Source: Zeimonas arvi
GTDB taxonomy: Bacteria; Pseudomonadota; Gammaproteobacteria; Burkholderiales; Burkholderiaceae_E
DNA: 64,000 nt
Reading direction: 5' to 3'
Assembly (NCBI RefSeq): GCF_008039575.1
Contig: NZ_VDUY01000004.1
Coordinates: 248,001-312,000 of the forward strand
In this document: piece by piece, positions 1-64,000 of the stretch
Position numbering within the stretch: position 1 is the stretch's first letter
Layout: each line of letters begins with the position of its first letter
Program-made: the position numbers and the translations under genes
Notes under the pieces: generated by a model
Told to the model about the DNA's origin: nothing
Seen by the model: only the letters and a program-made list of their open reading frames with translations
The model's database searches: none

Positions 1-200
1 GCCCGAGGTCGACGATCGTCCGCCGCGCCCGCCGCGCGGCCGATCCGGTTTCCGCGCCAGCGCGCCGGCCGGTCGCAGCGCGACGCCGGGCGCGGGTGGC
101 GGACACGGCCGCTCGGGCAGCGCCGAGTCGCGCGGCGGCGCGCCTGCCGGCCGCACCAGCCCGACCTCGCGCAGCTTCGGCGGCAGCAACGCCGCCGGCT

Positions 201-2081
<1,881 letters not shown>

Positions 2082-2116
2082 CGCGTGCCCGCGCCCGGAA
2101 GCCGGCTGCTCGCGGG

Positions 2117-2869
2117 TCACGGGCGGTGGCCGCAGACGGGGCAGTCCGGATCGCGCGGCACGGCGATCGCGTGCCACTGCATCTCGCGCGTGTCGAGCAG
2201 CATCAGGCGGCCGACGGTGGGCTTGCCGAAGCCGCCGGCGATCTTCAGCGCCTCGGCCGCCTGCATCGTGCCGACGATGCCGGTCAGCGGCGCGAAGACG
2301 CCCATCGTGGCGCAGCGGACCTCCTCGACATCCTCGCCTTCCGGAAACAGGCAGTGGTAGCAGGGCGACTCGGGCCTGCGCGGGTCGAAGACCGCGAGTT
2401 GCCCGTCGAAACGGATGGCGGCGCCCGAGACCAGCGGCACGCCGGCCTGCACGCAGGCCCGGTTGATCGCGTGACGTGTCTCGAAGTTGTCGCAGCAGTC
2501 GAGCACCACGTCGGCGCGCGCGACCTGCCGCAGCAGGTCGTCGCCGGCCAGCCGCCGGGGCAGCGCCAGGACCTCGATGCCGGGATTGAGCTCGAGCAGG
2601 CTGCGCCGGCCGGACTCGGCCTTGGGTTCGCCGATACGGTCCTGGCGGTGCAGGATCTGCCGTTGCAGGTTGGTGAGGTCGACCTCGTCGTCGTCGGCGA
2701 GCAGGATCCGCCCCACCCCGGCCCCGGCCAGGTACAGCGAGGCCGGCGATCCGAGGCCGCCGGCGCCCACGACCAGCACGGTGCTCGCCAGCAGGCGCTC
2801 CTGCGCCTCGACGCCCATTTCGTCGAGCAGCAGGTGCCGGCTGTAGCGAAGAAGCTGTTCGTCGTTCAA
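2117..2869 (-). CDS. moeB: MoeB/ThiF/HesA-family adenylyltransferase
   Basis: An E1-like enzyme that adenylates the C-terminal glycine of a ubiquitin-fold sulfur carrier (MoaD or ThiS) for molybdopterin or thiamine synthesis. The 250-residue length fits MoeB. It shows the nucleotide loop GAGGLG at residues 35-40, the segment [11 protein letters not shown], the [10 protein letters not shown] loop and two Cys pairs (CYHC and CPVC) that bind structural zinc. I place the start at a TTG at 2869, four bases after the ctpA stop, because the family opens with a [11 protein letters not shown]-like segment right there and no suitable ATG exists nearby. No rhodanese domain is fused. MoaD or ThiS as the partner cannot be decided here. 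Confidence 0.88.
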
Positions 2870-2873
2870 CGGC

Positions 2874-4292
2874 TTACTTGGCGGCCTTGTCCGCGCCGTT
2901 CGGCGCGCTGCCGGATTCGTCCTTCGCCTTGGCGACCTCCACGGGCCGGCCTTGCAGGAGATTGAGCGCCTGGCGCAGCTGGTGGTCGTCGGCCGAGCCG
3001 AACTCGATCGGCTTGCGGTCGCGGAGCTTGGGGTCCACCTCTTCCTGGCCGCGCGGCGCCGCAGGCTTGCCCTCGGGCTCGCGGCCATTGCTCAGGTGGC
3101 GGGTCAGGTCGGCCTCGCGCACCCGGAAGCTGCTCAGGTCGCCTTCAGGGGTTTCCTCGACGATGTAATCCGGCGTGATGCCCTTGGCCTGGATCGAGCG
3201 GCCGCTGGGCGTGTAATAACGCGCGGTGGTCAGCTTGATCGCGGTGGTGTTGGACAGGGGCAGGATCGACTGCACCGAGCCCTTGCCGAAGGTCTGCGTG
3301 CCGAGCACCACCGCCCGCTTGTGGTCCTGCAGCGCGCCGGCCACGATTTCCGAGGCCGAGGCCGAGCCGCCGTTGACCAGCACCACCATCGGCACGGTGC
3401 GCACCGAGGCGGGCAGGCGCCTGAGGACGTCGTCGCGAGTGCCGCGCAGGTAGTCCTCGGGGCTGGCGATGTACTTGCGGCTCGCGTCTTCGGTGCGGCC
3501 ATCGGTGCTGACCACCAGCGTGCCCGGCGGCAGGAAGGCGGCCGACACGCCGACCGCGCCGTGCAGCAGGCCACCCGGGTCGTTGCGCAGGTCGAGCACG
3601 AAGCCCTTCACCGGCCCCTGTTTCCAGAGGTTCTCGATGTGGCGCACCAGGTTCTCGACCGTGTGCTCCTGGAACTGGGTGACCCGGACCCAGGCGTAGC
3701 CAGGCTCGATCATCTTCGACTTGACCGACTGCACGCGGATCACGTCGCGGATGATGGGGATGACCAGCGGCTGCGTCTCGCCCTTGCGGGAGATCGTGAG
3801 CACGATCTTCGACTTGGGCTTGCCCCGCATCAGCTTGACCGCGTCGCCCAGCGACATGCCCTTGGTGGGCTTCTCGTCGATCTTGATGATCAGGTCGCCG
3901 GCCTTGACGCCGGCGCGCGCGGCCGGCGTGTCCTCGATGGGCGAGACGACCTTCACGAAGCCATCTTCGGTGCCGACTTCGATGCCCAGCCCCCCGAACT
4001 CGCCCTGGGTGCCCACCTGCAACTCGCGGTAGGCGTCGGCGTCGAGGTAGGCGGAATGCGGGTCGAGGCCCGACAGCATGCCGCTGATCGCCTCGGTGAT
4101 CAGCTTCTTGTCTTCGACCGGCTCGACGTAGTTGGCCTTGATCGCCCCGAACACGTCGGTGAACTGCCGCAGTTCGTCCAGCGGCAGCGTGGCGCGGGTC
4201 TCGCGCTGGGCGACCGCAGTCAGGCCGATGCTGACCAGGATTCCGGCGATCGCGCCGACCGAAACCAGGCCTAGGGATTTGAGCTTGCCCAT
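2874..4292 (-). CDS. ctpA: C-terminal processing peptidase, S41 family
   Basis: A periplasmic, membrane-anchored serine protease that trims or degrades envelope proteins from the C-terminus. The N-terminal hydrophobic segment (residues about 6-26) is a signal anchor. A PDZ domain spans about 95-175 (GGLGIEVGTEDGFVKV, then AGVKAGDLI). The S41 core carries NGGSASASE with the likely nucleophile Ser312, and TFGKGSVQ with general base Lys337; the 25-residue spacing is the family value. I chose ATG 4292; an upstream ATG at 4328 would add 12 residues. The C-terminal 60 residues are charged and poorly conserved. It is followed directly by moeB. Confidence 0.93.
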   Translation of the reverse strand: MGKLKSLGLVSVGAIAGILVSIGLTAVAQRETRATLPLDELRQFTDVFGAIKANYVEPVEDKKLITEAISGMLSGLDPHSAYLDADAYRELQVGTQGEFGGLGIEVGTEDGFVKVVSPIEDTPAARAGVKAGDLIIKIDEKPTKGMSLGDAVKLMRGKPKSKIVLTISRKGETQPLVIPIIRDVIRVQSVKSKMIEPGYAWVRVTQFQEHTVENLVRHIENLWKQGPVKGFVLDLRNDPGGLLHGAVGVSAAFLPPGTLVVSTDGRTEDASRKYIASPEDYLRGTRDDVLRRLPASVRTVPMVVLVNGGSASASEIVAGALQDHKRAVVLGTQTFGKGSVQSILPLSNTTAIKLTTARYYTPSGRSIQAKGITPDYIVEETPEGDLSSFRVREADLTRHLSNGREPEGKPAAPRGQEEVDPKLRDRKPIEFGSADDHQLRQALNLLQGRPVEVAKAKDESGSAPNGADKAAK

Positions 4293-4348
4293 CTTCGCGA
4301 AGTCCTGTGGGGAGCCAGCAGCCCGCACCGCGTGTCAGTGGAATTCAC

Positions 4349-4371
4349 CCCGGGCGTGGCGTTCGCCCGGG
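4349..4371 (-). terminator. Hairpin between gpmA and ctpA
   Basis: An 8-bp perfect stem (CCCGGGCG with CGCCCGGG) closes a 7-base loop in the 112-bp gap downstream of gpmA and upstream of ctpA. It could be a gpmA terminator or an attenuator for ctpA. No T-run follows on the transcribed side, so efficient intrinsic termination is doubtful. Confidence 0.4.
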
Positions 4372-4404
4372 TAGTCCGACCCAGTATAAACCGCGGCGCA
4401 GCGC

Positions 4405-5154
4405 TCAGCGGGCCTTTCCCTGCGCCGCCACGGCGGCTTTCGCCGCCTCGATCTCGGCCTGGTCGCCGAGGTAGAAATTGCGGATCGGTTTCAGGGAGTC
4501 GTCGAGTTCGTAGACCAGGGGGCGGGCGGTCGGAATGTTCAGCTGCACGATCTCCTCGTCGCCGATGCCGTCGAGGTGCTTGACCAGCGCCCGCAGCGAG
4601 TTGCCGTGGGCGGCCACGACCACGCGCTTGCCCGAGCGGATCGCCGGCGCGATGGCCTCGTTCCAGTAGGGGACGACCCGGGCGACCGTGTCCTTCAGGC
4701 ACTCGGTGCGCGGGATCTCGCCCGGTCGAAGGCCCACGTAGCGGGGATCGGCATCGGCCTCGCGCGGGTCGCCCGGCGGCAGCGGCTCGGGCGCGATCGC
4801 GTAGGCGCGGCGCCAGACCAGCACCTGCTCGTCGCCGTACTTCTTCGCGGTCTCGGCCTTGTCCAGGCCCTGCAGCGCGCCGTAGTGCCGCTCGTTCAGG
4901 CGCCAGGAGTGGGCGATGGGCAGCCACATCCGGTCCATTTCGTCGAGCACGGTCCAGAGCGTGCGGATCGCCCGCTTGAGCACCGAGGTGAAGGCGAGGT
5001 CGAAGTCGTAGCCTTCGGCCTTCAGCAGCTCGCCGGCGCGGCGGGCCTCGCGCAGGCCGTTCGGCGTGAGGTCCACGTCGGTCCAGCCGGTGAATCGGTT
5101 TTCCAGGTTCCACTGGCTTTCGCCGTGGCGCAGCAGTACGAGCGTGTGGGTCAT
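4405..5154 (-). CDS. gpmA: 2,3-bisphosphoglycerate-dependent phosphoglycerate mutase
   Basis: Interconverts 3- and 2-phosphoglycerate in glycolysis and gluconeogenesis. The 249-residue length is exactly that of the dPGM family. The phosphohistidine motif LLRHGES lies at residues 7-13 with His10 as the phosphorylated residue, and the second catalytic His is in [13 protein letters not shown]. The dPGM-specific segments [11 protein letters not shown] and [11 protein letters not shown] are present. It is transcribed away from the rhodanese gene; the 90-bp gap between them holds the promoters. Confidence 0.97.
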
Positions 5155-5199
5155 GTCGACGAGGGTGTGGGCAACCGGGGGAGTGCGAGGCCGCTATTC

Positions 5200-5205
5200 T
5201 ATAAT
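5200..5205 (+). promoter_or_regulatory. -10 element upstream of rhodanese-grxC-secB
   Basis: A perfect TATAAT in a 90-bp divergent gap, in one of the few AT-rich spots of the region. No recognisable TTGACA-like hexamer lies 16-18 bases upstream, so the promoter may depend on other contacts. Transcription would start near 5212, about 33 bases before the GTG start of the rhodanese gene. Confidence 0.5.
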
Positions 5206-5244
5206 TTGCGGTTTACGACACCGACCCCACGCGGATTCCCTCAA

Positions 5245-5646
5245 GTGGATTTCATCACCGAGAACATCGTCCTGATCGCCATCGCGTTCGCCGCCGGCGG
5301 GATGCTGCTGTACCCGCTGGTCATGGGCAAGGCCTCCGGGCCGGCGCTCGACACGCTGGGCGCCACGCGGCTGATCAACGACACGGGCGCCGTCGTGCTC
5401 GACGTGCGTTCGCCCGCCGACTTCGCGGCCGGCCACCTGCCGAACGCCCGCAACATCCCGCTGGCCGAGCTCGACAAGCGCGTGGGCGAACTGCCGGCCG
5501 GCAAGCCGGTTCTCGTCTGCTGCAACAGCGGCGGCACCTCCGGCCGCGCAAGCGCGCTGCTGCGCCGCGGCGGCCGCCAGGACGTCTTCAACCTGGCCGG
5601 GGGCCTCCAGGCCTGGCAGCAGGCCGGCCTGCCCGTCGTCAAGTGA
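5245..5646 (+). CDS. Membrane-anchored rhodanese-like protein
   Basis: A single-domain rhodanese (sulfurtransferase fold) of 133 residues behind one N-terminal transmembrane helix (residues about 7-27). The domain shows VVLDVRSPADFAAGHLPNARNIPL and the active loop CCNSGGTSGR, with Cys93 as the probable persulfide-forming residue; the loop is longer than the usual CxxGxR loop. The start is a GTG at 5245, the only start just upstream of the transmembrane helix, and the Shine-Dalgarno is weak. It opens a run with grxC and secB. The physiological acceptor is unknown; a role in envelope sulfur or redox chemistry is an inference. Confidence 0.88.
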   Translation: MDFITENIVLIAIAFAAGGMLLYPLVMGKASGPALDTLGATRLINDTGAVVLDVRSPADFAAGHLPNARNIPLAELDKRVGELPAGKPVLVCCNSGGTSGRASALLRRGGRQDVFNLAGGLQAWQQAGLPVVK

Positions 5647-5692
5647 TTCCCCGGCCCGGCCGGCGCCGCCGGCTCGCCACCCAGGAGCCCGA

Positions 5693-5950
5693 ATGAGCAA
5701 CAAGGTCGTCATGTACACCACCGCGGTGTGCCCCTATTGCCAGCGCGCCGAGATGCTTCTGAAGCAGCGCGGCGTCGAGCAGATCGAGAAGATCCGGATC
5801 GACCTCGATCCCGTCCGCCGCGACGAGATGATCGAGAAGACAGGTCGGCGCACCGTGCCGCAGATCTTCATCGGCGAGCGCCACGTCGGCGGCTTCGACG
5901 ACCTGTCCGCGCTCGACCGCGAAGGCGGGCTCGCGCCGCTGCTTTCCTGA
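5693..5950 (+). CDS. grxC: Glutaredoxin 3
   Basis: A small dithiol glutaredoxin (85 residues) that reduces disulfides and glutathione-mixed disulfides at the expense of glutathione in the cytoplasm. The active site CPYC is at residues 13-16. The TVPQIFIG segment with its cis-proline and the GGFDDL glutathione-binding turn are both intact. It lies 46 bases after the rhodanese gene and 52 before secB; the same trio recurs in related bacteria. Confidence 0.96.
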
Positions 5951-6002
5951 CCGCGTTCGCCCCAGGGCCACGCACCTCTCCCGACCACCGAAGGACCCAT
6001 CC

Positions 6003-6488
6003 ATGACCGAGCAGGCGCAAGCCCCCGTATTCGCGATCCAGCGCATGTACCTGAAGGACCTGTCGCTGGAGATCCCCCACGCGCCGCAGATCTTCCTCGA
6101 GACCAAGCAGCCGACGGTCGAGGTCGGGCTCGACGTCACCGGTCAGCAGGTCGCCGACGGCATCTACGAGAGCACCGTCACGGTCACCGTCACCACCAAG
6201 GTCGGCGAGAAGGTCGCCTTCCTGGTCGAGGCCAAGCAGGGCGGGATCTTCGAGATCCGCAACGTGCCCGACGAGCAGATGGACCTGCTGATGAACGTCG
6301 TGTGCCCGAACGTCATCTATCCCTACCTGCGCTCGAACGTCGCCGATGCCGTCCAGCGCACCGGTTTCCCGCCGATCCACCTGGCGGAAATCAACTTCGA
6401 GGCGCTGTACCAGCAGCGGCTGGCGCAGCACCAGCAGGAACAGGCGCAGAACCAGGGCTCCGGCATCATCGTGCCGGGCACCCACTGA
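6003..6488 (+). CDS. secB: Protein-export chaperone SecB
   Basis: The tetrameric cytosolic chaperone that keeps preproteins unfolded and passes them to SecA. It has 161 residues. Family segments are clear: [18 protein letters not shown] near the N-terminus, the acidic [10 protein letters not shown] strand, and [31 protein letters not shown] near the C-terminus in pieces separated by short loops. A Gln-rich tail follows. The start ATG at 6003 has upstream purines (GAAGGACCC). Confidence 0.97.
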
Positions 6489-6490
6489 CG

Positions 6491-6937
6491 ATGCGCGCGC
6501 TGGCGCCCCTGGCGCTCGCCGCGCTGCTGGCGCCGGCGTTGCCGGTGCTGGCGCAGGAGTTCCGCGAGGTCGGGGCCGCCGCGTCGGTGCTCTACGACGG
6601 TCCCTCCGAGCGGGCGCAGAAGCGTTTCATCGTGGTCCGCGGCACGCCGCTCGAGGTGGTTTCCTCGCTCGGCGCCTGGGCCAAGGTCCGCGACTACGCG
6701 GGCGACGTGTTCTGGATCTCGCAGGCCGATCTGGTGCCGCCGCGCCACGTGGCGGTCTCGCGGGCTCTCGCCTCGGTGCGCAAGACGCCGGGCAGCGTGG
6801 GCGAGCTGGTGTTCCAGGCCGAGCGCGGCGTGCTGCTCGAGGTCGTCGACGAGCCGGCGCCGGCGGGCTGGCTGCGCGTGCGCCATCGCGACGGCGCGAC
6901 GGGTTTCGTCAGCGCCGACGAAGTCTGGGGCCGCTGA
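6491..6937 (+). CDS. Periplasmic SH3-domain protein
   Basis: A 148-residue exported protein with a Sec signal peptide (residues 1-22, ending at VLAQE) followed by two SH3-like beta-barrel repeats. The first holds SVLYDGPSERAQKRF and WAKVRDYAGDVFWIS; the second holds SVRKTPGSVGELVF and GWLRVRHRDGATGFV. Bacterial SH3 domains of this type bind cell-wall peptides or act as accessory modules, but no enzymatic residue is visible. It starts 2 bases after the secB stop and ends 7 bases before gpsA, so it is probably co-transcribed with both. Confidence 0.8.
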   Translation: MRALAPLALAALLAPALPVLAQEFREVGAAASVLYDGPSERAQKRFIVVRGTPLEVVSSLGAWAKVRDYAGDVFWISQADLVPPRHVAVSRALASVRKTPGSVGELVFQAERGVLLEVVDEPAPAGWLRVRHRDGATGFVSADEVWGR

Positions 6938-6944
6938 GACCCGC

Positions 6945-7958
6945 ATGCGCATCGCGGTCTTCGGGGCCGGCGCCTGGGGCACCGCGCTGGCGATCCACGC
7001 GGCTCGCCGGCATCCGGTCATGCTCTGGACGCGCGACCCGTCCCAGGCCCTCGAAATCCGCGAGACCCGCCGCAACCGGCGCTACCTGCCGGAAGCCGCG
7101 CTGCCCGGCGGCATCGAGTCCACCGCGGACATCGACCAGGCCTGCGAATGGCTGGGCGACGGGCGCGGCGCGCTGGCGGTGCTCGCGACTTCGGTGGCCG
7201 GGATGCGTCCGGTGCTCGGCCAGCTGTCGGGTCGCCTGCGCCCCGGCATCGCGGGGATGGTGTGGCTGTGCAAGGGCATCGAGCGGGAGACCGGCTCGCT
7301 GCCCCACCTGGTGGCGGCCGAGGCGCTGCCGGGGCACGGGCATGCAGTGCTCTCGGGCCCTTCGTTCGCGCAGGAGGTGGCCGCGGGCCTGCCGGTGGCG
7401 CTCACCGTGGCTTCTCGCAGCGAGTTCCTCCGGCGCGCGGTTCAGCAGGCCTTGCACCACGGCGCGGCGCGCATCTACGGCAGCGACGACGTGATCGGCG
7501 TGGAACTGGGCGGCGCCCTCAAGAACGTGATGGCGATCGCCGCCGGCGCCTGCGACGGCCTGAAGCTGGGCCACAACGCGCGGGCCGCGCTGGTCACGCG
7601 AGGGCTGGCCGAGACCGCCCGGCTGGGTGTGGCGCTGGGCGCGCGCGCCGGCACCTTCACCGGGCTGACCGGCCTGGGCGACCTGGTGCTCACCTGCACC
7701 GGCGACCTGTCGCGCAACCGGCGGGTCGGGCTCGCCCTGGCCGAGGGGCGGCCGCTGCCCGAGATCGTGGCCCGGCTCGGTCACGTCGCCGAGGGCGTGC
7801 CCTGCGCCGCCGCGGCGCTCACGCTCGCGGCGCGCCACCGGGTCGAGCTGCCGATCGTGGCCGCGGTGCAGTCGGTGCTCGATGGCGAGCGCTCGCCGGC
7901 CGAAGCGGTGCGCGAGCTGCTCTCGCGCGAACCTCGGGACGAGGACGACAATGGCTGA
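6945..7958 (+). CDS. gpsA: NAD(P)+-dependent glycerol-3-phosphate dehydrogenase
   Basis: Reduces dihydroxyacetone phosphate to sn-glycerol-3-phosphate, the backbone for phospholipid synthesis. At 337 residues it fits the family. The Rossmann motif GAGAWGTAL is at residues 7-15. The segments [18 protein letters not shown] and the catalytic [16 protein letters not shown] follow, the latter with the active-site lysine. The C-terminal helical domain contains [12 protein letters not shown]. Its last 8 bases overlap the next gene, indicating translational coupling. Confidence 0.97.
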
Positions 7959-8517
7959 GTCCTGCGCGGCGCCGGGCGCGACGCCCGCGATCTGCGTCTT
8001 CTGCGGGGCCAAGCCGGGCTTCGATCCGCGTTGGGTCGAAGGCGCTCGCGCGGTGGGGCGGGCGATCGCCGGACGAGGCTGGCGCCTGGTCTACGGCGGC
8101 GGTCGCGTGGGGCTGATGGGCGAGCTGGCCGACGCCGCGCTGGCGGCTGGCGGCGAGGTCGTCGGCATCATCCCGCAGGCGCTGCTCGCGCGCGAAGTGG
8201 GCCACCGCGGCCTGACCCGGCTCGAGGTCGTGCCCGACATGGCGGTGCGCAAGGTCCGCATGGTGGAGCTCTCCGACGCCTTCCTGGCGCTGCCCGGTGG
8301 GCTGGGCACGCTCGACGAGCTGTTCGAGGTGCTCACGCTGCGGCAGACCCGCTACCACGCCAAGCCGATGGGCCTGCTCAACCAGGCTGGCTACTGGGAC
8401 CCGCTGCTCGGCGCCTGTCGCGGCATGGTCGAGGCGGGCTTCGTGACGGCAGCCGACCTCGACTGCCTCGCGGTCGACGCGGACATCGAGCGACTGCTCG
8501 ACGCGATGGTTCGCTGA
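7951..8517 (+). CDS. LOG-family (lysine-decarboxylase-like) nucleotide hydrolase
   Basis: A TIGR00730-type protein of 188 residues. Members act as cytokinin riboside 5'-monophosphate phosphoribohydrolases or as nucleotide pyrophosphohydrolases; which applies here cannot be read from sequence. The signature [12 protein letters not shown] is complete, preceded by [18 protein letters not shown] and the [15 protein letters not shown] segment. I start at the ATG at 7951, which overlaps the gpsA stop by 8 bases. It does not decarboxylate lysine despite older annotations. Confidence 0.9.
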
Positions 8518-8518
8518 G

Positions 8519-8989
8519 TCACCGGGCCGCGGCGCCCTCGAAACCGAACTGACGCCAGGCCTCGAACACGGTCACCGCGACCGCGTTCGACAGGTTCAGG
8601 CTGCGGTTGTCCGGGCGCATCGGCAGCCGCAGGCGCCCGTCCGGCGCGAACTGCGCGAGCACCTGGGCCGGCAGCCCGCGGGTCTCGCAGCCGAACACCA
8701 GCCAGTCGCCGCGCTCGAAGCGGACGTCGAAGGGGCTGCGGCTGCCGCCGGTGGTCAGCGCGAACATGCGCGCCGGCTGCTCGGCGGCCAGCAGCGCCGC
8801 CCAGGAGGCGTGGACCTTCAGGCGCGCGTACTCGTGGTAGTCGAGGCCGGCGCGGCGCAGCTTCGCGGCGTCGAGCGCGAAGCCGAGTGGCTCGACCAGG
8901 TGCAGGGCCACGCCGGTGTTCGCGCACAGGCGGATCACGTTGCCGGTGTTCGGCGGGATCTCGGGATGGACCAGGACTACGTTGAGCAT
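8519..8989 (-). CDS. trmL: tRNA (cytidine(34)-2'-O)-methyltransferase TrmL
   Basis: A SPOUT-class enzyme that methylates the wobble ribose of tRNA-Leu isoacceptors. The 156-residue length is typical. The opening MLNVVLVHPEIPPNTGN, the FGCETRGLP motif and the knot segment RSLNLSNAVAV are all present. The start at 8989 lies inside the comF 3' end (13-base overlap), so the two are coupled. It is convergent with the LOG gene, with one base between the stops. Confidence 0.94.
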   Translation of the reverse strand: MLNVVLVHPEIPPNTGNVIRLCANTGVALHLVEPLGFALDAAKLRRAGLDYHEYARLKVHASWAALLAAEQPARMFALTTGGSRSPFDVRFERGDWLVFGCETRGLPAQVLAQFAPDGRLRLPMRPDNRSLNLSNAVAVTVFEAWRQFGFEGAAAR

Positions 8990-9765
8990 GTGTCGGGCGG
9001 CGGCGTGCGCGCGGCCACGCAGGCTATCACGCGCGCCGCGCCCGCCGACTTCAGCGCGGCCGCGGCGGCCTGCAGCGTCGCGCCGGTGGTCATCACGTCG
9101 TCCACGACCAGGACACTGGCCCCGCGCGTCACGCCATCGGCGGCGAAGGCGTGGGCAAGCGCGCCGCGCCGCTGGGAGGCGCCGAGCGACGAGGCCGGCG
9201 CCCCCTGACGGACCCGGGCGATCAGCGCGCCGGCCGGCCGAAGACCGAAGGCGGCCGCCACCGGGCGGGCCAGCAGCAGCGCCTGGTTGAAGCCGCGGCC
9301 GGCCAGCCTGGCCGGCGTCATCGGCACCGCGACCACCGCGTCGGGGGGCATGGGCCAGTCCCAGCCGCGCGCCGCGGCGCGCGCCAGCAGGCGACCGAGC
9401 GGCGGCGCGAGCGCCGACTGGCGGCCGAACTTGATCGCCTGGATCAGGTGGTCGAGCGGGCGCGCGTAGTCGGCCAGCACGATCGTGCGATCGATGGCCG
9501 GCGGCCGCGCCCGGCAGGCCGGGCAGGGGCCCGGCACGAGGCTCCGGGCGGGTTCGCCGCACACCGGGCAGCGTGGCGACGAAAGCCCCGGCAGGCTGCC
9601 GGCGCAGGCCGCGCACCAGCCGCGCGGCGGATCGTGATCGGGGTTCGGCAGGCCGGCGGGCAGCGGACGCTCGCAGGCCACGCAGACGGTGGGCAGCAAC
9701 CAGTCGAGCAGCAGCGCCGCGGCCGAGGCGGTGTGTCGGGCGAGCCTGTCGGCGACCGGGTTCAT
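8977..9765 (-). CDS. comF: ComF-family amidophosphoribosyltransferase-like protein
   Basis: A phosphoribosyltransferase-fold protein associated with DNA uptake in competent bacteria; the biochemical role is unsettled. Three Cys pairs (CVAC, CAAC, CPVC, then CPAC) in the first 90 residues form a zinc-binding head. The PRPP-binding loop VLVVDDVMTTGATL is intact near the C-terminus. From the ATG at 9765 it has 262 residues; in-frame ATGs at 9783 and 9792 are alternatives but lie close to the divergent gene. It is transcribed with trmL. Confidence 0.88.
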   Translation of the reverse strand: MNPVADRLARHTASAAALLLDWLLPTVCVACERPLPAGLPNPDHDPPRGWCAACAGSLPGLSSPRCPVCGEPARSLVPGPCPACRARPPAIDRTIVLADYARPLDHLIQAIKFGRQSALAPPLGRLLARAAARGWDWPMPPDAVVAVPMTPARLAGRGFNQALLLARPVAAAFGLRPAGALIARVRQGAPASSLGASQRRGALAHAFAADGVTRGASVLVVDDVMTTGATLQAAAAALKSAGAARVIACVAARTPPPDTCST

Positions 9766-9791
9766 CCCCAGATTGAAGCGCATCGGGGGCA

Positions 9792-9797
9792 TATACT
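9792..9797 (+). promoter_or_regulatory. -10-like TATACT only 8 bases before the methyltransferase ATG
   Basis: TATACT matches the sigma-70 -10 consensus at 5 of 6 positions, in a 40-bp divergent gap. If used rightward, transcription would start near 9804, giving an almost leaderless mRNA for the gene at 9806. No Shine-Dalgarno precedes that ATG, which fits. No good -35 is visible. Confidence 0.35.
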
Positions 9798-9805
9798 GCC
9801 GCCCG

Positions 9806-10690
9806 ATGCCCACCACTTCCGACCTAGATCCGAAGGCCGTGCGCCGGCAGTTCGCGCGGCGCGCGGGCGCCCTGCACCGGGCCGACTTCCTGCTGCGCGA
9901 GGCCGAGCGGCGCCTGCTGGAGCGCCTCGGGATCGTCCGCCTGCAGCCCTCGGCCATCCTCGACGTCGGTTGCGGCCTGGGCCACAGCCTGGCGGCCCTG
10001 GCGCAGCGCTACCCGCAGGCCTCGGTGCGCGGCTGCGACCTCGCCTGGCAGGTCGCGGCGCAGGCGAGGCGAGCGCTGGCGCCGCAGCCGCGCGGGCTGC
10101 TCGCGCGGCTGCGCAAGGGGAGCGGGCAGCCGGTGGCCTCGGTCTTCGCGGCCGACGCCCATGCCCTGCCGCTGGCCGCCTCGAGCGTGGACCTCGTCTG
10201 GTCGAACCTGGCCTTCCACTGGTTCGCCGATCCGCCCCGGGCGGTCGAGGAGTGGCACCGCGTGATCCGTCCGGACGGCCTGCTCACCTTCACCGCGCTC
10301 GGCGTCGACAGCCTGGTCGAGCTGAGGGAGGCCGGCGCGCGGATGATGAGTTTCCCCGACATGCACGACATCGGCGACCTGCTGGTCGGCGCCGGCTTCG
10401 CCGAGCCGGTGATGGACGTCGAGCGGATCACGCTGACCTATCGCGAGGCCGCGGCGCTGCTCGCCGACGCCCGCGCGCTGGGCGGCAATGCGCTGGCGGG
10501 TCGCTTCCGGGGCCTGCTCGGACGAGGCCACCGGCGCGAGTGGCTGGCCGCGCTGGAGCGGGGCCGCGGCCCCGACGGGATGCTCCGCCTGAGCGTCGAA
10601 CTGATCTTCGGCCACGCCTGGTGCCCTGCGAAGAAGCGGCTGCCGGGCGGGCTGGCACGTGTCGAATTCATGCCCAGACGCAGGCCTTGA
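9806..10690 (+). CDS. BioC-like SAM-dependent methyltransferase
   Basis: A class I methyltransferase of 294 residues resembling malonyl-ACP O-methyltransferase (BioC), which starts biotin synthesis by masking the malonyl carboxylate. SAM motif I is ILDVGCGLGHSLAAL, followed by the acidic CDLAW loop and the post-motif segment VDLVWSNLAFHWF, where the NLAFHW wording is typical of BioC. The C-terminal half is longer than in E. coli BioC. No other biotin gene is nearby, so the role rests on similarity alone. It faces comF across 40 bases. Confidence 0.7.
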   Translation: MPTTSDLDPKAVRRQFARRAGALHRADFLLREAERRLLERLGIVRLQPSAILDVGCGLGHSLAALAQRYPQASVRGCDLAWQVAAQARRALAPQPRGLLARLRKGSGQPVASVFAADAHALPLAASSVDLVWSNLAFHWFADPPRAVEEWHRVIRPDGLLTFTALGVDSLVELREAGARMMSFPDMHDIGDLLVGAGFAEPVMDVERITLTYREAAALLADARALGGNALAGRFRGLLGRGHRREWLAALERGRGPDGMLRLSVELIFGHAWCPAKKRLPGGLARVEFMPRRRP

Positions 10691-10703
10691 ATCGCCCCCC
10701 GAT

Positions 10704-10733
10704 TTGCTGGCCCCCGCGGTCGCTGCCTATAAT
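10704..10733 (+). promoter_or_regulatory. Sigma-70-type promoter of the cytochrome oxidase locus
   Basis: A perfect TATAAT at 10728-10733 is preceded at an 18-bp spacing by TTGCTG (10704-10709), which keeps only the TTG of the -35 consensus. It stands in the 107-bp gap between the methyltransferase and the DUF2244 gene, in front of the whole oxidase gene run. Confidence 0.55.
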
Positions 10734-10797
10734 CCTTGAGTTGAAGCAAATCCGCTTCGAAAAAGACGCTGGTTCGTCGCGAACGGCGCCAGTTCGC

Positions 10798-11292
10798 ATG
10801 CAGTACCGGTGGAGCTACGCCGCAGACCAGGACACGCACCAGTGGGTGATGAAGCGCAACTGCGCGATGTCGCCCCGGCAGCTCGGTTGCTGGTTCGGCT
10901 CGCTGGCAGCGGTCTCGCTGCTGCTGGCGGTCTTCTTCGCGGCAAAGGGCGCCTGGCTCGTCGTTCCGTTCACGCTGATCGAGATCGCCGCGCTGGGTGT
11001 CGCGTTCGTCTGGTGGAGCAGGCACGCGACCGACTACGAGCGCATCGTGGTCGGTTCGGGCATGCTTCGCGTCGAGACTTCGAGCGGGGAGCGCCTGAGC
11101 AGGGTCGAGCATCGGCCCGCATGGGTGAGGGTGGAGTACGGCGGCGCGCGGCGCGACCCGATCCGGATCGTGTCGTCGGGCAAGGCGATCGAAGTAGGCG
11201 GATTGGTGCCCGACGATCGCCGCGCAGCGCTGGCGAAGGAATTGAGAGGCGTGCTCGCGTCGCATTGCGCGGCCGGGGGCGTCCAGAGTTGA
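10798..11292 (+). CDS. DUF2244 membrane protein preceding coxB
   Basis: A 164-residue integral membrane protein with two adjacent transmembrane helices (residues about 34-75) followed by a soluble beta-rich domain. The pattern CAMSPRQLGCWF before the helices and a WVRVEYG strand after them fit DUF2244. In betaproteobacteria this family sits just upstream of coxB, as here (16-base gap), which suggests a role in oxidase biogenesis; the mechanism is not known to me. The start ATG at 10798 follows the promoter closely. Confidence 0.75.
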   Translation: MQYRWSYAADQDTHQWVMKRNCAMSPRQLGCWFGSLAAVSLLLAVFFAAKGAWLVVPFTLIEIAALGVAFVWWSRHATDYERIVVGSGMLRVETSSGERLSRVEHRPAWVRVEYGGARRDPIRIVSSGKAIEVGGLVPDDRRAALAKELRGVLASHCAAGGVQS

Positions 11293-11308
11293 CGAAGAAC
11301 GACTACGG

Positions 11309-12475
11309 ATGGGCAGCATGAAATTCAAGCGTGCGGCAGGCGCACTGGCGACGGCGGTTCTGGGCGGATGGATCTCGGTGGCCAACGCGGTCGGCGACAT
11401 GCCGGGCGGGCCCAAGGTCAACGGGCTCAACCTGCAGGATCCGGCCACGAAGATCGCTGCCGACCTGCACTGGATCCACTGGTTCCTGATCTGGGTCTGC
11501 ACCGGCATCTTCATCGTCGTCTTCGGCGCGATGTTCTACTCGATCTGGGCGCACCGGAAGTCCAAGGGCCACAAGCCCGCCAGCTTCCACGAGAGCACCG
11601 CGGTCGAGGTCGCCTGGACCATCGTCCCCTTCCTGATCGTGGTCGGCATGGCGCTGCCCGCCACCCGCATGGTGGTCGAGCAGAAGGACACCTCGAACGC
11701 CGACCTGACGGTGAAAGTCACCGGCTACCAGTGGAAGTGGGGCTACGACTACCTTAAGGGCCAGGGCGAGGGCATCTCCTTCCTGTCCACGCTGTCCACG
11801 CCGCGGGCCCAGATCGAGGGTCGCGAGGCCAAGACCGACACCTACCTGGTCGAGGTCGACAACCCGCTGGTGGTGCCGGTCGACACCAAGGTCCGCGTGG
11901 TGCTCACCGCCAACGACGTGATCCACTCCTGGATGGTGCCTGCCTTCGGCGTCAAGCAGGACGCGATCCCGGGCTTCATCCGCGACACCTGGTTCAGGGC
12001 CGAGAAGGTCGGGACCTTCCGCGGGCAGTGCACCGAGTTGTGCGGCAAGGACCACGCCTTCATGCCGATCGTGGTCGAGGTCAAGTCCCAGGAAGACTAC
12101 GCCAGGTGGGTCGACGAGCAGCAGAAGGCGATGCTCGCCAAGATGGACGATCCGAACAAGGAATGGTCGCAGGCCGATCTGGTCGCTCGCGGCGAGAAGG
12201 TCTACCAGGCCAACTGCGTGGCCTGCCACCAGGCCAATGGCAAGGGCGTTCCGCCGGCATTCCCGCCGCTCGAGGGCTCCAAGGTGGTGCTCGGCCCGCA
12301 GGACGGCCAGATCGGCATCGTGCTCAACGGCAAGCAAGGCACCGCGATGGCCTCGTTCAAGCAGCTGTCCGATGTCGAGCTGGCGGCGGTCCTCACCTAC
12401 ACCCGCAATGCCTGGGGCAACAAGGCCGAGGACGGCATCGTCCAGCCCGCCGAGGTCAAGGCCGCCCGGAAGTGA
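11309..12475 (+). CDS. coxB: Cytochrome c oxidase subunit II with fused cytochrome c domain
   Basis: Receives electrons from cytochrome c and passes them through the CuA centre to subunit I. A signal peptide is followed by two transmembrane helices, then the cupredoxin domain with the CuA ligands in [13 protein letters not shown]. Downstream a class I cytochrome c domain carries the heme-attachment site CVACH at residues 303-307 and an axial Met in TAMASF. The fusion makes it a caa3-like subunit II of 388 residues. ATG 11318 is an alternative start. Confidence 0.96.
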
Positions 12476-12545
12476 TCCGGCGATCCGCGCGCAAGACCGG
12501 ATCGCAGACAGGAAGAATGCAGAGAGTTCGCAGGAGCCAAGGCAA

Positions 12546-14135
12546 ATGAGCGCAGTACTCGACCATCACGGCGACCACGCCCACGATCACGCGCACGACC
12601 ATCCCACGGGCTGGCGTCGCTGGGTGTTCGCCACCAACCACAAGGACATCGGCACGCTGTACCTGTGGTTCTCGTTCACGATGTTCTTCGTGGGCGGCAT
12701 CAACGCGCTGCTGCTGCGCACCGAGTTGTTCCAGCCGGGCCTGCAGATCATGCGGCCGGAGTTCTTCAACCAGCTCACCACGATGCACGGGCTGATCATG
12801 GTCTTCGGCGCGATCATGCCGGCCTTCGTGGGTTTCGCGAACTGGCAGTTGCCGTTGATGATCGGCGCGTCCGACATGGCTTTCGCGCGGATGAACAACT
12901 TCAGCTTCTGGCTGCTGCCTCCCGCGGCGCTGCTGCTGGTGGTGTCTTACTTCGTGCCGGGCGGCGCCACCGCCGCCGGCTGGACCCTGTACGCGCCGCT
13001 GTCGACCCAGATGGGTCCGGGCCAGGATCTGGCGATCTTCGCCGTCCACATCCTGGGCGCCTCGTCGATCATGGGTTCGATCAACATCATCACGACCATC
13101 CTGAACATGCGGGCGCCGGGCATGTCGCTGATGAAGATGCCCATGTTCGCGTGGACCTGGCTGATCACCGCCTACCTGCTGATCGCGGTCATGCCGGTGC
13201 TGGCGGGCGCCATCACCATGCTGCTCACCGACCGCCACTTCGGCACCGCTTTCTTCAACGCGGCCGCCGGCGGCGACCCGGTCATGTACCAGCACATCTT
13301 CTGGTTCTTCGGGCACCCCGAGGTCTACATCATGATCCTGCCGGCCTTCGGCATCGTGAGCGAGATCATCCCGGCCTTCGCCCGGAAGAAGCTGTTCGGC
13401 TACAGCTCGATGGTCTACGCCACCGCGTCGATCGCGATCCTGTCCTTCATCGTGTGGGCGCACCACATGTTCACCACCGGCATGCCGGTGACCGGCCAGC
13501 TGTTCTTCATGTACGCCACGATGCTGATCGCGGTGCCTACGGGCGTGAAGATCTTCAACTGGACCGCCACGATGTGGAAGGGCTCGATGACCTTCGAGAC
13601 CCCGATGCTGTTCGCGATCGGCTTCATCTTCGTGTTCACGCTGGGCGGCTTCACCGGCGTGATCCTGGCCGTGGCTCCGCTCGACATCCAGCTGCACGAC
13701 ACCTACTACGTGGTGGCGCATTTCCACTATGTCCTGGTGGCGGGCTCGCTGTTCGCGTTGTTCGCCGGCGCCTACTTCTGGCTGCCCAAGTGGACCGGCC
13801 ACATGTACGACGAGAAGCTCGGCAAGGCGCACTTCTGGCTGTCGCTGATCACCTTCAACATCACCTTCTTCCCGATGCACTTCCTCGGGCTGGCCGGCAT
13901 GCCGCGCCGCTATGCCGACTACCCGATGCAGTTCGCCGACTTCAACGCGATCATCACGGTCGGCGCCTTCGGTTTCGGCCTGTCGCAGCTGGTCTTCCTG
14001 TGGGCGGTCATCAAGTGCATCAAGGGTGGCGAGAAGGCGGCCGACAAACCCTGGGAAGGCGCCGAGGGCCTCGAGTGGACGCTGCCGTCGCCGGCGCCGT
14101 GGCATTCGTTCGAGACGCCCCCGGTCGTCAAGTGA
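12546..14135 (+). CDS. ctaD: Cytochrome c oxidase subunit I
   Basis: The 12-helix catalytic subunit with heme a and the heme a3-CuB site, pumping protons while reducing oxygen. It has 529 residues. The CuB/cross-link region [10 protein letters not shown], the HHMFTTG segment and VVAHFHYVL with the heme ligands are intact. A His-rich cytosolic N-terminus ([13 protein letters not shown], residues 7-19) precedes helix 1; related proteobacterial subunits share it, and metal binding is possible but unproven. The Shine-Dalgarno is AGGAGCC. It lies 70 bases after coxB. Confidence 0.97.
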
Positions 14136-14173
14136 CGCACGCCTGCCGAGCCGGTCGCGCCATGGGGACCACG

Positions 14174-14287
14174 ATGAGCGATCCGAACAAGTCCAGGAAC
14201 CTGCGCACCGCGCTGATCCTGCTGTCGATCGCCCTCGTGTTCTTCCTCGGCGTGATCCTCAACCGCCTGTTGTTCGGAGACGGCTGA
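14174..14287 (+). CDS. Small single-helix oxidase assembly protein
   Basis: A 37-residue protein: a short basic N-terminus, one transmembrane helix (TALILLSIALVFFLGVIL) and a brief tail. The start ATG at 14174 follows GGGGACCACG, a good Shine-Dalgarno; ATG 14162 is possible. It ends one base before ctaG. Small one-helix proteins at this place between ctaD and ctaG are annotated in related bacteria as cytochrome oxidase small assembly proteins. The function is inferred from position only. Confidence 0.7.
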   Translation: MSDPNKSRNLRTALILLSIALVFFLGVILNRLLFGDG

Positions 14288-14288
14288 C

Positions 14289-14882
14289 ATGTCGGAAGCT
14301 CCCCGCGAGAACCTGCCCGGGCGCCAGCAGAACTGGCAGATGTTCGGCAAGCTGATCGTCGTCACGCTGGCGATGTTCGGCTTCGGCTTCGCGCTCGTGC
14401 CGCTCTACGAGAAGATCTGCGAGGTCACCGGCATCAACCAGCTGACCAAGCGTGACCGCCAGGCCGAGGAATTCGCCCGCAACACGCAGGTGGACACCAG
14501 CCGAAAGGTCGTCGTCGAGTTCGACGCCAACGGGCGCGGCGCCTGGCAGTTCCGCCCGGAGACCGGCTCGCTGGAGGTCCACCCCGGCCAGCTGGTCACC
14601 GTGGTCTACGACCTGGTCAACACCAAGGACGTCCCCACCACGGGCCAGGCGATTCCCAGCTACGCGCCGATGGTGTCCAGCCAGTACTTCCACAAGCTCG
14701 AGTGCTTCTGCTTCGAGCAGCAGGAGCTGGGCGCCGGCGAGACCCGCAAGTTCCCGGTCGTGTTCGTCCTCGACCCCAAGCTGCCGAAGGACGTGAACAC
14801 GATCACCCTCTCGTACACCTTCTTCGAAGTGGGCGGGAAGGGCGCCACCGCCTCGGTGGCAAGCGGGGGACGAGGCGGATGA
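14289..14882 (+). CDS. ctaG: Cytochrome c oxidase assembly protein CtaG (Cox11)
   Basis: A copper chaperone that delivers CuB to subunit I. It has one N-terminal membrane anchor (residues about 20-40) and a periplasmic immunoglobulin-like domain. The copper motif CFCF has Cys139 and Cys141; the conserved LVPLYEKICEVTG follows the helix. The length of 197 residues is normal. Its stop overlaps the start of the next gene. Confidence 0.96.
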   Translation: MSEAPRENLPGRQQNWQMFGKLIVVTLAMFGFGFALVPLYEKICEVTGINQLTKRDRQAEEFARNTQVDTSRKVVVEFDANGRGAWQFRPETGSLEVHPGQLVTVVYDLVNTKDVPTTGQAIPSYAPMVSSQYFHKLECFCFEQQELGAGETRKFPVVFVLDPKLPKDVNTITLSYTFFEVGGKGATASVASGGRGG

Positions 14883-15094
14883 TGAAGGAGTTGCAGGAAG
14901 CCAGTCGCCGCAAGGGCACCTTCCTCGGCACCCTCAAGGCGATCGGTTGGGCCTTCTTTGGAGTTCGCGGCGGAAAGGGCTACGAGCGGGACCTCGCCCA
15001 GCTCAATCCGCTGCACGTGATCATCATCGGGCTGCTTCTTGCGGCGCTGTTCGTGGTCACACTGGTGATCATCGTCAATCTGGTCGTGGGCTGA
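14879..15094 (+). CDS. DUF2970 single-helix protein
   Basis: A 71-residue protein with an amphipathic, basic N-terminal half (FLGTLKAIGWAFFGVRGGKGYERD) and one C-terminal transmembrane helix (residues about 46-69). This is the DUF2970 pattern seen between ctaG and coxC in betaproteobacterial oxidase loci. Two tandem ATGs at 14879 and 14882 overlap the ctaG stop, so either may start it. The function is unknown; membership in the oxidase locus suggests assembly or stability. Confidence 0.8.
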   Translation: MMKELQEASRRKGTFLGTLKAIGWAFFGVRGGKGYERDLAQLNPLHVIIIGLLLAALFVVTLVIIVNLVVG

Positions 15095-15125
15095 CGCACG
15101 AGAATACTTAGGGAGAGAGAGAAAA

Positions 15126-15992
15126 ATGGCTTCGGGTGCGCGCGCTCATGCGCCTTACTACTTCGTGCCGGGCCCGTCCAAGTGGCCGCTGGTCGGAGGC
15201 ATTGCGCTGACCTTCTTCGGGTTCGGCCTGGCGAGCTGGTTCAACGGCGCCTCCTTCGGCCCCTACCTGTTCGCGATCTTCCTCGCCATCCTCGCCTACA
15301 TGATGGTGGGCTGGTTCTCCCAGGTGGCCCGCGAGTCCGAGGGCGGCCTGTACAGCGACCGGGTCGACGTGTCCTTCCGCTGGTCGATGAGCTGGTTCAT
15401 CTTCTCGGAGGTGATGTTCTTCGCGGCCTTCTTCGGTGCGCTCTTCTACGCGCGCTCGATCACGATGCCGTGGCTCGGCGACCTGGACCACCGCAGCATC
15501 CTGTGGCCCGACTTCCAGGCCGTGTGGCCGCATGCCGGCCCGGCCGGCGTGGTCGAGCCCTTCCAGACCATTGGCCCGTGGCCGATCCCGACCATCAACA
15601 CCTTGCTGCTGCTCACGTCCGGTGTCACGCTGACCATCGCGCACCACGCGATCAAGGACAACAAGCGTGGCCCGCTGACCTTCTGGCTGTTCCTGACGGT
15701 GCTGCTCGGCGTGATCTTCCTGGGTTTCCAGGCCTACGAGTACATGCATGCGTACAAGGACCTGAACCTGCGTCTCGACTCCGGCATCTTCGGTTCGACC
15801 TTCTTCATGCTCACCGGCTTCCACGGGTTTCACGTGACGGTTGGCGCGATCATGCTGTCGGTGGTGCTGTTCCGCGTGCTGAAGGGGCACTTCGACTCGG
15901 AGAACCACTTCGCCTTCGAGGCGGCAGCCTGGTACTGGCACTTCGTCGACGTCGTCTGGCTGGGCCTGTACGTCGTCGTCTACTGGCTGTAA
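15126..15992 (+). CDS. coxC: Cytochrome c oxidase subunit III
   Basis: The seven-helix subunit III that stabilises the oxidase core. It has 288 residues. The conserved SEVMFFAAFFGALFYAR region and the C-terminal WYWHFVDVVWLGLYVVVYW segment are present in full. An extended purine tract (GGGAGAGAGAGAAAA) just before the ATG serves as ribosome binding site. A strong hairpin follows at 16050. Confidence 0.96.
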   Translation: MASGARAHAPYYFVPGPSKWPLVGGIALTFFGFGLASWFNGASFGPYLFAIFLAILAYMMVGWFSQVARESEGGLYSDRVDVSFRWSMSWFIFSEVMFFAAFFGALFYARSITMPWLGDLDHRSILWPDFQAVWPHAGPAGVVEPFQTIGPWPIPTINTLLLLTSGVTLTIAHHAIKDNKRGPLTFWLFLTVLLGVIFLGFQAYEYMHAYKDLNLRLDSGIFGSTFFMLTGFHGFHVTVGAIMLSVVLFRVLKGHFDSENHFAFEAAAWYWHFVDVVWLGLYVVVYWL

Positions 15993-16049
15993 GAAAGAAC
16001 CGCGCCGGCCCGGTGCGCACGCATCCGGGGACGGCGGGGGAAATGAAGA

Positions 16050-16072
16050 GGGGCCGCGCGACGCGCGGCCCC
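16050..16072. terminator. Strong hairpin between convergent coxC and DUF2909 genes
   Basis: A perfect 10-bp GC stem with a 3-base loop. It sits 57 bases after coxC and 68 before the end of the convergent DUF2909 gene, so it may serve both. There is no clear T-run, only TTCGGCTT on the right side. Confidence 0.55.
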
Positions 16073-16140
16073 TTCGGCTTGATGGCCCGGCCCGGCGGGC
16101 GCCGCGCGCCCCGGTGCGCGGCCTCGAGGGGGGCGCCGTT

Positions 16141-16362
16141 TCAGCGCGGCACGTTCCGGGTGATCGGCACTCCGGTGCTCTCGATCCAGCCCATCCGGTT
16201 GGCGAACAGGATCAGCAGGAACAGCGCGATCGAGAATCCCACCCGAAACCCGAGCGCGCGCGCGGTATTGCGGGTTCGGCCGCGGTCACGGATCAGGAAG
16301 AACATCGCCGAGGCGAGGCTTCCGATGATCAGGATGAATGCAACGACGATGATCCACTTCAA
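16141..16362 (-). CDS. DUF2909 twin-transmembrane protein
   Basis: A 73-residue protein with two transmembrane helices (about 3-23 and 42-61) joined by a basic loop RDRGRTRNTARALGFRVG. This fits DUF2909, a small family found beside SURF1 in betaproteobacterial oxidase loci. It lies on the strand opposite to the rest of the locus, as is usual. The function is unknown. Confidence 0.8.
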   Translation of the reverse strand: MKWIIVVAFILIIGSLASAMFFLIRDRGRTRNTARALGFRVGFSIALFLLILFANRMGWIESTGVPITRNVPR

Positions 16363-16431
16363 GGGATTCTCCGGCGGGGCGGCGCAAGGAGGCGAGGCCC
16401 GGATTGTAGTGCGCCGGTCCGGCCGGTGCGC

Positions 16432-17226
16432 ATGGTGAGGAAAATCGTTCGCCGCGTCGTGCCGACCGTGGCGGCCATTGCGGTGGTTGCGCTCACCCTG
16501 TCGCTGGGCAACTGGCAGACGCGGCGCGCGCAGGAGAAGCAGCTACTGCAGCAGCAGCGGGAGGCGGCCGACCGGTCTGCGCCGGCCCGGGTGCCGCCGG
16601 TGCTGCTGGCGGACGCCGACGTGCAGGCGCTGGAAGGAAGGCGGGCCAGCGTGACCGGCGAGCTGCTGGCCGATCGGAGCGTCTACATCGACAACCGGAC
16701 CCACGGGGGCATTGCCGGCTTCCACCTGGTCACTCCGATTAAAATAGCAGGTTCGGGTGGACAGGGGGCGCGGCCGGTGCACGTGCTGGTCCTGCGCGGC
16801 TGGATTGCGCGCGATCCGCACGAGCGGACGCGCCTGCCGGTCGCGCCGGCTCCTGCGGGGCCGGTCACGGTGACCGGCATCGCGCAGCGCGAACTGGCCC
16901 AGGCGCTGGAACTCGCGGCTTCGGCGCCGCCGGGGCCCGAGCAGCGAATCTGGCAGAACCTGACCGTGGCGGGCTACCGCCGCTGGTCGGGGCTGGATCT
17001 GCAGCCCATGCTGATCAGGCAGACCGAGCCGGCGCGCGGTCCCGAGGGGGACTTCGACGACGGCCTGGTGAGGGACTGGCCTCGACCTGGCCTCGATGTC
17101 GACAAGCATCGGGGTTACGCCTTCCAGTGGTATGCGCTGGCGGCCGCGACCGCCGCGCTGTGGATCTGGTTCGTCGTGTGGCGGCCGCTGAGGCGACGCG
17201 CCGGAGCGGCGGGCCGCGGAAACTGA
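16432..17226 (+). CDS. SURF1-family oxidase assembly protein
   Basis: A membrane protein assisting heme a insertion into subunit I. It has a helix at each end (residues about 9-25 and 237-256) flanking a periplasmic domain. Family marks are LGNWQTRRAQEKQ after helix 1, the glycine-rich YIDNRTHGGIAGFHLVTP strand, VLRGWI and the C-terminal HRGYAFQWYALA. It has 264 residues. I chose ATG 16432; a GTG two codons earlier is possible. Confidence 0.88.
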   Translation: MVRKIVRRVVPTVAAIAVVALTLSLGNWQTRRAQEKQLLQQQREAADRSAPARVPPVLLADADVQALEGRRASVTGELLADRSVYIDNRTHGGIAGFHLVTPIKIAGSGGQGARPVHVLVLRGWIARDPHERTRLPVAPAPAGPVTVTGIAQRELAQALELAASAPPGPEQRIWQNLTVAGYRRWSGLDLQPMLIRQTEPARGPEGDFDDGLVRDWPRPGLDVDKHRGYAFQWYALAAATAALWIWFVVWRPLRRRAGAAGRGN

Positions 17227-17233
17227 ATCGAGA

Positions 17234-17860
17234 ATGAGCGCTTCCATCGTGTCCGACAGCCTCTCGCCGGAAGAACTCCGGCAGCGCACCCGCCGCGGGC
17301 GGCTGAAGATGCTGGCCATCCTGCTGGTCTGCGCGGCGCCGGTCATCGCGTCGTACTTCACCTACTACGTGATCCGGCCCGAGGGGCGGACCAATTACGG
17401 CACGCTGCTCCAGCCGCTGCCGGACGTGACCGGGCTCGCCGGCGCGGGCCTCGATGGCGCGCCCACCGGGCTGAAGCAGCTGGGCGGCAAGTGGCTGCTG
17501 GTCACCGGCGCCGGATCCCGCTGCGACGCAGCCTGCGAGCACAGGCTCTACCTGCTCAGGCAGCTGCGGCTCACCACAGGCAAGGATCGCGACCGGGTCG
17601 AACGGGCCTGGATCGTGGGGCCGGGCACCGCAGTGCCGGCTCGCCTGCTGGCCGAACACGAGGGCCTGGTGGTGATCCGCGCCCGGGCCGGGGCGATGGC
17701 CGCCGCCGGCTTCCCGTCCGAGGGCGGCGACGCGCCCGAGTCGCACGTCTGGATCGTGGATCCGCTGGGCAACCTGGTGATGCGCTACCCGGTCGACCCC
17801 GATCCGAGCCGGATGAAGAAGGACCTTCTCAAACTGCTGAAAGCCTCGAGGATCGGCTGA
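17234..17860 (+). CDS. SCO-like thioredoxin-fold membrane protein
   Basis: A 208-residue protein with one N-terminal transmembrane helix (about 26-46) and a thioredoxin-like periplasmic domain. Cys97 and Cys101 form a CX3C (CDAAC), and His171 stands in ESHVWIVDPLG; these match the copper ligands of SCO proteins, but overall similarity is low. It lies between SURF1 and ctaA. It may handle copper or redox for CuA maturation alongside the canonical SCO at 19820. Confidence 0.7.
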   Translation: MSASIVSDSLSPEELRQRTRRGRLKMLAILLVCAAPVIASYFTYYVIRPEGRTNYGTLLQPLPDVTGLAGAGLDGAPTGLKQLGGKWLLVTGAGSRCDAACEHRLYLLRQLRLTTGKDRDRVERAWIVGPGTAVPARLLAEHEGLVVIRARAGAMAAAGFPSEGGDAPESHVWIVDPLGNLVMRYPVDPDPSRMKKDLLKLLKASRIG

Positions 17861-17861
17861 C

Positions 17862-18908
17862 ATGTCGCAGAGTTTCCCGTCTCCGGCGCCGATCCCCAGT
17901 CGCTCGCCGCTCTGGTTCCGCAGGCTGATCGGCTTCACGGTCATCCTCACCCTGTGCCTGATCATGCTGGGCGCCTACGTGCGGCTCACGGACGCCGGCC
18001 TGGGCTGTCCCGACTGGCCCGGCTGCTACGGCGAGCTGTTTCCCACCCAGGCCAAGGAGCAGATCGCGCAGGCGGTCGCCGAGCAGGGCGGCGAGCACGG
18101 TCCGGTATCCATGGGCAAGGCCTGGCGCGAGATGGTCCACCGCTACATCGCGAAGATCCTCGGGCTGCTGATCATCGCGATCGCGATCGTCGCCTGGCGC
18201 GAGCGCGAACGACTCGGACAGTCCCCGGCCCTGCCGATCTGGCTGGTCGGCGTGGTGATCCTGCAGGGGCTGTTCGGGATGTGGACGGTCACCCTGCTGC
18301 TCAAGCCGGCGATCGTGACCGGCCACCTGCTGGGCGGGCTGATCACCTTCTCGCTGCTGCTCTGGCTCTGGCTCAGGCAGTTGCCGCAACCGCGCTACGT
18401 CGACGCGGAACCGGTCGCGGCGCTTTCGGGTCCGGCCCTGCTCGGGCTGGTGGCGGCGGCCGTGCAGATCTTCCTCGGTGGCTGGACCAGCACCAACTAC
18501 GCGGCGCTGGCCTGCACCGACCTGCCCACCTGCCAGGGCGCCTGGTGGCCCGAGGCGAACTTCGCCGACGCCTTCCACATCTTCCGGGAACTGGGCAAGA
18601 CCGGCGACGGCGAGAACCTGCCGATGCAGGCGCTCACCGCGATCCACCTGATGCACCGTATCGGCGCGGTCGTGGTGCTGGGGGTGGTAGGCTGGCTGGG
18701 CCTGCGGGTGATGCGCACCGAGGGCCTGCAGGGCCTCGGTGCGGCGATCCTCGCGGTCCTGGCCGTGCAGTGGGCGCTGGGCCTGTCCAACGTGTACTGG
18801 AGCCTGCCGCTGCCGGTGGCCGTGGCGCACAACGGCGGTGCCGCGCTGCTGCTGGCGCTGCTCGTGGTGCTAAACTTCCGCGCTCGCCGCGCACGTCTTC
18901 AGATCTGA
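17862..18908 (+). CDS. ctaA: Heme A synthase
   Basis: Oxidises the C8 methyl of heme O to the formyl group of heme A in the inner membrane. It has 348 residues and eight predicted helices in two four-helix halves. Heme-ligand regions are visible: [38 protein letters not shown], then [11 protein letters not shown] and the final [10 protein letters not shown]. The Cys pair CPDWPGC matches the COX15 signature. It starts 1 base after the preceding stop. Confidence 0.95.
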
Positions 18909-18912
18909 GCGC

Positions 18913-19812
18913 ATGCAAGCTACCCGCCTCGATTCCCCTGCCCCGGGCTGGCGTCATGTCGCTGCCCAGTACCTCGCGCTGACCAAGCCGAGGATCGTCA
19001 TGCTGGCCGCGTTCTGCGCGCTCATCGGCATGCTGCTCGCGTCCGACGGCTGGGTGCCGCCGATCACCATGCTGGCCGGACTCGCCGGCATTTCGCTGCT
19101 CGCGGCGGCCGGCTTCGCCTTCAACTGCCTGATCGAACGGGGCATCGATTCGCGGATGGCCCGCACCCGCGCGCGCCCGCTCGCGCGCGGCGAGCTCGGC
19201 GCCACCGGCACGATCGTGTTCGCCGGCCTGCTGGCCGGCGTGGGCGCGGGGCTGCTGTATGCCTTCGTGAACCCGCTCACGATGTGGCTCACGCTGGCCA
19301 CCTTCGTGGGCTACGCGGTGGTCTACACCGTGCTGCTCAAGCCGGCCACGCCGCAGAACATCGTCATCGGCGGAGCCAGCGGCGCGATGCCGCCGGTGCT
19401 CGGCTGGGCCGCGGTGGCCAACGAGGTCACGGCCCAGGCGCTGGTGCTCTTCCTGATCATCTTCGTCTGGACGCCGCCGCACTTCTGGGCGCTGGCGCTC
19501 TATCGGGTCGAGGACTATCGCCGCTCCGGCCTGCCCATGCTGCCGGTCACGCACGGACCCGAGTTCACGCGGCTGAGCGTCTTCCTGTACACCTTGCTGC
19601 TGGTGGCCACCTCGCTGCTGCCTTTCCTGATCCGCATGAGCGGCTGGCTCTACCTGGCCTGCGCGCTGGCGCTCGGCGGCGTCTTCGTCGGCTACGCCTG
19701 GCGGCTGTGGCGCAACTATTCCGATGCGCTGGCCCGGCGGACCTTCGGCTACTCGATCTTCTACCTGGCCGCGCTGTTCGGCGCGCTGCTGGTGGATCAC
19801 TACACCCGCTGA
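18913..19812 (+). CDS. ctaB: Protoheme IX farnesyltransferase (heme O synthase)
   Basis: A UbiA-family prenyltransferase that adds a farnesyl chain to heme b to make heme O, the substrate of CtaA. It has 299 residues and about nine helices. The first Asp-rich-type motif is [20 protein letters not shown], the second lies near [19 protein letters not shown]. It follows ctaA after 4 bases, so the two heme A enzymes are coupled. Confidence 0.96.
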
Positions 19813-19819
19813 GCACGAC

Positions 19820-20485
19820 GTGCGCACGACGAACCGCCTCGCATCGACGCTCCGGACCGCCTCGGCGGTTCACGCCGCCCCGCGGCGCGGCCTGCTCCGC
19901 GCGGCGGGCGCGCTGTCGGTCGCGGCGATGCTAGGCGTCGGCCTGGCGGCCTGCGATCGGGGCGGGCCGAAGTTCCACAACACCGATGTCACCGGTTCGG
20001 GCATCGCGAAAGACGGGTTCACGCTCACCGATCACACCGGTGCCACGCGCACGCTGGCCGACTATCGCGGCAAGGTCGTCGTGGTGTTCTTCGGTTTCAC
20101 GCACTGCCCGGACGTCTGCCCGACCACGATGGTCGAGACCGCCGAGGCGATGAAGCTGCTCGGGGCCAGGGCCGACAAGGTGCAGGTGCTGTTCGTGACC
20201 GTGGACCCGGAGCGCGACACGCCCGAGCTGCTGGCCAAGTACGTGCCGGCCTTCGATTCGCGCTTCGTGGGCCTGTGGGGCGATCCCGAGCGCATCGCCC
20301 GCGTGGCGAAGGACTTCAAGGTCTTCTACCAGAAGGGCCAGCAGTCCTCGACCGGGTCGTACTCGATCGACCACACGGCCGGCAGCTACATCTTCGACGA
20401 GGAAGGCCGGCTGCGCCTGTTCACCCGTTACGGCGTGGGCGCGCAGGCGCTGGCCGACGACATCGGCCAGCTCCTGGCCGACTAG
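19820..20485 (+). CDS. SCO1/SenC-family copper chaperone lipoprotein
   Basis: Delivers or reduces copper for the CuA site of subunit II. The thioredoxin fold carries the copper ligands THCPDVCPTT (CX3C) and the distal His in SIDHTAGSYIFD. From a GTG at 19820 it has 221 residues, with an N-terminal signal ending in the lipobox LAAC, so it is likely a lipoprotein. A later ATG at 19928 would cut into the signal sequence. It begins 7 bases after ctaB. Confidence 0.9.
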   Translation: MRTTNRLASTLRTASAVHAAPRRGLLRAAGALSVAAMLGVGLAACDRGGPKFHNTDVTGSGIAKDGFTLTDHTGATRTLADYRGKVVVVFFGFTHCPDVCPTTMVETAEAMKLLGARADKVQVLFVTVDPERDTPELLAKYVPAFDSRFVGLWGDPERIARVAKDFKVFYQKGQQSSTGSYSIDHTAGSYIFDEEGRLRLFTRYGVGAQALADDIGQLLAD

Positions 20486-20520
20486 GGCCGCGCGCGCTTC
20501 GGCGGGCGCCCGGCCGACGA

Positions 20521-21426
20521 TCAGTCGCCGATCCGCCCCCGTTGCAGCACGGCCGCCAGCGCCGCGGCGAGCACGATCATGGCGCCGCCGGCCAGCGTGC
20601 GGGGTTCGAGCGGTTCGCCACCCAGCCACACCGACGACAGCGCCGCGAACACGATCTCCGAGAGCATGACCAGCGCGGTGACCGAGGCGGGCAACCGCGC
20701 GGCCGCGTGCTGAAGGGCCACGTTGCCGGCCAGCAGCGCCAGGGCCAGCGCTGCTGCGCCGGCGATCCAGGCCGGCGCTGGCGCGGGCACGGCGGCGATC
20801 GCGCCCGAGGATGCCAGCAGGGCGGCCAGCGGCAGCGCCACCGCGCCGCCGCCCACGAACAGCGCCAGCGTTCGCGCCTCGTCGGAGGCGGCCGCGTTCC
20901 TGCGCAGCAGCACGTTGACCGTCGCGAAGGCCACCCCGCCCGAGAGTCCCAGCCAGTCGGCCAGGCCCGATGGCAGGGGCAGGCCCATGCCCGGCTGGTA
21001 CAGCACGATCGCCGCGCCGGCCAGCGCCAGCACGATCCGCCCGAGGATCGCGGCGGTGATCCGCTCGCCCAGCAGCCAGCGGGCCAGCAGCGCGGCCCAG
21101 ACCGGCATCAGGTAGAACAGCAGGACGACCCGGACCACCTCGCCGATCATCACCCCCCAGCTGAAGGCCACGTTGGTGACGCCGGAGGCGAGCACCAGCC
21201 AGGCCAGCCCGGGCCGCGCGGCCAGCGCGCGCCAGGCCCCCGGGCGCCACAGCGTGATCAGCAGCGTGGCGAACGCGAAGGCGAAGCCCGTCGCCCAGAG
21301 GCTGTGCAGCCCGAGCGCGTTCAGTTGCCGGAAGGGCCACCAGGAAACGCCCCAGATGAAGGCGTTGAAGACGAGCAGAGCGACCGGCAAAAGAAATGCC
21401 GCCTCGGGTTTCCCGTTGGCGGCCAA
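20521..21426 (-). CDS. EamA-family (DMT) transporter
   Basis: A drug/metabolite transporter of 301 residues with ten predicted transmembrane helices in two EamA repeats. The N-terminal FNAFIWGVSWWPFRQL and the GVTNVAFSWGVM segment fit the family. The substrate cannot be predicted. It is convergent with the SCO gene and lies 55 bases downstream of rpoH on the same strand, so it may be read from the rpoH promoter. Confidence 0.85.
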   Translation of the reverse strand: MAANGKPEAAFLLPVALLVFNAFIWGVSWWPFRQLNALGLHSLWATGFAFAFATLLITLWRPGAWRALAARPGLAWLVLASGVTNVAFSWGVMIGEVVRVVLLFYLMPVWAALLARWLLGERITAAILGRIVLALAGAAIVLYQPGMGLPLPSGLADWLGLSGGVAFATVNVLLRRNAAASDEARTLALFVGGGAVALPLAALLASSGAIAAVPAPAPAWIAGAAALALALLAGNVALQHAAARLPASVTALVMLSEIVFAALSSVWLGGEPLEPRTLAGGAMIVLAAALAAVLQRGRIGD

Positions 21427-21481
21427 GAGGAGGAGGAAAGGGGGTCGAGAAACGGGGGCGCCGAAGCGCCACCCGGATCCC

Positions 21482-22378
21482 TTAGACGTACGAGGCGAGC
21501 TGGCCTTTCATCTTCTGAAGGGCCTTGGCCTCGATCTGGCGGATCCGCTCGGCCGACACGCCGAACTCGGCCGCCAGTTCGTGCAGGGTCAGCGTGCCGC
21601 CTTCGGCCTCGTCGCGCAGCCAGCGGGTCTCGATGATGCGCCGGCTTCGCGGGTCGAGCGCCTCGAGCGCGCGGGCCAGGCCTTCGCCCTGGAGCCGGTC
21701 GCGCTGGCGCGCCTCGATCACCTGGGTCGGATCGGCCTGCGGCGCGGCCAGCCAGGCGCCCGGCGAGTACTGCTCCTCGCCGTCGTCGGTCTGCGCCTCG
21801 AGCGCCAGGTCCTTGCCCGACAGCCGGGTCTCCATCTCGACGACGTCCTTCTCGCGGACATTCAGCTCGCGCGCGATCGCGTCGACCTCGCCGGCGCTCA
21901 GCGTGCCCGAGCCGGTCTTCATCGAGCGAAGGTTGAAGAACAGCTTGCGCTGGGCCTTGGTGGTGGCCACCTTCACCATGCGCCAGTTCTTCAGGATGTA
22001 CTCGTGGATCTCGGCCTTGATCCAGTGCAGCGCGAAAGACACCAGCCGGACGCCGCGCTCGGGATCGAAGCGCTTGACGGCCTTCATCAGGCCGATGTTG
22101 CCTTCCTGGATCAGGTCGGCATGGGGAAGGCCATAGCCCAGGTACTGGCGGGCCACCGACACGACCAGGCGCAGGTGCGACAGCACCAGTTCGCGGGCCG
22201 CGTCCAGATCCTGGCGCTCGCGGAAATTGCGGGCGAGCTCGCTCTCGCGCTCGGCCGTCAGCATGGGCAGGCGGTTGACCGCCGAAATGTACGCATCCAG
22301 GTTTCCGACGGCAGGCACCGCCAGCGTGAGGCTGGAAGCTGCGGCAGGCACGATTGCGGTCGAAGTTCGCTTGGACAT
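21482..22378 (-). CDS. rpoH: Heat-shock sigma factor RpoH (sigma-32)
   Basis: Directs RNA polymerase to heat-shock promoters. It has 298 residues. Region 2 shows the core-binding QEGNIGLMKAVKRFDPERGVR in pieces, and the family-specific RpoH box (TTKAQRKLFFNL) follows region 2.4. Region 4 at the C-terminus carries the helix-turn-helix TLHELAAEFGVSAERIRQIEAKAL. The leader and promoter region hold a CIRCE element and a perfect 14-bp palindrome, described separately. That suggests repression by HrcA. Confidence 0.96.
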   Translation of the reverse strand: MSKRTSTAIVPAAASSLTLAVPAVGNLDAYISAVNRLPMLTAERESELARNFRERQDLDAARELVLSHLRLVVSVARQYLGYGLPHADLIQEGNIGLMKAVKRFDPERGVRLVSFALHWIKAEIHEYILKNWRMVKVATTKAQRKLFFNLRSMKTGSGTLSAGEVDAIARELNVREKDVVEMETRLSGKDLALEAQTDDGEEQYSPGAWLAAPQADPTQVIEARQRDRLQGEGLARALEALDPRSRRIIETRWLRDEAEGGTLTLHELAAEFGVSAERIRQIEAKALQKMKGQLASYV

Positions 22379-22422
22379 TGGCGTATCTTTCTCCTGTCGC
22401 CCGGGGTGCTGCCGATCGCAAA

Positions 22423-22436
22423 TGACCGATCGGTCA
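22423..22436. promoter_or_regulatory. Perfect 14-bp palindrome in the rpoH leader
   Basis: TGACCGATCGGTCA is its own reverse complement. It lies 45 bases upstream of the rpoH start and downstream of the CIRCE element, so it would be within the transcribed leader. Palindromes of this length and spacing are common TetR-family operators; in RNA it would give a short stem. The palindrome itself is certain, its role is not. Confidence 0.5.
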
Positions 22437-22456
22437 GTTTCGGGCTTTTCATTAGA

Positions 22457-22483
22457 TTAGCACTCTCCGGGCGAGAGTGCCAG
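22457..22483 (-). promoter_or_regulatory. CIRCE element (HrcA operator) overlapping the rpoH promoter
   Basis: TTAGCACTC, nine bases, then GAGTGCCAG. The CIRCE consensus is TTAGCACTC-N9-GAGTGCTAA; the left half is perfect and the right half matches 7 of 9. Read toward rpoH it overlaps an extended -10 (TGC-TAATCT) with a CTGGCA hexamer 18 bases further up, so HrcA bound here would block that promoter. The centre lies about 92 bases before the rpoH start and 31 before maiA. Confidence 0.8.
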
Positions 22484-22500
22484 ATTCGGGGGGGCAGTCG

Positions 22501-23148
22501 ATGCTCAAGCTCTACACCTACTTCCGCAGCTCGGCCGCGTTCCGGGTCAGGATCGCGCTGAACCTCAAGGGCCTGCCCTGGGAGCCGGAGGTGATCTGGC
22601 TGCCGGAGGGGGAGCATCGCGGGGATCCTTACATCGGCGTCAATCCGCAGGCCCTGGTGCCGACGCTGGTCGACGGCACGCTGCGGCTCAACCAGTCGCT
22701 GGCGATCATCGAGTACCTCGACGAGACCAGGCCGGGCCCGCGCCTGCTGCCGGCGGATCCGGCCGGGCGGGCACGCGTCCGCTCGCTGTCGATGCTGGTG
22801 GCGGCCGAGATCCATCCGCTGAACAACCTGAGGGTGCTGAAGTACCTGAAGCGCGAGCTCGGGCAGGACGAGGCGCAGATCGGCGTCTGGTACCGGCACT
22901 GGTGCGACGAGGGGCTGGCCGCCTTCGAGCGCCAGCTCGAGGACGGCGGCGCCGGCCGCCATTGCCACGGTGATGCGGTCACGATGGCCGACGTCTGCCT
23001 GGTGCCGCAGATCTTCAATGCGAGACGTTACGAGACCCGGGTGGAGCGCTACCCCCGCACGATGAAGATCTTCGACGAGTGCATGCGCCTCGAGGCCTTC
23101 AGGCGGGCCGAACCCTCGGCGCAGCCCGAGGCCGCCCGGGCCGGCTGA
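22501..23148 (+). CDS. maiA: Maleylacetoacetate isomerase (zeta-class GST)
   Basis: Isomerises maleylacetoacetate to fumarylacetoacetate in tyrosine/homogentisate breakdown, using glutathione. It has 215 residues. The zeta-class active site SSAAFRVRIAL is at residues 8-18, followed by the GST turn VPTLVDG and LNQSLAIIEYLDE. The ATG at 22501 has a G-rich upstream tract. Its 3' end overlaps the convergent diguanylate cyclase gene by 50 bases. The partner hydrolase is not adjacent; an FAH-family gene at 46339 is a different subfamily. Confidence 0.92.
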   Translation: MLKLYTYFRSSAAFRVRIALNLKGLPWEPEVIWLPEGEHRGDPYIGVNPQALVPTLVDGTLRLNQSLAIIEYLDETRPGPRLLPADPAGRARVRSLSMLVAAEIHPLNNLRVLKYLKRELGQDEAQIGVWYRHWCDEGLAAFERQLEDGGAGRHCHGDAVTMADVCLVPQIFNARRYETRVERYPRTMKIFDECMRLEAFRRAEPSAQPEAARAG

Positions 23149-24328
23149 TCTCCGGCGACGAACCGGGCGCGATCACGCAGTCCCGGCCTCGCTCCTTGGC
23201 CAGGTAGACGCCCTCGTCGGCAATCGCCAGCAGCTCGTCGAAGCGCAGATCGCCGCGCTGCACCGCCAGCCCGATGCTCACCGAGAGGCGCAAGGAGCGC
23301 TGGTCGATGCTCAGCGCCAGCCGGGACAGCATCGCGCGAATGCGCTCGGCGGCCCTCGTCGCGTCGTCCTCGTCGTCGACCGGCACGATCGCGCAGAACT
23401 CTTCGCCTCCGTAGCGGGCCAGCAGCGAGTCGGCGCGCATCGCCTTGCGCATCGCCTGGGCGGCCCGTCGCAGGACCAGGTCGCCGACCCGGTGGCCGTG
23501 CTCGTCGTTGATCCGCTTGAAGTGGTCCAGGTCGAGCATCATCACCGCGCTGCGCTGTCCTTGCGCCCTCAGGCGGGCCAGCATTCGCGGCGCTTCCTCC
23601 AGCAGGTAGCGGCGGCTGTGCACGCCGGTCAGTTCGTCGGTCTGGGCGCGATCCAGCAGCCGGCGCGCCATCCGCTCGTTCAGCATGCCCAGCACGGCCA
23701 GCGCAGTGAGCAGCGGCGACAGCGCCCAGACCAGCGCGGCGGACCCGTGCAGCGGCGAGCCGGTGTACACGCCCAGCGGCGACGCGTGCGGGCTCGCTGC
23801 CACGATCGTGGCGACGCGCGCCAGCGTCAGCAGGCCGAGCAAGGCGTACAGCGCGGCGAAGGCGTTCCTGAAGCCTGCGCCCGTCCGGCCGCGGGCGCGC
23901 CACGCGTGGAAGGCCGCGAGGCCGTTGAGGGCGGCGTGCACGCTGGCGGCCACCACGAAGGGTGCCGGCGAGGGCAGGAAGGCCGAGGCGGCCAGGTAGG
24001 CCGGCACCGAGGCACTGAGCACTGCCGGAATCAGCCAGTCCGGCTGCCGGCCCCCGAACAGGCGCAGGCTCGCCTGCAGCAGCAGCGCGGCCTGGCCCAG
24101 CGCGAACAGGCCCGCCAAGGGAACCGGACCGCCCGCGTCCCGGCTCTCCAGCCAGAGGATGCCCGCCGACGCGGCGCCCATTGCCATCGACCAGCCGAAC
24201 AGCCGGGTGGCGCCCCGCTCCTCGCCGCGGGTCGCGCGCGATCCGAGCACGATGAACGCGGCCAGCAGGCCGGCGACGGCACCGGTGAAGAACAGCGTGG
24301 GAAGGGCAAGACTCAGGGAGCCTGTCAT
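23099..24328 (-). CDS. Membrane diguanylate cyclase (GGDEF)
   Basis: Makes cyclic di-GMP. An N-terminal membrane domain with about six to seven helices (residues 5-220) is followed by a GGDEF domain. The catalytic GGEEF is at 307-311 and the Mg/GTP segment is LDLDHFKRINDEHGH. The inhibitory I-site, normally RxxD, reads RADS (298-301), so product feedback is probably lost. From ATG 24328 it has 409 residues; a TTG three codons earlier is possible. The membrane part matches no sensor domain I know. Confidence 0.9.
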   Translation of the reverse strand: MTGSLSLALPTLFFTGAVAGLLAAFIVLGSRATRGEERGATRLFGWSMAMGAASAGILWLESRDAGGPVPLAGLFALGQAALLLQASLRLFGGRQPDWLIPAVLSASVPAYLAASAFLPSPAPFVVAASVHAALNGLAAFHAWRARGRTGAGFRNAFAALYALLGLLTLARVATIVAASPHASPLGVYTGSPLHGSAALVWALSPLLTALAVLGMLNERMARRLLDRAQTDELTGVHSRRYLLEEAPRMLARLRAQGQRSAVMMLDLDHFKRINDEHGHRVGDLVLRRAAQAMRKAMRADSLLARYGGEEFCAIVPVDDEDDATRAAERIRAMLSRLALSIDQRSLRLSVSIGLAVQRGDLRFDELLAIADEGVYLAKERGRDCVIAPGSSPEISRPGRPRAAPRVRPA

Positions 24329-24535
24329 GCTGGGCAAGCGGGGCGGATACGCATCGCGCGGGACGCGGGCTGGGCGGTCACTGCGAGGCTAGGGGGGGCT
24401 TGATCCGGGGGCAGTCGGCCGGGAACCGGCGGTCGTTGCGGCCGACGAAAGGCCGGGAGGCCGTGAAGGGGTTCACGGGCGCCGGTCCACCAGGGGGGAG
24501 GGCGGGCGCCGGCAAGCCTTCGGGCCGCCGTTCGT

Positions 24536-24569
24536 CGGCCCGGGGCGCCCTTCGGGGTCCCGCGGGCCG
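24536..24569 (-). terminator. Hairpin just downstream of ftsY
   Basis: A 7-bp outer stem (CGGCCCG with CGGGCCG) encloses further GC pairing around a TTC loop, starting 8 bases after the ftsY stop. It is a plausible terminator, though without a T-run. The rest of the 248-bp gap up to the diguanylate cyclase start shows nothing recognisable. Confidence 0.4.
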
Positions 24570-24576
24570 CCGCCCG

Positions 24577-25764
24577 TCAGTCGAGCAGGGCGGAGGCGAA
24601 CTCGTCGGCCGAGAAGCCTTGCAGGTCGTCGATGCCTTCGCCCACGCCGATGAAGCAGACCGGAATCGGTCGGTCGCGCCGGGTGTAGGCCAGCGCGGCC
24701 AGGGTGCCGCCCTTCGCGGTCCCATCGAGCTTGGTGACCACCAGGCCGGTGGCGCCGATCGCGTCGTCGAAGGCGCGCACCTGGGCGAGCATGTTCTGGC
24801 CGGTGTTGCCGTCCAGGACGATCATGACTTCGTGCGGCGCACCGGGCATCGCCTTGCCGATCACCCGGTGGATCTTCTTCAGCTCGTCCATCAGGTGCAG
24901 CTGGGTGGGCAGGCGCCCCGCGGTGTCGATCATCACCACGCCCATGCCCCGCGCGCGGCCGGCATTCACCGCGTCGAAGGCCACGGCGGCCGCGTCGCCG
25001 CCCTGCTGCGAGATGACCTGGACGCCGTTGCGCGAGCCCCACTCGACCAGCTGCTCGCGCGCGGCCGCGCGGAAGGTGTCGCCGGCCGCCAGCAGCACCG
25101 ACTTGCCCTCGCGCTGAAGGTGGCGCGCCAGCTTGCCGATCGAGGTCGTCTTCCCGGCGCCGTTCACCCCCGCGATCATCATCACCAGCGGCTGGGCCGC
25201 GTCGATGTCGATCGGGCGTTCGAGTGGCCGCAGCAGGTCGGCGAGCAGGGCCCGCAGGGCCTTGCGCACGCCCTCGGCGTCCTCGATCCGCTCGCGGCGC
25301 ACCTTCTGGCGCAGCGACTCGAGCAGGTATTGCGTGGTCTCGACGCCTGCATCGCTCATCAGCAGCGCGGTCTCGAGCTCCTCATAGAGCGCCTCGTCGA
25401 TCTTCGCGCCGGAGAACAGTCCTGCCAGGTTGCCGCGGGTCTTCGAGAGACCCTGCTTGAGCCGGGCCATCCAGGAGGCGCGGGCCGGAGCGGGCTGCGG
25501 CTCGGCGGCGGGCGCAGGCGCCGCGGAAGATTCCTGGGCTGCCGCAGGTTCGGGAGCCGCGGCAGCCTCGGGCGCGACGACAGGTTCGGGCGTGACGACA
25601 GGTTCGGGCGTGACGACAGGTTCGGGCGTGACGACAGGTTCGGGCGCGACGACAGGTTCGGGCGCGACCGTCTCCGGCCGCTCGACGGCCGACGGGCGAT
25701 CCTCCGGTGTCTCGGGGACCCCGGGAGGCGGGACGGGTCTTTTTCGACGAAGGAATCCGAACAT
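24577..25764 (-). CDS. ftsY: Signal recognition particle receptor FtsY
   Basis: The SRP receptor GTPase that docks ribosome-nascent-chain complexes at the membrane. It has 395 residues. The acidic A domain (about 1-95) holds the hexapeptide repeat PEPVV(T/A). The NG domain follows with AGVNGAGKTTSIGKLA (G1), DTAGRLPTQ (G3) and VVTKLDGTAKGG (G4), ending in VGEGIDDLQGF. The A domain is variable in the family, so the repeat is a local expansion. It faces the M16 peptidase gene across 38 bases. Confidence 0.96.
   Translation of the reverse strand: MFGFLRRKRPVPPPGVPETPEDRPSAVERPETVAPEPVVAPEPVVTPEPVVTPEPVVTPEPVVAPEAAAAPEPAAAQESSAAPAPAAEPQPAPARASWMARLKQGLSKTRGNLAGLFSGAKIDEALYEELETALLMSDAGVETTQYLLESLRQKVRRERIEDAEGVRKALRALLADLLRPLERPIDIDAAQPLVMMIAGVNGAGKTTSIGKLARHLQREGKSVLLAAGDTFRAAAREQLVEWGSRNGVQVISQQGGDAAAVAFDAVNAGRARGMGVVMIDTAGRLPTQLHLMDELKKIHRVIGKAMPGAPHEVMIVLDGNTGQNMLAQVRAFDDAIGATGLVVTKLDGTAKGGTLAALAYTRRDRPIPVCFIGVGEGIDDLQGFSADEFASALLD
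25570..25667. repeat. 18-bp tandem repeat inside ftsY
   Basis: Five full units plus a partial one of the 18-bp unit GGGCGYGACGACAGGTTC, differing almost only at the Y position. On the ftsY strand each unit encodes PEPVV plus Thr or Ala. The near identity of third-codon positions points to recent duplication, probably by slipped-strand mispairing. Confidence 0.9.
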
Positions 25765-25802
25765 GGCTACACTCAGCGCCCCGGATTCTACCTGTGGACA
25801 CG

Positions 25803-27230
25803 ATGCCCCATCGGATCGCTCGCCCGCTCGTCGCTGCGGCGATGCTGGCCCTGTCTCCCCCGCTGGCGGCCCGCGAGCCGGCGCCGCCGGCCGTGGCGGC
25901 GCCCGCTGCCGCTTCCGCCGAGTCCGTCGCCGCCACCTTCGAGCGCACGCTGCCCAACGGGATGAAGGTGCTGGTCCGCGAGGACCGCCGCGCGCCGACC
26001 GTGGTTCACCTGGTGCTGTACCGGATCGGTGCGGTCGACGAGATCAACGGCCTGACCGGCATCTCGCACGTGCTCGAGCACATGATGTTCAAGGGCACGA
26101 AGACGCTCGCGGTGGGCGAGTTCTCCCGCCGGGTGGCCGAGCGCGGCGGCCGCGAGAATGCCTTCACCTCGCGCGACTACACCGGCTACTTCCAGCAGAT
26201 CCACCGCGCCCATCTCGCCGAGATGATGACGCTGGAAGCCGACCGGATGGCCAACCTGGTCGTCGACGACCAGGAGTTCGCCAACGAGATCAAGGTGGTC
26301 ATGGAGGAACGGCGCTGGCGCACCGAGGACCGGGCCCCGTCGCTGGTCTACGAGCAGCTGATGGCCACCGCCTTCACCGCCTCGCCCTACCGCCGGCCGG
26401 TGGTGGGCTGGATGAGCGACCTGGAGTCGATGACCGCGGCCGACGTCCGCGACTGGTATCGCCGCTGGTACACGCCATCCAACGCGATCCTGGTCGTCGC
26501 GGGCGACGTGTCCGCCGACGAGGTCTGGAAGCTCGCCCAGGAGACCTACGGCCGCATCGCGGCGTCCCCGCTGCCCGAGCGCAAGCCGCAACGCGAGCCC
26601 GCGCAGCGGGGCGTGCGCCGGGTGGCGGTGAAGGCGCCTGCGGAGAACCCCTACCTGATGATGGGCTTCAAGGTGCCGCGGCTGGAAGACGTCGAGCGGG
26701 ACACCGAGCCCTACGCGCTGGAGATGCTCGCGGCGGTGCTGGACGCCGACGAGAACGGCAGGCTCACCCGCAACCTGGTGCGCGGGTCCCGGGTCGCCAA
26801 TCAGGTGGGCGCGGGCTACGACATGACCGGCCGCGGGCCGGCGCTGTTCGTGCTCGACGGCACGCCCTCGGAAGGGCAGGACACCGCGGCGCTCGAGAAG
26901 GCCTTGCGGGCCGAGATCGGGCGCATCGCCGAAGAGGGCGTGCGCGAGGACGAGTTGCAGCGCATCCGCGCGCAATACGTGGCCGGCCAGATCTACAAGC
27001 GCGACTCGGTGATGGCCCAGGCCATGGAGATCGGCGGGCTCGAGGTCTCCGGCTACTCGCACCGCGACGCCGACCGTATCCTCGCGCGCATTCGCGCGGT
27101 GACGGCCGGCGACATCCAGGCGGTCGCGCGCAAGTACTTCGACGAGGATTCGCTCACCGTGGTCACGCTGCTGCCCCAGCCGATCGACCCGAACGCGCAG
27201 CGCCGGCCGCCGCCGGCCACGCGGCACTGA
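25803..27230 (+). CDS. M16-family zinc peptidase (catalytic)
   Basis: A periplasmic pitrilysin-type metallopeptidase of 475 residues. A Sec signal peptide (about 1-27) precedes the first M16 domain. The inverted zinc motif HVLEH (HXXEH) is intact in GISHVLEHMMFKGT, and the distal zinc-ligand Glu is probably in FANEIKVVMEERR. The second, non-catalytic half lies beyond residue 220. It is followed by a paralogue lacking the metal site; such pairs form heterodimers in related bacteria. Confidence 0.92.
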   Translation: MPHRIARPLVAAAMLALSPPLAAREPAPPAVAAPAAASAESVAATFERTLPNGMKVLVREDRRAPTVVHLVLYRIGAVDEINGLTGISHVLEHMMFKGTKTLAVGEFSRRVAERGGRENAFTSRDYTGYFQQIHRAHLAEMMTLEADRMANLVVDDQEFANEIKVVMEERRWRTEDRAPSLVYEQLMATAFTASPYRRPVVGWMSDLESMTAADVRDWYRRWYTPSNAILVVAGDVSADEVWKLAQETYGRIAASPLPERKPQREPAQRGVRRVAVKAPAENPYLMMGFKVPRLEDVERDTEPYALEMLAAVLDADENGRLTRNLVRGSRVANQVGAGYDMTGRGPALFVLDGTPSEGQDTAALEKALRAEIGRIAEEGVREDELQRIRAQYVAGQIYKRDSVMAQAMEIGGLEVSGYSHRDADRILARIRAVTAGDIQAVARKYFDEDSLTVVTLLPQPIDPNAQRRPPPATRH

Positions 27231-27244
27231 GGCGGGAGGCCACG

Positions 27245-28621
27245 ATGCAGACGTTCCGCTCCATGCAGCCGGCTCGACTGTCGCCCGGGCCCTGGCGCCT
27301 GATCCGCCTGGCCGCGCTCGCGCTCGCCTTCGTGGCGGGCGCCGCGCAGGCCGAGCTGCCCATCCAGCACTGGACGACCTCCTCGGGCGCGCGCGTCTAT
27401 TTCGTGCGGGCCGACGCCATCCCCATGCTCGACGTGAGCGTCGAGTTCGACGCGGGCTCGCGCTTCGATCCCGCCGACAAGGCCGGGCTCGCCTCCTTCG
27501 CCAACGCGATGCTGGCCCGCGGCACCGAGGCCGCCAACGGCGACGCGGCGCTCGACGAGGCCGAGATCGCCGAGCGCTTCGCGCGGATCGGCGCCCAGCG
27601 CGGCGGCGGGGCCGGCGACGACCGCGCCGGCCTGACCCTGCGCACGCTGACCAGCCAGCCCGAGCTCGACGAGGCGGTCTCGCTGCTCGCACGCATCCTG
27701 GCCGCGCCGAGCTTCCCGCAGGAGGTGCTCGAGCGCGAGAAGCTGCGCTGGATCCAGGCGACCCGCGAGGCGCAGACCAGGCCCGAGACGATCGCTCGGC
27801 GCGCCTTCGGCGAGCTGGCCTACGGCGCGCACCCCTACGGGCGCGAGGCAACCGACCTCACGCTGGCCGCGATCGGTCGCGACGACCTGGTGCGCTTCTA
27901 CCGCGAGCGGTACGACGCCGCCCATGCGGTGGTCGCGATGATCGGCGCGATCGACCGCGCGAAGGCCGAGGCGATCGCCGAGCGGGTCACCCGCAACCTG
28001 CCGGCCGGCGCCGCGCGGCCGGCGCTGCCCAAGGTCGAGCCGCTGGTCCGCGCCGTGGAGCGGCGGATCGCGCATCCTGCCTCGCAGAGCCACATCCTGA
28101 TCGGCGCCCCGGCGATCGAGCGCGGCCATCCCGACTTTTTTCCGCTGCTCGTGGGCAACTACGTGCTCGGCGGCGGCGGCTTCGTCTCGCGGCTGTACAA
28201 CGAGGTGCGCGAGAAGCGCGGCCTGGCCTACAGCGTGTACGCCTACTTCTCGCCGCAACTGCAGCCCGGGCCCTTCACCATCGGGCTGCAGACGCAGAAG
28301 GCGCAGACCGCCGATGCGCTGAAGGTGGTGCGCGAGACGCTCGAGCGTTTCGTGCGCGAAGGTCCCACCGAGGAGGAGCTCGCCGCGGCGAAGTCCAACC
28401 TGGTCGGCGGCTTCGCGCTGCGGATCGACTCCAACCGCAAGATCCTCGACAACCTGGCGATGATCGGCTTCTACCGGCTCCCGCTCGATTACCTGGATCG
28501 CTGGACCGACCGGGTGTCCGAGGTCACGCTCGAGCAGGTGCGCGAGGCCTTCGCGCGGCACGTGAAGCCCGATGCGCTGGCAACCGTCGTGGTCGGCGAC
28601 GGTGAACCGGCGGCGCGCTGA
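27245..28621 (+). CDS. M16-family peptidase-like protein without zinc motif
   Basis: A 458-residue paralogue of the preceding gene, also with a signal peptide (ending near GAAQAE). Where HXXEH should stand it reads FANAMLARGTE, so it cannot bind zinc. The C-terminal half keeps the R/Y-type substrate segment (NEVREKRGLAYSVYAYF). In two-gene M16 systems such a subunit contributes substrate binding. It begins 14 bases after its partner. Confidence 0.9.
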   Translation: MQTFRSMQPARLSPGPWRLIRLAALALAFVAGAAQAELPIQHWTTSSGARVYFVRADAIPMLDVSVEFDAGSRFDPADKAGLASFANAMLARGTEAANGDAALDEAEIAERFARIGAQRGGGAGDDRAGLTLRTLTSQPELDEAVSLLARILAAPSFPQEVLEREKLRWIQATREAQTRPETIARRAFGELAYGAHPYGREATDLTLAAIGRDDLVRFYRERYDAAHAVVAMIGAIDRAKAEAIAERVTRNLPAGAARPALPKVEPLVRAVERRIAHPASQSHILIGAPAIERGHPDFFPLLVGNYVLGGGGFVSRLYNEVREKRGLAYSVYAYFSPQLQPGPFTIGLQTQKAQTADALKVVRETLERFVREGPTEEELAAAKSNLVGGFALRIDSNRKILDNLAMIGFYRLPLDYLDRWTDRVSEVTLEQVREAFARHVKPDALATVVVGDGEPAAR

Positions 28622-29302
28622 GCCGGGTGGCCGCCCGCCCGCCAGCCCGGTGGCCGGCGGGCGCATCGCGGGCGCCCGGCAGGCCGGTGCGGCCGCGCCG
28701 CACCGGGTGCGGATCGTGGGCGGTGCCTGGAAGCGCACGCCGCTGCGGGTGCCGGACCTGCCCGGCCTGCGGCCCACGCCCGACCGGGTGCGCGAGACGC
28801 TGTTCAACTGGCTGGGCCAGACGCTCGACGGGCTGCGCTGCCTCGACGCCTTCGCCGGCAGCGGCGCGCTGGGCCTGGAGGCCGCGTCGCGCGGGGCCGC
28901 CCGCGTGCTGATGATCGAGCGCGACCGCACCGCGCTGGCGGCGATCCGCGACACCGTCGGCAGGCTCGGCGCCGCGGATCGCGTGGAGCTGGCCGGTGGA
29001 GACGCCTTCGTGGAATTCGCGCGCCGCGCGGCTGCCGGCGAGCGCTTCGACCTGGTGTTCCTCGATCCGCCCTTCGGCACCGGGCTCGCCGAGAAGGCGC
29101 TGGCCGGGCTGGCGCCGCTGCTCGCGCCCGGCGCGCGGGTGTATGTGGAAAGCGAGGCGTCGGTCGCACCGCCCCCCGGATTCGAACGGATCCGCGCCGG
29201 CCGCGCGGGGCAAGTCCATTATCATCTGTTCGTGATGGCGAACGAGGCCGCTCCGGCCGTTGGCCTGGCCGGCGCGGGCGCCGGCGAACAGGGAGTGAAC
29301 GA

Positions 29303-29306
<4 letters not shown>
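28602..29306 (+). CDS. rsmD: 16S rRNA (guanine(966)-N2)-methyltransferase
   Basis: Methylates G966 in the assembled 30S subunit. The SAM motif is [19 protein letters not shown] and the catalytic motif IV is [10 protein letters not shown]. The RsmD opening [17 protein letters not shown] is clear. I use a GTG at 28602, giving 234 residues with a poorly conserved 40-residue head; the true start may be later. It overlaps the M16 stop by 20 bases and the coaD start by 4. Confidence 0.93.
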
Positions 29307-30155
<849 letters not shown>

Positions 30156-30232
30156 CTGCCTCCGCTCCAGGATCGTCCAGGCCGTTCGAAGCCACCGACG
30201 GTGGCGGACAGGCGGAGCGTGAGACGGGGCCC

Positions 30233-31198
30233 ATGCAGTCGCGCGTCTCCGACCGGCTGCGTCGCCTGATCCGATCGGGCGCGATCCGGCCGGGCGAGAG
30301 GCTGCTCGAGGTCCGTGTCGCCCAGGCGTTCGGCGTCAGCCGCTCGCCAGCCCGCGCCGCGCTGGCGATGTTGTTGCGAGAGGGCCTGCTTCGCAAGGTC
30401 GATGGACGCGGCTTCGTCGTCGCAGGAAGTTCTCCGCTCGCCGCGGATCATCCGCAGGGCTTCGCGAGCCTGCCTGGCGATTTCCCGATCGAACCGGCGC
30501 CCCGCTGGGAGCGCATTCTCGTGGAAGTCGAGCAGGCCCTGAGCTCGCATGCGCTGTTCGGCGCGGTCCGGATCACGGAGGAGCGACTGGCCGCCTGCTT
30601 CGGCGTGAGCCGGACCGTGGCGCGTGACGTGCTGGTGCGAATGCAGGCGATCGGATTGCTGGACAAGGACCGCCTGGGTCGCTGGGTCGCCGAGCGACTC
30701 ACCCCTGAACGCATTCGCGACCTCTACGAGATCCGCTGGCTTCTCGAGCCGCAGGCGCTGTGCCATTCGGCGCCCGGAATCGGAGCAGGCCGGCTGCGGC
30801 AGATGCGCGCGGCGCTCGTCGCGACGCTTGCGAACATGCCGTCGGCCGACAGCCCTCTGCTCGATCGTCTCGAGCACGAACTTCATGTCGAGCTGCTCGC
30901 CGGATGCCGGAATCGCGAGATGCTGCGTGCGCTCGAAGCCACGCGCGTCCTGCTGGTCTCCAATCGCTATGTCTTCGACCTGTTCCTGGGCATTCCGGTC
31001 GAGGTGATCGCGGGCTCGTTGCGCGAGCATCTGGAAGTGCTCGACGCCTTGCTCGCCGGCGATGCGCGCCGGGCCGCTATGGCGCTTGAGGCGCATCTGA
31101 GGGCCTCGTGCGGCCACTGGCTCGAGCGTCTCGAACGCGTTCGCCCCTTGTCGCACCCGCCATTCCCGCCCTATCTCAGCGCGCTCGCCGATCGCTGA
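30233..31198 (+). CDS. GntR/FCD regulator with two winged helix-turn-helix domains
   Basis: A transcriptional regulator of 321 residues. The first GntR head spans about 1-66 (RLIRSGAIRPGERLLE, FGVSRSPARAAL). A second complete GntR head lies at about 90-155 (LFGAVRITEERLAA, FGVSRTVARDVL). An all-helical FCD ligand domain follows with acidic and His residues suited to metal-bound carboxylates. Ordinary FadR-subfamily members carry only one head. A GTG start at 30152, overlapping the ferredoxin stop, is also possible. It probably controls the dehydratase-TRAP genes downstream. Confidence 0.82.
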   Translation: MQSRVSDRLRRLIRSGAIRPGERLLEVRVAQAFGVSRSPARAALAMLLREGLLRKVDGRGFVVAGSSPLAADHPQGFASLPGDFPIEPAPRWERILVEVEQALSSHALFGAVRITEERLAACFGVSRTVARDVLVRMQAIGLLDKDRLGRWVAERLTPERIRDLYEIRWLLEPQALCHSAPGIGAGRLRQMRAALVATLANMPSADSPLLDRLEHELHVELLAGCRNREMLRALEATRVLLVSNRYVFDLFLGIPVEVIAGSLREHLEVLDALLAGDARRAAMALEAHLRASCGHWLERLERVRPLSHPPFPPYLSALADR

Positions 31199-31310
31199 GC
31201 GCCCGCACGCCGGTGACGCCCGGACGCCCGGACGCCACGCGGTGGCGCGACCCGGCCTGCGGCGCCTCCCCGAAACCTGGATTTCCGGACTTGACCGGAT
31301 GGGGCCGGTC

Positions 31311-31341
31311 TGTGTACCGTTAAAATGTACGTTGTACACAA
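31311..31341 (+). promoter_or_regulatory. Overlapping inverted repeats before the enolase-superfamily gene
   Basis: Three nested symmetries occur here. The arms TGTGTAC (31311-31317) and GTACACA (31334-31340) match perfectly over 16 bases. TGTAC-GTT-GTACA lies at 31326-31338. TTGT-AC-ACAA lies at 31332-31341 and resembles FadR-subfamily GntR operators. TAAAAT at 31321-31326 is a candidate -10 inside the repeat. This is the likely operator of the GntR protein just upstream. Confidence 0.6.
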
Positions 31342-31445
31342 TAAACAAAGAACCAGGAAACGCCGGTCCGGGAAGGGTCGAGCCCAGTCGACGCACGCAG
31401 GCGCCGCGCAGGGATCGATGCGTCCGGATTCAGGGAGGCCCCGCC

Positions 31446-32612
31446 TTGAGTGCGATCGTTCGTGTCGAAGTCCATGAGTTCGAGTACGCGGTGCAGAACC
31501 TGCACCGTGACGGGCTCGCGCAGACGATCACCTACCGCGAAGGTTCGCGGCTGCCGGTCTCGAAGTACGCGGTGTCGATCCACACCGACGACGGCGGTCG
31601 CGGCGACTACGTCACCCACTGGGTGGCGAGCAAGTCCTCCCTCGGGCAGACGCTGATGCTTGCGCCGCGTCTGGTCGGCAAGGATGCGCGCGAGCGGGTG
31701 GCGATCTACGAAGATCTGAAGCGCGAGATCCGGCAGTACGACCACATGGGCCACGGCGCGCTGGACATCGCACTGTGGGACTGGGCCGGTCGGCGCTACG
31801 GTGCGTCGATCTCGGAGCTGCTGGGGGGCTATCGCAAGCGCCTGCCCGCCTACGCGAGCACCTACCACGGCGACCGGGCAGGGGGCCTGTCGAGCAAGGA
31901 GGCGTTCGCCGACTTCGCCGGGCAATGCCATGCACTCGGGTACCGCGCGTTCAAGATCCATGGCTGGAACGACGGCAACGCGCGCGAGGAAGCGGCCAAC
32001 GTCGCGCACGTCGCGCGGGCGGTCGGCGACCGGATGACACTGATGCTCGACCCCGCCTGCGAGCTGCGGACCTTCGCCGACGCGCTCCACGTCGGCCGAG
32101 CCTGCGACGATGCGGGCTTCTTCTGGTACGAGGATCCGTTCCGCGACGGCGGCACGTCGGCTTTCGCGCACCGCAAGCTGCGGGAGATGATCCGCACGCC
32201 GATCCTGCAGACCGAGCATGTGCGTGGCGTCGAGCCGAAGGCCGACTTCGTGCTGGCCGGCGGCACGGACCTGCTGCGCGTGGATCCGGAGTACGACATG
32301 GGCATCACCGGCTCGCTGAAGATCGCGCATCTGGCCGAGGCGCTCGGCCTGGACTGCGAAATCCACGCCAGCGGGCCGGCACATCGTCACCTGATGGCCG
32401 CGATGCGCAACACGAACTTCTACGAAGTGGCGCTGGTCGGACCCAAGTGTCCGAACCTGATCCCGCCGGTCTACGCCTGCGGCTACACTGACCAGCTCGA
32501 CTGCATCGACGCCGACGGCACGGTGCCGGTGCCCGAGGGCCCGGGCCTTGGCGTCGACTACGACTGGGACTGGATCGCGCGCCACCGGACAGCCCTTCAC
32601 ACATTCCAATGA
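31446..32612 (+). CDS. Enolase-superfamily (mandelate racemase/muconate lactonizing) enzyme
   Basis: Probably a sugar-acid dehydratase or epimerase acting on a carboxylate by alpha-proton abstraction. It has 388 residues. Metal ligands by family spacing are Asp202 (LMLDPACE), Glu229 (WYEDPF) and Glu257 (QTEHV), with His307 as the C-terminal base. The catalytic KxK is replaced by Lys170-Ile-His172. The start is a TTG at 31446: GGGAGG lies 7-8 bases upstream and the family N-terminus begins there, with no ATG available. The TRAP genes follow, suggesting it acts on the imported substrate. Confidence 0.82.
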   Translation: MSAIVRVEVHEFEYAVQNLHRDGLAQTITYREGSRLPVSKYAVSIHTDDGGRGDYVTHWVASKSSLGQTLMLAPRLVGKDARERVAIYEDLKREIRQYDHMGHGALDIALWDWAGRRYGASISELLGGYRKRLPAYASTYHGDRAGGLSSKEAFADFAGQCHALGYRAFKIHGWNDGNAREEAANVAHVARAVGDRMTLMLDPACELRTFADALHVGRACDDAGFFWYEDPFRDGGTSAFAHRKLREMIRTPILQTEHVRGVEPKADFVLAGGTDLLRVDPEYDMGITGSLKIAHLAEALGLDCEIHASGPAHRHLMAAMRNTNFYEVALVGPKCPNLIPPVYACGYTDQLDCIDADGTVPVPEGPGLGVDYDWDWIARHRTALHTFQ

Positions 32613-32616
32613 GCGC

Positions 32617-32643
32617 CCCGGGGCACGGAGAACGTGCCCCGGG
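32617..32643 (+). terminator. Hairpin between the dehydratase and dctP
   Basis: A perfect 10-bp stem (CCCGGGGCAC with GTGCCCCGGG) and 7-base loop starts 4 bases after the stop. No T-run follows, and the TRAP genes continue on the same strand. It may partly terminate or protect an mRNA end, which would let dctP be made at a different level from its neighbours. Confidence 0.5.
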
Positions 32644-32702
32644 TCGAGCGGAAATCCCCGCGGCGTCCGCCGCACAGACACGACAGATCCACAGGAGGAG
32701 TC

Positions 32703-33698
32703 ATGCGCCGTCTGATCATCTCGACCCTGGTCGCCTTTGCGACCGTCCACTCGGCCGCCCAGGCCGCCACCACGCTGCGTTTCGGCCATGCCAACAGCGC
32801 CGGCGAGATCGCCACCGACCTGTTCCAGGAGTTCGCGGACAAGGTGAAGGAGCGGACCAAGGGTGAGGTCAACATCCGGATCTTCCCCGCCGAGCAGCTC
32901 GGCAAGGAAGGCGATCTGCTCCTGCAGGTGAAGTCCGGCGCCCTGGACATCTCGGCGCCGTCCATGCCGGCGCTGTCGTCGCTGGTCCCGGCGCTCGAGA
33001 TCGCGAGCGGCCCCTTCATGTGGAAGGACTGGGACGAGGCCGAAGCCATCATCCGCGGCCCGGCCTTCCAGCCGCAGTTCGACGACCTGCGCGACAAGCA
33101 CAACGTGCTGATGCTGTCGAAGATCTGGTACTGGGGCTGGCGCAACATCACGACCGGGCCGAAGGCGGTCGGCACGCCGGATGACCTGGCCGGCCTGAAG
33201 ATCCGCGTGCCCGAATCGCCGGTGTGGGTCGAGATGATTCGCGCCATGGGCGCCGCCCCGACGCCGATCCCCTTCGGTGAGGTCTACACCGCCCTGCAGC
33301 AGAAGACGGTCGACGGCCAGGAGAACCCGATCCCGACGATCTTCGCGCGCAAGTTCTACGAAGTGCAGGGGCACCTGTCGATGACGCGCCACATGTTGCA
33401 GAACAACACGATCATCGTGAACAAGCGCTCGTTCGAGAAGCTCTCGCCCGAGCACCAGAAGGTCCTCCTCGAGGAAGCTGCCGCGGCCTCGGCGAAGAAC
33501 TCGAAGCTGCAGCAGGAGCGCGAGCGGTCGATGCTGGAGGACATCCGCAAGAGCGGCAAGACCGCGATCGTCGACAACCCGGATCGCGACGCATTCGCGG
33601 CGAAGATGGGCCCCGCCTATGAACGGCTCGAAGCGCGCTGGGGTGCGGACAACCTGAAGCGCGCCCGCGAGGCGATTGCCGCCCGTCGCAAGAACTGA
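32703..33698 (+). CDS. dctP: TRAP transporter substrate-binding protein DctP
   Basis: The periplasmic binding protein of a tripartite carboxylate transporter, 331 residues. A Sec signal peptide (1-22, ending at AQAAT) precedes the DctP fold. The conserved carboxylate-binding arginine is expected in DLAGLKIRVPESP, and FGEVYTALQQKTVDGQENP is a family hallmark. An ideal Shine-Dalgarno (AGGAGGAG) sets the start at 32703. The context suggests a sugar acid or related organic acid as ligand. Confidence 0.94.
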   Translation: MRRLIISTLVAFATVHSAAQAATTLRFGHANSAGEIATDLFQEFADKVKERTKGEVNIRIFPAEQLGKEGDLLLQVKSGALDISAPSMPALSSLVPALEIASGPFMWKDWDEAEAIIRGPAFQPQFDDLRDKHNVLMLSKIWYWGWRNITTGPKAVGTPDDLAGLKIRVPESPVWVEMIRAMGAAPTPIPFGEVYTALQQKTVDGQENPIPTIFARKFYEVQGHLSMTRHMLQNNTIIVNKRSFEKLSPEHQKVLLEEAAAASAKNSKLQQERERSMLEDIRKSGKTAIVDNPDRDAFAAKMGPAYERLEARWGADNLKRAREAIAARRKN

Positions 33699-33700
33699 CC

Positions 33701-34222
33701 ATGAGACAGCTCCTCGTCCGGATCGACGACGCGCTGGTGGCCGTCGAGAACCTGTTCCTGATCGTCGCCCACGCCGCGATCGCTGTCCTGGTGATCGCGG
33801 GGGTCGCGTTGCGCTACGTGTTCAACGACCCGCTCACCTGGGGCGAGGAGCTGATCATCGGATTGTTCACCTGGATGGTCTTCGTCGCGGCTGCCTCCGC
33901 GCTGCGCGCGCACATGCACATCCGGATCGACGCGATGGCGCCGCTGTGGCGGCGCCCCGCCTTGCGCTGGATGAACCTGGCGACCGTGATCGTGGGCCTG
34001 GCGATCCTCGGCGTCATGACCTGGGCCAGTCTCGAGCAGCTGGCGCAGGAGTGGGTGGTCGAGCTGCCGATGCTCGGCGTCTCGAAGGCCTGGTTCCTGG
34101 CGGCGATGCCCGTCGGCATGGTGCTCGCGGCCGTGCACGTGCTGAGGCTGTGGGTCGAGCAGGGCGCCGCAGGTGTCTTCCGTGGCGAGGTCGAGTCGCT
34201 CACCGAGGGGGGCGAGGCATGA
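33701..34222 (+). CDS. dctQ: TRAP transporter small permease DctQ
   Basis: The small four-helix membrane subunit (173 residues), with helices at about 15-37, 47-65, 85-108 and 126-149. The central RYVFNDPLTWGEEL is the DctQ hallmark. It starts 2 bases after dctP and its stop overlaps the dctM start, so the three subunits are translationally coupled. Confidence 0.93.
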   Translation: MRQLLVRIDDALVAVENLFLIVAHAAIAVLVIAGVALRYVFNDPLTWGEELIIGLFTWMVFVAAASALRAHMHIRIDAMAPLWRRPALRWMNLATVIVGLAILGVMTWASLEQLAQEWVVELPMLGVSKAWFLAAMPVGMVLAAVHVLRLWVEQGAAGVFRGEVESLTEGGEA

Positions 34223-35490
34223 TTCTGCTGCTTGCGTCCTTCGCCGTCCTGCTCCTGGCGGGGCTGCCCATCGCGATCGCGATGATGGGGTCGTCCCTGC
34301 TGGTGATCCTCATCGAAGGCATACCGCTTTCGGTCGTGGCCCAGCGCGTGATCACCGGGGTGCAGTCGTTCCCCTTGCTTGCGATCCCGCTGTTCACGCT
34401 GGCCGGCACGCTGATGAACGAGTCCGGCATCAGCGAGCGGCTGTTCGCCTTCACCCGGGCCTTCGTCGGCCACATACGCGGCGGCCTGGCCCAGACGGCG
34501 GTGGTCGGCAACATCTTCCTGTCGGGCATCTCGGGCTCCTCGGTCGCCGATTGCGCAGCCACCTCGCGGGTCTTCGTGCCGCAACTCGCGCGCGCGGGGT
34601 ACAGCCAGGGATTCGCGGCGGCGCTGTGCGCGGCCTGCGCGACGCTCGGGCCGATCATCCCTCCGTCCATCCTGATGGTCATCTATGCCTGGCAGGCGAA
34701 CATCTCGCTCGGCGACCTCTTCTGGGCCGGCGTGATACCGGGCCTCGTCATGGCGGCCGGCATGCTGGCCGTCACCGGGTGGATCGCGTCGCGGCGCAAC
34801 TACCCGAAGGACGACGGCTTCTCGCTCGACCGGCTCTGGAGCGGTTTCAAGGGGGCGCTGTGGGCGCTGCTGATGCCGGTGCTGATCCTGGTCGGATTCC
34901 GGATGGGCGTGTTCACCGCGACCGAGATCGCCGGCGTGGCCGCAGCGTATTCGCTGCTGGTCGGGATGTTCGTCTACCGCACGGTCAAGCTCTCGCAGCT
35001 GCCGCGGATCCTGCTGGTCACGGCCCGGGAGACCGCGGTCATCCTGCTGATCGTCGCCGGTGCGGCGCCCTTCAGCTGGATCCTGGGAATCGAGCAGGCG
35101 CCGCAGATGATCGCCCAGGCCCTGCAGGCGGCCACGGACAGTCCCTGGGTCGTGCTGCTCCTGCTCAACGCCGTCTTGCTGCTGCTCGGCTGCTTCATGG
35201 AAACGATCGCGATCATGATCATCCTGGTCCCGATCCTGATCCCTGTGCTGACCCACTTCGGCATCGACCTGACGCACTTCGGCATCGTGCTGCTGATCAA
35301 CCTCACGATCGGCCAGCTCACGCCCCCGATCGGTGTCCTGCTCTTCGTCTCCAGCTCGGTCACGAAGGTCCGGCTCGGCGAGGTGATCCGGGAAGTCTGG
35401 CCCTACGTGGGAATCCTGATCGCGGCCTTGCTGGTGCTGACCTACGTGCCTGCGCTGTCGCTCTGGCTGCCCGGCGCCATGAAGAACTGA
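34219..35490 (+). CDS. dctM: TRAP transporter large permease DctM
   Basis: The large subunit that forms the substrate- and Na+-binding path, 423 residues with about 11-12 helices. Segments FPLLAIPLFTLAGTLMNESGI, GNIFLSGISGSSVAD and GPIIPPSILMVIYA are characteristic, as is the later QLTPPIGVLLFV, a second-repeat counterpart of the re-entrant hairpin. The ATG overlaps the dctQ stop. Confidence 0.95.
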   Translation: MILLLASFAVLLLAGLPIAIAMMGSSLLVILIEGIPLSVVAQRVITGVQSFPLLAIPLFTLAGTLMNESGISERLFAFTRAFVGHIRGGLAQTAVVGNIFLSGISGSSVADCAATSRVFVPQLARAGYSQGFAAALCAACATLGPIIPPSILMVIYAWQANISLGDLFWAGVIPGLVMAAGMLAVTGWIASRRNYPKDDGFSLDRLWSGFKGALWALLMPVLILVGFRMGVFTATEIAGVAAAYSLLVGMFVYRTVKLSQLPRILLVTARETAVILLIVAGAAPFSWILGIEQAPQMIAQALQAATDSPWVVLLLLNAVLLLLGCFMETIAIMIILVPILIPVLTHFGIDLTHFGIVLLINLTIGQLTPPIGVLLFVSSSVTKVRLGEVIREVWPYVGILIAALLVLTYVPALSLWLPGAMKN

Positions 35491-35552
35491 GCGGCGGTCA
35501 CGGAATCGTCATGGGCCGGCGCGACGATTCGGCTTTTCCGGGGATGCCCGAC

Positions 35553-36029
35553 ATGGACCTGATCATCTGGCGCCACGCCGATGCCGGCGACCCGGTCGCC
35601 GATCCGTCCGCCGACCTCGACCGGCGGCTGACCGATCGCGGCCGCAAGCAGGCCGACCGTGTGGCGCGCTGGCTGCTCGCGCGGTTGCCCGAGCGCTACC
35701 TGTTGCTGTCCAGCCCGGCGGCCCGCGCGCGCGAAACCGCGGCCGCGCTGGGCGTGAAGTTCAAGACCGAGCCGGGCCTGGCCCCCGGCGCCGACGTCGC
35801 CGATCACCTGGCCGTGCTGAACTGGCCCGAGGGTCCCGAGGCGCGCGTGCGGCACCTGGTCCTGGTCGGCCACCAGCCGCAGCTCGGCCGGCTGGCCAGC
35901 TTGCTGCTGTCGGGCAGCGAGGCCGACTGGAGCGTCAAGAAGGGCTCGATCTGGTGGCTGTCCACCCGCGAGCGCGAGGGCAGGGCACAGATCGTGCTGC
36001 GGGCGGTGATCGGGCCGGACCTCGTCTGA
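35553..36029 (+). CDS. sixA: Histidine phosphatase SixA
   Basis: A small RHG-motif phosphatase of the branch-1 histidine phosphatase family; SixA removes phosphate from phosphohistidine proteins such as PtsP/NPr in E. coli. The opening MDLIIWRHADAGD carries the catalytic RH, SSPAARARETA holds the second Arg, and VGHQPQLG holds the second His. I start at ATG 35553 (158 residues); in-frame ATGs at 35544 and 35511 are alternatives. It precedes a Pho-type gene cluster. Confidence 0.87.
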   Translation: MDLIIWRHADAGDPVADPSADLDRRLTDRGRKQADRVARWLLARLPERYLLLSSPAARARETAAALGVKFKTEPGLAPGADVADHLAVLNWPEGPEARVRHLVLVGHQPQLGRLASLLLSGSEADWSVKKGSIWWLSTREREGRAQIVLRAVIGPDLV

Positions 36030-36041
36030 ACGACCGGGCGC

Positions 36042-36070
36042 GGTTCATCGTAGCGTCACCGATCCGTCAC
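36042..36070 (+). promoter_or_regulatory. PHO-box-like repeats before the OlsB-like gene
   Basis: Three heptamers at an exact 11-bp period: GGTTCAT (36042), GCGTCAC (36053) and CCGTCAC (36064). The PHO-box unit is CTGTCAT with 4-bp spacers; the second and third copies match at 4 to 5 of 7. They end 56 bases before the TTG start. TGCAAT at 36076-36081 is a weak -10 candidate. Confidence 0.6.
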
Positions 36071-36126
36071 CGCGCTGCAATGCGGCCGGGTCAGGCTGTC
36101 TCCGCGATCCTCGACGGAGAAGGCCC

Positions 36127-37038
36127 TTGTCAGCACGATTCGAACGACTGGAAGGACGCGGCCGCGTCCGCGCCGACCTGATTGCCGGCGGGCCGGCCGG
36201 CCGCCTCGGCCGCCACGCCGCGTCGCCGGTCCCTGCGGGGCCGCTGGCATCGGCGGGTACGCTGGAGGTGCGGCTCGCCCGCGACGACGCCGAGATCGAG
36301 CGCGCGATGCGCCTGCGCTGGCAGGTCTTCGCCGGCGAGCTGGGCGCCGCGCTGGGCTCGCCGGCGGGCGTCGATCGGGACGTCTTCGACCCGTACTGCG
36401 AGCACTTGGTCGTCATCGACCGGAACGGCGGCGACGTGATCGGCACCTATCGGCTGCTCATGCCGGGCGCCGCGCGCCGGATCGGCTGCCTGTACAGCGA
36501 CGGCGAGTTCTGGCTGACCCGGCTCGACGCCTTGCGCCCGAAAATGGTGGAGCTGGGCCGCAGCTGCGTGCGCGCCGATCACCGCTCGGGCGGCGTGATG
36601 ATGCTGCTGTGGTCGGGGCTGGGCGCGCTGCTCGCCCGCTCGGAGATCCGCTACCTGATCGGCTGCGTGAGCGTTCCGATGGCCGACGGCGGCGGCTTCG
36701 CCGCGAACCTCTATCGCGAGCTCGCCGCAAGCCACCTGGCCGACGATACCCTGCGTGTGTGGCCGCGCGAGCGCCTCGAGGTCGAGCGGCACCCGCACGT
36801 GGCCGGAGCGGTCGCGCCGCCGCTGGTCAAGGGCTACCTGCGCGCGGGCGCCTGCCTGCTGGGCGAACCCCACGTCGACGCCCAGTTCAACTGCGCGGAC
36901 TTCCCGATGATGCTGGACCTGACCGGGCTGAAGGCGCGCTACCAGCGGCGCTTCGTCGGGCAGGCGCGCAAGGCCGCCACGGTCGGGAAGGCGCCGCGCG
37001 AGTCGCCCGGCCGCGGCCTGCCTCAGATCGTCTGGTAG
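36127..37038 (+). CDS. OlsB-like GNAT N-acyltransferase
   Basis: A PF13444-type acyltransferase of 303 residues, resembling OlsB, which N-acylates ornithine with 3-hydroxyacyl groups from ACP to start ornithine-lipid synthesis. Typical segments are LRWQVFAGELG, IGTYRLLMP, MVELGRSCVRADHR and a C-terminal LVKGYLRAGACLLGEPHVD. The start is a TTG at 36127: GGAGAAGG lies just upstream and no in-frame ATG precedes the domain. PHO-box repeats upstream fit a phosphate-free membrane lipid made under phosphate limitation. No OlsA partner is adjacent. Confidence 0.75.
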   Translation: MSARFERLEGRGRVRADLIAGGPAGRLGRHAASPVPAGPLASAGTLEVRLARDDAEIERAMRLRWQVFAGELGAALGSPAGVDRDVFDPYCEHLVVIDRNGGDVIGTYRLLMPGAARRIGCLYSDGEFWLTRLDALRPKMVELGRSCVRADHRSGGVMMLLWSGLGALLARSEIRYLIGCVSVPMADGGGFAANLYRELAASHLADDTLRVWPRERLEVERHPHVAGAVAPPLVKGYLRAGACLLGEPHVDAQFNCADFPMMLDLTGLKARYQRRFVGQARKAATVGKAPRESPGRGLPQIVW

Positions 37039-38522
37039 GCGAACTGCTCGAACACCCTGGCCTCGTTCCAAAGCGCAGCCTCGCCGGCCAGGCTGGCGTG
37101 CCCCAGCGGCTGCCGGTCGGCCCAGGCGCGGGGCATCTCGAGGCGCAGCGAGCGGCGCTTGAAGAACAGCGCGGGTGTCGGCAGATCCTCGTCCTCGCGG
37201 CTTCGGTGCAGGATGCGCGCGACGCGCAGCGCCACGACCATCAGCCAGCTCAGGTCGTCGTCGATGCGCCCGCGCAGCTTGCGCAGCCCGCCCACCTGGG
37301 CCAGCGCGAGCAGCGCAAGCGTGTTCTGTTCCGGGCGCGAAAAGCCCGGCATGTCCGCCCAGGTCAGAATGTAGGCCGAGTGCTTGTGGAAGCTCTCGTG
37401 CGAGATGCTCATCCCGCTTTCGGCCAGCAGCGCCGCCCACTCGAGCAGCTTGCGGCGCGCCTGCAGTTCCTCCTGCGAGCTTCGCGCGCCCTGGTCGAAC
37501 AGCGCCAGCGCGGTGTCGCGCACGCGACCGGCCTGGCGGGCGTCGATGCCGTGCCGCGAGATCATCTGGGCGACCGTGGTGGTGCGCAGGTCGGCGCCGT
37601 CGCTGCGGCGGACCAGATCGTGCAGCACGCCGTGGCGCAGCGCGCCGCCGCAGTAGTCGAGCGAGTCGATGCCGAACTCGTCGAAGGCCGCCGTCATCAC
37701 CGCGAGCCCGCCGGCCAGCACCGGCCGACGGTCCGGCTTCAGGCCCTGCAGGGAGAGCCGGTCGGCATGGCCGGCCACGACCAGCGCGGCGCGGATGCGG
37801 GACAGCGCGTCGCGGTCGAGCAGCGGCAGGCCGAACTCCGAGCGGGCGATCTGGACCAGCGCCTTGGCCGTTCCCGAGGTGCCCACCGCGTAGTCCCAGC
37901 CGCGCGCCACGAAGGGGTGGGAGAGCTCCTCGAACCGGGCGCGGGCGGCCGCGTAGGCGCGGCCGAAGCGTTCTTCGGTGACCTCGCCATCGGCGAAGAA
38001 GCGGCGGGTCAGCGCCACGCAGCCCGCACCGGCCGAGTCCAGCACCCGGGGCTCGAAATCGGCGCCCACGATGCATTCGGTGGAGCCTCCGCCGATATCG
38101 ATCACCAGCCGCTGCCGGCCATCGCGCGGCAGCGCGTGCGCCGCGCCCAGGTAGATCAGTCGGGCCTCTTCGTGGCCCGAGATCACCTCGATCGGAAAGC
38201 CCAGCGCGGCCTCGGCCGTGGCCAGGAAGTGGCCGGCGTTGCCGGCGACCCGCAGGGTATTGGTGGCGACCGCGCGCACGGTCTGCGGCGCGAAGGAGCG
38301 CAATCGCTCGCCGAAGCGGGCCAGCGCCTCGACCCCGCGGGTCTGCGATTCCGCATCGAGCATGCCGTCGTCGCGCAGACCGGCAGCGAGCCTGACCGTG
38401 CGCTTGAGGTTGTCCAGCGGTTCGATGACGTGGCCGTCTGCGCCGGGCGCGACTCGGCCGATCATCAGCCTGAAGCTGTTCGACCCGAGGTCGACCGCGG
38501 CGAGCAGTTGTTGTTCCGGCAT
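37023..38522 (-). CDS. ppx: Exopolyphosphatase (Ppx/GppA)
   Basis: Releases phosphate from polyphosphate ends, or hydrolyses pppGpp. It has 499 residues. The actin-like ATPase-fold motifs AAVDLGSNSFRLMIG (phosphate 1) and RLVIDIGGGSTE (phosphate 2) are intact, followed by the HD-like C-terminal helical domain. It diverges from ppk and converges on the OlsB-like gene with a 16-base overlap. The PHO box between ppx and ppk is oriented toward ppk. Confidence 0.94.
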   Translation of the reverse strand: MPEQQLLAAVDLGSNSFRLMIGRVAPGADGHVIEPLDNLKRTVRLAAGLRDDGMLDAESQTRGVEALARFGERLRSFAPQTVRAVATNTLRVAGNAGHFLATAEAALGFPIEVISGHEEARLIYLGAAHALPRDGRQRLVIDIGGGSTECIVGADFEPRVLDSAGAGCVALTRRFFADGEVTEERFGRAYAAARARFEELSHPFVARGWDYAVGTSGTAKALVQIARSEFGLPLLDRDALSRIRAALVVAGHADRLSLQGLKPDRRPVLAGGLAVMTAAFDEFGIDSLDYCGGALRHGVLHDLVRRSDGADLRTTTVAQMISRHGIDARQAGRVRDTALALFDQGARSSQEELQARRKLLEWAALLAESGMSISHESFHKHSAYILTWADMPGFSRPEQNTLALLALAQVGGLRKLRGRIDDDLSWLMVVALRVARILHRSREDEDLPTPALFFKRRSLRLEMPRAWADRQPLGHASLAGEAALWNEARVFEQFAYQTI

Positions 38523-38587
38523 GCGAAATCTTGTGGCATCTTCGACTCTACGTCGACAGTATGGCAAATCCGTGTCACCCCGCAGGT

Positions 38588-38605
38588 CCGTCATCGAACC
38601 GTCAC
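38588..38605 (+). promoter_or_regulatory. PHO-box-like repeat before ppk
   Basis: Two heptamers 11 bp apart: CCGTCAT (38588) and CCGTCAC (38599), matching CTGTCAT at 6 and 5 of 7. They end 23 bases before the ppk ATG and 66 bases from the ppx start. A further GTCAC at 38574 is out of register. A CAGACT hexamer at 38616 is a poor -10 candidate. Confidence 0.6.
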
Positions 38606-38628
38606 GAAAGCGCGGCAGACTCCGCGCG

Positions 38629-40695
38629 ATGAATGCTACGGCTGCTTCAGGTCCCCGCCTGCTCAATCGGGAACTCGGCATCCTCGCCTTCAACGAGCGC
38701 GTGCTCGCGCAGGCCGAAGACCCCGACATGCCGCTGCTCGAGCGGCTGCGCTTCCTCACGATCGTCAGCAACAACCTCGACGAGTTCTTCGAGATCCGGA
38801 TCGCCGAGCTCAAGCAATTGCGCCTGCGCGGTCGCGAGCCCGCCGAGTCGCGGGCGGCCCGCGACGAGATCGTCGCCCGGGCGAGAAGGCTGGTGGAGCG
38901 CCAGTACGCGCTGCTGAACAACACGATCCTGCCGGCGCTGGCCACGCACGGCGTGGTCATCCACCTGAGCGGCACCTGGACCGAGGCGCAGCGCGCCTGG
39001 GCCGAGCGCTACTTCGATTCCGAGGTCGAGCCGCTGCTCACGCCGATCGCGCTGGATCCCTCGCACCCGTTCCCGCGCATCCTGAACAAGAGCCTGAACT
39101 TCATCGTCGAGCTGCATGGCCAGGACGCCTTCGGCCGCAAGGCCGGCGTGGCCGTCGTGCAGGCGCCGCGCGCGCTGCCGCGGGTGCTGAAGGTGCCGCC
39201 CGAGGTGTCCGGCGCGCCGCACGGCGTGATGCTGCTGTCCTCGATCGTGCAGGGCTTCGTCGACCGGCTCTTCCCGGGCATGACGGTGCGCTCGGTGCAC
39301 CAGTTCCGGCTCACGCGAGACAGCGACCTGTTCGTCGACGACGAGGAGGTCACCGACCTGCGCGAGGCCCTGCAGGGCGAGCTTTCGCAGCGCCACTACG
39401 GCGACGAGGTGAGGCTCGAGGTCTCGGCCGGCATCCCGGATTCGCTGGTGGGCCTGCTGCTGCGCGAGTTCGAGCTCGACGAGCACGACTGCTACCGGGT
39501 GGCCGGCCCGGTCAACCTGGTGAGGCTGCAGCAGATCATCGGCCTGGTGGACCTCCCCGAGCTCAAGTTCGCGCCCTTCGAGCCGGCCGTGCCGGCGGTG
39601 CTGCGCGAGAAGGACCTGTTCGCGGCCATCCGCAAGCGCGACATCCTGGTCCACCATCCCTACGAGTCCTTCTCGCCGGTGATGGAGTTCCTGGTCAGCG
39701 CCGCGCGCGATCCGAAGGTCGTCGCGATCAAGCAGACCGTGTATCGCACCGGGGCCGACTCGGCACTGATGCAGGCGCTGATCGACGCGGCCCAGGCCGG
39801 CAAGGAAGTGACCGTGGTCGTCGAGCTGATGGCGCGCTTCGACGAGGAAACCAACATCAACTGGGCCGACAAGCTCGAGCGCGCCGGCGCCCACGTGGTC
39901 TACGGCGTGGTCGGCCACAAGACTCACGCCAAGATGGCAATGGTGCTGCGCCGCGAGTCGGGCAGGGACGGCACGAAGCTGCGGCGCTACGCGCACCTGG
40001 GCACCGGCAACTACCATCCTCGCACCGCGCGCCTGTACGAGGACTTCGGGCTGTTCACCGCCAACGAGGACATCTGCAGCGACGTGCACGAGGTCTTCCG
40101 CCGGCTCACCGGGCTGGGCCAGCGCGGCACGCTCAGGCAGCTGGCCCAGGCGCCGTTCACGCTGCACGAGATGGTGCTGGCCTCGATCCGCCGCGAGGCA
40201 GCCAACGCCCGCGCGGGGCGCAAGGCGCGCATCGCTGCCAAGGTCAACGCGCTGCTCGAGCCCACGGTCATCGACGCGCTCTACGAGGCCAGCAACGCCG
40301 GCGTGAGGATCGACCTGATCGTTCGCGGCGTCTGCGCGCTGCGGCCCGGCGTGCCGGGCCTGTCGGAGAACATCCGCGTGCGCTCGATCGTGGGGCGCTT
40401 CCTCGAGCACAGCCGCGTCTACTACTTCTGGAACGGCGGCAAGAAGGACGTCTGGCTCTCGTCGGCCGACTGGATGGACCGCAACCTGTTTCGCCGGGTC
40501 GAGGTCGCCTTCCCGATGCGGGATCGCAAGCTGCGCGACCGGGTAATCGAGGAAGCAATCGAGGTCCACCTGCGCGACAACGTCAACGCCTGGCTGATGG
40601 ACGCCGATGGCCGCTACGCGCAGCGCAAGCCCCGCAAGGGGGGCAAGCGGCACCAGGCGCAGATGGAGCTGCTGGCGCGGCTGGCGGCCGGCTGA
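38629..40695 (+). CDS. ppk: Polyphosphate kinase 1
   Basis: Polymerises the gamma-phosphate of ATP into inorganic polyphosphate. It has 688 residues. The N-terminal domain opens LLNRELGILAFNERVLAQAED. The two phospholipase-D-like catalytic halves include AIKQTVYRTG, the active-site RRYAHLGTGNYHPRTARLYEDFGLFT in pieces, and the second conserved region SIVGRFLEHSRVYYF. The ATG at 38629 has no clear Shine-Dalgarno. It is read away from ppx. Confidence 0.96.
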   Translation: MNATAASGPRLLNRELGILAFNERVLAQAEDPDMPLLERLRFLTIVSNNLDEFFEIRIAELKQLRLRGREPAESRAARDEIVARARRLVERQYALLNNTILPALATHGVVIHLSGTWTEAQRAWAERYFDSEVEPLLTPIALDPSHPFPRILNKSLNFIVELHGQDAFGRKAGVAVVQAPRALPRVLKVPPEVSGAPHGVMLLSSIVQGFVDRLFPGMTVRSVHQFRLTRDSDLFVDDEEVTDLREALQGELSQRHYGDEVRLEVSAGIPDSLVGLLLREFELDEHDCYRVAGPVNLVRLQQIIGLVDLPELKFAPFEPAVPAVLREKDLFAAIRKRDILVHHPYESFSPVMEFLVSAARDPKVVAIKQTVYRTGADSALMQALIDAAQAGKEVTVVVELMARFDEETNINWADKLERAGAHVVYGVVGHKTHAKMAMVLRRESGRDGTKLRRYAHLGTGNYHPRTARLYEDFGLFTANEDICSDVHEVFRRLTGLGQRGTLRQLAQAPFTLHEMVLASIRREAANARAGRKARIAAKVNALLEPTVIDALYEASNAGVRIDLIVRGVCALRPGVPGLSENIRVRSIVGRFLEHSRVYYFWNGGKKDVWLSSADWMDRNLFRRVEVAFPMRDRKLRDRVIEEAIEVHLRDNVNAWLMDADGRYAQRKPRKGGKRHQAQMELLARLAAG

Positions 40696-40763
40696 CGGGC
40701 GGCCGGTCGGGCCGCGCCGCCTGCCTCGGCGCCGCCGGCGATCGACACGGTCGGCGATCGGCG

Positions 40764-40830
40764 CCGTCATCGATCGTTCATCTGGCTGTCATCGTTCCTG
40801 AACGGAGCCGTCATCGTCGCCTCCTAGCAT
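40764..40830 (+). promoter_or_regulatory. Five-period PHO-box array and -10 before phoX
   Basis: Heptamers recur every 11 bp: CCGTCAT (40764), CGTTCAT (40775), CTGTCAT (40786, perfect consensus), CCTGAAC (40797, degenerate) and CCGTCAT (40808). Ten bases after the last unit comes TAGCAT (40825-40830), a 4-of-6 -10 match, at the distance typical of PhoB-activated promoters, where the PHO box takes the place of the -35. Transcription would start about 30 bases before the ATG. Confidence 0.8.
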
Positions 40831-40867
40831 CCGTGGGGTTCATCGACCCCATCCACGGAGCACGAAC

Positions 40868-42910
40868 ATGAATTTCGACAACGACGACATCCCGAGCAAT
40901 CCGTCCTCCAATCCCAGCCTGCAGCAGATCGTCGACCGCACGGTCTCGCGCCGCGCGATCCTGAAGTCCGGCCTCGGCATCGCGACCCTGCCCTTCTTCG
41001 GCGCGCTGGTCGCCTGCGGCAGCGGCGGCGACGATGCAGCGGTCGCCTCGACGGTCGTCGAGCAGGCCAAGCCCCTGCGCAAGGCCTTCACGCCGGTTGC
41101 GATCTCGACTGGCGACGCGGTGGTCGTGCCCGAGGGTTACGTGGCCGAGGTCCTGTACCGCTGGGGCGACCCTCTGACCAACTCGACGGCCCATGGCTGG
41201 CGCGGCGACGCCTCGGAAGGCTGGGCCGAGCAGGAGAACCAGGCCGGCGACAACCACGACGGGATGAGCTACTTCCCGCTCGTCGCGAACGCCGACGGCG
41301 CCAGCGAATCGGGTCTGCTCGTGATGAACCACGAGTACGTGAACTACGAGTACTTCTACTCGCCGGGCAACGATGCAGCCGATTGGCTCGCGCCCTGGAC
41401 CGCTGACAAGGCGAAGAAAGCCATGGCCGGTCACGGCGTGTCGATCATCGAGGTCAGGCGTGCCAGGGACGGCGCGATGTCCTACGTGCCGGGCTCGCAG
41501 TACAACCGCCGCATCACCGGTTACACGCCGATGGAGATCACGGGTCCGGCCGCGGGAGCCGAGTCGCTCAAGACCGCCGATGATCCGACCGGCACGCGTG
41601 TGCTTGGTACGCTGAACGACTGCGCCAACGGCAAGACGCCCTGGGGCACCTACCTGGCCTGCGAAGAGAACTTCAACGGCTACTTCGGGTCGACCGATCC
41701 GGCCTACGTCCGCACCGCGCTGGAGCGCCGCTACGGGGTCAACACCTCGAGCAGCTACCGCTGGCACGAAGTCGACGAGCGTTTCGACATCAGCAAGAAC
41801 CCGAACGAGCCGAATCGCTTCGGGTGGATCGTCGAGATCGATCCGTTCAATCCGGCCAGCACCCCCAAGAAGCGCACCGCGCTCGGCCGCTTCAAGCACG
41901 AGAACGCCGAAGTCGTGATTGCCAGGGACGGCCGCGTCGTGGTGTACATGGGCGACGACCAGGCCAACGATTACATCTACAAGTTCGTCTCGGACGGCAA
42001 GTACGATCCGCGCAACCAGGCGACCAATCGCGACCTGCTCGATTCGGGCACGCTCTACGTCGCGAAGTTCGACAATGGCGACGCGACGGGTGACTTCAAG
42101 GGCGTCGGCGAGTGGGTCCCGATGGTCCACGGCATGGGTCCGCTGACTGCCGCGAATGGTTTCGCCAGCCAGGCCGACGTGCTGGTCGACACCCGCGGCG
42201 CGGCCGACCTGCTCGGCGCGACGAAGATGGACCGCCCAGAGTGGATCGCCGCCAACCCGAAGACGGCCGGCGAGGTGTTCTGCGCGCTGACCAACAACAG
42301 CGGCCGCACGGTCACCGACGACGCCAACCCGCGAATGGCCAACCGCTACGGCCAGATCGTGCGCTGGAACGAGGCGGGCGGCGACGCCACCGCGCTCAGC
42401 TTCGACTGGGACCTGTTCCTGGTCGCCGGCAACCCGATCGCCTACTCGGACCGTCAGGACCTGCGTTCCGGCTCGGCCGTGATTACCGCCGAGAACACCT
42501 TCAACAGTCCGGACGGCATCGCCTTCGACCACGACGGCCGACTCTGGATCCAGACCGACGGCAACTTCTCGAACGTCAATGACTACCAGGGCCAGGGCAA
42601 CAACCAGATGCTGGTTGCGGACTTGAAGACCGGTGAGCTGCAGCGCTTCCTCTTGGGCCCGAGCGGCTGCGAGGTGACCGGCCTGGCCTTCACGCCCGAC
42701 ATGCGGACGATGTTCGTGAACATCCAGCACCCGGGCGAGATCGGCAGTCACCCGAACCGTCCGAAGAAGGCGGACGGCTCGACCTACGGCGACAACGACA
42801 TCGCGCGCGACCCGCTCGCGTTCTCGAAGTGGCCCGAGGCTTCGGGCGGCCGGCCGCGCTCGGCCACGGTGGTGGTGCGCCGCGCCGACGGGCGAAAGCT
42901 GCTCGGCTGA
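40868..42910 (+). CDS. phoX: PhoX-type alkaline phosphatase (DUF839), Tat-exported
   Basis: A secreted phosphatase that frees phosphate from organic esters; PhoX enzymes use Ca and Fe. It has 680 residues. The Tat motif SRRAILK is at 27-33, followed by a hydrophobic stretch and LVAC at 47-50, a plausible lipobox, so it may be a Tat lipoprotein. Family segments include VMNHEYVNYEYF, GTLNDCANGKTPWGTYLACEE in pieces, NRFGWIVEIDPF and FNSPDGIAFDHDGRLWIQTDG. The multi-copy PHO box upstream predicts control by PhoB. Confidence 0.9.
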   Translation: MNFDNDDIPSNPSSNPSLQQIVDRTVSRRAILKSGLGIATLPFFGALVACGSGGDDAAVASTVVEQAKPLRKAFTPVAISTGDAVVVPEGYVAEVLYRWGDPLTNSTAHGWRGDASEGWAEQENQAGDNHDGMSYFPLVANADGASESGLLVMNHEYVNYEYFYSPGNDAADWLAPWTADKAKKAMAGHGVSIIEVRRARDGAMSYVPGSQYNRRITGYTPMEITGPAAGAESLKTADDPTGTRVLGTLNDCANGKTPWGTYLACEENFNGYFGSTDPAYVRTALERRYGVNTSSSYRWHEVDERFDISKNPNEPNRFGWIVEIDPFNPASTPKKRTALGRFKHENAEVVIARDGRVVVYMGDDQANDYIYKFVSDGKYDPRNQATNRDLLDSGTLYVAKFDNGDATGDFKGVGEWVPMVHGMGPLTAANGFASQADVLVDTRGAADLLGATKMDRPEWIAANPKTAGEVFCALTNNSGRTVTDDANPRMANRYGQIVRWNEAGGDATALSFDWDLFLVAGNPIAYSDRQDLRSGSAVITAENTFNSPDGIAFDHDGRLWIQTDGNFSNVNDYQGQGNNQMLVADLKTGELQRFLLGPSGCEVTGLAFTPDMRTMFVNIQHPGEIGSHPNRPKKADGSTYGDNDIARDPLAFSKWPEASGGRPRSATVVVRRADGRKLLG

Positions 42911-42931
42911 AGCCTGGCGGGAGGGGCTCGA

Positions 42932-42957
42932 TTGGCCGCGCCGGATGGCGCGGCCAA
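42932..42957. terminator. Perfect 11-bp hairpin between convergent phoX and glpD
   Basis: TTGGCCGCGCC, loop GGAT, GGCGCGGCCAA. It lies 21 bases after phoX and 88 before the glpD stop, in the convergent gap, and could terminate both. The A/T pairs at the stem base slightly resemble a terminator A-tract, but no T-run follows. Confidence 0.6.
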
Positions 42958-43045
42958 CACGAGGCTCCCCGTCGGCGGGCGGCAGGCCTTCGGGCCTCGC
43001 TGCCCATTTTCGTTTCCGCTGTCGTTTCCCAGGGCGCCGAGCCGC

Positions 43046-44644
43046 TCAGCAATGCGCCCGCAGCCAGTCCTCGACACGCGCGACATCGGCGGCGCTTAGC
43101 CTCAGCCCCAGCTTGGTCCTGCGCCACACCACGTCGGCGGCTTCGCGCGCCCACTCCTCGCGCACCAGGTAGCGCAGCTCGGCCTCGTGCAGGCCCGGCG
43201 CGACCTCCTCGCCCAGGTCGGCCAGCGACCTGGCGTCGCCGATCACCCGGTCGATCCGCGAACCGTACAGCCGCGCCAGGCGGGCGAGCAGCGGCTGCGG
43301 CAACCAGGGCAGCGCCCGCGCGCTGGCCTGCAGGAAGGACTGGAAATCCCGGTCCGGCAAGCCGGTCTCCGGGATCGTCGCCGACAGGTCGCCGCCGGGC
43401 AGCTTCGCGCCGCGCGTCCAGGCCGGCGCGTGGTGACCGAGCGCCGGGGCGAGCGTGTCCACCGCTTCTTCGGCGAGCTTGCGGAAGGTGGTGATCTTGC
43501 CGCCCCACACGGTGAGCAGCGGCGCCGGTGCGGTTTCGAACTCCAGCAGGTAGTCGCGGGTCACCGCCGACGGGTCGCCCGACTCGTCGTCGAGCAGCGG
43601 GCGCACGCCGGCGTAGCTCCAGACAACGTCGGAAGGCGCGATCGGCTTGCGGAAGTAACGGCCGGCCAGTTCGCACAGGTAGGCGATCTCGCCGGCGTCG
43701 GCCCGCGCGCGGCCCGGGTCCTCGCGATGCTCGACGTCGGTGGTGCCGATCAGCGTGAAGTCGCGCTCGTAGGGGATCGCGAACACGATCCGCTTGTCCG
43801 CGTTCTGGAAGAGGTAGGCCATGGGGTGGTCGAAAAGCTTCGGCACCACGATGTGGCTGCCCTTGACCAGGCGCAGCGAACGCCGGCCGGCGCGCTGCAT
43901 GCCGCCCTGCAGGAACTGCATGGCCCAGGGGCCGGCCGCGTTGACCAGCGCCCGCGCCCGGACCGTGCGCGCGCCGGGCGCGCCCGTGCTGCGGCCGTCG
44001 CCATCGGTGGCGTCCGCGCGCCCCGTGTCGCGCAGATGCACCCGCCAACCGCCTTCGGCCTGCTCCGCGCCGGTCACCCGCGTGCGGGTCAGCACCGCCG
44101 CGCCGCGGTCGGCGGCATCGCGCGCGGCGAGCACCACCAGCCGCGCGTCGTCGACCCAGCCGTCGGAATAGACGAAGGCCCTCGAGAACTCCGGCTTGAG
44201 GGGCTCGCCGGCCGGATGCCCGGCGAGCCGGATGGCCTCCGACCCAGGCAGCACTTCGCGGCGCGCCAGATGGTCGTAGAGCCAGACGCCCATCCGGATC
44301 ATCCAGGCAGGCCGCATCGACGGGTCGTGCGGCATCACGAAGCGCAGCGGCCACATGATGTGCGGCGCCGAGCGCAGCAGCACCTCGCGCTCGATCAGCG
44401 CCTTGCGCACCAGCCCGAACTCGTAATGCTCCAGGTAGCGCAGGCCGCCGTGGATCAGCTTGGTCGACGCCGACGAGGTGTGCGCGGCCAGGTCGTGCTG
44501 CTCGACGAGCACCACCGACAGGCCGCGGCCGGCGGCGTCGCGCGCGATGCCGGCGCCGTTGATGCCGCCGCCCACGACCAGCAGGTCGCAGCGCTCGGGG
44601 AGGCCGCCAAGGGATCCGGCGGCGGCAAGGGGGAGGTCGGGCAT
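43046..44644 (-). CDS. glpD: Aerobic glycerol-3-phosphate dehydrogenase
   Basis: A membrane-associated FAD enzyme that oxidises glycerol-3-phosphate to dihydroxyacetone phosphate and feeds electrons to quinone. It has 532 residues from ATG 44644. The FAD-binding [17 protein letters not shown] is at about 30-46, with SSASTKLIHGGLRYLEHYEF next and the GlpD C-terminal helical domain at the end. A longer open frame to 44842 would run into glpK and is unlikely. It diverges from glpK. Confidence 0.94.
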   Translation of the reverse strand: MPDLPLAAAGSLGGLPERCDLLVVGGGINGAGIARDAAGRGLSVVLVEQHDLAAHTSSASTKLIHGGLRYLEHYEFGLVRKALIEREVLLRSAPHIMWPLRFVMPHDPSMRPAWMIRMGVWLYDHLARREVLPGSEAIRLAGHPAGEPLKPEFSRAFVYSDGWVDDARLVVLAARDAADRGAAVLTRTRVTGAEQAEGGWRVHLRDTGRADATDGDGRSTGAPGARTVRARALVNAAGPWAMQFLQGGMQRAGRRSLRLVKGSHIVVPKLFDHPMAYLFQNADKRIVFAIPYERDFTLIGTTDVEHREDPGRARADAGEIAYLCELAGRYFRKPIAPSDVVWSYAGVRPLLDDESGDPSAVTRDYLLEFETAPAPLLTVWGGKITTFRKLAEEAVDTLAPALGHHAPAWTRGAKLPGGDLSATIPETGLPDRDFQSFLQASARALPWLPQPLLARLARLYGSRIDRVIGDARSLADLGEEVAPGLHEAELRYLVREEWAREAADVVWRRTKLGLRLSAADVARVEDWLRAHC

Positions 44645-44697
44645 CGGTGGCGGTGGTTCTTCGGCCGGTCTGTCGGTCGGTCTGTCGTCAGGGCGAT

Positions 44698-44760
44698 CGT
44701 TCGCTTTCGTTGCCGATTCTAGGACGAACCGAATTAAGATCGCGTGAACGAGAACGCACG
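44698..44760. promoter_or_regulatory. Inverted TTCG-type repeats in the glpD-glpK gap
   Basis: The 14-mer CGTTCGCTTTCGTT (44698-44711) and the reverse complement of 44747-44760 agree at 11 of 14 positions. TTCG/CGAA repeats are typical of DeoR-family GlpR operators. TAAGAT at 44735-44740 is a candidate -10 for glpK between the arms. No glpR gene lies in the window. Confidence 0.45.
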
Positions 44761-44768
44761 AGACACGA

Positions 44769-46250
<1,482 letters not shown>

Positions 46251-46296
46251 AGCGCGCGGCGGACGGCCGCGGGCCGAGGCTGCGAGGCCGAACGGG

Positions 46297-46302
46297 GATA
46301 AT
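46297..46302 (+). promoter_or_regulatory. -10 element before the FAH-family gene
   Basis: GATAAT matches the consensus at 5 of 6 positions, 37 bases before the ATG at 46339, in the 88-bp gap after glpK. No convincing -35 is present. The downstream AAAGGA acts as ribosome binding site. Confidence 0.45.
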
Positions 46303-46338
46303 GCGGGAACAATCACAACGAACCCGCAAAGGACCCTG

Positions 46339-47559
46339 ATGAGCCCCGACATCGTCACCCTGAACGCCGACGAGATCCTTCCCGACGACGGCTGCGCCGG
46401 CACCCTGGTCGGTCGCGCCTGGCTGCCCGCCGATGCGGCCGCCGGCCGCTCGCGCGCCGTCGCCGGCCCCGCGGTGGTCGCGATCCGCGCCGACGGCGTC
46501 TACGACCTGAGCGAGGCGGTGGCCACGATGGCCGGCCTGCTCGAGCGCGAGGAGCCGGCCGCGATCGTCAAGGCGGTCAAGGGCCGGCGTATCGGCGGCC
46601 TGGACGAGATCCTCGCCAACACCGCGAAGGCCGCCCCCGACGCTTCGCTGCCGCGGCTGCTCGCGCCCTGCGACCTGCAGGTGATCAAGGCCGCCGGCGT
46701 GACCTTCGTGGACAGCATGCTCGAGCGCGTCATCGAGGAGCAGGCCCGCGGCGACGCCGCCCGCGCCGAGGCGGTGCGCGCCCGCGTGCGCGCGGTGATC
46801 GGCGACAACCTGTCGGCGGTGCGGCCGGGCTCGGAGCCGGCCGCGAAGCTCAAGGCCGTGCTGATCGAGCAGGGCATGTGGTCGCAGTACCTGGAGGTGG
46901 GCATCGGCCCCGACGCCGAGGTCTTCACCAAGGCCCCGGTGCTGTCGGCGGTGGGCACCGGGGCCGAGATCGGCATCCACCCGCAGTCGGAGTGGAACAA
47001 CCCCGAGCCGGAGGTGGTGCTGGCGGTGAACAGCGCCGGCAGGATCGTGGGCGCCACGCTGGGCAACGACGTGAACCTGCGCGATTTCGAGGGCCGCAGC
47101 GCGCTGTTGCTGGGCAAGGCCAAGGACAACAACGCCTCGTGCGCGATCGGGCCCTTCCTGCGGCTCTTCGACGAGACCTTCTCGCTCGACGACGTCCGCG
47201 CCCAGGACCTGGACCTGCGCGTGGAGGGCACCGACGGCTTCGTGATGCGCGGGGCCAGCACGATGAAGCGGATCAGCCGCGACCCGGCGGACCTGGCCGC
47301 CCAGACCCTGAACGCGAACCACCAGTACCCGGACGGTTTCATGCTGTTCCTGGGCACGCTGTTCGCGCCCACCGAGGACCGCGGCGCGCCGGGCGCCGGC
47401 TTCACCCACCACGTGGGCGACGTGGTCACCATCCGCAGCGCGCAACTGGGCGCGCTGCGCAACCGGGTCACCACCTCGGACCGGGCGCAGCCCTGGGCCT
47501 TCGGGCTGCGAGCCTTGCTCGGTAACCTGGCGGCGCGGGGGCTCTCGGAGCGGGCCTGA
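46339..47559 (+). CDS. Fumarylacetoacetate-hydrolase-family protein
   Basis: A 406-residue FAH-superfamily enzyme. The core segment NNPEPEVVLAVNSAGRIVG holds the metal-binding Glu residues, and GATLGNDVNLRDFEGRSALLLGKAKDNN in pieces is typical of the branch that includes 2-keto-3-deoxy sugar-acid dehydratases (XylX-like) rather than true fumarylacetoacetase. The N-terminal 130 residues form the usual extra domain. It is 88 bases downstream of glpK with its own -10. The substrate is not decidable; a link with the sugar-acid module at 31-35 kb is speculative. Confidence 0.82.
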   Translation: MSPDIVTLNADEILPDDGCAGTLVGRAWLPADAAAGRSRAVAGPAVVAIRADGVYDLSEAVATMAGLLEREEPAAIVKAVKGRRIGGLDEILANTAKAAPDASLPRLLAPCDLQVIKAAGVTFVDSMLERVIEEQARGDAARAEAVRARVRAVIGDNLSAVRPGSEPAAKLKAVLIEQGMWSQYLEVGIGPDAEVFTKAPVLSAVGTGAEIGIHPQSEWNNPEPEVVLAVNSAGRIVGATLGNDVNLRDFEGRSALLLGKAKDNNASCAIGPFLRLFDETFSLDDVRAQDLDLRVEGTDGFVMRGASTMKRISRDPADLAAQTLNANHQYPDGFMLFLGTLFAPTEDRGAPGAGFTHHVGDVVTIRSAQLGALRNRVTTSDRAQPWAFGLRALLGNLAARGLSERA

Positions 47560-47562
47560 ACG

Positions 47563-47604
47563 CGCCGATCGCCACCCGGTTCCCGATCCCCGGGTCGATC
47601 GGCG
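47563..47604. terminator. Two-tier hairpin in a convergent gap
   Basis: CGCCGATCG pairs with CGATCGGCG (9 bp) and, after a 2-base bulge, ACCCGG pairs with CCGGGT (6 bp) around a 10-base loop. It starts 4 bases after the FAH-family stop and lies 33 bases before the end of the convergent gene, so it may serve both directions. Confidence 0.5.
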
Positions 47605-47636
47605 GGTCGGGGGCTTCGCCGCGAACCACGCTGTCC

Positions 47637-48908
47637 CTATTCGATCGCCAGGCGCGAGATCGTCCGGCGATACTGCTCGCTCTGGAACTCCGAGCCGGTC
47701 ACCTGGCTTGCGAAGAGTCCGAGCTCGGGCAGGAAGTGGTCACGACGGCTCAGGCGGGTCGTGCGACCTTCGTCGATGGTCGTCCAGTTGCAGTCGAGCG
47801 TGGTCGCGCGACCGGGAAACTCGGGCCGCACGCTCGCCGCATCGACGTCGGGGCCCACCGTGCAGTCTGCGCTGAGTCGCCAGCGCTTGCGCTGCTCGGG
47901 CCGGTCGCCCCACCTCGAAGCGGACTCGTAGTCCGTCGCGAGCAGGAAGCGCTGGCCCGCGACGAGTGGGAAGATCGTTCCGGTCAGTTCGATCCTCGCC
48001 GGCCAGCTCCGGTAGGAATGGCCGTTCTTGCCTGCCTCGTCCGAGCCGTCGGCGTAGGCCAGCGTGACCAGGCCCGCCAGGGCGGACATGTGGTTCGACG
48101 ACGACTCGACGACGCGGTCCCCGATCTCGCTGCGCGATCGCGTCTGCCGGAGCCAGAATCCGCTGCCGGCGGGCGAGAGGCGGATCGCTTCGGCCGACTG
48201 GTGGCTGCCGTCCGTGGCGCGCCCCTGGGTTTCGTAGACGACCTGCCGCAACGGCGGCGGCACCGCGAAGCGCGAATCGGATTCGAGCTGGCGGCGGATC
48301 TCGGCGGGCAACAGCGCTTGCAGCTTTCCAGGAGGCAGCCGGCGCCTCGGCAGCAGGCCGTCGGCCCCCGGCTCGGCCGGGCGTGCCAGGGCGTCGAGCC
48401 TCTCGCGGGCCCGTTCGCCGTGGGGTCCGCTCGTCTCGGCAGCCAGGCGATACAGGCGCTCCGCCTCGTCGGGGCGCTCGGCGTCGATGTCTGCGGCGAA
48501 ATCGACAAGCAGGTCCGGCGACTTCAGTGACGGCGCCGGCAGCGGCGGCATGCTGCCCTGCTGCTGGACGATCTCCAGGCGAGCCTTTCGCTCCGCGTTG
48601 TGCGCCTCGGCAAGTTCGCGCTCGGCGCGCTCACGGTTCCGCGCTTCGCGTTCCCGCGCCGCGGCCTCCTCCTGCCGCTGCCGCGCCTGCTCCCGACGCA
48701 GGCACATCGACTGGGCGGAATCGCAGCGGCTCGTGCACTGTTTCATTGCGGACTCGACATCGCTGCGGCCCTTGCTGAGCAGGGCCGCGGCAAGGCCGCC
48801 GCCGGCGCAGGTGTTGACGCACGACATGTGGTCGAGCTCGCAGTCGGCCAGGACGATGACCGGCGCCGCCAGCGCGGCGAGGATCACGATCGGGATGTGC
48901 CAGCGCAT
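47637..48908 (-). CDS. Unrecognised secreted protein with twin CX3C head and coiled coil
   Basis: I do not recognise this 423-residue protein. A signal peptide (1-21) is followed by six Cys in a mirror pattern: C23-x6-C30-x3-C34, then C58-x3-C62-x6-C69. That suggests a disulfide-pinned helical hairpin. Residues 70-112 are almost purely Arg/Glu/Ala/Gln and should form a charged coiled coil. The rest (about 190-423) looks like a beta-rich periplasmic domain with one late Cys pair (DCTVGPD, LDCNW). It shares a strand with the next gene, 6 bases apart. The function is unknown. Confidence 0.75.
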   Translation of the reverse strand: MRWHIPIVILAALAAPVIVLADCELDHMSCVNTCAGGGLAAALLSKGRSDVESAMKQCTSRCDSAQSMCLRREQARQRQEEAAAREREARNRERAERELAEAHNAERKARLEIVQQQGSMPPLPAPSLKSPDLLVDFAADIDAERPDEAERLYRLAAETSGPHGERARERLDALARPAEPGADGLLPRRRLPPGKLQALLPAEIRRQLESDSRFAVPPPLRQVVYETQGRATDGSHQSAEAIRLSPAGSGFWLRQTRSRSEIGDRVVESSSNHMSALAGLVTLAYADGSDEAGKNGHSYRSWPARIELTGTIFPLVAGQRFLLATDYESASRWGDRPEQRKRWRLSADCTVGPDVDAASVRPEFPGRATTLDCNWTTIDEGRTTRLSRRDHFLPELGLFASQVTGSEFQSEQYRRTISRLAIE

Positions 48909-48914
48909 GGCCGC

Positions 48915-49709
48915 TCAATCCTTCTGGTAGATGTCGGGATCGGCGCCGCGCCGCTCCTGGCGCTCGGCCTGGTAGCGCGCCGCGTCCTGCCATGCGTCGG
49001 CGGGGCCTGCGCGCACCCAGCGACGGTTCTCGCAGCGGTACATCCATTTGCCGTAGGCGGCCCATGCGCCGTTCGCGTAGTAGTTCAAGCGCGCGCCGTC
49101 CGCTTCGACCGCCGGTCGAGTGAAGTAGCTGCACGCCTGCCCCTCGTGATTGGCCTGCGGATCCTTCGGCTTGAAGGCGGTTGCGGCGGGGCGTGCGGGC
49201 GGGGCCGGCCGTGCCGAAGCCTGAGACTCGGCGCCAAGGCCCGTCCCGGCCGGCTTGCCGCCCGCGGCCGCTTCGGCAGCCCGCGCGAAGCAATCCACGG
49301 CCGCGATCTTGCGTTCGAAATTGTCGAGCACCTGCTTGCGGGGGCCGTCGTACATGTTCCTGATGAAGTCCGCGGTCTGCAGGGTGTCCATCGTGCCGCG
49401 CAGGACAGCCAGCAGCGCCTGCCAGTCGGCAGCTTTCCACTGCGCCCAGGGCCTGCCCTTCAGGGCGTCGAGGTTGCCGGCGGCTCGTGCGCGGTACCAG
49501 TCGAGGAAGACCCAGGCCTCGCTGCCGTAAGTCGAGATCCTGTCGAAGAACTCTCCGAATGTTCGCGCAGTGCGATCGGTGCCTTCGAGGAAGGTCGGGG
49601 GGCAGGCGCTCGGGGTTTGCGCCGCCGCGCTGCCCACGCTGGTCGCGAGCAGTGCGGCGCTTGCGAGGCTGACGAGAATTCGAGGGCGACTGAAAACCGG
49701 TCTGGGCAT
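48915..49709 (-). CDS. Unrecognised secreted protein
   Basis: A 264-residue exported protein that I do not recognise. A signal peptide (1-30, ending SAAAQ) is followed by a helical Trp-rich region (WVFLDWYRAR, WAQWKAADWQALLA) with a Cys near each end (SACPP and VDCF). A Pro/Ala-rich linker leads to a C-terminal part with YYANGAWAAYGKWMYRCENRRWV. I chose ATG 49709 over an upstream in-frame ATG at 49769 because the signal peptide begins there. It is transcribed with the twin-CX3C gene and may act with it. Confidence 0.72.
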   Translation of the reverse strand: MPRPVFSRPRILVSLASAALLATSVGSAAAQTPSACPPTFLEGTDRTARTFGEFFDRISTYGSEAWVFLDWYRARAAGNLDALKGRPWAQWKAADWQALLAVLRGTMDTLQTADFIRNMYDGPRKQVLDNFERKIAAVDCFARAAEAAAGGKPAGTGLGAESQASARPAPPARPAATAFKPKDPQANHEGQACSYFTRPAVEADGARLNYYANGAWAAYGKWMYRCENRRWVRAGPADAWQDAARYQAERQERRGADPDIYQKD

Positions 49710-49848
49710 CGATTCACAGGCTCCATTTGATGACGGCGCCGGAAGGATACCGAAGACCCCACGTACCACGCCCGCCCCGGTACGGCAGTCAGACCGATGG
49801 TCGCCCGAACGGGACGAAGGGCCGTGCCAGCCGGCAGCTGCCGGCGTT

Positions 49849-50655
49849 TCAACGTTCCAGCAGCACCGACCCGCTCACGCTGACGCTGACCGTGGTCTTC
49901 CCCTCGGCGATCGGCATCGGCGCCGCCTCGGCCATGGCGGCGCGCGCCATCATCGCCTTGGGAGCCGGCTCGGGCTGCCCGGGGCCGGAATCGCTGACCG
50001 AAACGGCGCGCACCGCAAAACCCTTGTAGCCCAGCGCCTGCGAGGCGGCCTGCGCCTTGGCCCGGAAGGCCGCCACCGCCTCGGCGATCAGCTCGCGCTC
50101 GACCGCGGTGCGCGCCTCCCGGCTGAGGAAATAGGCGACCGACTCCACGTTGAGCGTGCCGGCAAGCTCGCCGACCAGCTTGTTGAAGTCCGCCGACGGC
50201 GCGGCGGTGAGCCGGATCGCGCCGCGCGCGCGCCAGGCGACGATCCGGGAATCCTTCCAGACCGGATCGGTGCGGTAGCCGGCGCTCTGCACCTCGAGGT
50301 CCTTGCGCTCCTTCAGGCGCTGCAGCACCGGATCGAGCTGCTCGTTGACGCGGGCCTGCGCGGGACCCGGTTCGGGCGCTTCGTGGCTCGAATACAGGGT
50401 CACCGACACCCGATCCTGCGCCACCTCTCGCCAGGCGTCCGCGGACAGCGTGAGCTGCGGAAACTCGGGCATGGCCGGCTGGGCCTGCGCGGGCGCGATC
50501 ACGCCGGAGGCCGAGCGGCCGGTCTGCGCGGCAGCCGCGCCGGCCCACGACAGGCTGGCGAAGGAGGCCGCCAGGCCGAGGGCCGAGATCAGCGCCATCG
50601 CGGCACGCCGGCGCGGCGCGCGGCCTGCGTGCCGGCCGGGGGAGGGGTGGGTCAT
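49849..50655 (-). CDS. SIMPL (DUF541) domain protein
   Basis: A 268-residue exported protein. A signal peptide with a long basic head ends near AAAAQ, and a SIMPL domain (about 70-268) follows, with LTLSADAWREVAQDRVSVTLYS at its start in pieces and the closing VSVSVSGSVLLER. SIMPL proteins are periplasmic, often stress-linked, and lack a defined biochemical role. The ATG at 50655 has AGGAG seven bases upstream. A 139-bp gap with no recognisable signal separates it from the next gene. Confidence 0.85.
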   Translation of the reverse strand: MTHPSPGRHAGRAPRRRAAMALISALGLAASFASLSWAGAAAAQTGRSASGVIAPAQAQPAMPEFPQLTLSADAWREVAQDRVSVTLYSSHEAPEPGPAQARVNEQLDPVLQRLKERKDLEVQSAGYRTDPVWKDSRIVAWRARGAIRLTAAPSADFNKLVGELAGTLNVESVAYFLSREARTAVERELIAEAVAAFRAKAQAASQALGYKGFAVRAVSVSDSGPGQPEPAPKAMMARAAMAEAAPMPIAEGKTTVSVSVSGSVLLER

Positions 50656-50692
50656 CGGAGGCTCCTTTCTTGGTCGACGGGCAAGCATAGCC

Positions 50693-51574
50693 TCAGGCCG
50701 GCATGATCAGCACGTCGCAGGTCGCATCGGACAGCACATGCCGCGTGACGCTGCCGATGAAGAAGGCTTCGGCCGCGGACTTGCCGTGCCGGCCCATCAC
50801 GATCAGGTCTGCGTCGATCTCCTCCGCGGCCTCCAGGATGCTCCGCGCCGCGGAGCCCTGCACCACCTGGGGGCGTATCCGCGACCCGGCCTCGCCGAGA
50901 CCGGCCGCCAGCTCGAGCACGCGCTTCAGGGCCTGCGCGCGAGCCAGGGCCCGGAAGCGATTGACCTCGTCGTCGGACACCCCGGCCAGCCAGAGCTTGC
51001 CCTCGAAGGGCAGCTCGAAGACGTGAAGCGCGGTCAGCTCGGCGTCGGGCGCGATCGCGGCTGCCGCGCGCATCGCGCCGGCCGAATGACCGGTGAAGTC
51101 GACCGGCACCAGCGCGCGACGGTAAGGCGGCTCCGGCGCGGCGCGGCTGACCAGCACGGGCCGGGTGGCCTTGCGCAGCAGGCGCTCCGCGGTGCTGCCG
51201 ATGACCATGTCGCGCAGCGGATTCTGGCCGTGGGCGCCGAGCACCAGCAGGTCGGCCGATTCGGTCGCGGCCAGGATCTCGTCGTCGGGATCGCCGTTGC
51301 CCAGGCGCGTGGTCACCGCCACGCCGTCGATGGCCTCGCGCAGCCGCCCGGCCTCGGCCTCGATCATGCGGCGCGCGTCCTCGGAGAGCCGGATCTCGGC
51401 GTCGGCCGATCCCGGGAAGAGCGCCACCAGCGTGCGCAGCGCAGGCTCGCTCAGCACGTGCAGCAGTTGCAGCTCCGCGCCCAGCGTTGCCGCGACCGTG
51501 GCGGCGCGACGCGTCGCGATGCCGGCGTGCTCCGAGAAGTCGGTCGCGCAGAGCAGTCGTCGGAACCTGTCCAC
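50693..51574 (-). CDS. Tandem universal stress protein
   Basis: Two UspA domains in one chain of 293 residues. The first opens RLLCATDFSEHAGIATRRA and ends with the nucleotide loop LGAHGQNPLRDMVIGSTAERLL. The second opens RALVPVDFTGHSAGAMRAA and ends MGRHGKSAAEAFFIGSVTRHVL. Both GxxG/H-type loops are intact, so both halves probably bind ATP. The start codon is GTG. Confidence 0.93.
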   Translation of the reverse strand: MDRFRRLLCATDFSEHAGIATRRAATVAATLGAELQLLHVLSEPALRTLVALFPGSADAEIRLSEDARRMIEAEAGRLREAIDGVAVTTRLGNGDPDDEILAATESADLLVLGAHGQNPLRDMVIGSTAERLLRKATRPVLVSRAAPEPPYRRALVPVDFTGHSAGAMRAAAAIAPDAELTALHVFELPFEGKLWLAGVSDDEVNRFRALARAQALKRVLELAAGLGEAGSRIRPQVVQGSAARSILEAAEEIDADLIVMGRHGKSAAEAFFIGSVTRHVLSDATCDVLIMPA

Positions 51575-51594
51575 GGGCGCGCTCCGTGCCGGGC

Positions 51595-52374
51595 TCAGGA
51601 CCCGCGGGTGAGCGTCACGCCGCCGTCGACCACCACGATCTCGCCGACCACGTAGTCGCCGGCGCGCGAGGCCAGGTAGATGGCCGCGCCAGCCATGTCC
51701 TCGTCCTCGCCGACGCGACGGGCGGGCACGCGGCGCGCGACCTCGTCGGCATGGTCGCGCGCCTCGCGGTTCATCTCGGAGCGGAAGGGGCCCGGGGCGA
51801 TCGCCGACATCACGATGTTGTCCTGCGCCAGCCGCAGCGACATGCGCTTGGTCAGGTGGATCAGTCCGGCCTTGCTGGCCGCGTAAGAGTAGGTTTCCCA
51901 GGGATTCACCGAGATGCCGTCGATCGAGGCGATGTTGATCACCTTGGCCGGGCGGGCCTTCGCTGCGGCGCGCAGCTGCGGTGAGAGCGCCTGCGTGAGG
52001 AAGAAGGGCGACTTCATGTTCAGGTCGACCACCTTGTCCCAGCCGCTCTCCGGGAATTCATCGAAGGGCGCGCCCCAGGCCGCGCCCGCGTTGTTCACCA
52101 GGATGTCGAGCTGCGGCTCGCGCTTCGCGATCTCGGCGGCCAGCGCCTTCGCGCCTTCCACGGTGGACACGTCGGCCGGGAGGGACACGCAGTCGCCGAG
52201 CTTGCCGAGCTCGGCCGCGGTGGCGTTGCAGGCATCGGCCTTGCGCGAGGAGATGTAGACACGTTTCGCGCCGGCTGCCAGGAAGCCGGTGGCGATCATC
52301 TTGCCGATGCCGCGCGAGCCGCCGGTGACCAGCGCCACCCGGCCGGCGAGGGAGAAGAGTTCGGTGGTGTTCAT
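51595..52374 (-). CDS. Short-chain dehydrogenase/reductase
   Basis: A classical SDR of 259 residues. The cofactor motif is TGGSRGIG (about 18-25), followed by NNAG and the catalytic YSYAASK. The Ser is in NIASIDG. The substrate is unknown; the overall form resembles gluconate/glucose dehydrogenase-like and FabG-like SDRs. It lies 10 bases downstream of ychF on the same strand. Confidence 0.9.
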   Translation of the reverse strand: MNTTELFSLAGRVALVTGGSRGIGKMIATGFLAAGAKRVYISSRKADACNATAAELGKLGDCVSLPADVSTVEGAKALAAEIAKREPQLDILVNNAGAAWGAPFDEFPESGWDKVVDLNMKSPFFLTQALSPQLRAAAKARPAKVINIASIDGISVNPWETYSYAASKAGLIHLTKRMSLRLAQDNIVMSAIAPGPFRSEMNREARDHADEVARRVPARRVGEDEDMAGAAIYLASRAGDYVVGEIVVVDGGVTLTRGS

Positions 52375-52384
52375 GGAGTCTCCG

Positions 52385-53479
<1,095 letters not shown>

Positions 53480-53580
53480 GTGTGGAAGCTCCGGGCGGGC
53501 CGCGGGACGGCGCGGGCTCGTGCTGCGCGCCGTGCGGCCGAATTCGTCGAAACCCCGATTGTCTCAGGTTCGCGTGTTCG

Positions 53581-53897
53581 GCCGGATCGCGGGGGCGGGG
53601 CGGGCGGACTGATCCCCTCCTGTCTGTGCTGAGGCGGGCCCGTCGAGGGCGGCGCCTGCGCTCTTTCCCGCGCCCGGTGCCGCGGCCCCGCCTGCGGCGG
53701 GGCTGCCCTCGCCCACCTCGGAATTCCGCACCCGCCTCGTAGGGGCTTCGCCCCGACGAGCGGGTCCCGCGGAATTCCTTTCGGTGGCGCTCGGCTTGCA
53801 CAAGGGCGCGGGAAAGAGCGCAGGCGCCGCCCTCGACGGGCTCTTCGAACCCTGGCTTCGGCGGATCAGTCCGCCCGCCCCGCCCCCGCGACCCGGC
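53581..53897. repeat. 317-bp nested inverted-repeat element
   Basis: The 35-bp outer arms 53581-53615 and 53863-53897 are reverse complements with one mismatch. The 38-bp inner arms 53638-53675 and 53804-53841 are perfect reverse complements. Between outer and inner arms lie 22 and 21 unrelated bases. The centre holds two more hairpins. The right outer arm contains the stop codon and last codons of the acetyltransferase gene, so the left arm is an inverted copy of that gene's 3' end. It fills most of the 386-bp gap between ychF and that gene; bases 53480-53580 show no clear promoter. Confidence 0.85.
53720..53778. repeat. Central long hairpin of the nested element
   Basis: GGAATTCCGC (53720-53729) pairs with GCGGAATTCC (53769-53778); inside, CCCGC/GCGGG, CTCGT/ACGAG and GGGGC/GCCCC pair around a TTC loop with small bulges. 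The result is a nearly continuous stem of about 25 bp. The arms GGAATTCC are themselves palindromic. Confidence 0.75.
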
Positions 53898-55302
53898 TGC
53901 TGCCGTGCGCGCGCCACCAGTCGTGGAGTTGCGCGAGGGCGCAAGACACCAGCCGCGACCTTGCGTCGTCGGCCCGGCTGGTCAGCATCACGGGCACCTG
54001 CGCCCCGAGGACCAGCCCCGCCGCCTCGGCGTGGGCCAGAAAGGTCAGCTCCTTGGCCAGCATGTTTCCGGATTCGAGGTTCGGCACGATCAGCACCTGC
54101 GCGCGGCCGGCGACCAGCGAGGCGATGCCCTTGGTGCGGGCGGCTTGCAGGTCGACCGCATTGTCCATGGCCAGCGGGCCGTCGACCAGGCCGCCGGTGA
54201 TCTGGCCACGCTCGGCCATCTTCGACAGGACCGCGGCGTCGATGGTGGACGGGATCGTGGGCGTGACCGTCTCCACCGCGGACAGGATGCCGACCCGCGG
54301 CTCGGGCAGGCCGCAGGCGCGCGCCAGGTCGATCGCGTTCTGCACGATGTCGACCTTGGCCTGGAGGTCCGGTGCGATGTTGATCGCCGCGTCGGAGATG
54401 AACAGCAGGTCGGCGATGCCGGGCAGGTCCATCGCGTAGACGTGGCTGATCCGCCGTCCGGTGCGCAGGCCGTCGTCGCGGCGCACGATGGCCGCGAGCA
54501 GCGTGTCGGTGTGCAGGTGGCCCTTCATCACCGCGCGCACGCGGCCTTCGCGGGCCAGCGCGATCGCGCGGCGGGCCGCTTCCTCGTCGCTCGTCACGTT
54601 GACGATTGGCACGCCGCTCAGATCGCGTTCCAGGTCGGCCGCGGTCTCGCGGATCCCGGCCTCTGCGCCGACCAGGACCGGCGCGATCAGGCCGGCGTCG
54701 CGCGCCTGCAGCGCGCCCTCCAGCGAGGCGGGATCGTCGGGGCAGACCACCGCGGTGGGCAGCGGCGGCAGGCCCGCGCAGGCCGCCAGCAGCCGGTCGA
54801 ACTGCTCGTGCCGACGCACCAGCACTTCCGGCAACGCCGCGTCGGCGATCTCGATCCGGCGCTGCGGCGCGAAGACCTCGGCCTGGCCCTCGGCGATCGA
54901 CTGGCCGCCGGTCGTGCCGCCGAGTCGTTCGATCCGGGTGTCGAGCAGCAGCAGGCGCGGCTCGCGCTTGTCGGCCACGGTGACCGTGACCTGCAGTTCG
55001 TCGCCGACCCGCGCACGGTCGCGGAACACCAGGGTCTGGGCCCGGTAGAGCGCGCCGGGGCCGGGCAGGCGGGTGCCGATCACGTTGCCGATCAGCGAGG
55101 CCAGCCACATCGACGGGGCCACCGCGCCGGTGCCGGGATCTCCGTCGGTGTCGAACCGGGCTTCCAGGTCCGGCAGGTTCGCCGGATTCAGGTTGCCCGA
55201 AACGTTGGCGAAGACGTAGAGGTCGGCCTCGGTGCAGACGCGGCGGATGCTTGCGCGGTCGCCGATCGCGATCTCGTCGAACAGGCGGTTGCTGAGCTTC
55301 AT
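53866..55302 (-). CDS. Bifunctional MaoC-type hydratase / phosphate acyltransferase
   Basis: A fusion of 478 residues from ATG 55302. Residues about 1-145 form a MaoC-like hot-dog domain (RRVCTEADLYVFANVSGNLNP). The rest is a PTA/PTB phosphate acyltransferase domain with HVYAMDLPG, LFISDAAINIAPDLQAKVDIVQNAI in pieces, and VDGPLAMDNAV. Such fusions are found in many proteobacteria and may interconvert acyl-CoA and acyl phosphate. No acetate kinase is adjacent. The last codons lie in the inverted-repeat arm, giving the tail AGAGRAD. Confidence 0.88.
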   Translation of the reverse strand: MKLSNRLFDEIAIGDRASIRRVCTEADLYVFANVSGNLNPANLPDLEARFDTDGDPGTGAVAPSMWLASLIGNVIGTRLPGPGALYRAQTLVFRDRARVGDELQVTVTVADKREPRLLLLDTRIERLGGTTGGQSIAEGQAEVFAPQRRIEIADAALPEVLVRRHEQFDRLLAACAGLPPLPTAVVCPDDPASLEGALQARDAGLIAPVLVGAEAGIRETAADLERDLSGVPIVNVTSDEEAARRAIALAREGRVRAVMKGHLHTDTLLAAIVRRDDGLRTGRRISHVYAMDLPGIADLLFISDAAINIAPDLQAKVDIVQNAIDLARACGLPEPRVGILSAVETVTPTIPSTIDAAVLSKMAERGQITGGLVDGPLAMDNAVDLQAARTKGIASLVAGRAQVLIVPNLESGNMLAKELTFLAHAEAAGLVLGAQVPVMLTSRADDARSRLVSCALAQLHDWWRAHGSSRVAGAGRAD

Positions 55303-55325
55303 GGCCGCAATGCTAACCTGCCGGC

Positions 55326-56276
55326 ATGCCCGCAAGCCTCGACGGAAAACTGGTGGTCGCGATCTCCTCGCGCGCGGTCTTCGACTTCGAAGAAGAGAAC
55401 CGCGTGTTCGAGCAGGACGACGACGCCGCCTACATGGCGCTGCAGCGCGAGCGGCTGGACAGCCCCGCCCTGCCCGGCGTGGCCTGGGCGTTGGTGCGCA
55501 AGTTGCTGCAGTTCGACCCGCCGGGCCGCGGCGAGCGCGACCGCCGGGTCGAGGTCGTGGTCGTGTCGCGCAACGATCCGGTGAGCGGGCTGCGCGTCTT
55601 CCGCTCGGCCGCCAGCGCCGGCCTGCGGCTCGAGCGCGGCGTGTTCACCCGGGGGCGCGCGCCCTGGCGCTACCTGGCGCCGCTCAAGGCCAACCTCTTC
55701 CTGTCGGCCAACGCCGACGACGTGCGCGCGGCGCTGGCCGCGGGCATTCCGGCCGCGCGGGTGTTTCCCGAGTCGGTCAAGGCCTCGGAGTCGCATCCCG
55801 ACGAGATCCGCATCGCCTTCGACGGCGACGCGGTGCTCTTCTCGGACGAGTCCGAGCGGGTGTTCCAGGCAGGCGGGCTTGACGCGTTCCAGCGGCACGA
55901 GGCGGACCGCGCCGCGCTGCCGCTCCCGCCCGGCCCGTTCATGCCGCTGCTGCAGGCCCTGCACCGGCTGCAGCGCGAGAGCGAGGCGTCGGACCCGGGG
56001 GTCGGCGCCGAGATGGCGGTCGTCGCGCCGATGCGGATCCGCACCGCGCTGGTCACCGCGCGCAGCGCGCCGGCGCACGAGCGCGCGATCCGCACGTTGA
56101 TGCACTGGGGCATCGAGGTCGACGAGGCGCTGTTCCTCGGCGGGCTCGAGAAGGGCCCCTTCCTGAAGGAGTTCGAGCCCGACTTCTTCTTCGACGACCA
56201 GACCGGCCACTGCGAGTCGGCGGCGCGGGTGGCGCCGGCCGGGCACGTGGTGTCGGGCGTGGCGAACGAGGGCTGA
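55326..56276 (+). CDS. Cytosolic 5'-nucleotidase (NT5C1 type)
   Basis: A 316-residue protein of the 5'-nucleotidase family related to animal cN-I. The segment LVVAISSRAVFDFEEENRVFE begins it, VVVVSRNDPVSGLRVF follows, and RIAFDGDAVLFSDESE provides the acidic catalytic loop. The C-terminal FLGGLEKGPFLKEFEPDFFFDDQ is characteristic. It dephosphorylates nucleoside monophosphates in known homologues. It is divergent from the hydratase/acyltransferase gene with only 23 bases between the starts. Confidence 0.85.
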   Translation: MPASLDGKLVVAISSRAVFDFEEENRVFEQDDDAAYMALQRERLDSPALPGVAWALVRKLLQFDPPGRGERDRRVEVVVVSRNDPVSGLRVFRSAASAGLRLERGVFTRGRAPWRYLAPLKANLFLSANADDVRAALAAGIPAARVFPESVKASESHPDEIRIAFDGDAVLFSDESERVFQAGGLDAFQRHEADRAALPLPPGPFMPLLQALHRLQRESEASDPGVGAEMAVVAPMRIRTALVTARSAPAHERAIRTLMHWGIEVDEALFLGGLEKGPFLKEFEPDFFFDDQTGHCESAARVAPAGHVVSGVANEG

Positions 56277-57491
56277 TCAGGCAGCGCCGCCGCGCGCGTC
56301 GTCGTACGCCGCGCCCCCGTCCAGCATCGCCGTGATGTCGGCTTCGCCGTAGCCGAGTTCGCCGAGCACCTCGGCCGTGTGCTGGCCGAGCAGCGGGGCC
56401 GGTTTGCGGATCTCGGTCAGCTCGCCGGTCGACTTGATCGGCAGGCCCAGGGTCTTCATCCGGCCGATCTTCGGGTGGTCCATCTCCACGACCATCTTGC
56501 GGGCGGCCACCTGCGGGTCGGCGAGCGTCTGCTCGAAGCTGTAGACCGGGCCTCCGGGCACGCCGGCCGCGTCCATCTTCCGGACCCAGTGCGCGCTGGG
56601 CGCGGTGGCGAACACCGCCTCGATGTCCCGCTCGAGGTCGTCGGCATGCTCGAGGCGATCGCCCGGCCGCGCGTAGCGCGGGTCGGCCAGCCACTCGGGC
56701 TTGTCGCAGACCTGGGTGCAGAAGGCCTGCCACAGCTTTTCGTTGCCGGCGCCGACCGTGGCGTAGCCGTCCTGTGTGCGATAGGCCTGGTAGGGCGCGG
56801 AGCGCCGGTGGCGGGTGCCGGTGGGCGTGGGGATCTCGCCGGCGCCGGCCCAGGCGCCGAATTCCCAGATGCTCCAGGCGAGTCCGGCCTCGAGCAGCGA
56901 GGTCTCCAGGTACTGGCCCTTGCCGCTGCGCAGCCGGCCGATGTAGGCGCCGAGGATCCCGTACAGCGCGGTGACGCCGCTGGCGATGTCGTTCATCGCG
57001 ATGCCGACCTTGGCCGGCCGCCCGCCCGGGTAGCCGGTCATCATCATGATGCCGGACATGCCTTGCGCGATGATGTCGTAGCCGCCGCGCTTGCCGTAGG
57101 GGCCGGTCTGGCCGAAGCCCGACATCGACGCGTAGACCAGGCCGGCGTTGGTCCTGGCCAGGCTGTCGTAGTCGATGCCCAGGCGCTTGACCACGCCGGG
57201 ACGGAAGTTCTCCATCACGATGTCGGCGCCGGCGGCCAGCTTCAGGAAGGCTTCCTTGCCGCGCGGGTCCTTCAGGTCGAGCGCCACGCTGCGCTTGTTG
57301 CGGTTGAGCACCGCGAAGCAGTAGGACTCGTCGTTGACCTTCGGGTCGAAGCGGCGCGAGGCGTCGCCGTCGGGGAAGCTCTCGATCTTGATCACATCGG
57401 CGCCCAGATCCCCGAGCACCATCGCGCAGTAGGGGCCGGCCATCACGCTGGTGAGGTCGATCACCTTCACGCCTTCGAGCGGCAGTGACAT
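56277..57491 (-). CDS. CaiB/BaiF-family (class III) CoA-transferase
   Basis: Transfers CoA between carboxylic acids. It has 404 residues from ATG 57491 (AAGGAA upstream). The N-terminal GVKVIDLTSVMAGPYCAMVLGDLGADVIKIE is the family opening. Asp168 in AMNDIASG is the expected catalytic aspartate that forms the acyl-anhydride. It closes a six-gene run on this strand (regulator, crotonase, ABC transporter, this gene), so it likely activates the transported acid. Donor and acceptor are unknown. Confidence 0.92.
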   Translation of the reverse strand: MSLPLEGVKVIDLTSVMAGPYCAMVLGDLGADVIKIESFPDGDASRRFDPKVNDESYCFAVLNRNKRSVALDLKDPRGKEAFLKLAAGADIVMENFRPGVVKRLGIDYDSLARTNAGLVYASMSGFGQTGPYGKRGGYDIIAQGMSGIMMMTGYPGGRPAKVGIAMNDIASGVTALYGILGAYIGRLRSGKGQYLETSLLEAGLAWSIWEFGAWAGAGEIPTPTGTRHRRSAPYQAYRTQDGYATVGAGNEKLWQAFCTQVCDKPEWLADPRYARPGDRLEHADDLERDIEAVFATAPSAHWVRKMDAAGVPGGPVYSFEQTLADPQVAARKMVVEMDHPKIGRMKTLGLPIKSTGELTEIRKPAPLLGQHTAEVLGELGYGEADITAMLDGGAAYDDARGGAA

Positions 57492-57562
57492 TTCCTTTTC
57501 TCTCCTGTTGCCCGGGGCCACGCGCCGCGGCGGCCCCGGCCTGGTTCAATGGCTTGCCCGCT

Positions 57563-58627
57563 TCACTCGATGACGGTGACCTGCGTCGCGTCGATCTCGG
57601 CGACCACGTCCTCGTTCATCTCGAACACCTCCTGGGGCCGCGCGGTCACGCGCAGCGGCTCGGAGAGTCCCGGGATGCGGATCTGGTAATCCCAGGATTC
57701 TCCCAGGTAGGCGCGCTGGTCGATTCGCGCGGACACGCAGAAGCGGTCGTCGGCAGCGGCAGGGGCCCGGCGATGCAGGTGGATGCACTGCGGCCGCACC
57801 GACACCTTCACCTGCTCGGGCAGGCCCTGTCCCAGCATGCGGCCCGGCAGCGCGAAGCCCCCGAAATCGACGTCGCCGCCGTGCAGGCGGCCTTCCAGGA
57901 AGTTGGTGCGGCCGATGAAGCCCGCCACGAAGGCGGTCTTCGGCCTGCAGTAGATCTCGAAGGGCTTGTCGATCTGCTCGATCCTGCCCTTGTTCATCAC
58001 CGCGATCCGGTCGGAGGTGACCATCGCCTCGGCCTGGTCGTGCGTGACGTAGACCATCGTGATGTTGAATTCGTCGTGCAGCCGGCGGATCTCGAAGCGC
58101 ATTTCCTCGCGCAGGTTCGCGTCGAGGTTCGACAGCGGCTCGTCGAGCAGCAGCACCGACGGTTGCACGACGATGGACCGCGCCAGCGACACGCGCTGCT
58201 GCTGGCCGCCGCTCAGCTCGGCCGGGTAGCGGTCGCGCAGGTGGCGCAGCTTGACGACGTCGAGGATCTGGTCGACGCGGCGGGCGATCTCGGAGGATTC
58301 GATCTTCCTGATCTTCAGGCCGAAGCCCACATTCTCGGCCACCGTCATGTTCGGCCAGATCGCGTAGCTCTGGAAGATCATCGACATGTTTCGCCGCTCC
58401 GGCGGCAGGCTGGACTCGGGCGAGGAGACGATCTTGTCGCCGACCGAGATCGTGCCGCCGGTGGGCGAGAGGAAGCCGGCCATCATTCGCAGCGTGGTGG
58501 TCTTGCCGCAGCCCGAGGGGCCGAGCAGCGAGACCAGCTCGCCTTCCTCGATCGTCAGGTTCAGGTTGTCGACGGCCACATAGTCGCCGAAGGCGCGGGA
58601 AACATTGCGAAGCACGAGCTTGCTCAT
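57563..58627 (-). CDS. ABC transporter ATP-binding protein (Fbp/PotA-like)
   Basis: The ATPase of a binding-protein-dependent importer, 354 residues. Walker A is GPSGCGKTT (36-44), the Q-loop MIFQSYAIWP, signature LSGGQQQR, Walker B VLLLDEPLSNLD and H-loop VYVTHDQAEA are all intact. A TOBE-like domain follows after residue about 240. This type serves iron, spermidine, phosphonate and organic-acid importers. Its ATG overlaps the permease stop (ATGA). Confidence 0.94.
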   Translation of the reverse strand: MSKLVLRNVSRAFGDYVAVDNLNLTIEEGELVSLLGPSGCGKTTTLRMMAGFLSPTGGTISVGDKIVSSPESSLPPERRNMSMIFQSYAIWPNMTVAENVGFGLKIRKIESSEIARRVDQILDVVKLRHLRDRYPAELSGGQQQRVSLARSIVVQPSVLLLDEPLSNLDANLREEMRFEIRRLHDEFNITMVYVTHDQAEAMVTSDRIAVMNKGRIEQIDKPFEIYCRPKTAFVAGFIGRTNFLEGRLHGGDVDFGGFALPGRMLGQGLPEQVKVSVRPQCIHLHRRAPAAADDRFCVSARIDQRAYLGESWDYQIRIPGLSEPLRVTARPQEVFEMNEDVVAEIDATQVTVIE

Positions 58628-60369
58628 GCGGAGGTTCTCCTGAGCATGAAGTCGCGGCCCATCAGGCGGAAGCCGATCAGGATCAGCGCGACGGTGATGA
58701 CGACGAGGATCAGGCCGATCGACGCGAGCATCTCGAAGTTGCCCTCGTCGCTCTTGTCGAACAGCAGGACCGACAGCACCTGCGTGTCGATGGAGTAGAG
58801 GAAGATCGCGGCGCTCAGCTCCCGGGTGGCCGGGATGAACACCAGGATGAAGGCGCCGGCCAGGCTGCGCTTGAGCAGCGGGATCACGACGCGCCAGATC
58901 GCGGTGAAGCGGCTGCCGCCCAGGATGCGCACCGCGTCTTCCAGTTCCGGGTTGATGCTGCGTATCGCCGCGCTGCTGTTCGTGTAGGCGATCGGAAGGA
59001 AGCGGGTGGCGAAGGCCAGGATCAGGATCCAGGCGGTGCCGTACAGCGCGAAGGGCGGGTTGGCGTAGGCCGCGTAGAAGCCGATCGCCAGCACGATGCC
59101 CGGGATCACGAAGGGCGCCATCGTGAGGAAGGACAGCGTGTTGCCGAGACGCTTGCCGACCAGGTTGCGGTTGACCGCGTAGGCGATGCACAACGACAGC
59201 ACGATCGCGATGATCGAGGCGCTGCCCGCGTAGGTGAACGTATTGAGCGTCGCGTCGCGGGTCAGGTTGTTCTCGAAGATCGTGAAGTACAGGTTGTCGA
59301 GCGTGAAGTTGTCGAGCGAGAACCCGCGCCCCCATGCCTTGGCGGTTGCGGCCTGCACGATCACCACCATCGGCATGAAGAAGGACAGCGTGCAGACCGC
59401 CAGGCAGAAGGCGAGCATCGGCCAGCGCCACCTGCCCAGCGCCACCGGCCGGCGCTCGCCGCCCTTGCCGGTCAGCGACACGTAGCCCTTGCGGCTGATG
59501 ATCCGGCGCTGCAGCCAGAAGAGCAGCACCGTGATGCCCAGCAGCGGCATCGCGTAGGCCGAGGCCACGCCGACCCTTGGCGGGAACTCGAAGAACTGCC
59601 AGAGCTGGGTGGTCACGACGTGGAAGCGCCCGGGCAGCGCCAGCAGCGCCGGCGAACCGAACAGCGCGATCGCTTCGAGGAAGACCAGGATGAAGGCGCC
59701 GATGATCGCCGGCAGCGCAAGCGGCAGCGTGATCGACAGCGTGGTGCGCAGGTTGCCCGCCCCCAGGATGTTGGCCGCGTCCTCCATCTCCGAGGACACC
59801 AGGTCGAGCGCGGACTTGGTGAACACGAACACGTAGGGGAAGCTGTAGCAGGCGATCACCAGCACCAGGCCGGACATGCTGTAGATGTTGAACGGCCCGG
59901 AGTCCGCCCCGGTCAGCGCGACGAAGGCCCGGTTCAGCCAGCCGGCGTTGGGCCCTGCCAGCAGGATCCAGCCCACCGCGCCCAGGTAGGGCGGGATGAT
60001 GAAGGTGCCAAGGATCGAGATCCAGATCAGCCCCTTCCAGGGCATGTCGGTGCGCGACAGCGCCCAGGCCATCGGAACGCCGAACACCAGGCACAGGCTG
60101 GCGGCCGACACGCCGAGGACCAGCGAGTTCAGCAGCGCGTCGATGTGGCGCGAGCGGCCGTAGGCCGATGCGTAGTTGGCCAGCGTGAACGCGCCTTCGC
60201 TGTCCTGGAAGCTGACCAGCAGCAGGCGGACGAGCGGGTTCACGACCAGCACGAGCAGCACGACGATGGCCAGGATCCAGACCCAGTAGGAGCGATCCAT
60301 GTTGCGCAGCCGCTCGCCGAGCGAAGCTGGCCTGCCCGCGGCCGAGGCGGGTGGGGTGACGGTACTCAT
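58624..60369 (-). CDS. ABC transporter permease, two fused domains (FbpB-like)
   Basis: A 581-residue permease with 12 or so helices, made of two tandem BPD-transp-1 domains, so it forms the whole channel alone. Each half holds an EAA-type loop: MEDAANILGAGNLRTTLSITLPLALPA in pieces, and LEDAVRILGGSRFTAIWRVVIPLL. FbpB-like fused permeases are usual for this family. It lies 106 bases downstream of the binding protein. Confidence 0.93.
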   Translation of the reverse strand: MSTVTPPASAAGRPASLGERLRNMDRSYWVWILAIVVLLVLVVNPLVRLLLVSFQDSEGAFTLANYASAYGRSRHIDALLNSLVLGVSAASLCLVFGVPMAWALSRTDMPWKGLIWISILGTFIIPPYLGAVGWILLAGPNAGWLNRAFVALTGADSGPFNIYSMSGLVLVIACYSFPYVFVFTKSALDLVSSEMEDAANILGAGNLRTTLSITLPLALPAIIGAFILVFLEAIALFGSPALLALPGRFHVVTTQLWQFFEFPPRVGVASAYAMPLLGITVLLFWLQRRIISRKGYVSLTGKGGERRPVALGRWRWPMLAFCLAVCTLSFFMPMVVIVQAATAKAWGRGFSLDNFTLDNLYFTIFENNLTRDATLNTFTYAGSASIIAIVLSLCIAYAVNRNLVGKRLGNTLSFLTMAPFVIPGIVLAIGFYAAYANPPFALYGTAWILILAFATRFLPIAYTNSSAAIRSINPELEDAVRILGGSRFTAIWRVVIPLLKRSLAGAFILVFIPATRELSAAIFLYSIDTQVLSVLLFDKSDEGNFEMLASIGLILVVITVALILIGFRLMGRDFMLRRTSA

Positions 60370-60475
60370 GTCGGATTTCCGGGGCGGTCGGGAAGGACCC
60401 GGGGCAGGCCCGCGAGGGGCCTGCCCGCGGGCGGGCACAGCCTGGGTCCGGAGCGTGCGCGCGGGGCGCGCGCGA

Positions 60476-61522
60476 TCAGATCCCGAAGGTGTCGCGGAAC
60501 TTCTCCTTCACTTCGGGGATGCCCTTGGCGATCTCTTCCTCGGTCGGGCGGACGACCTTGATCTGCTCGAGCGGCTTCTTGCCCGGGCCGACCGCGATGC
60601 CCTTGATCACCGACAAGGAGTGGCTCTTGACCTGGGCCTCGGCGGCCTCCTTGTCGAGCAGGAACTCGATGAACAGCTTGCCCGCGTTGGGCGAAGGCGC
60701 ATTGGCCAGCACCGAGCTCGGCGACACCATCAGCAGCGCGCCGTCGGTCGGGTAGACGACCGCCAGCGGGTTGCCCTTGTCGCGGCTGAGCAGGGTGGTC
60801 GCCTCGGGGCCGGCGGCGACCCAGCGCTCCTTGGCGTTGAGCATGGTGACGGTATCGTTGACCGAGCGGCCGATCTGCGGATTGTTCTTCTCGAGCTTCT
60901 CGAAGTACTCCCAGCCATAGAGCTTGCGCATCAGCACCACCCAGGTGCCGACGTAGCCGCTGAAGGCCGGGTGACCGATCGAGACCTTGTCCTTCCACTT
61001 CGGGTCGAGCAGGTCGGGCCAGTTCTTGGGCGCGTCGGCTTCCTTGACCAGATCGGAGTTGTAGGTGATCAGCATCAGCGCGGCGGCGGTGGTCACCGAG
61101 TAATGCTCGGGGTCGCTGTACTCCTTCAGCGAGTCGACCATCTTCACGAGGTTGTGCGGCTTGTACTGCATCAGCGCGTCCATCTTGCGAAGCGCCGGGT
61201 AGTGGCTGACGTCGGTGCTGCTGAACACGGAGGCCACCGGGCGGTTCGCCTTCAGGTCCTGCTGCAGGCGCTGGAAGGCCACTTGCGCGGTGGTGCGCAC
61301 GAAATTGCACTTCACGCCCGGATACTTCTTCTCGAACACCGAGCAGAGGTTCGCGATCTCCTCGGTGTTGTAGTGGGCGGTGTAGACGGTGAATTCCTTC
61401 TCCGCCTTGGCGGCCTCGTAGAGCTTGGCCTCCCAGTCGGCCATCTGCGCGCCGGCGCTTCCGGCCGAGAGGCCGAGGGCCGCGCAGGTGGCCGCGAGCA
61501 GGGTGCGGATCCGCAGTTTCAT
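60476..61522 (-). CDS. Extracellular solute-binding protein (Fbp-like)
   Basis: The periplasmic binding protein, 348 residues, with a Sec signal peptide (1-26, ending AGAQM). The opening EFTVYTAHYNTEEIANLCSVFEKKYPGVK in pieces is that of the iron/organic-anion branch. I do not see the adjacent C-terminal Tyr pair that binds iron in FbpA proteins, so a carboxylate or other anion is at least as likely. GGAGGAG sets the ATG at 61522. Its gene is embedded among CoA-thioester genes. Confidence 0.9.
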   Translation of the reverse strand: MKLRIRTLLAATCAALGLSAGSAGAQMADWEAKLYEAAKAEKEFTVYTAHYNTEEIANLCSVFEKKYPGVKCNFVRTTAQVAFQRLQQDLKANRPVASVFSSTDVSHYPALRKMDALMQYKPHNLVKMVDSLKEYSDPEHYSVTTAAALMLITYNSDLVKEADAPKNWPDLLDPKWKDKVSIGHPAFSGYVGTWVVLMRKLYGWEYFEKLEKNNPQIGRSVNDTVTMLNAKERWVAAGPEATTLLSRDKGNPLAVVYPTDGALLMVSPSSVLANAPSPNAGKLFIEFLLDKEAAEAQVKSHSLSVIKGIAVGPGKKPLEQIKVVRPTEEEIAKGIPEVKEKFRDTFGI

Positions 61523-61641
61523 GGTGACTCCTCCATCTCGATGTCGTGGGCGAAGCTCTGTGCGGCTTCTGGGTGCCCGGGTTTGCCCGGAAACGAACAC
61601 CTTGCCGGCTGGGCGGGCCGACGGTGCGTGGCACTGTGCGC

Positions 61642-62448
61642 TCAGCGGCCCTTGAAGGCCGCCGGGCGCTTCTCCATGAAGGCGCGGCGGCCCTCGACGT
61701 AGTCCTCGCTGTTGAAGCATGCATCGACGACGCGGTCGCAGAGCGCCTCGTCGCGCTCCGACTCGTCCTTCAGCGCCTCGCCGACGATCGTCTTGATCGA
61801 GGCCACCGTCAGGGGCGCATTGGCCGCGATCATTCGCGCATGGTCGGCGACATAGGCCTCGAGCTGCTCGTCTGCCACCATGCGGTTGATCAGGCCCATC
61901 TGCAGCGCCTCGGCCGCATTGAACTGGCGGGCCGTGAAGAAGATCTCCTTCGCGAAGGCCGGGCCGACCACGTCGACCAGCTTCTTCACGCCGGGCAGCT
62001 CGTAGCCCAGGCCGAGGCGCGCGGCCGGCACGCCGAAGCGCGCGCTCTCGGCGGCGATGCGCAGGTCGCAGGACAGCGCCAGCGAGACGCCGCCGCCGAT
62101 GCAGAAGCCCTCGATCATGGCGATCGTGGGCTTGCCGACCAGGCGAAGGGCCTCGCCGCCGCGCTCGGAGATCCGGCGGTAGGCCTCGGTGCTCTCGGGC
62201 GTGGAGCGCTTCTGCTCGAACTCGGAGATGTCGGCGCCCGACACGAAGGCCTTGCCGCCGGCGCCGCGCGCGACGATCACGCGGATCGCCGGGTCGCGGG
62301 CATAGTCGTCGACGATCTCGGCCAGCGCCTCCCACATGTCGACCGAGACCGCGTTGCGGCGAGCCGGGTTGTTGAACACGATCCAGCCGATCGGGCCGTC
62401 CTTGCGGGCGATCATCTTCTCGGTGCGGGAAATCCCGGCTGCGTTCAT
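61642..62448 (-). CDS. Crotonase-family protein lacking both catalytic Glu
   Basis: Annotated by similarity as enoyl-CoA hydratase; 268 residues. The oxyanion-hole segments AFVSGADIS (67-75) and CIGGG (116-120) are intact. The two glutamates of true hydratases are replaced: by Ser122 in GGGVSLALSCD and by Ala142 in FGVPAARLG. It therefore probably catalyses another crotonase reaction (isomerase, decarboxylase, hydrolase or lyase). GAGGAG precedes the ATG at 62448. It lies between the regulator and the binding-protein gene. Confidence 0.88.
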   Translation of the reverse strand: MNAAGISRTEKMIARKDGPIGWIVFNNPARRNAVSVDMWEALAEIVDDYARDPAIRVIVARGAGGKAFVSGADISEFEQKRSTPESTEAYRRISERGGEALRLVGKPTIAMIEGFCIGGGVSLALSCDLRIAAESARFGVPAARLGLGYELPGVKKLVDVVGPAFAKEIFFTARQFNAAEALQMGLINRMVADEQLEAYVADHARMIAANAPLTVASIKTIVGEALKDESERDEALCDRVVDACFNSEDYVEGRRAFMEKRPAAFKGR

Positions 62449-62492
62449 CGTCGTCTCCTCTCGTTCTCTTCTTCTTGCGCCCCGGGGCGGGG

Positions 62493-63149
62493 TCAATCCA
62501 GCAGTTCCCGGGGCAACTTCATCAGCAGGTCGCTGACGAGTGGCGAGCCGCCCGGGTTCAGGTGCGAGAAGCCCTCCCTTGCCGCGGTTTCGCAGTCGTT
62601 GCGCAGGATGGCGTCGACGATCCGGGAGTGGCCGTCGTAGGAGACCCGCAGCCTGACGACCGCGCTGAATGCGTGCCGGCGATAGGCCTGGGTCCGCGTG
62701 CGCATGCGCAGGATCTCCTGGCGCAGGTAGGGATTGCGGGCGCCTGCGTAGATCAGCTCGTGAAAGCGCATGTTGGCCTGTTCCCAGCCCCGTTCGTCGT
62801 CGGCCCCGACCACCGCCTCGGCCTCGTGGTGCAGGTCGGACAGCGCCTGGCGCTCCGGCTTCGACATCCGGGCGCAAGCATAGCGGGCGGCCAGGCCTTC
62901 GAGGTCGGCGAGCAGTTCCCACATGGCGAAGAGCTGCGACACATCGAGCTTGGACACCACTGCGCCGCCGCGTGGCAACGCGGTCACCATGTCGGCGGCA
63001 CGCAACTGCAGGAGCGCTTCGCGAACCGGCGTGCGGGAGACCCCGAACTCCGTCATCAGCCGCTCTTCGTCCACCGGGTCGCCCGGCAGCAACGCGCCGC
63101 TGCGGATCTGCGACTCGATGCTGTTCCGGATTCGCTCGCTGGCCTTCAT
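62493..63149 (-). CDS. GntR-family regulator with FCD domain
   Basis: A FadR-subfamily repressor of 218 residues. The winged HTH (8-75) has IRSGALLPGDPVDEERLMTEFGVSRTPVREALLQL in pieces. The FCD domain (about 80-210) shows the helical FHELIYAGARNPYL and HSRIVDAIL with the His residues that coordinate metal in this family. It heads the ABC/crotonase run and faces the second CoA-transferase across 85 bases containing an AT-rich palindrome, its likely operator. Confidence 0.92.
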   Translation of the reverse strand: MKASERIRNSIESQIRSGALLPGDPVDEERLMTEFGVSRTPVREALLQLRAADMVTALPRGGAVVSKLDVSQLFAMWELLADLEGLAARYACARMSKPERQALSDLHHEAEAVVGADDERGWEQANMRFHELIYAGARNPYLRQEILRMRTRTQAYRRHAFSAVVRLRVSYDGHSRIVDAILRNDCETAAREGFSHLNPGGSPLVSDLLMKLPRELLD

Positions 63150-63177
63150 CCGAATTTTTTATTTCATCCTCTGAATA

Positions 63178-63206
63178 TTGTCAATCTTTAAAAATATATT
63201 TATAAA
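63178..63206 (+). promoter_or_regulatory. Sigma-70 promoter with embedded palindrome, divergent gap
   Basis: TTGTCA (63178-63183), a 17-bp spacer, then TATAAA (63201-63206): each hexamer matches 5 of 6. A 20-bp near-perfect palindrome (63187-63206; one mismatched pair) fills the spacer and -10, and ATTG-T-CAAT overlaps the -35. The gap is strikingly AT-rich for this DNA. It probably drives the right-hand CoA-transferase gene under control of the adjacent GntR protein. Confidence 0.75.
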
Positions 63207-63234
63207 GTCTCACCGCATACAAGGAGTGAGGGGA

Positions 63235-64000
63235 ATGGCGAAGATCACTGCGTCGGGCGCGCTCGAGGGCCTGCGTGTGCTGGACCTCTCCCGGGTGCGG
63301 GCCGGCCCCACCTGCGTGCGCATGCTCGCCGACTTCGGCGCCGACGTGATCCGCATCGAGCCGCCGCCGGGCGTGGATCCGAACGAGGGCATGTTCGCCG
63401 GCAATCGTCTGGGCGGCGACTTCCAGAACCTCAACCGCAACAAGCGGGCGCTGACGCTGAACCTGAAGAAGCCCGAGGGGCTGGAGGTGTTCAAGCGGCT
63501 GGTGAAGGATGCCGACATCGTGGTCGAGAACTGGCGGCCCGACGTCAAGGCACGACTCGGGGTGGACTACGCGTCGCTGAAGGCGATCAATCCGCGGATC
63601 ATCCTGGCGAGCATCTCGGGTTTCGGCCAGGACGGCCCCTATGCGAAGCGCCCGGGATTCGACCAGATCGTCCAGGGCATGGGCGGCCTGATGGCGGTGA
63701 CCGGTTTTCCCGAGACCGGGCCGATCCGCGCCGGCATCGCGGTGGCCGACTCGAGCACCGGCCTGTACGCGGCGATCGGCATCCTGGTGGCGCTGCGCGA
63801 GCGCGAGCGCTCGGGCGAGGGCCAGTGGGTGCACGCATCGCTGCTGCACTCGCAGGTGGCCATGATGGACTTCCAGGTCGCGCGCTACCTGAACGAGGGC
63901 GACGAGCCCCTGCGCGCGGGCAACGACCACCCGACCAGCTCGCCGATGGGGATGTTCCGCGCCGCCGACGGCGAGCTGAACCTGGGCGCGTCGGGGCAGG
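63235..64000 (+). CDS. CaiB/BaiF-family CoA-transferase (partial, cut at right edge)
   Basis: The first 255 residues of a second class III CoA-transferase. The opening GLRVLDLSRVRAGPTCVRMLADFGADVIRIE in pieces and the strand VVENWRPDVKARLGVDY are family marks. Asp172 in VADSSTG is the expected catalytic aspartate. AAGGAG lies 8 bases before the ATG. It shares little beyond family motifs with the copy at 56277, so the two probably use different acids. The remaining part lies outside the window. Confidence 0.92.
   Translation, partial: MAKITASGALEGLRVLDLSRVRAGPTCVRMLADFGADVIRIEPPPGVDPNEGMFAGNRLGGDFQNLNRNKRALTLNLKKPEGLEVFKRLVKDADIVVENWRPDVKARLGVDYASLKAINPRIILASISGFGQDGPYAKRPGFDQIVQGMGGLMAVTGFPETGPIRAGIAVADSSTGLYAAIGILVALRERERSGEGQWVHASLLHSQVAMMDFQVARYLNEGDEPLRAGNDHPTSSPMGMFRAADGELNLGASGQ

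Follow-up and report, generated by a model that had tools for sequence, protein, structure and literature searches.

HrcA and sigma-32 are commonly presented as two alternative circuits of the heat-shock response. Does one of them act on the gene of the other? The question is raised by a 64,000-nucleotide stretch of the Zeimonas arvi genome, here called the window, in which an earlier note had claimed a CIRCE element, the operator of HrcA, upstream of the sigma-32 gene rpoH.

A CIRCE element upstream of rpoH

We searched for the CIRCE consensus TTAGCACTC-N9-GAGTGCTAA with few mismatches allowed. Positions 22457-22483 of the window read TTAGCACTC-TCCGGGCGA-GAGTGCCAG, with 9/9 matches in the left half and 7/9 in the right half (16/18 of the consensus), exactly as the earlier note had described them, and the element is found in the same place in relatives. 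CIRCE is palindromic and thus strand-neutral, but on the rpoH strand the half proximal to the gene is the perfect one and both mismatches fall in the distal half. The rpoH gene (21482-22378, minus strand), which encodes a sigma-32 of 298 residues (TIGR02392, 406 bits against a cut-off of 323), lies 78 nt downstream of the element. On the other side, 17 nt separate CIRCE from the start codon of the divergent maiA gene for maleylacetoacetate isomerase (22501-23148, plus strand; TIGR01262, 254 bits, cut-off 171).

No other match with three or fewer mismatches occurred in the window, and the mean number in shuffled windows was 0.01. Given the base composition of the window, the probability of at least 16/18 matches is ~3e-9 per position and ~3e-7 in the rpoH-maiA intergenic region, and 0.012 such matches are expected in the 3.83-Mb genome. 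A scan of the whole genome (16 contigs, 98.9% complete) at up to three mismatches yielded only two sites, a perfect one at groES and the one at rpoH, and hence none at hrcA itself. The lack of an hrcA gene had been named as a finding that would speak against the operator; the gene was found intact (TIGR00331, 316 bits, cut-off 197) elsewhere in the genome, adjoining a nadK-like gene. Its product is related to the solved Thermotoga HrcA (1STZ), the match spanning the first half of HrcA.

Since the site of the window carries two mismatches, it might be an inherited remnant whose affinity for HrcA is too low to be of consequence in the genus, where two-mismatch sites recur and the distal half often reads CTGGCACTC. 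However, the congeneric loci L115, L117, L121, and L126 have kept the same form with two mismatches, and hrcA has been kept as well. Decay would be expected to take a different course in each congener, and the identical form therefore argues against it. We regard a remnant as quite improbable and a working operator as the better reading.

A predicted sigma-70 promoter built into CIRCE

It had also been proposed that the element, read toward rpoH, overlaps an extended -10. On the rpoH strand the perfect half continues into TGCTAATCT, a match to TGnTAnnnT at 22462-22454. The predicted extended -10 of the rpoH promoter, TGC-TAATCT (22454-22462, minus strand), is made up of the proximal CIRCE half and three further bases, the -10 itself being TAATCT (22459-22454). 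More generally, GAGTGCTAA followed by n-A-T toward rpoH gives TGC-TAAnnT, the first six bases of which coincide with the end of the proximal half-site. A weak -35-like sequence, CTGGCA, is located at the distal end of CIRCE (22478-22483, minus strand), 18 bp from the -10. A generic sigma-70 scan of this region of the window called no promoter, because the -35 (CTGGCA with its 18-bp spacer) and the -10 match only partially; a terminator scan was likewise empty.

Comparison with relatives agrees with the proposed overlap. The third base past CIRCE is T at the rpoH sites of 109/111 loci in the order, 30/30 in the family, 39/39 among the named betaproteobacteria, and 86/97 in the class, whereas only 3/23 groES sites have T at this position. 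A -10 fused to CIRCE is thus kept at rpoH and not at groES. This pattern points to rpoH transcription beginning shortly past CIRCE, with a predicted start near 22447, and speaks indirectly against a start well outside the element, which had been put forward as a refutation. At groES, CIRCE instead follows a sigma-32-like promoter (CTTGAAA), which points to different wiring of the two CIRCE sites. Deviations from the consensus were more frequent in the distal than in the proximal half (41 vs 25 in the class, 26 vs 8 in the family), those of the distal half being mostly TTGG/CTGG in relatives. Such an excess would follow from a double constraint on the proximal half.

The same comparison bears on the role of maiA. 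The operator might serve mainly this gene, with rpoH as a bystander, given that the maiA start codon is only 17 nt from the end of CIRCE in the window and that at least 13 family loci have maiA as the divergent neighbor of rpoH. CIRCE at rpoH nevertheless persists in lineages without an adjoining maiA, the maiA start is much farther from CIRCE in several loci of the family, and it is the conserved half-site with the -10 that faces rpoH while the degenerate half faces maiA. An operator devoted to maiA is thus very improbable. HrcA on the same site might also repress maiA in addition to rpoH, so that heat shock in the genus would also induce the detoxification of breakdown products of tyrosine and aromatics. 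Bound HrcA would cover the maiA leader, and a divergent maiA lies similarly close in another genome of the genus (G037); however, the spacing between maiA and CIRCE varies in the family and a maiA promoter was not identified, which leaves this additional role possible but rather unlikely. An operator that acts on rpoH fits these comparisons best.

CIRCE at rpoH is conserved and is lost together with hrcA

Genes were called present by profile searches, and the genomes searched had a completeness of at least 95%. The class sample represents Gammaproteobacteria (beta included) with about one genome per family, with four genomes of low-scoring rpoH left out, and sites in this sample were called at up to three mismatches to CIRCE. 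CIRCE was present at rpoH in 92/100 hrcA-bearing vs 5/30 hrcA-less genomes of the class (Fisher p 3e-15, kinship ignored) and in 111/115 vs 0/12 genomes of the order (Fisher p 8e-14, kinship ignored). A control with the reversed pattern always gave four or more mismatches. In the family, 58/61 genomes had one or two CIRCE sites at up to two mismatches, and all 30 rpoH loci examined carried the element. It was also found upstream of rpoH, with 0 or 1 mismatch, in 39/39 named betaproteobacterial loci and at rpoH of several named gammaproteobacteria; among the named relatives, the rpoH loci of Pseudomonas, Vibrio, and enterobacteria had no CIRCE. Conservation of the site in relatives, whose lack had been put forward as a possible refutation, was therefore confirmed in the order and the class alike.

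Because the genomes are related, the Fisher p values overstate independence, and repeated co-loss is the better argument. Within one genus, an hrcA-less genome (G231) has a relic with five mismatches, ATAGCACACTCATAGAAACGGTGATAA, whereas G269 and G305 have hrcA and perfect sites. Genomes without hrcA stand beside hrcA-bearing ones in two more families (G299; G246), and three whole families (f150, f172, f175) are hrcA-less. In G274, a weak hrcA match is broken by a stop and CIRCE is absent at rpoH.

In the class sample, five genomes without detectable hrcA keep CIRCE at rpoH with 0-3 mismatches (L217, L254, L255, L261, L264). This counts against the operator reading, although it could be due to recent loss of hrcA, to a missed gene, or to another protein that reads the site. 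Apparent tandem elements were seen at two rpoH loci, with the extra copy directly before the main site in L218 (G067) and downstream of it in L178 (G171). Among the named loci, the rpoH nearest to that of the window was on a contig titled Bordetella parapertussis (L004, a MAG), whose organism label may be doubtful.

A predicted sigma-E promoter overlaps CIRCE in relatives

We called a sigma-E -35 box where a GAAC core was present with at least 5/7 matches to GGAACTT. Such a box lay at -15 to -17 from CIRCE in 65/97 class loci, in 53 of them exactly at -16; at other positions the mean was 0.18 per position. The spacing in the E. coli rpoH P3 promoter is 16-17 bp. With this spacing, the sigma-E -10 coincides with the final TC of the distal half-site together with the first bases of the spacer. 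TCnnA was present in 97/109 loci with the box at -16 and in 31/33 with the box at -17, counted in a pool with some overlap between samples, and spacer position 3 was A in 60/65 loci with the box vs 13/32 without it. Where the -35 is shifted to -12, TC is found at spacer positions 3-4 in 9/9 loci (4/253 of the others), and where it is at -14, TC is found at spacer positions 1-2 in 8/8 loci (76/254 of the others). As judged from these counts, a predicted sigma-E promoter, GGAACTT-N16/17-TCnnA, is phase-locked onto CIRCE in most RpoE-bearing relatives, with its -10 inside the element.

The sigma-E box accompanied CIRCE at rpoH in 67/85 loci of RpoE-bearing genomes in the class and 68/107 in the order, but in none of the RpoE-less genomes with CIRCE (0/7 in the order and 0/12 in the class, the genome of the window being in both). 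RpoE (TIGR02939) was absent from the latter genome, with a best match of 107 bits against a cut-off of 236, and GGAACTT-N16/17-TCnnA was absent at its rpoH CIRCE. In the genus of the window, a GGAAC ~16 nt downstream of CIRCE was considered as a sigma-E box and rejected, as it has no -10 at 16-17 bp. The promoter motifs in the genome of the window are evidence for a sigma-70 route to rpoH alone.

Could the palindrome be the inverted-repeat shadow of promoter elements, or an RNA hairpin, on which HrcA does not act? Conserved promoter bases do lie inside the element, which would form a hairpin if transcribed. The predicted start is downstream, however, and would leave CIRCE outside the rpoH mRNA. 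The half-sites are kept beyond the promoter bases, and in hrcA-less G231 and G299 the intact CIRCE is gone while the sigma-E promoter is kept. This explanation is extremely improbable, and recognition of the palindrome by HrcA is preferred.

The phase-locked arrangement implies that HrcA could gate both the sigma-70 and the sigma-E inputs to rpoH. We consider it somewhat probable that in HrcA-bearing gamma- and betaproteobacteria the rpoH CIRCE is a composite promoter-operator, in which the proximal half serves as the sigma-70 extended -10 and the distal half with the spacer as the sigma-E -10, so that HrcA would gate housekeeping and envelope-stress inputs. Lineages would then drop single layers, CIRCE together with hrcA as in the hrcA-less relatives with a remaining sigma-E promoter, or the sigma-E box together with rpoE as in the genome of the window, and the E. 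coli wiring would be derived and simplified. In the full-text literature searched, in which few subscription journals were covered, we found no account of CIRCE at rpoH being overlapped by a sigma-E promoter.

Two further arrangements were observed. In L332 (G299), the palindrome overlapped by the sigma-E promoter is another one, TCAGGCACT-N9-AGTGCCTGA, which may be a remodelled CIRCE. In several genera of the family (L122, L124, L127, L133-L137, L140-L142), GATYGTCAGGA precedes CIRCE at a fixed distance and CGAC is present in the CIRCE spacer; these motifs could be the -35 and -10 of another ECF sigma factor replacing sigma-E.

Proposed circuit and related systems

It is highly probable, on the motifs and their conservation, that 22457-22483 is a functional HrcA operator which is physically part of the rpoH promoter and releases rpoH with groESL on heat. 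One heat-shock switch, HrcA, would thus very probably control the other, sigma-32, as first suggested for this locus and as supported by the site, the presence of hrcA, conservation, and co-loss with hrcA. For rpoH itself we infer HrcA binding, repression, heat release, and GroE feedback as follows. At normal temperature, GroESL would keep HrcA active, and HrcA on CIRCE would cover the extended -10, so that only small amounts of rpoH mRNA would be made by the sigma-70 RNA polymerase. Inactivation of HrcA by heat, or the engagement of GroEL by unfolded proteins, would release rpoH and groESL at the same time, and the new sigma-32 would further drive groESL and the remaining regulon. Such wiring would be a coherent feed-forward loop, in which GroESL closes a negative feedback. 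A precedent is the HrcA of Campylobacter jejuni, which no longer binds DNA at 42 C and which GroE stimulates (PMC8533110); by analogy this supports, without proving, the same behavior here.

The similar proposals that the earlier note mentioned do exist: CIRCE was reported upstream of rpoH in the deltaproteobacterium Geobacter sulfurreducens, at -51 from the translation start (Rodionov et al. 2004, PMC545781, Table 8), in a paper that cites Permina & Gelfand 2003 on beta/gamma/epsilon-proteobacteria, a study in which more cases are probably listed. The operator, the target gene, the similar position, and the inference that HrcA/CIRCE acts on rpoH are shared with the window. In G. sulfurreducens, however, CIRCE is also found at hrcA-grpE-dnaK, whereas the genome of the window has it at groESL and rpoH only, and the published report does not include the promoter anatomy described here. 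The link between rpoH and CIRCE as such is thus already known; its breadth and the phase-locked sigma-E overlap may be the parts that specialists would not expect.

The Bacillus-type system at groESL/dnaK has the same repressor family and operator, and groESL is the other target in the genome of the window. Here, in contrast, the target is not a chaperone but a sigma factor, and CIRCE stands in for the promoter core rather than lying past the start site. A stress input at rpoH is likewise provided by the sigma-E-dependent promoters E. coli P3 and Bordetella fam (PMC3490749), and most RpoE-bearing relatives of the window have the same promoter type (16-17-bp spacer), overlapping CIRCE; the genome of the window differs in having neither an RpoE above the curated cut-off nor a sigma-E box at rpoH. 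Among the control genomes of the profile search, E. coli had no hrcA match. Since SigE of Bordetella bronchiseptica, an RpoE homologue, drives transcription from the rpoH (fam) promoter in vitro (PMC3490749), a sigma-E input to rpoH is experimentally known in betaproteobacteria.

In most HrcA-bearing gamma- and betaproteobacteria, HrcA appears to stand atop the sigma-factor circuit. Translational and stability controls of rpoH are known from E. coli, and rpoH would gain a transcriptional heat sensor beside them. The compact overlap of sigma-70, sigma-E, and CIRCE offers a testable model for the integration of cytoplasmic (GroE/HrcA) and envelope (sigma-E) stress, and for the change of wiring after the loss of one regulator.

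The rpoH leader of the window contains a second, perfect palindrome, TGACCGATCGGTCA, at 22423-22436. It was examined as a known TetR-type operator, and no regulator could be assigned. A second operator, perhaps of a TetR-type regulator, is possible: the palindrome has a single other one-mismatch match in the genome, and it is conserved in most loci of the genus in the context GGAACTGACCGrTsGGTCAT.
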